33,855 nt of DNA. It comes from Sulfurimonas sp. Lineage in GTDB: Bacteria > Campylobacterota > Campylobacteria > Campylobacterales > Sulfurimonadaceae. Positions 1-33,855 of this stretch are shown piece by piece. Position numbers and translations under genes: made by a program. The notes beneath the pieces are model-generated. The model was not told the origin of the DNA. It saw nothing but the letters and a program-made list of their open reading frames with translations, and did not search any database. Where the stretch lies: positions 1 to 33,855 of the forward strand of contig JALWTK010000202.1 of NCBI GenBank assembly GCA_027082875.1, read 5' to 3'. Every line of letters starts with the position of its first letter. Positions within the stretch are counted from its first letter, which is position 1.

Positions 1-725
1 GTATAAATCTTCATGAAAAATCTGATAGGCTCAAACACTCCATAGCTTATGTAGCCCAGTACTTCGGTCTCTATGATGAACTCACTGTCTTAGAAAACCT
101 CAAGTTTTATGCCTCACTTTATAAAGACCAAAATGAAAAGACTCTTTTAACACTCTTAGAAAAATACCAAATACTAAACTTCAAAGATGCAAAAGCAGGC
201 AGTCTTAGTGGTGGGTATAAACGCAGACTCTCTATGTGTTGTGCACTCTCACATGACCCGGAAGTAATATTTCTAGATGAGCCTACCGCAGGAATAGACC
301 CTGTAACGCGGAAGGCTCTTTGGGATATTTTCTATGACCTTGCCGAAGAAGGAAAAACACTCTTTCTCACAACACACTATATGGAAGAGGCACAAAGATG
401 TAATCGTATCGCTTTTTTAAGTAAAGGCAAAAAAGTCATAGAGGGAACACCTAAAGAGGTGCAAAACTCTTTGAATGAATTTAACATCTATAAAAATACG
501 CAGAAGTTTGCACATAAACTTCTTCGAGAGTTGAAAAAAAATGAAAATATTCACTTTATCAATCAGTTTGGAGATGAGCTACGTTTTGTGGTAAAAAAAG
601 CCTTAAGCAAAGAAGCACTTGCTGAGTTACTTGCACCTTATATAGAAGAGAAGGTACACTTAGAGCTAGCCGAGCCTAACTTAGAAGATGTATTTATAGC
701 GCTCACTCAAGAGGAGCAAAAATGA
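1..725 (+). CDS. ABC transporter ATP-binding protein (5' truncated)
   Basis: ATPase subunit of an ABC-2 type exporter. The ORF track starts at an internal ATG (234), but the same frame is open back to base 3, so the gene enters from outside the window and lacks its Walker A. Visible in order: Q-loop region (YVAQYFGLYDELTVLENL), signature motif LSGGYKRRL, Walker B VIFLDEPTAGIDP, and the switch histidine in LFLTTHYMEEA. The C-terminal ~80 residues are the accessory region typical of drug/lipid-type ABC-2 ATPases. The stop overlaps the start of the permease (ATGA), which indicates translational coupling. Substrate is unknown; family knowledge suggests drug, lipid or polymer export. Confidence 0.93.
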   Translation, partial: INLHEKSDRLKHSIAYVAQYFGLYDELTVLENLKFYASLYKDQNEKTLLTLLEKYQILNFKDAKAGSLSGGYKRRLSMCCALSHDPEVIFLDEPTAGIDPVTRKALWDIFYDLAEEGKTLFLTTHYMEEAQRCNRIAFLSKGKKVIEGTPKEVQNSLNEFNIYKNTQKFAHKLLRELKKNENIHFINQFGDELRFVVKKALSKEALAELLAPYIEEKVHLELAEPNLEDVFIALTQEEQK

Positions 726-1849
726 ACATCATAAAAGCACTCGCAAAAAAAGAGTTTATGCAGCTCAAAAGTGAACCTCGTTTGATTGGATTTATCATTT
801 TTATGCCTATCTTAATGCTTATACTCTTCGGTTATGCACTCAAACTTGAGCCAAAAAATGTAAAAATGGCTTATGTAGATAAGGATAAATCCTACTTCTC
901 TAATCTTATCAAAACAAATATTTGGTCTGATGGTTATTTTAAACTTTACAAGGTCAACTCCAAAAAGCAGATAATAGAAGATATTCGTTCAGGTAAAGCA
1001 AGTGCCGGTCTCTTCATCCAAAAAACATTTTCCAGAGAGCTCACAGACAATGCTCAGCCACATCTGCAGTTTTTTGTAGATGGAACCATGCCCTCTCTTG
1101 CAACTTCGATGAAAAATAACTCTGGTGCTATCAATGACTCTGCTGTTACTAATGATATGTACTTTTTAAATGCAGATACGAAAAATGTTATCATCGCTAA
1201 AGATCCTTTTGTCATAGATACAAAAGTTCTTTTTAATAAGCAAGAGAAAGAGACATGGTTTTTTCTCCCCTCCGTTATAGGTGTACTTATTATGCAAATT
1301 TCACTTATACTTACTGGTATTAGTATGGTTCGAGAGAAAGAGAACAACACCTTAGAGCAGTTACTTGTAGCCCCTATTAGTAGGACTCAGCTTATCATTG
1401 CAAAGATTCTTCCCTACTCACTTATAGGGCTTTTTGAGTTTTACTTTATTTTAGCACTTGGGTATTTTATCTTTGATTTACCTCTGCCTCCTAGTGCTTA
1501 TCTCTCTCTAGTACCACTAAGTATAGTCTATGTCGGAGCGATGATGGCACTTGGGCTTTTTATCTCTGTCATTTCACAAACACAACAGCAGGCTATGTTT
1601 ATCGCTATCTTTATCATCATTCCTTCTGTTTTACTCTCGGGAATGATATTTCCCATAGAGGCTATGCCCTCTTTTATTCAGCCCATAGCATATATCTTTC
1701 CACTCACTTATTTTAATGAGATTATTCGGGGTATCTTGATAAAAGAGACACTTTTTAGAGACTTAAGTCTGGACTATCTCGCACTTTTTAGCTTTATTCT
1801 CTTTTTCTCAGTTACAAGTATCTTAAAGTTTAAAAGGTATATAGGCTAA
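722..1849 (+). CDS. ABC-2 type permease (YhhJ/YbhR/YbhS-like)
   Basis: Inner-membrane permease partner of the preceding ATPase, 375 aa, the usual size for YhhJ/YbhR-type ABC-2 permeases. Topology read from sequence: one transmembrane helix near residues 20-40, a large extracytoplasmic domain (about 45-175), then five helices in the C-terminal half (about 176-200, 222-250, 258-283, 288-311, 350-370). The segment MVREKENNTLEQLLVAPISRTQLIIAKILPY is the conserved ABC-2 coupling region. The start overlaps the ATPase stop by four bases. In related loci a periplasmic adaptor (HlyD/MFP) lies upstream; here that would be outside the window. Transported substrate cannot be inferred. Confidence 0.92.
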   Translation: MNIIKALAKKEFMQLKSEPRLIGFIIFMPILMLILFGYALKLEPKNVKMAYVDKDKSYFSNLIKTNIWSDGYFKLYKVNSKKQIIEDIRSGKASAGLFIQKTFSRELTDNAQPHLQFFVDGTMPSLATSMKNNSGAINDSAVTNDMYFLNADTKNVIIAKDPFVIDTKVLFNKQEKETWFFLPSVIGVLIMQISLILTGISMVREKENNTLEQLLVAPISRTQLIIAKILPYSLIGLFEFYFILALGYFIFDLPLPPSAYLSLVPLSIVYVGAMMALGLFISVISQTQQQAMFIAIFIIIPSVLLSGMIFPIEAMPSFIQPIAYIFPLTYFNEIIRGILIKETLFRDLSLDYLALFSFILFFSVTSILKFKRYIG

Positions 1850-1867
1850 TCTAAAGTAAATTTACCC

Positions 1868-1873
1868 TATAAT
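1868..1873 (+). promoter_or_regulatory. -10 box for the histidine kinase operon
   Basis: TATAAT in the 53-base gap between the permease stop and the kinase start, about 30 bases before the TTG start, with GGAGA between them as ribosome-binding site. No convincing -35 box, as is usual in Campylobacterota. Confidence 0.5.
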
Positions 1874-1902
1874 AAAAGAAAAATAGTGGAGAATTTTTAC
1901 TT

Positions 1903-3333
1903 TTGCCTAATACATTATCAGCCAAATTTACAGTTTTTTTCTGGTCTATTTTTTTTATTATCAATCTTGGAATTTATCTTTTTGCCACGGGATATCTCAA
2001 AGATATTCTGCTCTCAAGTGAGAGAGAAAAAGTTGAACTTCTCGTAAATACCTTAGAGCCTGTCCTAGCTATCAACCTCTCTTTTGAACAAACAGCGGAG
2101 CTAGAACAACTCCTTGAGACAATTTACAAAGTCCCAAACATTACAGAGGTCTCACTTGTTTCACAAAACTACAAAAAAGAACTTTTAGGAAAACAAGATA
2201 CATCCAGACAAAGAAGTTACAAAACTTCTCTCCATGACCCACTTACAAAGCGAAAAATAGCAACATTAACTCTCCACTACTCAAATAAAAACCTACTTTT
2301 AGTCGAAAGGAAAATTAAAATTGCAATGTTTAGTGCCTTTGCTTTTGCTCTACTGCTCTTTTTATTTTTCTATCTCCTTATAAAAAAAGAGCTTAACATA
2401 CTCAACTATATCTCAAGTACACTAGAGAGATATTCACAAGATAAAAAAATCAAAATTATAGAAGTAAAAAATACAACAAGTGAGATTAAGACCATTGCGA
2501 ATGTTGCCAACACTATGATGCAAAATATCTCATCAAATCTTACAGAGCTTCAATCATTTAACCAAAGACTCGAGAATGAGGTTTATACACAAGTAGCGAA
2601 ACTCCAAAATCAAGAGAAAATGATGATCCACCAGTCTCGCCAAGCTGCCATGGGTGAGATGTTAGAGTCCATAGCCCACCAGTGGAGACAGCCCCTTAAC
2701 ATCATAGGGCTCGCCTCATCAAACTTAGAACTAGAGAACTCTTTAGGTATCCATAATCAAGAAAATTTTCAAGAAAAGATGACTATTATCTCAGATAATA
2801 TCAACTATATGTCCAGTACCATTGATGACTTTCGAGACTTTCTCAACCCAAATAGAGAACAGCAACTCTTCAATCCTTCAGATGTTATAGAAGAAGTACT
2901 CAAGATTCTTAAAGCACAACTCTCTAACAACAAGATTACCTTAACTATAGATAGAGATGATACTATTGAATTTTATGGGGTAGAAAATGAGTTTAAACAG
3001 GTACTTTTTGTACTCATAAACAACTCAAAAGATGCTATTAAATCCCAACAAGAACAAGGCTTACTTACAGAAGGAAAAATCCATATCTCCATATATGCTA
3101 AAAATAATAGTATCTCCTTATGTGACAATGGAGGAGGTATCCCCAAAGATATCATCAACTCAATCTTTGATCCTTACTTTACAACGAAGTTTGCTTCTTC
3201 TGGTACAGGTATAGGTCTCTACATAGCAAAAAATATCATCACATCGCGTATGCAAGGTGAACTTCATGTCAAAAATACCGATGAGGGATGCTGCTTCACA
3301 ATTCTTCAATCTCATAAAAATCTACAGGAATAA
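1903..3333 (+). CDS. Membrane sensor histidine kinase
   Basis: Orthodox sensor kinase, 476 aa. TM1 lies around residues 9-30, a periplasmic sensor domain around 31-140 and TM2 around 142-165, followed by a linker and coiled coil. The HisKA motif is GEMLESIAHQWRQPLN with phospho-acceptor His259. The HATPase_c domain shows N box VLFVLINNSKDAI, G1 DNGGGIP, F box FDPYFTTK and G2 GTGIGLYIAK. All catalytic boxes are intact. The TTG start is supported by GGAGA ten bases upstream; the first internal Met comes far beyond TM1. No response regulator is adjacent, so the partner is encoded elsewhere. A TonB-dependent receptor starts three bases after the stop, so the kinase probably senses an envelope signal linked to it. 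Confidence 0.93.
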   Translation: MPNTLSAKFTVFFWSIFFIINLGIYLFATGYLKDILLSSEREKVELLVNTLEPVLAINLSFEQTAELEQLLETIYKVPNITEVSLVSQNYKKELLGKQDTSRQRSYKTSLHDPLTKRKIATLTLHYSNKNLLLVERKIKIAMFSAFAFALLLFLFFYLLIKKELNILNYISSTLERYSQDKKIKIIEVKNTTSEIKTIANVANTMMQNISSNLTELQSFNQRLENEVYTQVAKLQNQEKMMIHQSRQAAMGEMLESIAHQWRQPLNIIGLASSNLELENSLGIHNQENFQEKMTIISDNINYMSSTIDDFRDFLNPNREQQLFNPSDVIEEVLKILKAQLSNNKITLTIDRDDTIEFYGVENEFKQVLFVLINNSKDAIKSQQEQGLLTEGKIHISIYAKNNSISLCDNGGGIPKDIINSIFDPYFTTKFASSGTGIGLYIAKNIITSRMQGELHVKNTDEGCCFTILQSHKNLQE

Positions 3334-3336
3334 TAT

Positions 3337-5325
3337 ATGAAATATACTTTTAGACTACTTCTACTCACCCCAATTCTTCTTTTTGGAGAGGCACAACAAG
3401 AGTTTAACCTCCTTGAAGATCTTGATAATGCTTCACAGATCAGTACAAGAACAAAACTTAACATGAACCAAACGCCTTCAGTCGTTTCTGTACTCCATGC
3501 AAGCGAGCTACAAAAACTGGGAATCACTGATGTTTATGGTGCTCTTGAAACAGTTCCAGGTGTAGAAGTTTCTATGGGTATTGGTGGTGGAAAACAGATA
3601 AGTATGCGTGGAAATAAGTCTATAGTGACAGATAAACTCAAGTTTATGGTTGATGGTGTAAGTATAAATGCTGAGCTCAGTGGAGCAAATCATTTCTATC
3701 TCAATATGCCTATAGAGCAGATTGAGCGTATAGAGATAATTCGTGGTCCTGCTTCTGCACTTTATGGTTCTTTTGCAAATATTGGAGTTATTAACATCAT
3801 CACAAAAGCGGCTACTCATAAAAAAAGTATCTATTATGGAAGATTTTCTAGTGAGGGTTCAAGCAACCTAGGATTCACACAAAATGTAAACTCTAAAGAT
3901 ATGAAAATAGCCCTCTCTGCATTCGGACAAAAAAACGACTATTCTCAAGAATATGACAACTATTCAAAACTTCCAACACAAGGGCCATTTACCTCTTATG
4001 AAGATTTTACAGATAGCTCACTTGCTCTAAATCTCGAGCTCTATAAGAATATCCACTTCCTCTCACGATATCTACAACATGACACACAAAACTACTTTGG
4101 TTATGGAGCAGCACCTATAATACAAGATCCTAAAAATATTGCTCACACCTCGTGGATCAATGAGCTTGAATATACTCCATATATCACAAAAGATCTCTCT
4201 GCTGACTTAAAAGCAGGATATAAAACATATAGTATGATAGGAGAAGCGAGACTTTATCCAACAACCTTACTAGGTACTCCTTCAGACTTTATTGGCTCAG
4301 GAAACTACAAAGAGCAAAAATACTATACAGATCTCTCACTCAAATATAAACTCTCTAGTAATGATATTATCATGGGAGCCTACTTTGCACAGACACGAGC
4401 AGATAATACGACTTATTATGTAAATGATTATCACACACCTCCTACACCAGTATCTGATAAAACTATTTATGCTCTGCCAAATGGTGGTTTAGCAGAGCAC
4501 ATCAAACGCACTCAATATGCCCTATATCTCAGTGATATCATCAACTTTAATGAGAAATGGAGTGCAAATATAGGTCTTCGTTACGATAACTATTCTGATG
4601 CACAGAACTCATTTTCTCCTAAGCTTGCACTCCTTTATAACCTCAATGAAAAACAGAGCTATAAACTCCTATATCAGCGCTCTTTTCGGGCTCCCTCTCT
4701 TGTAGAGATGTATGGGTCTTACACACCATTTATTGGAGATCCTGAGTTACATTCTGAGACTATAGATACCGTAGAGTTCGCCTACAGATACCAAAGAAAT
4801 TTTCAAAGTTGGATGGGTATGAATCTTTTCTATTCTCAAACTCAGAACTTTATCTACAGAGATCCTACTTTTCATCTTAAAAATGGAGCAGATACAAACT
4901 CTTATGGTCTAGAGTTAGAATTTAAACAGGCACTGCTTAGTGTCGCTTCTCTACAGGGGAACTATAGCTATATAGACAACAGATATAAGGATAACAGCTC
5001 TGTACCCCTAAGTGCTAAACATCTTGCCAATCTAATGCTCTCGTATAAGCTCATGCATAACTTTCACTCAGGAACACACCTTCGCTACGTAGGTAAGAGA
5101 GAACGCGAAGAGTCAGATACAAGAGAAGCACTTGATGCTTACACAACTCTTGACCAAACTTTTACCTACATGTATAAAGATATCTCTCTTCAAGCAAGTG
5201 TAAAAAATATTTTTGATGCAGATGTTAGCTTTGTTGCTCCAATAGGAAGTAATGGTACATATCTTGATGACTTAGCACAAACTGGCCGTACTTTTTGGCT
5301 TAGTGCACAGTGGGAGTTTGAGTGA
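3337..5325 (+). CDS. TonB-dependent outer-membrane receptor
   Basis: Outer-membrane beta-barrel receptor, 662 aa, with a signal peptide (MKYTFRLLLLTPILLFGEA). The plug domain occupies about residues 45-155: SVVSVLHASELQKLGITD, VPGVEVSMG, SMRGNKS, then the conserved RIEIIRGPASALYGSFANIGVINIITK. The rest shows alternating aromatic strands of a 22-stranded barrel, with the receptor hallmark YQRSFRAPSLVEMYG. The last residues are WEFE rather than a terminal aromatic. AGGA upstream of ATG is the ribosome-binding site. The gene is tightly packed between the kinase and a small exported protein. The ligand (siderophore, cobalamin, metal or other) cannot be named from sequence. Confidence 0.93.
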   Translation: MKYTFRLLLLTPILLFGEAQQEFNLLEDLDNASQISTRTKLNMNQTPSVVSVLHASELQKLGITDVYGALETVPGVEVSMGIGGGKQISMRGNKSIVTDKLKFMVDGVSINAELSGANHFYLNMPIEQIERIEIIRGPASALYGSFANIGVINIITKAATHKKSIYYGRFSSEGSSNLGFTQNVNSKDMKIALSAFGQKNDYSQEYDNYSKLPTQGPFTSYEDFTDSSLALNLELYKNIHFLSRYLQHDTQNYFGYGAAPIIQDPKNIAHTSWINELEYTPYITKDLSADLKAGYKTYSMIGEARLYPTTLLGTPSDFIGSGNYKEQKYYTDLSLKYKLSSNDIIMGAYFAQTRADNTTYYVNDYHTPPTPVSDKTIYALPNGGLAEHIKRTQYALYLSDIINFNEKWSANIGLRYDNYSDAQNSFSPKLALLYNLNEKQSYKLLYQRSFRAPSLVEMYGSYTPFIGDPELHSETIDTVEFAYRYQRNFQSWMGMNLFYSQTQNFIYRDPTFHLKNGADTNSYGLELEFKQALLSVASLQGNYSYIDNRYKDNSSVPLSAKHLANLMLSYKLMHNFHSGTHLRYVGKREREESDTREALDAYTTLDQTFTYMYKDISLQASVKNIFDADVSFVAPIGSNGTYLDDLAQTGRTFWLSAQWEFE

Positions 5326-5846
5326 TACAAAAACTCTTTTTTCTCTTTTTGCTCTTTGTAGCAAATCTATCAGCACTAGAGTATGATGAAACCATACTAG
5401 AACTTGAAGCGAAGCTTTTTCCTAAGATGATTCTCTTAAGTGATGGCATAAAAAAGGAGAGTGACACTCTAAGTATCTATATCATTGCACAAGAAGTTGA
5501 TAATAAAAGTGCCGAGTATTTCAAGACACTTATTCTCTCAAACTATCCAAAAAAGATCTCAGGTAAAAAAATTGAGGTAAGTATAAAAGAGTTTGTAGCG
5601 TTTAAGACAAAGCCTGATGCTATTATTGTACTTGATTATGATGGGGAAAAACTCACAGAGATAGCGAACTGGGCAAACACTCATAAGGTTATATCTCTTG
5701 CTTACGATCCATACTATATGAGTTATGGTTTACTTGCTTCTCTATACATTGGAAAAGCAACTAAGCCATATCTTAACAGTGCAGTTATAAAAAAATACGA
5801 TTTTAGCTTTAATCCCTACCTCTTAAAACTCTCAAAGTTTTACTAG
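5322..5846 (+). CDS. Exported protein, possibly YfiR-like
   Basis: Protein of 174 aa with a clear signal peptide (MIQKLFFLFLLFVANLSALEYDE), so periplasmic. GTG start, with the preceding receptor's TGA stop nested in it (GTGA), meaning translational coupling. The mature part has alternating alpha/beta character: LFPKMILLSDGI, an ILSNYP segment, a buried strand DAIIVLDYDG, and a late motif GLLASLYIGKATKPYLN. The layout and the receptor/sensor neighbourhood recall YfiR-type (DUF4154) periplasmic proteins, which often sit beside TonB receptors and membrane sensors, but the match is by impression only. An alternative is a periplasmic ligand-binding accessory of the receptor. Function not recognised with certainty. 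Confidence 0.8.
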   Translation: MIQKLFFLFLLFVANLSALEYDETILELEAKLFPKMILLSDGIKKESDTLSIYIIAQEVDNKSAEYFKTLILSNYPKKISGKKIEVSIKEFVAFKTKPDAIIVLDYDGEKLTEIANWANTHKVISLAYDPYYMSYGLLASLYIGKATKPYLNSAVIKKYDFSFNPYLLKLSKFY

Positions 5847-5865
5847 TAAAAATCTTACTTTTTAT
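5844..5865 (+). terminator. Weak candidate terminator between convergent genes
   Basis: AGTAA-(AAATC... spacer)-TTACT followed by TTTTATTTT overlaps the stop of the exported protein gene. The stem is only five AT-rich pairs, so strength is doubtful. The helicase gene converges here with eight bases between stops. Confidence 0.3.
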
Positions 5866-7951
5866 TTTCTATCTCTTCTTCTTTTTCAGCATGTTTCATT
5901 ACCATCGCTCTATAAGCATCATCTTTTGGGACTAAGCCCGCTTCATAAAGAAACTGACTCGCTAAGAAGTTCTGTTTTTTTACCTTGTCATATCTTGCAA
6001 AACTCAAAAAGAGTATATCTTTTGCCCGTGTAACTGCTACATAAAAGAGGCGACGCTCTTCATCGAGACTTCCACCTCGTTGCATCAGTTTTCTGTTTGG
6101 AAAACGCCCATCCATAAGGTCAACTACATAAACTTCTTTATACTCTAGTCCCTTACTCGCATGAACAGAGAGAAGATTTACCCCCTCGCCTTGCGTTAGG
6201 TCTGAAGAACCAAGTATCATGGCGTTTAAAAAACGCTCATGCTCTAAGTAGGGTTTTGTGAGCTCTTTTAGGAGTAGATTTTTTCGCTCTATTCTTGTCA
6301 ATGCTTCTGTCTTTTGCTTCTCATCTATACTTCCATCTTTAAGTGTTGCTCGCTTTGTCGCTAAGACATCGGCTATATACTTAAAGAGTTCTGACTTGGT
6401 TATCTTATCTACCACTGTAGTCGGCTTTTTCACACCCTTAAGGTCACGAAAGAGAAGATAAAAGTTATGTACAAACGCAGCAGACTCTTTTGTAAGGCGT
6501 GGGTGTTTAAGTACTGGGTTTTTCATAAATTTTGGCTCAAAACCTAGCTTAGCATACTTCCCTACAGCTCCTAGTTCTAAAAACTCATCAAAGAGCCCAA
6601 GTTGTCGGTTGAGCTTGCGTTTCTCAAAAGGATTACTCATAGACTCATCAGGTGCATACAGACCATAAAACATACTTCCCTGCCCTAAGGTCTTGAGTGC
6701 AAGATAAAGCTCTTTTGCCATAGCTGAGCCTATCCCACGAGCAAACTCAAAGAGGTGTATAAACGCCATCATATCAGACTCATTGACAAGCAGAGTGTAG
6801 AGGTCAAGAATAGCTTTTACTTCTCTGGCATCAAAAAAACTTGTACCACCCTTGCGTTTACAAGGGATATCCAGCTCACGAAGCCCTACTTCTATACCAT
6901 CAGCCGAAGAGTTGTTACGAAAAATAACTGCTATCTCTTCATGTGGCGTTTGGGAGTCTCGTATCATCGCAGCTATGGCATGGTACTGATCGAAAAGCTC
7001 ATCAAACGCGATAAGACTCGGTGCCTTCGCATCAAAATTTCGTGTCACTTCTAACTGCTTAGGATAGATACGTTCATTATGTTCTATCACCTTAGTAGCG
7101 AGTGAAAGGATAGGTCTTGAGGAGCGGTAGTTCTTTGTCAGAGTGTGGACATGAGCCTCAGGAAACTTCTTCGTAAATCCTCCGATAATACCTATGTCTG
7201 CACCATTAAACGCATAGATACTCTGGTCATAATCTCCTACACAAAAGAGTGAGGGTGGATTCATCACATCTATAAGTGTTCCTTGAAGGGCATTTGTATC
7301 TTGATACTCATCAACTAGTACTTCTTTATAACCCAAATCCTTTGTCTTACACATCTCACGGAAGTTGAGTAAAAGGTCGTTAAAGTTTACAAACCCATAC
7401 TCGTGTTTTAACTTCTCGAACTCATCAACAACATCAGCATATATAATAGCAAACTGAGAGTGTTCTTCATACTTCTCTTTGACCCAGTCTTCGAAGTTTT
7501 TTTCTAACTCAGTGTTTTGATAAAAGGAGTACATATCGTAGAGGTGATTTCCACCGTAAGGTGTTACATCAGCATCTATGTGAGAAAAGTTACGTTTTTC
7601 AAAAACAGAACGGAAAAGTGTTTTTAACTCGCGTTGCTGTTTTAAGACCACTCGTTTATCATGTTTTTTAAGCCATCTGTAGCTCACTGCATGAAAGGTT
7701 CCGGCATCTATCTTTCCTGCAACTCCTTTTCCAAAGTACTCCGCCACACGGGCGACCATTTCAGCGGCTGCTTTGTTGGTAAATGTAAGGAGGAGTATCT
7801 CACTTGGCTGTATGTTTTGTGCAAGAAGATGACCGATACGACCTACTATGGTAGAGGTTTTTCCAGTCCCGGCAGAAGCGATGATAAGGTTTTGGGCATA
7901 CGAAGAGGTAGCGGCTGCATACTGTTCTTCATTTAAACGTGATAAAGGCAT
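5855..7951 (-). CDS. UvrD/PcrA/Rep-type superfamily 1A DNA helicase
   Basis: ATP-dependent 3'-5' helicase for repair or replication restart. Motifs in order: Q motif LNEEQ, Walker A IIASAGTGKTS, Ia LLLTFTNKAAAEMV, motif II VLVDEYQDTNALQ, motif III GDYDQSIYAFNGAD, motif IV TLTKNYRSS, motif V LLSVHASKGLEYKEVYVV, motif VI RRLFYVAVTRAKD. All look intact. The track begins at a TTG (7987), but the ATG at 7951 (MPLSRLNEEQ) starts just before the Q motif and gives 698 aa. It has no Shine-Dalgarno and follows a TATAAT by six bases, so the message may be leaderless. It converges with the exported-protein gene. uvrD, pcrA and rep cannot be separated by eye. Confidence 0.93.
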   Translation of the reverse strand: MPLSRLNEEQYAAATSSYAQNLIIASAGTGKTSTIVGRIGHLLAQNIQPSEILLLTFTNKAAAEMVARVAEYFGKGVAGKIDAGTFHAVSYRWLKKHDKRVVLKQQRELKTLFRSVFEKRNFSHIDADVTPYGGNHLYDMYSFYQNTELEKNFEDWVKEKYEEHSQFAIIYADVVDEFEKLKHEYGFVNFNDLLLNFREMCKTKDLGYKEVLVDEYQDTNALQGTLIDVMNPPSLFCVGDYDQSIYAFNGADIGIIGGFTKKFPEAHVHTLTKNYRSSRPILSLATKVIEHNERIYPKQLEVTRNFDAKAPSLIAFDELFDQYHAIAAMIRDSQTPHEEIAVIFRNNSSADGIEVGLRELDIPCKRKGGTSFFDAREVKAILDLYTLLVNESDMMAFIHLFEFARGIGSAMAKELYLALKTLGQGSMFYGLYAPDESMSNPFEKRKLNRQLGLFDEFLELGAVGKYAKLGFEPKFMKNPVLKHPRLTKESAAFVHNFYLLFRDLKGVKKPTTVVDKITKSELFKYIADVLATKRATLKDGSIDEKQKTEALTRIERKNLLLKELTKPYLEHERFLNAMILGSSDLTQGEGVNLLSVHASKGLEYKEVYVVDLMDGRFPNRKLMQRGGSLDEERRLFYVAVTRAKDILFLSFARYDKVKKQNFLASQFLYEAGLVPKDDAYRAMVMKHAEKEEEIENKK

Positions 7952-7957
7952 TTTGCA

Positions 7958-7963
7958 ATTATA
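7958..7963 (-). promoter_or_regulatory. -10 box of the helicase gene
   Basis: AAGCTATAATTGC on the minus strand. The box ends six bases before the preferred ATG, so transcription would begin at or next to the start codon (leaderless mRNA). Confidence 0.45.
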
Positions 7964-8077
7964 GCTTGGGGAGTTTAAAGCTTGCAAATATTTGTTACAA
8001 TTTTATCAAAAAGAATTCCTTTTCAATAAAAGATATATATTGTCTCTCACTTATGCAATGAAGTAGATGTAAAATGA

Positions 8078-8083
8078 TATAAT
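8078..8083 (+). promoter_or_regulatory. Extended -10 promoter of the GGDEF gene
   Basis: TGATATAAT (extended TGn plus TATAAT), about 28 bases before the ATG at 8112, in the gap between the divergent helicase and GGDEF genes. Confidence 0.5.
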
Positions 8084-8111
8084 TCTTTATCTAACTAAAA
8101 GATTGTACACA

Positions 8112-8942
8112 ATGACAGCTGATACCAAAATATTACAGATTATTTCAAATGAGACTAAAGATTCTATCAACCAGATGAATGTAGTTACACCTTCTGTATA
8201 TGCCTCTATATTTACAAATTTCTCTAAAGAACATGATGCAGAGATAGAAGATGATTCGGATCTTGCTAATGATATTCTTACACAAGAGTGTTCTACTTTA
8301 ACACAGATGCAAGAGTCAACTTCACAAAATGTCATGCACCTTAGTGAACACACAGAAAAAGCGATTACTGCTATTCAAGAAAAAGATGAAACGGCTCTTA
8401 GTGCTGTTTTAGAAGAGACTCAGAAGCTTAAAGCAGAACTAGAGAAGCTTAAAGAGGCAGTTTATCTAGATGAACTCACTCATATACACAACAGAAAATG
8501 GCTTAATGACCAAAAGTTAGAAAATGGTACAACACTCTTTAAAGAGGATGGTGTTTTAGCGATGATAGACCTCAACTACTTCAAGCTTATCAATGACACA
8601 CATGGACACCTTATAGGTGATAAAATTTTGATGTTTCTCTCTAATGAACTTAAAAAGACAGGCTTTGATGTGATACGTTTTGGTGGTGATGAGTTTATTG
8701 TTCTTTTTCCAAAAAATATCAGTGCCAAACATGCCTTTGAAACACTCAGCAAGCTACGAGAGACTATTCTTAAGAAAAAATTCAAATCAAAAACCACTCT
8801 TTTTAAAGTTAGTTTTTCTATTGGTGTGAGTGAGTATACTACAAAAGATGAACTCGCATCAGCAATAGAGCTCGCTGATAAACATATGTATGAAGATAAA
8901 CTCAGTATAAAAAAGAGAGTTACAGGTATAGATATAGAGTAA
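8112..8942 (+). CDS. GGDEF diguanylate cyclase, soluble
   Basis: Probable c-di-GMP synthase of 276 aa. The N-terminal ~110 residues are acidic and helical, ending in a coiled coil (LEETQKLKAELEKLKEAVYLDELTHIHNR); no transmembrane segment is seen. The GGDEF domain has DLNYFKLINDTHGHLIGD and an intact RFGGDEFIVLF, so catalysis is plausible. The RxxD inhibitory site expected five residues before GGDEF is absent (KTGF there). The track start is a TTG at 8103; I prefer the ATG at 8112, although the Shine-Dalgarno (AAAAGA) is weak. Monocistronic between its own promoter and that of valS. The N-terminal sensory input is not recognised. Confidence 0.88.
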   Translation: MTADTKILQIISNETKDSINQMNVVTPSVYASIFTNFSKEHDAEIEDDSDLANDILTQECSTLTQMQESTSQNVMHLSEHTEKAITAIQEKDETALSAVLEETQKLKAELEKLKEAVYLDELTHIHNRKWLNDQKLENGTTLFKEDGVLAMIDLNYFKLINDTHGHLIGDKILMFLSNELKKTGFDVIRFGGDEFIVLFPKNISAKHAFETLSKLRETILKKKFKSKTTLFKVSFSIGVSEYTTKDELASAIELADKHMYEDKLSIKKRVTGIDIE

Positions 8943-8969
8943 TTTATAAAAGCTTTATGACTATTTAGA

Positions 8970-8975
8970 TATAAT
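8970..8975 (+). promoter_or_regulatory. -10 box of valS
   Basis: TATAAT 26 bases before the valS ATG; a Shine-Dalgarno-like AGGCGA lies between the two. Confidence 0.5.
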
Positions 8976-9001
8976 CGCGTAATTTTAAATTAGGCGAAAT
9001 T

Positions 9002-11626
9002 ATGTCAGAGAACAGATACAATCCACAAGAAACAGAAAACAAATACTATAAAATATGGGAAGAACGTAAGTACTTCGAGATAGATGGTAACAAAGCTATT
9101 CAAGAAGAGGGAAAAAACTTCTCGATCATGATGCCACCACCAAATGTTACAGGACGTCTGCACATCGGTCATGCACTTACATTTACACTTCAAGATATCA
9201 TCACTCGTTACAAACGTATGGATGGTTATAAAACTCTCTGGCAGCCAGGAACAGACCATGCAGGTATCGCTACACAAAATGTCGTAGAGAAACAACTCCT
9301 AGCAGAAGGCACAACAAAAGAGGAGCTTGGTCGCGAGAAGTTCTTAGAACGTGCTTGGGCTTGGAAAGCTGAGTCTGCTGGGATTATGACTGAGCAACTT
9401 CGTGTTCTTGGGGTAACTCCTGCATGGGAACGTGAGCGTTTTACTATGGATGCAGGTCTACAGAAGTCTGTAAAAGAGGCGTTTGTAAAACTCTATGATG
9501 ATGGACTTATCGTTCGTGGAAACTACATGGTAAATTGGTGTACACATGATGGAGCACTCTCTGACATAGAAGTAGAACACGAAGACCACGACGGTAAATT
9601 TTACTATATGACTTACCCTTTTGCTGATGGAAGTGGAAGTGTTGAAGTCGCAACAACAAGACCTGAGACATACTTCGGTGATACGGCTGTTATGGTGCAC
9701 CCTGATGATGAACGCTACAAAGCTATACTCGGAAAAGAGATAAAACTTCCACTTCTTGAGAGAACAGTTAAAATCATAGCTGATGAGCATGTTGATATGG
9801 ATTTTGGAACAGGTGTCGTAAAAGTAACACCTGCACATGATCAAAATGACTACGAGGTTGGTAAACGCCACGACCTAGAGTTTATCACAGTCTTTGATGA
9901 GAAGGGAATCCTTAACGACTATGCTGGAGAGTTCAAAGGTTTAGAGCGCATCGAAGCTCGTGATATCATCGTGAAACGCCTTGATGAAGAGGGATATATC
10001 GTTAAGATAGAAGACCATAAGCACCAAGTAGGACACTGTTACAGATGTAAAAACATCGTAGAGCCTTATATCTCAAGACAGTGGTTTGTGAAAAAAGAAG
10101 TAGCTGATAAGTCTATAGAGAAGACAAATGAGGGTGAAGCTCAGTTCTTCCCTCCTCACTGGATTAACTCTTATAACTCTTGGATGGGTGAACTTCGTGA
10201 CTGGTGTATCTCTCGTCAGTTATGGTGGGGACATCAAATCCCAGTATTTTACTGTGATGATTGTGGACATGAGTATGCTACTGAAGATGAGCATCCAGAA
10301 TCTTGCCCTAAGTGTTCTAGTAAAAACCTAACACAAGACCCTGATGTTCTTGATACATGGTTCTCTTCTGCTCTGTGGCCTTTCTCAACTCTTGGTTGGG
10401 CAAATGGCGAAGAGGGGAAAGGTGCACTTTGGAATGAGTCTGACATGAAAGACTTCTATCCAAATACTCTGCTTATAACAGGTTTTGATATCCTCTTCTT
10501 TTGGGTAGCTAGAATGATGATGATGGGTGAGAACTTTAACGGAAAACTTCCATTTAATCATATCTACCTTCATGCCCTTGTACGTGATGCAAACGGTGAT
10601 AAGATGAGTAAGTCAAAAGGAAATGTTGTAGATCCTCTCGATACAGTTGAGAAGTACTCTGCGGACATCCTGCGTTTTACTCTTGCTATCTCAGCGGCTC
10701 AAGGTCGTGACATCAGAATGAGTGATGAGAAGTTAGAGTTAAATCGTAACTTCACAAACAAACTTTACAATGCGACAAAATACCTACAGATGAATGTAGA
10801 TGTTTTCCCTGATATGAATGGTTTTTGTGTAGAGACTGATCTCGGTCGTTACATGATGAGCCGTCTAAACTTTGCAACCAAAGAGGTACGTGCAAACCTT
10901 GATGAGTATAAGTTTAACGATGCAGCTCTTGTACTTTATAAGTTTCTATGGAATGAGTTTTGTGGTTGGGGTATCGAACTTTCTAAGGCTGACAAAGCAT
11001 CTATAGTTGAACTTGGAGCAATTTTTAAAGAAGCTATGAAACTCCTCCACCCATTTATGCCATTTATCACAGAGCATCTTTACCATGAGCTTAGTGGTAC
11101 TACACTTGAAGAGGGTGAATCTATCATGCTTATGCGTTACCCAAGCAAGACGAAACAACGTAAAGAGGAAGAGACTTTTGAAGTTATCATGGATGCTATT
11201 GTTTCTATCAGACGTGCAAAAGTTCTTGTAGACTTAGCGAACCAGAAGATAGAAAAAGCCTTCGTAAAAATAGACGGACTAAGTGAAAAATCCAAAGAGA
11301 TGATGAAACCTTTCATCATAAAACTTGCAAAAGTAGAAGTGCTTGAGTTTACAGAGTCTAAGGTAGAAAATGCCGTAAGTGATATCTCAGATAAGTGTGA
11401 GACTTTCATCCCAACTGATAGTATAGACCTTACTCCTATCATCACAAAGCTTGAACGCCAAGATGAAAAACTTCAAAAAGAGATAGGTAAACTAAACGGT
11501 ATGCTTAATAATGAGCGTTTCGTAGCAAATGCTCCAGAAGATGTACTAGAGAAAAACCGTACACAGCTTGCAGATGCTACTGCTAAACGCGAGAAGGTTT
11601 TAGAGCAACTTAGTTCTTTAAAGTAA
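9002..11626 (+). CDS. valS: Valyl-tRNA synthetase
   Basis: Class I aminoacyl-tRNA synthetase that charges tRNA-Val, 874 aa, the normal bacterial length. Catalytic HIGH in PPPNVTGRLHIGHAL near residue 50; the editing (CP1) domain contains VATTRPETYFGDTAVMVHP and the conserved DQNDYEVGKRH; KMSKS begins at residue 534 (GDKMSKSKGNVVDPLD). A zinc-ribbon-like insert is visible (CDDCGHEYATEDEHPESCPKCSSKN). The C-terminal coiled-coil arm is present (KLERQDEKLQKEIGKLNGML ... LEKNRTQLADATAKREKVLEQL), a valS trait. The ATG start has AGGCGA upstream. Cytoplasmic and essential; no unusual neighbours that would suggest transfer. Confidence 0.98.
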   Translation: MSENRYNPQETENKYYKIWEERKYFEIDGNKAIQEEGKNFSIMMPPPNVTGRLHIGHALTFTLQDIITRYKRMDGYKTLWQPGTDHAGIATQNVVEKQLLAEGTTKEELGREKFLERAWAWKAESAGIMTEQLRVLGVTPAWERERFTMDAGLQKSVKEAFVKLYDDGLIVRGNYMVNWCTHDGALSDIEVEHEDHDGKFYYMTYPFADGSGSVEVATTRPETYFGDTAVMVHPDDERYKAILGKEIKLPLLERTVKIIADEHVDMDFGTGVVKVTPAHDQNDYEVGKRHDLEFITVFDEKGILNDYAGEFKGLERIEARDIIVKRLDEEGYIVKIEDHKHQVGHCYRCKNIVEPYISRQWFVKKEVADKSIEKTNEGEAQFFPPHWINSYNSWMGELRDWCISRQLWWGHQIPVFYCDDCGHEYATEDEHPESCPKCSSKNLTQDPDVLDTWFSSALWPFSTLGWANGEEGKGALWNESDMKDFYPNTLLITGFDILFFWVARMMMMGENFNGKLPFNHIYLHALVRDANGDKMSKSKGNVVDPLDTVEKYSADILRFTLAISAAQGRDIRMSDEKLELNRNFTNKLYNATKYLQMNVDVFPDMNGFCVETDLGRYMMSRLNFATKEVRANLDEYKFNDAALVLYKFLWNEFCGWGIELSKADKASIVELGAIFKEAMKLLHPFMPFITEHLYHELSGTTLEEGESIMLMRYPSKTKQRKEEETFEVIMDAIVSIRRAKVLVDLANQKIEKAFVKIDGLSEKSKEMMKPFIIKLAKVEVLEFTESKVENAVSDISDKCETFIPTDSIDLTPIITKLERQDEKLQKEIGKLNGMLNNERFVANAPEDVLEKNRTQLADATAKREKVLEQLSSLK

Positions 11627-11639
11627 ACCCTCCCTCTTT

Positions 11640-11660
11640 CACCTCATTAGAGGTGCCTTT
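11640..11660 (+). terminator. Hairpin terminator after valS
   Basis: CACCTC-ATTA-GAGGTG: six perfect pairs with a four-base loop, followed by only a short pyrimidine stretch (CCTTT), 14 bases after the valS stop. A probable but weak intrinsic terminator. Confidence 0.5.
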
Positions 11661-11684
11661 AATACTATTCTAACATTAATATGC

Positions 11685-11690
11685 TATACT
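11685..11690 (+). promoter_or_regulatory. Extended -10 promoter of the receiver/kinase operon
   Basis: TGCTATACT (extended TGn plus TATACT), 23 bases before the ATG of the receiver gene; AAGGAT serves as ribosome-binding site. Confidence 0.45.
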
Positions 11691-11713
11691 TTTTCACAAA
11701 ATAAGGATTTTTA

Positions 11714-12124
11714 ATGTTAAATGTTATGATAGTTGACGACTCTAAAATTATTACAAGAACACTTAGTAAAAACTTTGAAACTATGGGTTTTAATGTGGTT
11801 GGCATTGCGATGAATGGGCAAGATGCCATTGAAATGTTTAAGAAACTCAAACCTGATTTAGTAACTATGGATATTACTATGCCTGTTATGAATGGGATAG
11901 AAGCTCTTCAGCATATTCGTGAGTTTGATGAAAAAGCAAGGATTGTCATGGTTACTTCTCATGGAGAAGAGAAGCTTGTTATGGATGCCATTAGCTTTGG
12001 AGCAAAAGGCTATATACTCAAACCAATTACACCTCTCAAAATAAAACAAGCTATTCAAAAGACATTCCCGAAAATAGCTAATGAGATTGAAGAAAACTAC
12101 TTAAGCACTACACTAACATACTAG
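11714..12124 (+). CDS. CheY-like single-domain response regulator
   Basis: Receiver-only response regulator, 136 aa. The acidic pocket (D8, D9), phospho-acceptor D53 (LVTMDITMPVMNG), switch Thr81 (IVMVTSHG) and Lys103 (GYILKPI) are all present. There is a short C-terminal tail (residues ~118-136) but no output domain, so it acts by protein contact like CheY. It is followed with no gap (TAG then ATG) by a kinase that carries both HPt/CheA-like and CheX-like domains. That makes it the obvious phosphorylation and dephosphorylation target of that protein. It could act on the flagellar motor or on another target; sequence does not decide. Confidence 0.94.
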   Translation: MLNVMIVDDSKIITRTLSKNFETMGFNVVGIAMNGQDAIEMFKKLKPDLVTMDITMPVMNGIEALQHIREFDEKARIVMVTSHGEEKLVMDAISFGAKGYILKPITPLKIKQAIQKTFPKIANEIEENYLSTTLTY

Positions 12125-14608
12125 ATGCATAAACTACTCAAACTTTTCCATACTACTTACCATCCAAAGTTGATAGATGCCATGATAAAGGCAAACTTTT
12201 CAGGTGCTATTCTTGTCAATATTTTTATTCCTATTATTATTTTTTATCTTTTTCACGAGAGTATTCCTCTTGGACAACTTGAGATTTGGTCAACTGCTCA
12301 GTTTCTAATATTTACACTCCGACTTGCCCTACAGAAAAAAATCAAGGACAATATCAATATCCAGTTTGTTCTTCTAAGCTTTACATCCTTTTTATATGCC
12401 ATTCTTTCATGGGAAGCACTTCTTTATGCAGATGATACACACCTCCTTTTAGTGGCTATGATTATTGCTTCTATTGTTGCGGGATCTATTGCAACTATTG
12501 TGAGTGTTTATCATATATTTTTTGCCTTTGTACTTATTCAAATGCTTGGTCTTATCTCAGCATTTCTGGCAAAAGGTGAAGATATATTTTTTCTTTCTGC
12601 TCTCTTAGCAAGCTCATTTTTGCACTTAGTTCTCAAAAATGGGTATAAGCAGTATCTAAATATGAAAGAGACATTAGCACTCAACAAGCAGGTCAAAAAT
12701 CTTTTAGACAATACCGGTGATGGCTTTTTATCTTTTGACAAACATCTAAAATGCCAAGATGGTTTTTCAAGTGAGTGTACACGTATTTTTGAGACTAAAG
12801 AGATAAAAGACAGAGATATAACAGAACTACTTTTCAAGGATGATTCCTATGAAAAAGAGATCTTTGTAGAAGCCATAGAGCGCTCCCTCAAAGCTGATAA
12901 TAGTTTTCAGATAGATATGTTTCTATCTCTTATACCTCAAGATATAAAGATACGAAACTTAGTCATCTCTTTAGAGTGTAAACGCCATAGTGATGCTTAC
13001 TTTATACTTATACTTCGAGATGTTACAGATAAAAAACGACTTGAATTTAAACTAGAGCATCAACATAAAGTACAGAGACTTCTTGTCAATGTAGCTTCTA
13101 ATAAAAATGATTTTATTGATTTAAAAAATGACTTTGAACAGCTCCTCAAAATACTCTACACTCCGAGCGACTCTTCTGCATCTAGTATCAGTAAAATTAA
13201 AAAAGAGCTTCATACTTTTAAAGGAAATTTTTCTCAAAAAGGGATGATATATATCTCTAAGTATATTCATGAGCTAGAACTTAAGGTCCAACATCTCTCT
13301 TCTGAGGAAGAGATTATTTCAACCTATCAAACATCTGATCTAAGAGAAATATTTGACAAAGATATTGCAGTGATAGATAGTGCACTTGGAGAGGAGTTTC
13401 TCAACTCCACAGAGTCTATCAGTGTTAACATTGAAGAGATTAGTGCTATTGAGTTTGAGCTAAAATCCTTTGTATATAAGTTTAATTTAGAACAGCAGAT
13501 AGCACTCAACACAATACTCAGTGATATTCATAAACTCAAAAATATTCCACTAAGAGAGATGCTCACTCCCTACATCACTTATGTTGAGCGGCTCTCTAAA
13601 AAGCTTGATAAAGAAGTTTTACCACTTGTTATCATAGGAGACGAGTCACTAAAAGTTTCACCACGACTCAAAAACTTCATGAAGCAACTTGTGCATGTTT
13701 TCAATAACTCTATTGACCATGGTATAGAAACTATAGAGGAGAGAGAAGAGAGTAAAAAAGATCCTTTTGCAAAAATAGTTTGTAAGTATCGCTTAAACTC
13801 TGAAATCTTAGTCTTAGAAATTAGCGATGATGGAAAAGGTATCAACACAAAAAATCTTGCATCTCAAGCTCAAGAGAGTGCTATGAAAAGCACTCAAGAG
13901 TTAAATACTATGAGTGAAGAAGAGTTATGTTCTCTTGTATTTCAAGAAAAACTTTCAACTAAAGGGAATGTTGACTTTATATCGGGGATCGGAATAGGCT
14001 TAGCCTCACTCTATAGTGAACTTAAAGAACTTCATGGAAATGTCTCTATTCAAAATCATCCAGGAGAGGGTGTAACATTTACTTTTTTTATTCCTCTACA
14101 TACAAGTAAAAATCAAAATCTCTTTTATGAAGGAGCCTCTTCTCAAAAATCTCAAACAATTTTGGCAACAATAATTACCCAATCAGAGCTCTTTATCAAA
14201 AAATCATTAGGCATAATAGTGAGTACAAATAGAACATTAGAAATCTCTGATACAAACCTTCATGTCGCACAGATTCAATTTTCTAAAGATTTTACTGGTA
14301 AAGTCATCCTTATATACTCTGGTAATATCCTCCAAGCATTTAGTGAATATATGCTTCCCGACGGTTTTGAGGAGGAAGAGAGAGAAGAAATTTATCAAGA
14401 TGTAGCAAAAGAGACTATAAACACCATTGTAGGTCTCTCGCTTCAGTACTTTGATAAGTCTATAGATGAAGTAGAGATTTCCCCTCCTCTTGAAAATTCA
14501 CCAGAGGAACTTTTACATATTATACAAACAAAAGAATTAAGATCTATCGCCACTATCGAAACATCACAGGGTACTTTAGGAATCATAGTTTTAAATGAAG
14601 ATGCTTAA
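12125..14608 (+). CDS. Membrane CheA-like kinase fused to a CheX-like phosphatase domain
   Basis: Protein of 827 aa with an unusual architecture. Residues ~25-185 hold about six transmembrane helices. Residues ~190-310 look like a PAS domain (LLDNTGDGFLSFDKHLK ... LRDVTDKKRLE). An HPt module follows with His363 in KELHTFKGNF. Then a CheA-type catalytic domain: N box HVFNNSIDHGIE (N528), G1 ISDDGKGI, G2 FISGIGIGLASL, GEGVTFTFFIPL. No CheW-like P5 domain is seen. The last ~150 residues resemble CheX/CheC phosphatases, with the ExxN motif in DVAKETINTIVG (E763, N766) and EISPP. The start follows the receiver stop directly. Kinase and phosphatase on one membrane protein suggests bidirectional control of the neighbour. 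Domain calls are by motif reading. Confidence 0.88.
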   Translation: MHKLLKLFHTTYHPKLIDAMIKANFSGAILVNIFIPIIIFYLFHESIPLGQLEIWSTAQFLIFTLRLALQKKIKDNINIQFVLLSFTSFLYAILSWEALLYADDTHLLLVAMIIASIVAGSIATIVSVYHIFFAFVLIQMLGLISAFLAKGEDIFFLSALLASSFLHLVLKNGYKQYLNMKETLALNKQVKNLLDNTGDGFLSFDKHLKCQDGFSSECTRIFETKEIKDRDITELLFKDDSYEKEIFVEAIERSLKADNSFQIDMFLSLIPQDIKIRNLVISLECKRHSDAYFILILRDVTDKKRLEFKLEHQHKVQRLLVNVASNKNDFIDLKNDFEQLLKILYTPSDSSASSISKIKKELHTFKGNFSQKGMIYISKYIHELELKVQHLSSEEEIISTYQTSDLREIFDKDIAVIDSALGEEFLNSTESISVNIEEISAIEFELKSFVYKFNLEQQIALNTILSDIHKLKNIPLREMLTPYITYVERLSKKLDKEVLPLVIIGDESLKVSPRLKNFMKQLVHVFNNSIDHGIETIEEREESKKDPFAKIVCKYRLNSEILVLEISDDGKGINTKNLASQAQESAMKSTQELNTMSEEELCSLVFQEKLSTKGNVDFISGIGIGLASLYSELKELHGNVSIQNHPGEGVTFTFFIPLHTSKNQNLFYEGASSQKSQTILATIITQSELFIKKSLGIIVSTNRTLEISDTNLHVAQIQFSKDFTGKVILIYSGNILQAFSEYMLPDGFEEEEREEIYQDVAKETINTIVGLSLQYFDKSIDEVEISPPLENSPEELLHIIQTKELRSIATIETSQGTLGIIVLNEDA

Positions 14609-14622
14609 AAGTAAAAAATAGA

Positions 14623-14628
14623 TATAAT
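14623..14628 (+). promoter_or_regulatory. -10 box of the SulP operon
   Basis: GATATAATTC, 36 bases before the TTG start of the SulP gene and 15 bases after the kinase stop; GAAGG lies just before the start. Confidence 0.5.
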
Positions 14629-14663
14629 TCGCAAATTTAAAAATCTACTCTTGAAGGCATAAT

Positions 14664-16202
14664 TTGTTTGATTTAAAAAAATATACAGCGGCAAATATCA
14701 AAAACGATATTTTATCTGGTTTAGTTGTTGCTGTTGCACTTGTTCCAGAGGCTATTGCATTTAGTTTCATTGCGGGAGTAAGTCCTATTGTTGGGCTTTA
14801 TACTGCATTTATACTTGGTCTTATCACTGCTCTTATGGGTGGAAAACCTGGGATGGTTTCTGGTGCTACTGGTTCTGTTGCTATTGTCCTTGTTGGGCTT
14901 TCACTTCAAGCAAATGCACTTTTGAGTGCACAAGGGCTCAGTGGTGATGCACTTGCTATGGGTATACTCCACTATATTTTACTCGCAACTATTATTGCTG
15001 GAGCTATTCAGATAAGTATTGGGGCGTTTAAGCTCGGAAAATTTATCCGTCTTGTACCTACTCCTGCTATTCATGGTTTTGTGAATGGGCTTGCTATTGT
15101 TATCGGTACGGCTCAGTTTAAGTTCTTTGAGGGACAAGGGTATATGATGTATGTTATAGTGGCTATAACTATGGCTATCATGTATATTTTACCTAAATTT
15201 ACGAAGGCTATTCCTGCTGGTCTTGTAGCTATTGTCGCTATCACTCTTGGCGTTTACTTCATGGGTGTTGATACACTTTTACTCAGCGGTCTTGATGATA
15301 TGAGCAAGTATGCTGGGCAGTTTCCATCATTTGTAGTGACTGACTATCTTTTCAGTCTTGATGCTATCATAATGGTACTCCCTTATGCTGTCATAGTTGC
15401 TCTCGTTGGTATTATAGAATCTCTTCTTACTCTAAGTGTTTTAGATGAACTGAGCAACACTCGTGGTTCAGCAAATAAAGAGTGTATAGCTCAAGGAACA
15501 GGTAATATCTGTTGTGGTTTCTTTGGTGGTATGGCTGGTTGTGCAATGATTGGACAGAGTATCATCAACTATACTTCTGGTGGAATAGGAAGACTCTCCT
15601 CATTTGTAGCTGCTGTTGGTCTCATACTACTAGTAGTCACAATGAGTGGGGTTTTAAATGCTATTCCTGTCGCTGTTCTTGTAGGTATCATGTTTATGGT
15701 AAGTATCGGGACATTTGAGTGGTCTAGCTTCTCGCGTTTAAACAAGATGCCTCGTACCGATGCTGTTGTTATGGTAGCTGTAACAGTCATCACTGTTGTT
15801 TCAGACTTAGCTATTGCCGTTATCTCTGGAGTTATCATCTCTGCATTAGCGTTTGCCTGGAAACATGCTCGTATTTTTGCGAACACACATATGGAGGAAG
15901 ATGGCACAAAAGTTTATGAGCTTGATGGACCACTCTTTTTTGGAAGTGCTTCTACCTTTGCGGATAACTTTGATGTAGAACTTGACCCTCCTAAAGTTGT
16001 TATTGATTTTAAAAATGCTAGAGTTATGGACTCAAGTGGTGTTGAGGCTGTTGATGCTATTACTAAAAAATATGAAGAAGCTGGTAAAAATCTTCTTCTG
16101 CGTCACCTCTCACCAGACTGTAAAGCTATTTTAAAACTTGCAGGACCACACTGCTCTTATGAAGAGGATGATCCAACTTACAAAGTGGCTTTTAACTACT
16201 AA
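14664..16202 (+). CDS. SulP family anion transporter with STAS domain
   Basis: Inner-membrane anion transporter of the SulP/SLC26 family, 512 aa. The N-terminal signature (LSGLVVAVALVPEAIAFSFIAGVSPIVGLY) and MVSGATGSVAIVLVGL mark the transport core; many hydrophobic helices run to about residue 405. A C-terminal STAS domain contains VIDFKNARVMDSSGVEAVDAI with the conserved DSSG. The TTG start has GAAGG seven bases upstream. Family members carry sulfate, bicarbonate or other anions, and substrate is not readable from sequence. A NIT-domain c-di-GMP protein follows after 14 bases and is probably co-transcribed, which could couple anion sensing to this transporter. Confidence 0.95.
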   Translation: MFDLKKYTAANIKNDILSGLVVAVALVPEAIAFSFIAGVSPIVGLYTAFILGLITALMGGKPGMVSGATGSVAIVLVGLSLQANALLSAQGLSGDALAMGILHYILLATIIAGAIQISIGAFKLGKFIRLVPTPAIHGFVNGLAIVIGTAQFKFFEGQGYMMYVIVAITMAIMYILPKFTKAIPAGLVAIVAITLGVYFMGVDTLLLSGLDDMSKYAGQFPSFVVTDYLFSLDAIIMVLPYAVIVALVGIIESLLTLSVLDELSNTRGSANKECIAQGTGNICCGFFGGMAGCAMIGQSIINYTSGGIGRLSSFVAAVGLILLVVTMSGVLNAIPVAVLVGIMFMVSIGTFEWSSFSRLNKMPRTDAVVMVAVTVITVVSDLAIAVISGVIISALAFAWKHARIFANTHMEEDGTKVYELDGPLFFGSASTFADNFDVELDPPKVVIDFKNARVMDSSGVEAVDAITKKYEEAGKNLLLRHLSPDCKAILKLAGPHCSYEEDDPTYKVAFNY

Positions 16203-16216
16203 GACGAAGGAAGCAA

Positions 16217-18904
16217 ATGAACTACAAGTCCCTGCAAGCAAAAATAATAATCATTTTTTCTATTCCTATGCTTGCACTGATCTACTTTTCATACTCCTTC
16301 GCCGTTTCAAAGTACCAACAACTTGAGCTAAGTAAAGCACATGTTCTCTCTGCAAATGCAACAAACACCCTCACAGACCTCATTCATAACCTACAATCAG
16401 AACGCGGTCTAAGTGCTGGATACTTAGTCTCACAAAACCTTATACTCAAAAAGAAACTTCAAACTCAATACATCAGGAGTGATCTCTCTTATGAAAACTA
16501 TCTAAAATACTGCCAAAAGAGTCAAACTCAGCAGGAACTACTCCAAAAGTTTTTACCATTCAATCCTCAAAAAAAGCAAAAGCATATTAGTGCACATTTT
16601 AAAAAAATACAAGAGATTAGAGAAAAAGTCTTAAATCAGAAATTAAATTTACACACGGAGCTAGAGTATTACTCTCTTATCAACAAAGAGCTTATGCAGA
16701 ATATTGACCTCTATGTCAGCCTTCTCAATGGTAATCAATATATAAATAACTCCTTCTCTCAGCTACAAAACCTCCAAGAGATAGCAGGTCTGCAAAGAGC
16801 ATATATTTTTAGCAATATTCTTAAACAGAACTTCTCCAAAAGTACCCTACTAAATGTTCAAGAGCTAGAAACAAAACTTAACCTTACAAAAGAGAACTTT
16901 CAGCTTCTAGCACCAAGTAAAGCAAAAGTAATTTACAACTCCATACTCCAGCAAGAGACAAGAGATAAACTAGAAGATATGAAAAGCAAATTTTTTCAAT
17001 CAGAACTTCAAAAAGAGAAAGCACAGATATGGTTTACACTAAGTTCTTTGTATATAGACCAGTTACATCACATCTCTCAGCTCATCCTAAAAAACTCTAT
17101 TATTACTGCTACAAATAGTGAAGAAGATGCAAAAAAGATACTCTATCTCAGTGCTGCATCATGGATTTTTTCTATTCTAGCTTACCTTTTTTTTCTATAT
17201 ATCATAAATAAACTACTCAACAAGGAGAAAAAACTCCTTGAGAAACTTCGTATATCTTCTTATATTTTTGACTCACACGAAGCGATGGTTCTTACCTCGC
17301 CCAAGGGTCTTATTATCCAAGTGAATGGTGCTTTTACTAGTATCACTGGTTACTCAGAAGAAGAGGCTATTGGAAAGAGTGTAAACCTTTTAAAGTCATT
17401 TAAACACTCCGAAGATTTTTATAAAAATATGTGGAAAAGACTAAAAGAAGAGGGAAAATGGAGTGATGAGATCTACAATAAACGCAAAAATGGAGAGATC
17501 TATTTAGAGAGACTCTCTATTACTGCCATTAAAGATGATCAAGGTACTCTTATAAACTATATTGCCCATTTTTTAGATATCAGTGATCTTAAAAAAGCTC
17601 AAGAGAGAGCAGAGCATCAAGCTGACCATGATTTTTTAACTGGTCTTTTTAATAGAAAAGCACTTATGAAAAGACTCCACGAAGAGTCTGCAAAAGCACA
17701 ACGCCATAAGTTTACCCATGCCTTTCTTTTTATGGATCTTGACCACTTTAAAGCAGTCAATGATACTTACGGACATGCAATGGGTGACAAACTCTTACTA
17801 GAAGTCACAAACAGAGTCCAGTCTTTACTTCGAGAAGAGGATATTTTTTCTCGTATTAGTGGCGATGAGTTTACTATTATCATGCTCAATCTTGATAATA
17901 AACGACCAACTGCAGCACTACAGGTAAAAGAGAAATGTAACACAATCATCGAAAATCTTTCTAAAGAGTTTTTTATAGATGAAAATAGTATCAATATTAG
18001 TGCGAGTATAGGGATCAAGATATTTCCAAACAAAGAAGAGTCTATAGAAGATGTTATATCTCATGCAGATACAGCTATGTATCAAGCCAAAGCGAATGGT
18101 AAAAATAGATATACCTTTTTTGATAAAAATATTGAAGTAAAACTCAAAGAACTTGCTCGTTTAGAAGAGGAGTTACTCAAAGCGATACAAAATAAAGAGT
18201 TCACATTTTATTTACAGCCAAAAATAGATATTCAAACAAATACAATTTGTGGTGCAGAAGCACTTGTGAGATGGCAACACCCCTCACGTGGTCTACTCTT
18301 CCCTAATGACTTTTTAGAAGTAGCTTCAAAAATGGGACTTATCCCATCTTTGACAAAGCTAGCACTCCAAAGTGTCTGCCAATTTTTACATAACTATAAG
18401 GATTGGCAGGGTATTGTCTCAATAAATATCAATGCAACTGAGCTCCTAAACCCTGAGTTTGAAGCATCTGTCTTAGGTATTATTAACTCCTACAGTATCA
18501 ACCCAGAACACATAGAGCTTGAAATACTTGAAGATGATCTTATTGAAGATATTGATAAAGCTATAGAGAAGATTAGCTCACTTCGCCAACACGGTATCAA
18601 ACTCTCTATTGATGACTTTGGAACGGGATATTCATCTATTACCTATCTCAAACGATTGCCAGTAAACCACCTCAAAATTGATCGTAGTTTTACTCAAAAT
18701 CTTCATGATGCTTCAAATAAAAAACTTATGAAGATGATGATAAATATGGCTAAAGCCTTTAATCTCAAAACAGTTGTTGAAGGTGTTGAAGATGCTGAGC
18801 AACTTGAGTATATCAATAGATGTGGGGCAGATATCTACCAAGGATTTTACTGCTCCCCTGCAGTGGAGAAGGAGAAGTTTATAGAGATACTAAATAGGGC
18901 TTAG
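16217..18904 (+). CDS. NIT-PAS-GGDEF-EAL c-di-GMP signalling protein
   Basis: Membrane protein of 895 aa for c-di-GMP turnover. TM1 is near residues 10-29; the periplasmic region begins with LTDLIHNLQSERGLSAGYL, the NIT (nitrate/nitrite-sensing type) signature; TM2 is near 311-335. PAS lies around 350-465 (SYIFDSHEAMVLTSPKGLI). The GGDEF domain has DLDHFKAVNDTYGHAMGD and a variant SGDEF (548-552) preceded by an intact I-site REED. The EAL domain has GAEALVRWQHP (E681), SIDDFGTGYSS and GVEDAEQ, so phosphodiesterase activity is likely. AAGGA precedes the ATG. Its 3' end overlaps the convergent degenerate EAL gene by 26 bases. Ligand specificity of the NIT domain is inference. Confidence 0.94.
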   Translation: MNYKSLQAKIIIIFSIPMLALIYFSYSFAVSKYQQLELSKAHVLSANATNTLTDLIHNLQSERGLSAGYLVSQNLILKKKLQTQYIRSDLSYENYLKYCQKSQTQQELLQKFLPFNPQKKQKHISAHFKKIQEIREKVLNQKLNLHTELEYYSLINKELMQNIDLYVSLLNGNQYINNSFSQLQNLQEIAGLQRAYIFSNILKQNFSKSTLLNVQELETKLNLTKENFQLLAPSKAKVIYNSILQQETRDKLEDMKSKFFQSELQKEKAQIWFTLSSLYIDQLHHISQLILKNSIITATNSEEDAKKILYLSAASWIFSILAYLFFLYIINKLLNKEKKLLEKLRISSYIFDSHEAMVLTSPKGLIIQVNGAFTSITGYSEEEAIGKSVNLLKSFKHSEDFYKNMWKRLKEEGKWSDEIYNKRKNGEIYLERLSITAIKDDQGTLINYIAHFLDISDLKKAQERAEHQADHDFLTGLFNRKALMKRLHEESAKAQRHKFTHAFLFMDLDHFKAVNDTYGHAMGDKLLLEVTNRVQSLLREEDIFSRISGDEFTIIMLNLDNKRPTAALQVKEKCNTIIENLSKEFFIDENSINISASIGIKIFPNKEESIEDVISHADTAMYQAKANGKNRYTFFDKNIEVKLKELARLEEELLKAIQNKEFTFYLQPKIDIQTNTICGAEALVRWQHPSRGLLFPNDFLEVASKMGLIPSLTKLALQSVCQFLHNYKDWQGIVSININATELLNPEFEASVLGIINSYSINPEHIELEILEDDLIEDIDKAIEKISSLRQHGIKLSIDDFGTGYSSITYLKRLPVNHLKIDRSFTQNLHDASNKKLMKMMINMAKAFNLKTVVEGVEDAEQLEYINRCGADIYQGFYCSPAVEKEKFIEILNRA

Positions 18905-20093
18905 GCTCACTAAAGTAGTAGCCCTGAGAGTAGTCTATTCCAAGAGCTTTGACTCTATTTTGCACCTCTTCGTTATGTATAAACTCTGCAATAATTTTAA
19001 TACCACTGCGTCTGCAGATCATAATAATCGCATCGACAATTACCTGACTCTTTTCATCATCTATGATATTTTTTATAAATGCACCATCTATTTTTACATA
19101 GTCTGGATGAACTTCTAATAGGCGTGACATATTAGAGTTTTGTGCACCAAAATCATCTATAGCTATTTTAAAGCCCTTCTCTCGCAAAGAGTTTATCTGA
19201 TTGAGTATCACTGCTTTTTCAAGGCTCTCTATCTCCTCTAAAATTTCTAATACAACACGAGAGGGGTCTATATTATATTTGCTAACATTTTTAAGAAGAT
19301 ACTCTTCTAAATAATCTTCTATAAGGTCTTCAGCAGTAATATTAAGAGAAAATTCATACTCATTGTCACTAAATATTTTAAAACTTTGGGAGATAAGTGC
19401 CTTTGTAACATGGGAAAGATTTCCTGTCATTTTTGCAGCATTCATAAAAAAGTATGGAGAGATAATAGTCTCTTCATCTCGTAGGCGTGCTAAACACTCA
19501 TACTTCTCTATCTTCTGTGTATGGTTATTGACTATTGGCTGAAAGTAGGCGATGATATCTTCATTAGATACAGCATCTTTTATTTTTGTTATCCAGTAGA
19601 TATTTTCTTGCTCTTTTTGGATGTACTCTGAGTTTGCATCAAAAATTTTATAATTGTTTTTTTTACAGACTCGCAGTTCATTTATAGCAAGTTCTGAATG
19701 AGAGAGATTTATAAGACCAGAACCATGTGAAATGCCAATGCTCAAAGAGATTTTTAGTTCAATGTCATTTTCTAGAGTAATCTCTGTATGCGAGAAAAAA
19801 GAGAGTATAGACTCTGCTACTTCAGCAATACTAACAAGGTTATAGTGAGTGTAGTCCAATAAGACAAACTTATCAGAGTAAAAATGATAGAGTCTAGAAC
19901 TAGGAGGTTTTATATGGTTTACATACTCAACAAATATTTTTAAAAGCTCATTACCAGCTTCATAGCCATAACCGTAATTCACATTTGAAAAGTTATCAAT
20001 ATTGAGTACAAAACAGGTGACAGGCTGGTTTTTTTTCAGCTCTTCTTCTAAATCTTGGTTAGTGCCTATATCCATATCTTTATATATAGTCAT
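18879..20093 (-). CDS. Degenerate GGDEF plus EAL-domain protein
   Basis: Soluble 404-aa protein. The GGDEF half is broken: FYSDKF (residues 73-76 in place of GGDE) cannot be a normal cyclase site. The EAL half has ECL (199-201) instead of EAL but keeps the residues expected for metal binding and catalysis: E199, N in SLNITAEDL, E in LEILEE, the pair D313-D314 in AIDDFG, K in VKIDG, E in IIAEF, Q in SQGYYF. Loop 6 is altered (DDFGAQNSN rather than DDFGTGYSS). It could be an active phosphodiesterase or a c-di-GMP receptor. AAGGA from the upstream gene's end serves as ribosome-binding site. Last gene of the mutS-flgH run, and overlaps the convergent GGDEF-EAL gene. Confidence 0.9.
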   Translation of the reverse strand: MTIYKDMDIGTNQDLEEELKKNQPVTCFVLNIDNFSNVNYGYGYEAGNELLKIFVEYVNHIKPPSSRLYHFYSDKFVLLDYTHYNLVSIAEVAESILSFFSHTEITLENDIELKISLSIGISHGSGLINLSHSELAINELRVCKKNNYKIFDANSEYIQKEQENIYWITKIKDAVSNEDIIAYFQPIVNNHTQKIEKYECLARLRDEETIISPYFFMNAAKMTGNLSHVTKALISQSFKIFSDNEYEFSLNITAEDLIEDYLEEYLLKNVSKYNIDPSRVVLEILEEIESLEKAVILNQINSLREKGFKIAIDDFGAQNSNMSRLLEVHPDYVKIDGAFIKNIIDDEKSQVIVDAIIMICRRSGIKIIAEFIHNEEVQNRVKALGIDYSQGYYFSEPKPYLVSL

Positions 20094-20096
20094 GCA

Positions 20097-21509
20097 TCAA
20101 TCCTTTTGTAGCACTATAAAATGCTCTGGCTTTTTAAGCTTATACTTTGGCATACTCTGCCCAATGTTCGCATCAATATAAGTAGGATCTGCTATAAGAT
20201 AACGATGCATTCCATAGTGAACATTATCACCTCGCATAGGGATATTGAGCCCAGTTGCCATATGATCTTTATATTTTACTCCAACTACACTTATATGAAA
20301 CAGTTTTTGTACAAGAAAAGCAAAAAGTGTTGCACGATCTTCACAATCTGACTTATTATAATAGAGTGTTTCATAAGCAAACATTACCTTTTCACGACCA
20401 AATTGCTTTTGATCAGCTTCATAAACAAAGGCCTTTTGCACAAAGTGGAGTACAAAGTTGAGGGCTTCGCTCGCTTTTTTTCCATCAAGGTACTTTTTCA
20501 TTCCCTCTGCTATCTCACTACATGTTCTTTGGCTAAATGCAGCATTAAAATATATCTCATAGTCTGTTTGAGGATATGTAGCTAAAAAATCTATTAGATT
20601 TTTATCATAAGTATAAGAAAGGGGGTATTCTACCCCAAACTGACGAAAATGCACAGTTTTTGAATGCGTATCCTCTTGAAAACTTGGAAGAGTTTTTAGT
20701 GAAAGATCAAGTGCTTTATTTGCCCCAGGGTACTCTTGTTTATATGTATATACTCGTGGCTGTTTTCCCATAGCATAGCTACTGAGCAAATAATATTTTT
20801 TGTCTGCAAAGCTATATCTACTTGTTGCATAAATTATCTGTTTAGTCCAGTGAAGCAAAACAACGTGTTTGTTACTAAGTCCTACTTTCACATCATAGCC
20901 CAGTTTATTGAGTATAACCCATATATAAAGTCTCTGTTCATCTCTCTTGGTATAGAGTTTTTCTGCTATTTGTTTAACAAGTAAGTACTCTCCCCAATCA
21001 TTTAATGCTAATTCACTAGTGATTTTCTTTATATCACGAAGCGAATCTTCATACTCAGAGTGTACAAGCACATCAAAAAAGCTGACTATGCCAGTTTGAT
21101 TTTGGGGATAAAACTGTGCACTTTTTATATTTAAATCAACATTCAGAGATATCTTCTGTCCAAAGTAGAAAAGATGAAGATTTTGACTACTCTTATCCAG
21201 AGAGAGACTCTTTTGTTTCTGTTCTGCTTTAGGAAGTAATATATTTATAAGAGGCCCAACACTTTTAATCTTTCTTTGCGCTGTTTTTTCTGTATGTTTT
21301 GGTTTAGGCTTTTCATAAAAGTTTTGTGTTTGCTTCGCTGAATACTCCTGCCACGAGGAGTGTAAATACTTACTAAATTCTTTATCTTTTACATCTTTAT
21401 AATGTGTAAAAGAGCTACTTTGTGTGCGCTTAAAGTCTTCAAAACTTTTAGCAAAAAGTGTAGAACTTATTAAAAAGAAAAGTAAACTAGAAAGGCCAAA
21501 CAGCCTCAA
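20097..21509 (-). CDS. Exported transglutaminase-like cysteine protein
   Basis: Protein of about 470 aa. The track start (21584) would overlap flgH by 98 bases and hide the signal peptide. I prefer a TTG at 21509, preceded by GGGGAA, giving MRLFGLSSLLFFLISSTLFAKSF, a textbook signal peptide, with only a 23-base overlap. The C-terminal third is transglutaminase-like: Cys389 in NKSDCEDRATLFAFL, His416 in KDHMATGLNIP, Asp441 in YLIADPTYID (numbering from the TTG), a complete Cys-His-Asp triad. The middle is beta-rich and unrecognised. It is probably periplasmic or surface-linked, perhaps acting as peptidase or crosslinker. Placement between flgH and an EAL-domain gene hints at an envelope or motility role; substrate unknown. 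Confidence 0.85.
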   Translation of the reverse strand: MRLFGLSSLLFFLISSTLFAKSFEDFKRTQSSSFTHYKDVKDKEFSKYLHSSWQEYSAKQTQNFYEKPKPKHTEKTAQRKIKSVGPLINILLPKAEQKQKSLSLDKSSQNLHLFYFGQKISLNVDLNIKSAQFYPQNQTGIVSFFDVLVHSEYEDSLRDIKKITSELALNDWGEYLLVKQIAEKLYTKRDEQRLYIWVILNKLGYDVKVGLSNKHVVLLHWTKQIIYATSRYSFADKKYYLLSSYAMGKQPRVYTYKQEYPGANKALDLSLKTLPSFQEDTHSKTVHFRQFGVEYPLSYTYDKNLIDFLATYPQTDYEIYFNAAFSQRTCSEIAEGMKKYLDGKKASEALNFVLHFVQKAFVYEADQKQFGREKVMFAYETLYYNKSDCEDRATLFAFLVQKLFHISVVGVKYKDHMATGLNIPMRGDNVHYGMHRYLIADPTYIDANIGQSMPKYKLKKPEHFIVLQKD

Positions 21510-22239
21510 TAAGTTTTGTTCCCCATCCCTGTTTTGTTGCACGATCAACATCCCCTTCTGTTTTATACAAAATTTTTGCATCACTCATCTGTGCTGAGTT
21601 TATCTTATTGTTTTGATCTATATCATAGGGGCTAATAACACCACTAATTTGAATAATTTGCTTCTGATCATCAATAAGTATCTCACGTCGTCCTGAGATA
21701 AAATAATTTCCATTTTTTAAAATTTTCACAACACGAGCAGAGACGGTAGTTGTAAAACTCGCATCTTTTGTTGCTGATCCTTGACCTTTATAATTACTTG
21801 TAGAATTGGACTTAAATCCTATGTCTGTAAAGCCATTAGCCTTAGAAATAGCCTTATTTGTACCACCATTTGCACCACCTAGTGTACTAAATGTACCACC
21901 ACCAAGAGCAATAGCATCAGACTCGGATAACTGTTTTGCTCCTGTATTTGAGCTTTTTGCAGTCTCTGAGATAACTACAGTCACAATATCATTTACATTC
22001 ATAGCCTTATGATCAGAAAAGAGTGGATTTTCACCCTGACCAAAAATACTCCCTGTAGATGTGAAGTTCTGTCTCTCTTCACGGGCAGGCATCTGCTCCA
22101 CATACTTTGGTGGTTCAAAGTTCATCTCAGGATCACTTAAACCTGCAGTACAGCCACTTAAAGAGAGTATAGCTAAATATAACATAAAAGAAGTAAGTAT
22201 TGTATTTTTCATATCTCTTAATAGCAATTTTAGTTCCAT
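21487..22239 (-). CDS. flgH: Flagellar L-ring protein FlgH
   Basis: Outer-membrane lipoprotein that forms the L ring of the flagellar basal body, ~250 aa. The lipoprotein signal is LAILSLSGC (Cys30). FlgH features: SIFGQGENPLFSDHKAMNVNDIVTVVISETAKSSN, the Gly/Ser/Thr-rich centre, TTTVSARVVKILKNGNYFISGRREILIDDQKQIIQISGVISPYDI, and a C-terminal WGTKLIEAVWPF. The second Met (22212) would give a more compact signal peptide (MKNTILTSFML...), but AAGAGG lies just before the first ATG; both are possible. No other flagellar genes are in the window, so the L ring is encoded apart from the P-ring/hook genes. Confidence 0.96.
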   Translation of the reverse strand: MELKLLLRDMKNTILTSFMLYLAILSLSGCTAGLSDPEMNFEPPKYVEQMPAREERQNFTSTGSIFGQGENPLFSDHKAMNVNDIVTVVISETAKSSNTGAKQLSESDAIALGGGTFSTLGGANGGTNKAISKANGFTDIGFKSNSTSNYKGQGSATKDASFTTTVSARVVKILKNGNYFISGRREILIDDQKQIIQISGVISPYDIDQNNKINSAQMSDAKILYKTEGDVDRATKQGWGTKLIEAVWPF

Positions 22240-22247
22240 AACACCTC

Positions 22248-22478
22248 TTAATCTGTAAATTCTAAAGAGTATTCATGGGTATTATAAAAAAGGATCATCA
22301 CTCCTAAAATCACTACTATGCGGGAGTATTTATCCTGCATAGGTGCTGGTCGGTACTGCTCTAATTTCTGTGAGAAATGCCCCACTATATCTAAAAAAGC
22401 TATCCAAGCTTGTGCTCCAATAGAGGAGACGAAAAGCATAAATGCTAAAAGTTTTACCATCTCTAAAACACCATCCAT
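22248..22478 (-). CDS. Small two-helix membrane protein, unknown function
   Basis: Protein of 76 aa with two predicted transmembrane segments (about residues 7-30 and 52-66) joined by a polar loop containing EQYRPAPMQDKYSR. The start is well supported: the mutS stop codon TAA is embedded in TAAGGAG, a strong Shine-Dalgarno six bases before this ATG, which implies translational coupling to mutS. flgH begins eight bases after its stop. I do not recognise the family. Its fixed position between mutS and flgH would be worth testing in relatives. Confidence 0.8.
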   Translation of the reverse strand: MDGVLEMVKLLAFMLFVSSIGAQAWIAFLDIVGHFSQKLEQYRPAPMQDKYSRIVVILGVMILFYNTHEYSLEFTD

Positions 22479-22487
22479 ACCTACTCC

Positions 22488-25400
22488 TTACCAATCATCA
22501 AGAACGAAACCTTTTGGCTCTTCCTCGACCTCTTTTATCTCTATATCTTCATTTATCTCAGGCTCTTGCACTTTTGTGACCTCAGGTCTGCTCATCTGCT
22601 CTTCAAACTTCAACTCGAGACCCTTACTTGTCATCACAAAGCCATTGACTTGAAGTTTTCCCTCATGTATGAGCTTGTGATGCTCTTTACACAAAGGTAT
22701 AAGGTTGTGCTTATTGTCTTTATGAAAATGCCCGATAAATCCAGCTTCATCTGCTAAACTACGTTGAGAGATATGATGCACATCCTCAGCAATAGCACCA
22801 CAGATGATACACTTCGTAACATAAAGCTCTTTGTTATACTTACTCGTTTTTTTCTTCACTAAAAGTTCTAACTCATCAAAGTCATTTGATAAACGCTTAC
22901 GGATGGCATTTGCCTCTTCTAAAAACTCACTATCCATGTGTAGAGACTTTGCAAACTCAAGTCCATAGATACTACTACCACTTCCAGCTTGAAGTACACG
23001 GTTAAAGACTAAGGTATCTTTTTCTTCATCATACTCTACACTAAGATGTAGGTCTACGACATTATCAAGTGTAGTTATCTCTTGCATCGTTGAGAGCTGG
23101 TGCAAGTGTGTCGCAAAGAGGAAAAGACAACGAGTATTTGCAAGTTTTTTGATAGCTGATGCAACTATAGCAACACCTGAGAGTGTCTCTGTTCCATGGC
23201 TTATCTCATCCCCTAAAACTAGAGAACGAGTAGTTGCACGGTTAAAGATGTTTTTGAGTTCAAGCATCTCTACAGCAAAAGTAGAGAGCCCTTTTGCAAG
23301 GTTGTCTTTAGAGACTATGCGAGTAAAAAGCGAATCAAAAATACTAAACTTCATCACAGCAGCACTCACAAAAAATCCAGACTGTGCCATAAGAGTAGCA
23401 ATCCCTATACTCTTCATAAGAGAGGATTTTCCACTTGAGTTTATCCCATAAAGAAGCACACCGTTGATATCATGTCCATCATGAACACCCACTTCAAGCA
23501 TAACTGTTTCAGGATGAGGCAAGTCCATATACTCACGATTTCCCATCACTATGTCATTTGGTACATAGAGTCCACCTCTCTCTTGTACCTCTATGAGAGG
23601 GTGTCGAAGTTGCATGATCTGCATAAAGTTCTCATTCTCTTTCACCTCAACGATTGTAGGGCGAGAGTGCTTGTATGTTTGAGCTACTTTTGAGGAGCTT
23701 ACCCCTACATCAAGATCAGAGACATAGGCTATAACTCTGTCAAAAAGAAGGGAGTATCTGCGTTCATAAAGTGTTTGAAGGTTTATGTACTTCTCTTTAA
23801 CAAGAGTCACTATCTTTCGACGGTTTTTCATGATCTTATCTGAGAGTTCATCAGTAAATGTAGAGGTAATTTTCACAGAGTTTGTCAATTTTTTGACATT
23901 GTAACTAAGAAAAAACTCCTCTTGTTTAAACGCACTCTCTATGAGAGAGTAGCGGTTTTTTGAAAGAGAGATATAGTAACCCTCTTTCTCTAAAAGTCCA
24001 AGTGTAACAAGTCGGTTAGAGCTTCCGGCGTTTACAGACTCTAGTAAACCTTCTATTCGTTTCATGATGTCCTTAAATGCCACCAACATCACACTATTTT
24101 CTTTGACAAGTGTATCTATAGATTCATCTACACCACTCATCAAAAAGTTCTCATCTACTGTGTTGTTTGTAAAACGACGAGAGACATCAAGATCTATGCT
24201 TTTGCTTATATCACGAAGAAACTCTTCAACTTCACTCTCATGAAAAGGTGTCTTTTGGATTTTGTGTTTTTTGACATAGAGCATTAACTCTTTAACTGCG
24301 AGCATTGAGTCATAAACATGATTCATCTCAAAAGGATGAAGTCGACCTAAGTTAAGTCGGCGTGAGAGTCGCTCTAAGTCATAAACACCACGCATCATCT
24401 CATCGAGATAACGAACATGCGAAGAGACTCGCTCTATAAGGTTATAACGGCGATTAAGCTCCACCTCTTCCATAATAGGGTTAAGCAGACGCTCTTTAAG
24501 CAGACGCCGACCGATGGCAGTAGCACTACGGTCTAACATCTTAAGGAGTGTAAACTCTCTTCTATCTTTAGAGATGATGCCCATCTGCTCTAAGGCATTG
24601 TTTCCAAGGTACATAAAACGGCGATTATCTATCAAACGCGGCATAGACATCTTCTGTACTATGTGGTAGTCATGCTCGATGACAAAGTGAATAAGTATCG
24701 CGAGCGATTCTGTTATCATAGGAGAGCGTTCTAAGTCAAGATGCTCTATAGGCGAGAGCAAAGACTGTATCTGATAGACCTCCCCAAAGAGTCTGTTTTG
24801 AAACTCTATCCTTGGTCTTTGGTTATTCACTGCATAGTGGTAGTGTTCTGGTATCTCTAAGTACTGCATCACATGGCGTTGGTCATCTATGCCATCTAAG
24901 AAAGTAACAACTATCTCACTTGTTCTATAGACATTCAGGAGATTAAAAACCTCATCAAGGGCATAAGAGGGGTCTTCACTTGTGGAGTGTGTCTCATACA
25001 TCCAAGTCTTTCCAGTGGTGACATCTATGGCAGAGTAACCCACACTATAAATCCCACGGTACTTATCTATGGCAAGAGAGACTATATAGTTATCATCATT
25101 ATCTACAATATGCTCAAAGTTTGTTCCAGGGGAGACAATTTGAGCTATATAACGGCTTATTTTTGGAGGATTACCCTTTTGTTTCACAACTATAACCGTG
25201 TACTTCTGCTCTTGTATAAGTCTGTTTAGATAGCGTTCAAAGGAGACAGCAGGAACACCTGCTAAAAGTGGGTTTCTATCAGAATTTTCTATGATATTTT
25301 TGTTTTTCTTTGTAAGCTGGATGTTGAGGAGTTCGGCTATCTCTTTAGCCTTCCCTATCTGCTCCTCATCGTTGTTGACCTCATAGACCTCATAAAAAGT

Positions 25401-25529
25401 ACCTATCTCCATAAAGACAACAGTATCGCTTCCATACTTCTCTTCAAAGTGGCGTTGTAGATCAAAATAGGTCTGGGTGAGCAGTCGCTCTTTGTTATTG
25501 AGCATATTGCTTACATCGGAGATTTTCAT
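22488..25529 (-). CDS. mutS: MutS7-type mismatch repair protein with C-terminal HNH nuclease
   Basis: MutS homologue of 1013 aa. N-terminal mismatch-recognition domain with the Phe-x-Glu motif ([11 protein letters not shown], near residue 43). Long core/lever/clamp region. ATPase: Walker [14 protein letters not shown] (about 695), Walker [15 protein letters not shown], and [11 protein letters not shown]. After the ATPase comes an HNH nuclease (about residues 905-955): CIICG, DVHHIS, and [17 protein letters not shown]. This mismatch-recognition plus HNH architecture is the MutS7 subfamily, known from Campylobacterota and octocoral mitochondria; it is thought to nick DNA without a separate MutL. 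AGAGG precedes ATG, three bases after the J-domain gene stop. Its stop forms the ribosome-binding site of the next gene. Confidence 0.95.
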
Positions 25530-25532
25530 AAA

Positions 25533-26039
25533 CTAGCCTCTTGCCTCTTTTATAGCGGCATAAGCTTCGTTAAGTCTTTTTGTTTTTGCTTCTGAAAACT
25601 CAAGCATATCTTTGGGAAGTCCCTTGCTTACTAATGAATCGTAATGGTGTTCTTTCATCAAACGGCGATAATTTTTTTTCACAACTGAAAAGTCATCACT
25701 TTGGCTACACTCAAGTTCAGCATAATACTCTGCCATTTTATTTAGAGGTGTTTGGCGAACATACGAGTTACTACCACCCTGTCCAGAACTTGAGTAGTTT
25801 GTATAAGAGTAACTATACCCTCCCCCATTTTTACGAGCATTTTCGAAGTTTTTAAAAGCCTGTGCATACATAATCTTCAGACCAAGTAGCAAAAAGAAAT
25901 TGAAAGGAAAAAAGAGAACACGAGGTGCAAAGATCAAAAGAAAGATACCAATAACAACACTTCCAAAAACAAAGCCAAGCCATGTAACCTCTAGAAATAT
26001 TCCTAATGCTATTAATGCAAAACCAATTATTTTTTTCAT
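25533..26039 (-). CDS. Membrane J-domain-like protein with altered HPD motif
   Basis: Protein of 168 aa. The N-terminal ~58 residues are one or two hydrophobic segments (IIGFALIALGIFLEVTWLGFVFGSVVIGIFLLIF ... FNFFLLLGLKIMY). A Gly/Ser/Tyr-rich linker follows (GGGYSYSYTNYSSSGQGGSNSY). The C-terminal ~65 residues resemble the J domain of DjlA: YYAELECSQSDDFSVVKKNYRRLMKEHHYDSLVSKGLPKDMLEFSEAKTKRLNEAYAAIKE. The Hsp70-contacting HPD tripeptide reads HYD (132-134). AAGGAAG lies just before ATG. First gene of the mutS-flgH run, with its own TATAAT promoter. It is probably a membrane-tethered co-chaperone relative; whether it still stimulates DnaK is open. Confidence 0.85.
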   Translation of the reverse strand: MKKIIGFALIALGIFLEVTWLGFVFGSVVIGIFLLIFAPRVLFFPFNFFLLLGLKIMYAQAFKNFENARKNGGGYSYSYTNYSSSGQGGSNSYVRQTPLNKMAEYYAELECSQSDDFSVVKKNYRRLMKEHHYDSLVSKGLPKDMLEFSEAKTKRLNEAYAAIKEARG

Positions 26040-26062
26040 AAACTTCCTTATATTGTAAACGA

Positions 26063-26068
26063 ATTATA
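26063..26068 (-). promoter_or_regulatory. -10 box heading the J-domain/mutS/flgH run
   Basis: TAGCTATAATTCG on the minus strand, 23 bases before the J-domain gene ATG. It is the only clear promoter for the six tightly packed genes down to 18879. Confidence 0.5.
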
Positions 26069-26124
26069 GCTAAAGAAAATAACCATTTGAACTATTTATT
26101 TATAAAAATATTGGAATATTTTAA

Positions 26125-26254
26125 AATGGTGAAGATATTTCTGTGGGCTAGTAATATACTAGGTCATGCTGATGCTTCTATGACTCTTTAGATGTATGCT
26201 AAGTATAGAAAAAGGGATGATGTTAAAAGAGCTTCATTTCTCGGTGCTATATGA
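26125..26254 (+). pseudogene. Tyrosine integrase C-terminal remnant
   Basis: Plus-strand translation reads NGEDI (26125-26139), then after a frameshift LWASNILGHADASMTL, an in-frame TAG (26189), then MYAKYRKRDDVKRASFLGAI and TGA. LGHADASMTL-x-MYAKY is the conserved C-terminal box of tyrosine recombinases (the LGH motif, with the catalytic Tyr expected in MYAKY). The catalytic R-H-R part upstream is missing or unreadable, so the gene is dead. It lies 85 bases from the 3' end of tRNA-Asn, the classic integration position for such elements. The bases from 26255 to 26338 hold nothing else I recognise. Confidence 0.7.
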
Positions 26255-26338
26255 GTGCATATATGCTTAGTCACTTTAGGGGAACAGTAGCTAAATAAAT
26301 CAGTTGGAATATCAGTATTTATGGGGTTTAATTAAGTC

Positions 26339-26413
<75 letters not shown>

Positions 26414-26424
26414 ATGTGATTAGA

Positions 26425-26430
26425 ATTATA
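26425..26430 (-). promoter_or_regulatory. -10 box of tRNA-Asn
   Basis: TAGCTATAATTCT on the minus strand, 11 bases before the mature tRNA 5' end, lying between the glycosyltransferase stop and the tRNA. Confidence 0.5.
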
Positions 26431-26441
26431 GCTAATAAGAA

Positions 26442-27266
26442 TTAAACTAATCTAAATTCAGCTATTTTTTCTTCATAAGTTTTTATATCTTGTTTTCGTT
26501 TATGTTTTAAAGCACCTTTTAGTAGGAGTGTATACTTTTTAAGAAGTTCTTTTTCTATAAGTTCTCTCTTTTCCGGGATAAGATTTTCTTCATCCCTCAA
26601 AAGATTTTCAAGAGTAATTATGCGAAATCTATCCATGCCCCAATGCTTAAAACTGAGTTGATCTGCATGCCCTGCATATTTTTTGATGAGTTTTTTATCT
26701 ACTAATGCTATTGTACTTTTCAAACTTATTCGTAGCCAGAGGTCATAGTCTTCACACACTTCTAAAGCCTCATCAAACATACCTATAGACTTAAAAAGAT
26801 TTTTATGGATGAGTGATGATGAAGGGGCTATATTGCAATAGGAAAGATTTTCTGCAAAGGCATCTTTACCTATTTTTTTAAATTTTTTAGGAATCTTTAC
26901 ATTCATTCCATCTCTTATCCAAGTTTCATCTGTATAACTCATCAGTATAGTGCTATCTTCTTGATGAAATACCACTTGTTCTTCTAGTTTTGTAGGTAGC
27001 CACTCATCATCAGAGTCTAAAAAAGCAATCCATTCTGAACTTGTACTCTTTATACCTCTATTTCTTGCAGAAGAAACACCACTATTTTCTTGATATATAT
27101 ATATTACAGAGGGGAAATCACTTTGAATATCTCTAGTATTATCTGTTGAGCCATCATCAACAACTATGATTTCGATGGGTTTGTAAGTTTGAGAGAGTAC
27201 AGAATTTATCGCTCGAGAAAGAAGTGCATAACGGTTGTAAGTAGGAATAACAACCGTTATTTGCAT
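26442..27266 (-). CDS. GT2 family glycosyltransferase
   Basis: GT-A fold glycosyltransferase of 274 aa. The N-terminal nucleotide-sugar domain shows MQITVVIPTYNRYALLSRAINSVLSQTYKPIEIIVVDDGSTDNT, SGVSSARNRGI, and the DxD-type metal motif in WIAFLDSDDEWLPTKLEEQ. A later YCNIAPSSSLIHKNLF ... EVCEDYDLWLRIS is the usual acceptor/catalytic region, with the ED pair. No transmembrane helix, so it is cytoplasmic. It starts 11 bases after the mqnE stop with no clear Shine-Dalgarno, so it probably shares that transcript. It could build a surface glycan or the oligosaccharide used by the nearby pglB; the donor sugar is unknown. Confidence 0.93.
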   Translation of the reverse strand: MQITVVIPTYNRYALLSRAINSVLSQTYKPIEIIVVDDGSTDNTRDIQSDFPSVIYIYQENSGVSSARNRGIKSTSSEWIAFLDSDDEWLPTKLEEQVVFHQEDSTILMSYTDETWIRDGMNVKIPKKFKKIGKDAFAENLSYCNIAPSSSLIHKNLFKSIGMFDEALEVCEDYDLWLRISLKSTIALVDKKLIKKYAGHADQLSFKHWGMDRFRIITLENLLRDEENLIPEKRELIEKELLKKYTLLLKGALKHKRKQDIKTYEEKIAEFRLV

Positions 27267-27277
27267 TGTAGCATTTA

Positions 27278-28312
27278 CTACCAGACTTTTATCTCATTGT
27301 AAAGACTATCACGTTCTACTGGTACAAAACCACTATTTTTTATAAGTTCTGTAAATTCTACAACATCCACACCATTTGCACTCTTCGCACCTGCTGCTGA
27401 GTTGATAGACTCTTTTTCTATTGTGCCATCAAGATCATTTGCCCCAAACTCTTGAGCTACTAAAGCGAGGTTCACAGTAGATGTTACCCAGTAGGCTTTG
27501 AGATTTGGTACATTATCTAGGACTAAACGCGAGACTGCCATAGTTTTTAGTATCTCATTTGCTGTTATAGGGGCTTCTATATTTAGATAGTTATTTTCTG
27601 TTTGGTAGACAAGAGGGATGAAGCAGTTAAACCCACCTGTTATATCTTGAAGCTCACGTATACGCATCATATGGTCAATACGATTCTCACGAGACTCTAC
27701 ATGTCCAAAAAGCATAGTAACATTAGACTTCTTCCCGCGTTCATGCCATTTTCTATGTATTTCAAACCACTGATCAGAAGTTACTTTTCCTTTACAAATG
27801 TAGTCACGAACCTTCTCATCGAAAATCTCAGCACCACCACCAGGCATAGAGTCCACACCATTTTCTACCATCAGATCAAGTACTTCATCATAAGTAAGTC
27901 CATGGTGGCGAGAGAGAAAGTCTACTTCTGCAGCTGTTAAGGCTTTTACATGTAGATGAGGATACTGCTCTTTTATCTTTTTAAATATCCCTAAATACCA
28001 ATCAAGTGTTACTTCCGGGTTGTGTGCGGAGACTATATGCACCTCTTTAGCACCTCTTGCATCTATCTCTTTGACAGTTTTGAGTATATCTTCATGACTC
28101 ATAGTATACTGGTTAGGATTTTTCCGAGTTGCAGAGTAGGCACAAAACTTACAAACATCTGCACAGACATTTGTTGGGTTGATGTGGCGGTTGACATTAA
28201 AATAGGTCTTTTTTCCATGAAGTTCTTGGCGTGCAGTATCTGCAAGTGATCCTAAGTCAAAAAAATCCATATCATAGAGTTTTAGTGCATCTTCAAAGTT
28301 TATTCTATTCAT
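27278..28312 (-). CDS. mqnE: Aminofutalosine synthase (radical SAM)
   Basis: Radical SAM enzyme of the futalosine menaquinone pathway; it joins SAM to the chorismate-derived enolpyruvyl benzoate to give aminofutalosine. 344 aa. The cluster motif CADVCKFC (C50, C54, C57) sits in NRHINPTNVCADVCKFCAYSATRKNPNQYTMS. Family features: VHIVSAHNPEVTLDWYL, GGGAEIFDEKVRDYIC, GFNCFIPLVYQTENN, and AQEFGANDLDGTIEKESINSAAG. The NRHINPTN start and this C-terminal box favour MqnE over the related MqnC. A TATAAT box lies 26 bases upstream and only a weak AAAGA precedes the ATG. No other mqn genes are in the window, as is common in Campylobacterota, where the pathway is scattered. Confidence 0.93.
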   Translation of the reverse strand: MNRINFEDALKLYDMDFFDLGSLADTARQELHGKKTYFNVNRHINPTNVCADVCKFCAYSATRKNPNQYTMSHEDILKTVKEIDARGAKEVHIVSAHNPEVTLDWYLGIFKKIKEQYPHLHVKALTAAEVDFLSRHHGLTYDEVLDLMVENGVDSMPGGGAEIFDEKVRDYICKGKVTSDQWFEIHRKWHERGKKSNVTMLFGHVESRENRIDHMMRIRELQDITGGFNCFIPLVYQTENNYLNIEAPITANEILKTMAVSRLVLDNVPNLKAYWVTSTVNLALVAQEFGANDLDGTIEKESINSAAGAKSANGVDVVEFTELIKNSGFVPVERDSLYNEIKVW

Positions 28313-28337
28313 TTTTTAATCTTTACTATTTTTTCGA

Positions 28338-28343
28338 ATTATA
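28338..28343 (-). promoter_or_regulatory. -10 box of mqnE
   Basis: TAGCTATAATTCG on the minus strand in the 32-base gap between the pglB stop and the mqnE ATG. Confidence 0.5.
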
Positions 28344-28344
28344 G

Positions 28345-30513
28345 CTAAATTTTCAGCTTATAAATTTTTACATTTGGATTTAATTCCACCGCTTCAAAGA
28401 GTTTCGAATCTGCTTTTTCTAAGACCATTAACTGAATGTACAGAGAATTATACATTGCATCATCAAGAATTAAAAATGTATTATAATTAGACATATAGAT
28501 AATATTAAGATTTCCGGTGATATTGAGTAACTTTTCATCCACATGCAATTTCATATGCTTATCATAAGCTGTTTTTACAAATCTTTTGAGAGGTACATGC
28601 TGATGTCCTATTATCACATTACCCGTTTTTTTATCTAAGTAGAGTCCACGACCAAAGTTTATCTTATCACCCATATCTTTAAAGTTACGGCTTACAAAGA
28701 AGAAAGGTTTTGCACCCTGTTTGCCACTCATAAGATTTATATTTGAAAATAGATCAACAGTTGGTAAAATATTTATCATCTTAAATGGTAAGTAGAAATA
28801 GATATCTCTTGTTTTTTTAGGTAACTTTATATCTGTTTGTAGTGAAAGTAAAAAGTCATTAGTATCCTTAAAACCATATTCTGTTGTCATCTGCTCTATC
28901 GTGGAAAAAATAGTAAGGTTTTTATCTTCTATAAGTTTTTTATTAGCATCCACAAAGGCAAAAATTTTTTCTGTCTGCTCGACATCTAGTCTAGCCATTT
29001 TTGCCGCTACATCTTGAGGTTTTGTAAGGATATAACTCAAAGGAAAGTTCACAGATCCACTATGCTTACCACCATCGGCAAGGGTTTTCACATCTGCATA
29101 ATAACGAATAGGATAACCATAATCCCACCAACCGATTACATAATCTTCTCTAGTAGCAATATGTTTCAGCGTATCTAGTGTTTTTACCTCATTTGCTGAA
29201 AAAACTGTAGGCACCTTATAGGCTACTATATGTTTATAGTTCGGATAGAGTATCGCCAGTGTAAAAACAAGCATACTGAGTACTTTAAGTTTAGAGGTTG
29301 GCATAAGGGAAGCAAGTTCAGTGATAAGAAACGCAATACCAAATGCTAAGATAGGCACGGCATAGATAGTAAAACGCAGACCACCTACACTTGCTAAAAA
29401 TCCTAATCCTACTAAAGGAAGTGCTAAGAGCATTATCTTATGTCTATAGGAGAGATAAGCATACCCAGTAAGTGAAATAACGAAAGTAATAGGGCTTCCA
29501 CTAATACGGTTTGCAAATGTCTCAAAAGGGATATGCCCAGCTTCACGGATAGTCTGCATAACTGTGAAGAAGTGAAGCTTTAAGCCTTCCTCTCCAACAC
29601 TAATAACATCTTTAAATACATATCCTTTTAACTTTACCCAGATAGGTGTAAATCCACCAGTCACAAAATACATCAAAAGACCAAGTGCTAAAACATGGTA
29701 AACATACTGCTGCATACTCTCTTTTTTGAGTGTTACATAAGCAATAAAAACAATAACTAACCTAACATATTCAGGAAGCCCCATCATTGCAAAAAGCATC
29801 ATGGCTAAAAGTTTGTAGTTATATTTATTCTCCCTATCAAAAAGAAGAGTATAAAAAAGAATCAAGCCAAAGAAAGATGTTTCTAGTGCATAAGATTGTG
29901 GATACCACCATCTATAAACAAGTATATCTAAGGCTGTAAGGAGTAGATAGATATCTTGCTTGGTACGAATCGCCCAGATGATAGACCAGAGAAGGAACAT
30001 AGGAAGTACTATGTTAAGCATATCTGTGTCAAAGTATCCTGCCATAGTACGATTATAGTAACTCCAAGCTATAGAAGCTAAAAGAGCAGCTATAAGTCCC
30101 ATCTCTAAGTTTTTAAGAGACTTTGCTATAAGGATAATAGGCACAACAACTAAAGAGCTTAAAAAAACAGGCATATAAAAGATAACAGACTCAAAAGAAA
30201 ATGGCAGTATATAGGCAAAAAATGCTGTTAACTCTGCAGCTGCTGTAGCTACAGGAGAGAGATCATGTAGCTGATGAAAACGATCAAAAAAATCTTTCGC
30301 ATCTGGATTTGTCGTAGTTCCAGAGAGCAGATCTCTCGCCCCCTCAGCCCAAAAATAACCATCATTTGTATTTATCATAAATTGACCATGAAAGATAAAT
30401 GGCTCATATCCATAAAACTGATAGACCCAAATGAGTCGCATAAGTACGGAGAATGAAAAGGCTACAAGTATATAAAGGAGTGTTGTTTTTGTTTCTTTAG
30501 AGAGTTTTGACAA
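28345..30513 (-). CDS. pglB: PglB/STT3-type oligosaccharyltransferase
   Basis: Membrane enzyme that moves a lipid-linked oligosaccharide onto Asn in N-glycosylation sequons, on the periplasmic face. 722 aa, close to Campylobacter PglB. The N-terminal ~430 residues form about 13 transmembrane helices; the first periplasmic loop is present and a D-x-D metal motif appears in YFDTDML (D162, D164). The catalytic signature WWDYG is at residues 462-466 (GWWDYGYPIRYYADVKTLADGGKHSG). The C-terminal periplasmic domain follows. TTG start with AGGAA seven bases upstream. The gene has its own extended -10 promoter. No other pgl sugar-synthesis genes are adjacent apart from one GT2 enzyme beyond mqnE. Confidence 0.95.
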   Translation of the reverse strand: MSKLSKETKTTLLYILVAFSFSVLMRLIWVYQFYGYEPFIFHGQFMINTNDGYFWAEGARDLLSGTTTNPDAKDFFDRFHQLHDLSPVATAAAELTAFFAYILPFSFESVIFYMPVFLSSLVVVPIILIAKSLKNLEMGLIAALLASIAWSYYNRTMAGYFDTDMLNIVLPMFLLWSIIWAIRTKQDIYLLLTALDILVYRWWYPQSYALETSFFGLILFYTLLFDRENKYNYKLLAMMLFAMMGLPEYVRLVIVFIAYVTLKKESMQQYVYHVLALGLLMYFVTGGFTPIWVKLKGYVFKDVISVGEEGLKLHFFTVMQTIREAGHIPFETFANRISGSPITFVISLTGYAYLSYRHKIMLLALPLVGLGFLASVGGLRFTIYAVPILAFGIAFLITELASLMPTSKLKVLSMLVFTLAILYPNYKHIVAYKVPTVFSANEVKTLDTLKHIATREDYVIGWWDYGYPIRYYADVKTLADGGKHSGSVNFPLSYILTKPQDVAAKMARLDVEQTEKIFAFVDANKKLIEDKNLTIFSTIEQMTTEYGFKDTNDFLLSLQTDIKLPKKTRDIYFYLPFKMINILPTVDLFSNINLMSGKQGAKPFFFVSRNFKDMGDKINFGRGLYLDKKTGNVIIGHQHVPLKRFVKTAYDKHMKLHVDEKLLNITGNLNIIYMSNYNTFLILDDAMYNSLYIQLMVLEKADSKLFEAVELNPNVKIYKLKI

Positions 30514-30544
30514 GAAGAGTTCCTAAGGAGTAAAATTTTAAAAT

Positions 30545-30550
30545 ATTATA
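30545..30550 (-). promoter_or_regulatory. Extended -10 promoter of pglB
   Basis: TGCTATAAT on the minus strand (extended TGn plus TATAAT), 32 bases before the pglB TTG, in the gap after the ligase gene. Confidence 0.5.
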
Positions 30551-30575
30551 GCATAATAGAGTATTTATATGAAAT

Positions 30576-31376
30576 TTATTTTATTTCTCTAACTCTAAGA
30601 AAAATAGGAAATCTCGGTTTTTTATACTTTGTAAGCTCTTTATACTTAAAAGTTACCTTACTCCCAAGAGCTGGTGGAGTTTTTCGTTCAGCATCACTAA
30701 AACCACTCCCTATCTTAAAAAGTATCCCAGAGGGTAGCTCACACCTGAGTGCACCCATCATTCCTAGATACTTTCCTTTTCCTTCTGCATAACCTACAAC
30801 TCTGCACTCATCATCTAAAAAACTTTTTACTTTTAAGGCTTTTGAGGTTCTCTTGTTTATGTAAGGAGCTAAAGGGTCTCTCACAACTAAGCCCTCTGCC
30901 CCTTTTTGCTCTAGTTTATGCAGATAGGCGATCATAACCTTTTTCGATTTTATCGGTATCTGTGCTATGATTTTTAGTCTCTCATTTCTATAAGGTTTTA
31001 TCTTTGCAAGTCTAGCAAAAAGATCACCTGAGGCATGTGGCACTTCAAAGATATTGTACTTAATCTGATGCCACTCTTGAGATGGGACTTTATCTCTTAC
31101 GATAGAGGAGATATTTTCAAAATCTTGGCGTTTACTCCAAAGTTCTCCATCTATCTCAAAAGGTGGAAAACCTTTCGTAAACCACAGAGGGGCATGAAGG
31201 ACTTTCCCTCCACGGCTAATAAGCTTTTTCCCATCCCAATAAGCACGAATACCATCAAGCTTTTCACTCATCACCCAGCCTGTAAGATTTTGATCTTTAT
31301 AGACTTTAAGAAGTAGTAGATTAGGTTTAGATGCCAACAGAAGCAGAGGTAAAAGCAAAAAAAGAAGTAGTCTCAT
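30576..31376 (-). CDS. ligE: Exported ATP-dependent DNA ligase (LigE type)
   Basis: Minimal ATP-dependent DNA ligase, 266 aa, without DNA-binding add-on domains. The N-terminus MRLLLFLLLPLLLLASKPN is a signal peptide, so the enzyme probably works in the periplasm, as proposed for Lig E of Haemophilus, Neisseria and Campylobacter. Nucleotidyltransferase motifs: I SEKLDGIRAYW (Lys39), III FEIDGELW, IIIa YNIFEVP, IV EGLVVRDP, V ALKVKSF. The OB domain follows (GKGKYLGMMGALRCELPSGILFKIGSGFSDAERKTPP). It starts one base after the stop of the FGGY kinase, so the two are probably co-transcribed. A role in uptake-linked or extracellular DNA processing is inference from the family. Confidence 0.93.
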   Translation of the reverse strand: MRLLLFLLLPLLLLASKPNLLLLKVYKDQNLTGWVMSEKLDGIRAYWDGKKLISRGGKVLHAPLWFTKGFPPFEIDGELWSKRQDFENISSIVRDKVPSQEWHQIKYNIFEVPHASGDLFARLAKIKPYRNERLKIIAQIPIKSKKVMIAYLHKLEQKGAEGLVVRDPLAPYINKRTSKALKVKSFLDDECRVVGYAEGKGKYLGMMGALRCELPSGILFKIGSGFSDAERKTPPALGSKVTFKYKELTKYKKPRFPIFLRVREIK

Positions 31377-31377
31377 T

Positions 31378-32949
31378 TTATATACCAGGTGCAGACCACA
31401 TACTAGAAGTCACACCTCTATCTACAAGTTCAAGTTGTACTTTATATGCCTCTTGCCACTGCTTTTTTATCTCTTGATACTTTTTATGATTTGCCATTGA
31501 AGGCATATACTCTTTTTCCCACACTACAAGTTCTTTTGCAGCACTCTCTATGCTCTTATAAATGCCACACCCTACCCCAGCAGCCATAGCACCACCTAGT
31601 GCTGTTGCTTCTGTGACCTTTGGAATTTTCACTTTCTTTCCTGTAACATCTGCAAGTATTTGTGACCAAAGGGCACCCTTACTCGCTCCCCCTGCAAAAA
31701 CTATCTCTTCTATCTTTATGCCTGAAAATTTCTCTATGTTTTCCAGATTGATGCTTGAGACTATGGCAGCATTCTCTTCTAAACTTCTAAACATACTTAT
31801 ATGGTTATACTTCTCACTATCTAGTCCAAGATTTAAAAAGCTCGGTGCTGCATGGTACCACTTCGAGTATTTCATAGAGTCGGAAAATATTGGGAGTATT
31901 CCGTAAGAGCCTACTGGCACTTCACTCGCTTTCTCTTCTAGGAGTGAATAAACATCTATCTCGCGTTTATCAGCCTCTCTCTTTTCCAAAGCACAAAAAG
32001 CATCCCGAAACCATCGCATCACTAAACCACTAAAGAAGGTAATCCCCTCTGCTTGCGAGAGATTCGGAATAACATGAGGGTTTACACGGATGTTTCTATC
32101 TTCTGGAGGAGGTGTCTCTTTTGGGATATTTACGACCTGTTGCCAAAAGCTCCCACCCAGAACTGCCACATCACCTGTTTTTACTACACCAAGACCAGCG
32201 GAACCTAGTTGGACATCACCACCACCAATGACTACAACTGTTTTCATGCTCAGCCCTGTCTCGCTCACAACAGACTCTCCTACCTTGCCTGTAGGAGTCC
32301 CAACTTCTAAAACTTGAGGAAAGATATCATCTTTAAGCCCTACTTCATGAGCCATCCTGCTCACCCAGTCGCGTTTATTGAGAGAAAATATCCCCGTAGT
32401 TCCAGCATTACTAGGATCAGTCGCAATAATTTCCGATAGCTTCGCTAAAATCCAATCCCCTATCATAGAAATAGTTGCCACTCTTTCATATATCTCAGGT
32501 TTATTGTTCTTCAACCAAAGTAAACGAGGTAGTGCTCCAAGTGCAAAAGTCTGTCCAGATTCAACATAGCACTTCTCTTCAAGCCCCTCAAAATACTCTT
32601 TTAGATACTTCACCTCATCACTCGCTCTAGCATCTACATTTGCCACTGCCCAGAGTTCTTTACCTTGTGCATCATAAAGTATAATCCCTTCACGCATACT
32701 CGTAGCACTTAGAGCCAGAATATCATCTGTATCTATACCAGCAAGTTCGATAGACTCTCTAATACATGCACAAACTAATCCCCAATTTTTCTCAAAATCA
32801 AAGCTCATAGAGTTTGCTACACCCTCTTCTTCTAAGTGTGTCCACTCTTTTTGTGCTACACTTATTTGATTGCCTTTTGTATCAAAAATCACTGCACGGA
32901 TACTTCCTGTTCCTGCGTCTATTGCCATTAGGTATTTTTTTGTATTCAT
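31378..32949 (-). CDS. lsrK: FGGY-family carbohydrate kinase, LsrK-like
   Basis: FGGY kinase of ~523 aa closely resembling autoinducer-2 kinase LsrK along its whole length: YLMAIDAGTGSIRAVIFD, SATSMREGIILYD, WAVANVDARASDEV, DPSNAGTTGIF, VVIGGGDVQLGSAGLGVV, NIRVNPHVIPN, MRWFRDAFCALEKREA, GILPIFSDSMKYSKWYHAAPSFLNL, FAGGASKGALWSQILADVTGKKVKIP, ending TSSMWSAPGI. LsrK phosphorylates the AI-2 precursor DPD. The track start is 32961; I prefer the second ATG (32949), preceded by GGAA, since the first has no Shine-Dalgarno. Upstream lies a class II aldolase; none of lsrACDBFGR is seen in the window, so the real substrate may be a related ketose. An exported ligase gene follows after one base. Confidence 0.88.
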   Translation of the reverse strand: MNTKKYLMAIDAGTGSIRAVIFDTKGNQISVAQKEWTHLEEEGVANSMSFDFEKNWGLVCACIRESIELAGIDTDDILALSATSMREGIILYDAQGKELWAVANVDARASDEVKYLKEYFEGLEEKCYVESGQTFALGALPRLLWLKNNKPEIYERVATISMIGDWILAKLSEIIATDPSNAGTTGIFSLNKRDWVSRMAHEVGLKDDIFPQVLEVGTPTGKVGESVVSETGLSMKTVVVIGGGDVQLGSAGLGVVKTGDVAVLGGSFWQQVVNIPKETPPPEDRNIRVNPHVIPNLSQAEGITFFSGLVMRWFRDAFCALEKREADKREIDVYSLLEEKASEVPVGSYGILPIFSDSMKYSKWYHAAPSFLNLGLDSEKYNHISMFRSLEENAAIVSSINLENIEKFSGIKIEEIVFAGGASKGALWSQILADVTGKKVKIPKVTEATALGGAMAAGVGCGIYKSIESAAKELVVWEKEYMPSMANHKKYQEIKKQWQEAYKVQLELVDRGVTSSMWSAPGI

Positions 32950-33000
32950 TCTGTATTCCATTTATTTATATGTATTAAGGGTATGTCGAAAAAGTAATCG

Positions 33001-33023
33001 GAATAAAAGCCTTTAGAGAGGCT
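33001..33023 (-). terminator. Candidate terminator after the aldolase gene
   Basis: Minus strand AGCCT-CTCTAA-AGGCT followed by TTTATT: five pairs and a T-rich tail, in the 132-base gap between aldolase and kinase. It could end or attenuate aldolase transcription. The remaining gap holds an AT-rich ACATATAAAT that could be a -10 box for the kinase, but this is weak. Confidence 0.4.
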
Positions 33024-33094
33024 CAGACCGGAGGGAGGATTTGTCTTCTTTAAAGGTTTTTATGGAGATGGATTGATGTTACATAGCCTTCAAG

Positions 33095-33855
33095 CTATTT
33101 CTTAAGTTTAGCCTGTTCGAGTTCCCAGTACTCCATCGCAAAACTATCTGCTAAACTTATACTCTCATATCCACCTAACTTGTCAGCACGTAAAACTGCT
33201 TTCATAGTATGATCTACTATATCATTTATAACCGCTGCTTCTTTGGGTGTCTCACCAAAACTAATCACAGCAAGATTTTTAATGACCATGTAATTAGGTG
33301 CCGCATTTACCATCACCTCATCTCTTGCAAACTCTTTGAAGTATGCTTCATACTCTTCCATATACCGCTTCACACCACCTTCGAGATCAGTATCTTCCAT
33401 GATAAGAGGTACTCTCTTTGTGCGGATGATATGCTCAGGAGTTAAAACACCACGAGTTGCGAACTCTCTTAGGTTCTCTTGTGAAGCGTAGTAATTAGCC
33501 AAAGGTGTTTGGTTAATATTTATAGAGATAGGATAGCCCTTTGCAGCAGAGAGTACTTTTACTATTCTCTGCATATCACACTCGCTCGGTTCAAACTTTT
33601 GTGCTACATGAAGTGTTGCATTTTGTTCTAAAAACACTTCCGCTTGCATAACGGCATCGATCATCTTGTCATAAGATTCTCTTGCATCATCATCAAAAGT
33701 GAAGATACCATGGTTGTGAAGAATAATCCCATCAATAGTAGACCAATCAAGCTCTTTCGTCATCTCATAAATAGTATGAGCAAGCTCAAAACCAGGCATC
33801 ACATAATCAACAATCAAAAAGTTAGGAAAAACTTTTTCAATATCTCTCTTGCCAT
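33095..33855 (-). CDS. Class II aldolase, RhaD/bifunctional-aldolase type (5' truncated)
   Basis: C-terminal ~250 residues of a class II (zinc) aldolase. The track calls a TTG start at 33817, but the frame is open to the window edge (GKRDIEKVFPNFLIVDYVMPGFELA), so the gene is cut. Visible: DGIILHNHGIFTF with candidate zinc histidines, then a helical region and the end SLADSFAMEYWELEQAKLKK. That ending matches the linker that, in bifunctional rhamnulose-phosphate aldolase/dehydrogenase proteins, leads into a short-chain dehydrogenase; here a stop follows, so this is the stand-alone aldolase form. The adjacent LsrK-like kinase suggests a kinase-aldolase pair cleaving a phosphorylated ketose. 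Substrate is inference. Confidence 0.85.
   Translation of the reverse strand, partial: GKRDIEKVFPNFLIVDYVMPGFELAHTIYEMTKELDWSTIDGIILHNHGIFTFDDDARESYDKMIDAVMQAEVFLEQNATLHVAQKFEPSECDMQRIVKVLSAAKGYPISININQTPLANYYASQENLREFATRGVLTPEHIIRTKRVPLIMEDTDLEGGVKRYMEEYEAYFKEFARDEVMVNAAPNYMVIKNLAVISFGETPKEAAVINDIVDHTMKAVLRADKLGGYESISLADSFAMEYWELEQAKLKK

Follow-up and report, generated by a model that had tools for sequence, protein, structure and literature searches.

Does a kinase gene of apparent LsrK type that sits beside a class II aldolase gene, with no other lsr genes in view, mark a route of autoinducer-2 (AI-2) degradation, or does it belong to the salvage of a related sugar? In the enteric route, LsrK yields P-DPD, LsrG isomerizes it, and LsrF moves the acetyl group to CoA and frees DHAP (PMC8016206). 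Whether AI-2 is a signal or a waste product of the methyl cycle is a long-standing question, and it has been called open for the bacteria considered here (PMC2628731). The locus lies at one end of a 33,855-base stretch of Sulfurimonas sp. DNA, which is a whole contig (C202) and is called the window below. A sequence-only reading of the window had suggested either AI-2 degradation with a different aldolase or salvage of a related (deoxy)ketose.

Reconstruction of the operon across the contig edge

The window stops inside the aldolase gene, and the genome from which it comes is assembled into 204 contigs totaling 2.34 Mb, with a completeness of ~93%. Using the intact 391-amino acid aldolase of a relative and its 95-amino acid upstream neighbor as queries, we searched this genome and found a second contig, C161. 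Window positions 33729-33855 are identical to positions 1-127 of C161, an exact overlap of 127 bases. Adjoining contigs of one assembly graph often share exact overlaps. The overlap thus indicates that the two contigs are adjacent in the genome and that the split runs through the aldolase gene. When the sequence is read across the overlap, it produces one unbroken 391-amino acid aldolase with an ABM gene before it, which sets the gene order of the operon here as ABM, class II aldolase, LsrK. The features are as follows.

31378 to 32961, minus strand: predicted LsrK-type autoinducer-2 kinase, 527 amino acids, intact (NCBIfam PRK10939; E. coli LsrK in the PDB)
32962 to 33094, minus strand: gap of 133 bases between the aldolase stop and the kinase start (sequence and consensus scan)
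33095 to 33855, minus strand (ORF 33095-33853, stop at 33095): class II aldolase, C-terminal 252 of 391 residues (bifunctional aldolase/SDR profiles)
C161, 3 to 542: remainder of the aldolase gene (search with a relative's protein, and the 127-base overlap)
C161, 549 to 833: 95-amino acid ABM gene of predicted LsrG fold (search with the relative's upstream neighbor)

Three bases separate the end of the ABM gene from the start of the aldolase gene, and a consensus scan of the 133-base gap between aldolase and kinase revealed no promoter- or terminator-like site. The earlier description of a class II aldolase preceding the kinase is borne out in that the gene lies upstream on the same strand and stops at the interdomain linker, but the window ORF itself holds only the C-terminal part of the protein. 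That reading had also allowed for a full lsr operon directly outside the window. We examined C161, which past the ABM gene carries GlnD-like and then GlmS-like genes (named from their relatives), and a full lsr operon just past the contig edge is thereby ruled out.

Downstream of the operon, window positions 26442-30513 (minus strand) encode a glycosyltransferase, the radical SAM protein MqnE and a PglB-like oligosaccharyltransferase, a set of neighbors that many Sulfurimonas also carry downstream of their kinase. A 1013-amino acid MutS-type protein encoded at 22488-25529 (minus strand) scores below the NCBIfam MutS cut-offs, and its C terminus (residues 907-959) has a weak match to HNH endonuclease, just under the Pfam cut-off.

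The kinase groups with LsrK

Against NCBIfam PRK10939, the autoinducer-2 kinase family, the kinase scores 861.3 bits over its full length, where the curated equivalog cut-off is 528; its next NCBIfam family is xylulokinase, at 195 bits. Likewise, a search of the PDB returned E. coli LsrK at 629.6 bits followed by glycerol kinase at 106, and the identity to E. coli LsrK is 55% over the full length. Six residues of the LsrK site have been named (PMC8028047), and all six (Thr21, Ser23, Phe312, Arg322, Phe325 and Thr456 in E. coli LsrK numbering) are kept in the window kinase. In a tree that includes E. coli LsrK, XylB, GlpK, AraB, RhaB and FucK, the window kinase joins LsrK with a fork value of 93/96; because the outgroup branches of this tree are very long, the profile scores carry more weight. 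Among named relatives, those closest to the window kinase belong to Sulfurimonas. As had been noticed from the sequence, the intact protein resembles LsrK as far as the C-terminal SxWxAPG motif, ending SSMWSAPGI. Placement among the xylulo- or ribulokinases, which had been raised as a contrary outcome, is ruled out by the NCBIfam scores and the FGGY tree. These comparisons indicate that the window kinase is of the LsrK type, and it would be expected to phosphorylate DPD. In one other genome (G195) the kinase is split over three matches, which may reflect gene decay or an assembly error.

The aldolase is a stand-alone form with an intact metal site

The 391-amino acid aldolase resembles the bifunctional aldolase/SDR enzymes of the PRK08324 / RhaD families in that it matches their aldolase half end to end (460 bits, profile positions 1-410 of 583) and has an intact metal site. 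It differs from them in its score, which is below the cut-offs of these families, in its placement in separate clades, and in having no dehydrogenase domain. The protein ends YWELEQAKLKK at the linker (about 400-410), where the aldolase/SDR profiles pass into the dehydrogenase; the stop codon falls at this linker, and the profile search found no SDR domain after the aldolase part. Residues E111, H125, H127 and H187 align with E73, H92, H94 and H155 of FucA, its metal ligands and catalytic Glu. These three FucA-type histidines and the catalytic Glu are invariant in 31 relatives, and they are present in the joined aldolase of the window's own genome. The predicted model of the aldolase is confident (pLDDT 91.9) and matches class II aldolases, the best of them 3m4r, a solved structure of the N-terminal aldolase domain from a Thermoplasma protein. 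The structure search gave no separate match for the C-terminal 175 residues, its best matches being class II aldolases of ~200 residues.

In a tree of the aldolases, the bifunctional forms make up a single clade, flanked on both sides by stand-alone forms; the luxS-linked stand-alone forms are all on one side, and LsrK accompanies every group. A decayed or truncated bifunctional enzyme is ruled out, since the form of ~391 amino acids with its own stop is conserved in 44 of the 107 genomes from the genus as well as in other families, and since the stand-alone clades are apart from the bifunctional one. Two aldolase/SDR proteins (L149:7643-9736 and L133:12038-13909) carry an additional insert, partly repetitive, that follows the class II aldolase domain at around residue 225-260. 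Genome G125 has a split aldolase beside a bifunctional copy, possibly through gene decay or an assembly error.

The upstream ABM protein has a predicted LsrG-like fold

The sole NCBIfam match of the ABM protein is LsrG, at 25.7 bits against a cut-off of 135, a score obtained with the ABM protein of a relative (L032) that is 87% identical to the one in the window's own genome. The predicted model resembles LsrG, the P-DPD isomerase, with a TM score of 0.91 to 3qmq, and the two proteins have Glu and His positions in common, whereas their sequence identity (E. coli LsrG) is only ~24%. Other ABM proteins of unknown function outrank LsrG slightly in the structure search, and ArqI ranks under it. 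The modeled ABM protein thus appears LsrG-like in fold rather than an LsrG by profile, its score lying below the equivalog threshold. Some genomes outside the genus have two ABM paralogues, one beside the kinase and one beside the aldolase, in convergent orientation (L044:10856-11143 and 11198-11494).

Conservation, linkage to luxS and co-occurrence

The order ABM, aldolase, LsrK is found in most of the named Sulfurimonas relatives and also in Sulfurovum, Sulfurospirillum and Arcobacteraceae. Of 387 genomes sampled across the phylum, 60 have the kinase, and they fall into eight families, all in one order. In further genera of the window's family (g5, g7, g8 and g14) the arrangement is LsrK> <ABM <aldolase luxS>, with aldolase and luxS running divergently from a shared intergenic region. 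Twenty-three of the genomes compared have lsrK and luxS on one contig; 1.6-2.8 kb separate the two genes in 22 of these, and 8.1 kb in the remaining genome. In the genus of the window itself, luxS is not beside the operon but at another place on the chromosome. The window's own genome does carry luxS, as do 184 of the 200 genomes sampled from the family. The gene is also kept in 15 of the 19 genus genomes that have no kinase, and DPD can therefore be tolerated or exported without the kinase.

When 107 genomes sampled from the genus are compared, an aldolase of the PRK08324/RhaD-type family accompanies the kinase in 86 of 88 cases and is found in 2 of the 19 genomes without it (Fisher p about 1e-15, with genomes counted rather than independent events and shared ancestry uncorrected). 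Three of the four exceptions are genomes less than 83% complete. The genus aldolases comprise 44 stand-alone and 40 bifunctional forms, with four unclassified and no genome with both. LsrK is found in 39 of the 40 genomes with the bifunctional form, and mtnA accompanies 33 of these 40 forms versus 1 of the 44 stand-alone ones. Two complete genomes have the order ABM, LsrK, metK, mtnK, mtnA, aldolase/SDR. In a few relatives, a sensor gene whose product has a c-di-GMP-type output domain lies within the operon or adjoins it, which may be a signaling link or a chance insertion: a NIT-PAS-HD sensor at L149:5174-7489 and at L133:9698-12016, and a dCache-GGDEF-EAL protein at L105:4649-6829.

Search for other lsr and mtn genes

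E. coli LsrF and LsrB each found no match in the window's own ~93% complete genome. In the 200 family genomes, LsrF gave weak partial matches in 8 (best 34.5 bits) and LsrB gave weak matches in 8 (best 23.8 bits); LsrB alone stood for the importer in the genome-wide search. E. coli LsrR had no match among the neighboring ORFs, to which that search was confined. The genes mtnK and mtnA had no match in the window's own genome at the same completeness. The earlier statement that LsrG, LsrF and a transporter are missing thus holds genome-wide for LsrF and LsrB as queried, but the LsrG-like gene on C161 confines the absence of LsrG to the window.

Compared with the lsr operon of E. coli and Salmonella (lsrK, lsrR, lsrACDBFG), the Sulfurimonas system shares an LsrK kinase, an LsrG-fold protein and DHAP as the expected product. 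It differs in that LsrB and LsrF are not detected in the genome, the operon includes a class II aldolase, no E. coli LsrR match was seen among the neighboring ORFs, and luxS is adjacent in Sulfurimonas relatives while it is not adjacent in E. coli. Judged by its genes, the system probably works like lsr catabolism yet is not a canonical lsr operon, given that LsrB and LsrF were not found and the ABM protein scores below the LsrG threshold.

A proposed importer-free route of DPD disposal

We propose that the ABM-aldolase-LsrK operon disposes of the DPD/AI-2 made in the cytosol by the cell's own LuxS and recovers its carbon, with no importer and with a metal-dependent aldolase in place of LsrF; we put the probability of this reading at about 0.6. 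AI-2 degradation with a different aldolase, one of the two possibilities raised from the sequence, is supported by the identity of the kinase, the LsrG-fold neighbor, luxS in the genome, the proximity of luxS to these genes in relatives, and the failure to detect LsrF. Counting against the proposed route are the low LsrG score of the ABM protein, the position of luxS away from the operon in the window's own genus, and the presence of luxS in most genus genomes that have no kinase. In this route LsrK would phosphorylate DPD to P-DPD, and the ABM protein would isomerize P-DPD to 3-hydroxy-5-phosphooxypentane-2,4-dione (P-HPD, or its hydrate P-TPO). If LsrF is missing, some other enzyme must break the C-C bond, and the aldolase is the operon's only candidate for that role; it would cut the same bond as LsrF does in enteric bacteria, giving DHAP and a two-carbon piece.

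When its carbons are numbered as in a ketose, P-HPD is a 4-oxo-5-deoxypentulose 1-phosphate and stands one oxidation step above 5-deoxyribulose 1-phosphate. We know of no enzyme of this aldolase family with P-HPD as a substrate. The class II aldolase DrdA converts 5-deoxyribulose 1-phosphate to DHAP and acetaldehyde (PMC6079011), and for LsrF a route has been proposed in which an aldolase reaction yields acetate and DHAP (PMC2728841). The two-carbon piece could arise in two ways. Cleavage of a hydrated 4-keto group, as in P-TPO, would yield DHAP and acetate with no CoA. Alternatively, the ketone could be reduced first, a step that the SDR domain could catalyze in the bifunctional form, and the products would then be DHAP and acetaldehyde. 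The sequence does not decide between the two; we slightly prefer the hydrolytic route for the window operon because stand-alone aldolases, which have no SDR domain, are common. More tentative, and in our estimate somewhat doubtful, is the specific proposal that a metal-dependent class II aldolase splits the hydrated beta-diketone P-HPD hydrolytically, with no need for CoA, into DHAP and acetate and takes the place of LsrF in a closed, importer-free recycling of the LuxS by-product across Campylobacterales.

Alternative explanations

The other possibility raised from the sequence, (deoxy)ketose salvage, would have the kinase phosphorylate a 5-deoxypentulose (e.g., from 5'-deoxyadenosine or methylthioadenosine) and the aldolase split the 1-phosphate into DHAP and an aldehyde, with no AI-2 involved. 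Class II aldolases do cleave 5-deoxyribulose 1-phosphate (PMC6079011), and in many Sulfurimonas the gene for the bifunctional aldolase/SDR relative is accompanied by mtnK and mtnA. The operon also resembles the DHAP shunt, or 5-deoxyribose salvage (MtnK or DrdK, MtnA or DrdI, and a class II aldolase), in combining a kinase and a class II aldolase with DHAP as the probable product. It differs in having an LsrK-type FGGY kinase rather than a pentulokinase, and an ABM protein instead of MtnA. The near absence of mtnA from genomes with the stand-alone form and the adjacency of luxS in relatives likewise disfavor salvage, and we consider it unlikely; for the window's own genome, a role of the aldolase in the DHAP shunt is ruled out by the lack of any mtnK or mtnA match in the ~93% complete assembly.

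P-DPD induces lsr in E. coli, and P-DPD made by LsrK could correspondingly be an intracellular signal for an unknown regulator, with the ABM protein and the aldolase serving only to switch it off. The c-di-GMP enzymes with sensor domains found inside the operon of a few relatives are consistent with such a role, but they occur in few genomes and their domains differ, the importer LsrB was not found in the genome, and no neighboring ORF matches E. coli LsrR. We regard signaling as quite improbable and infer that the purpose of the operon is disposal. General detoxification of dicarbonyls (glyoxal, methylglyoxal), in which the ABM protein would play the part of Pseudomonas ArqI, would draw on the ABM fold that this protein has in common with ArqI/PA0709 (PMC12274486). 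ArqI nevertheless falls below LsrG in the structure search. To our knowledge, no role in glyoxal removal is known for an LsrK-type kinase, and we consider this explanation highly improbable.

Implications for AI-2 in Sulfurimonas

The literature that we searched, which covered few subscription papers, contained no mention of LsrK or autoinducer-2 kinase together with Sulfurimonas; novelty is not thereby proven. If the proposed pathway is right, its aldolase step would be a new reaction. A pathway built around an AI-2 kinase, in which neither importer nor LsrF could be detected and which lies beside luxS in relatives, points to the recycling of self-made DPD, and the operon offers a concrete, testable case of signal versus waste in free-living chemolithotrophs. 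These findings suggest that sulfur-oxidizing bacteria of the Sulfurimonas group recycle the by-product of their own LuxS, rather than importing it as a signal.
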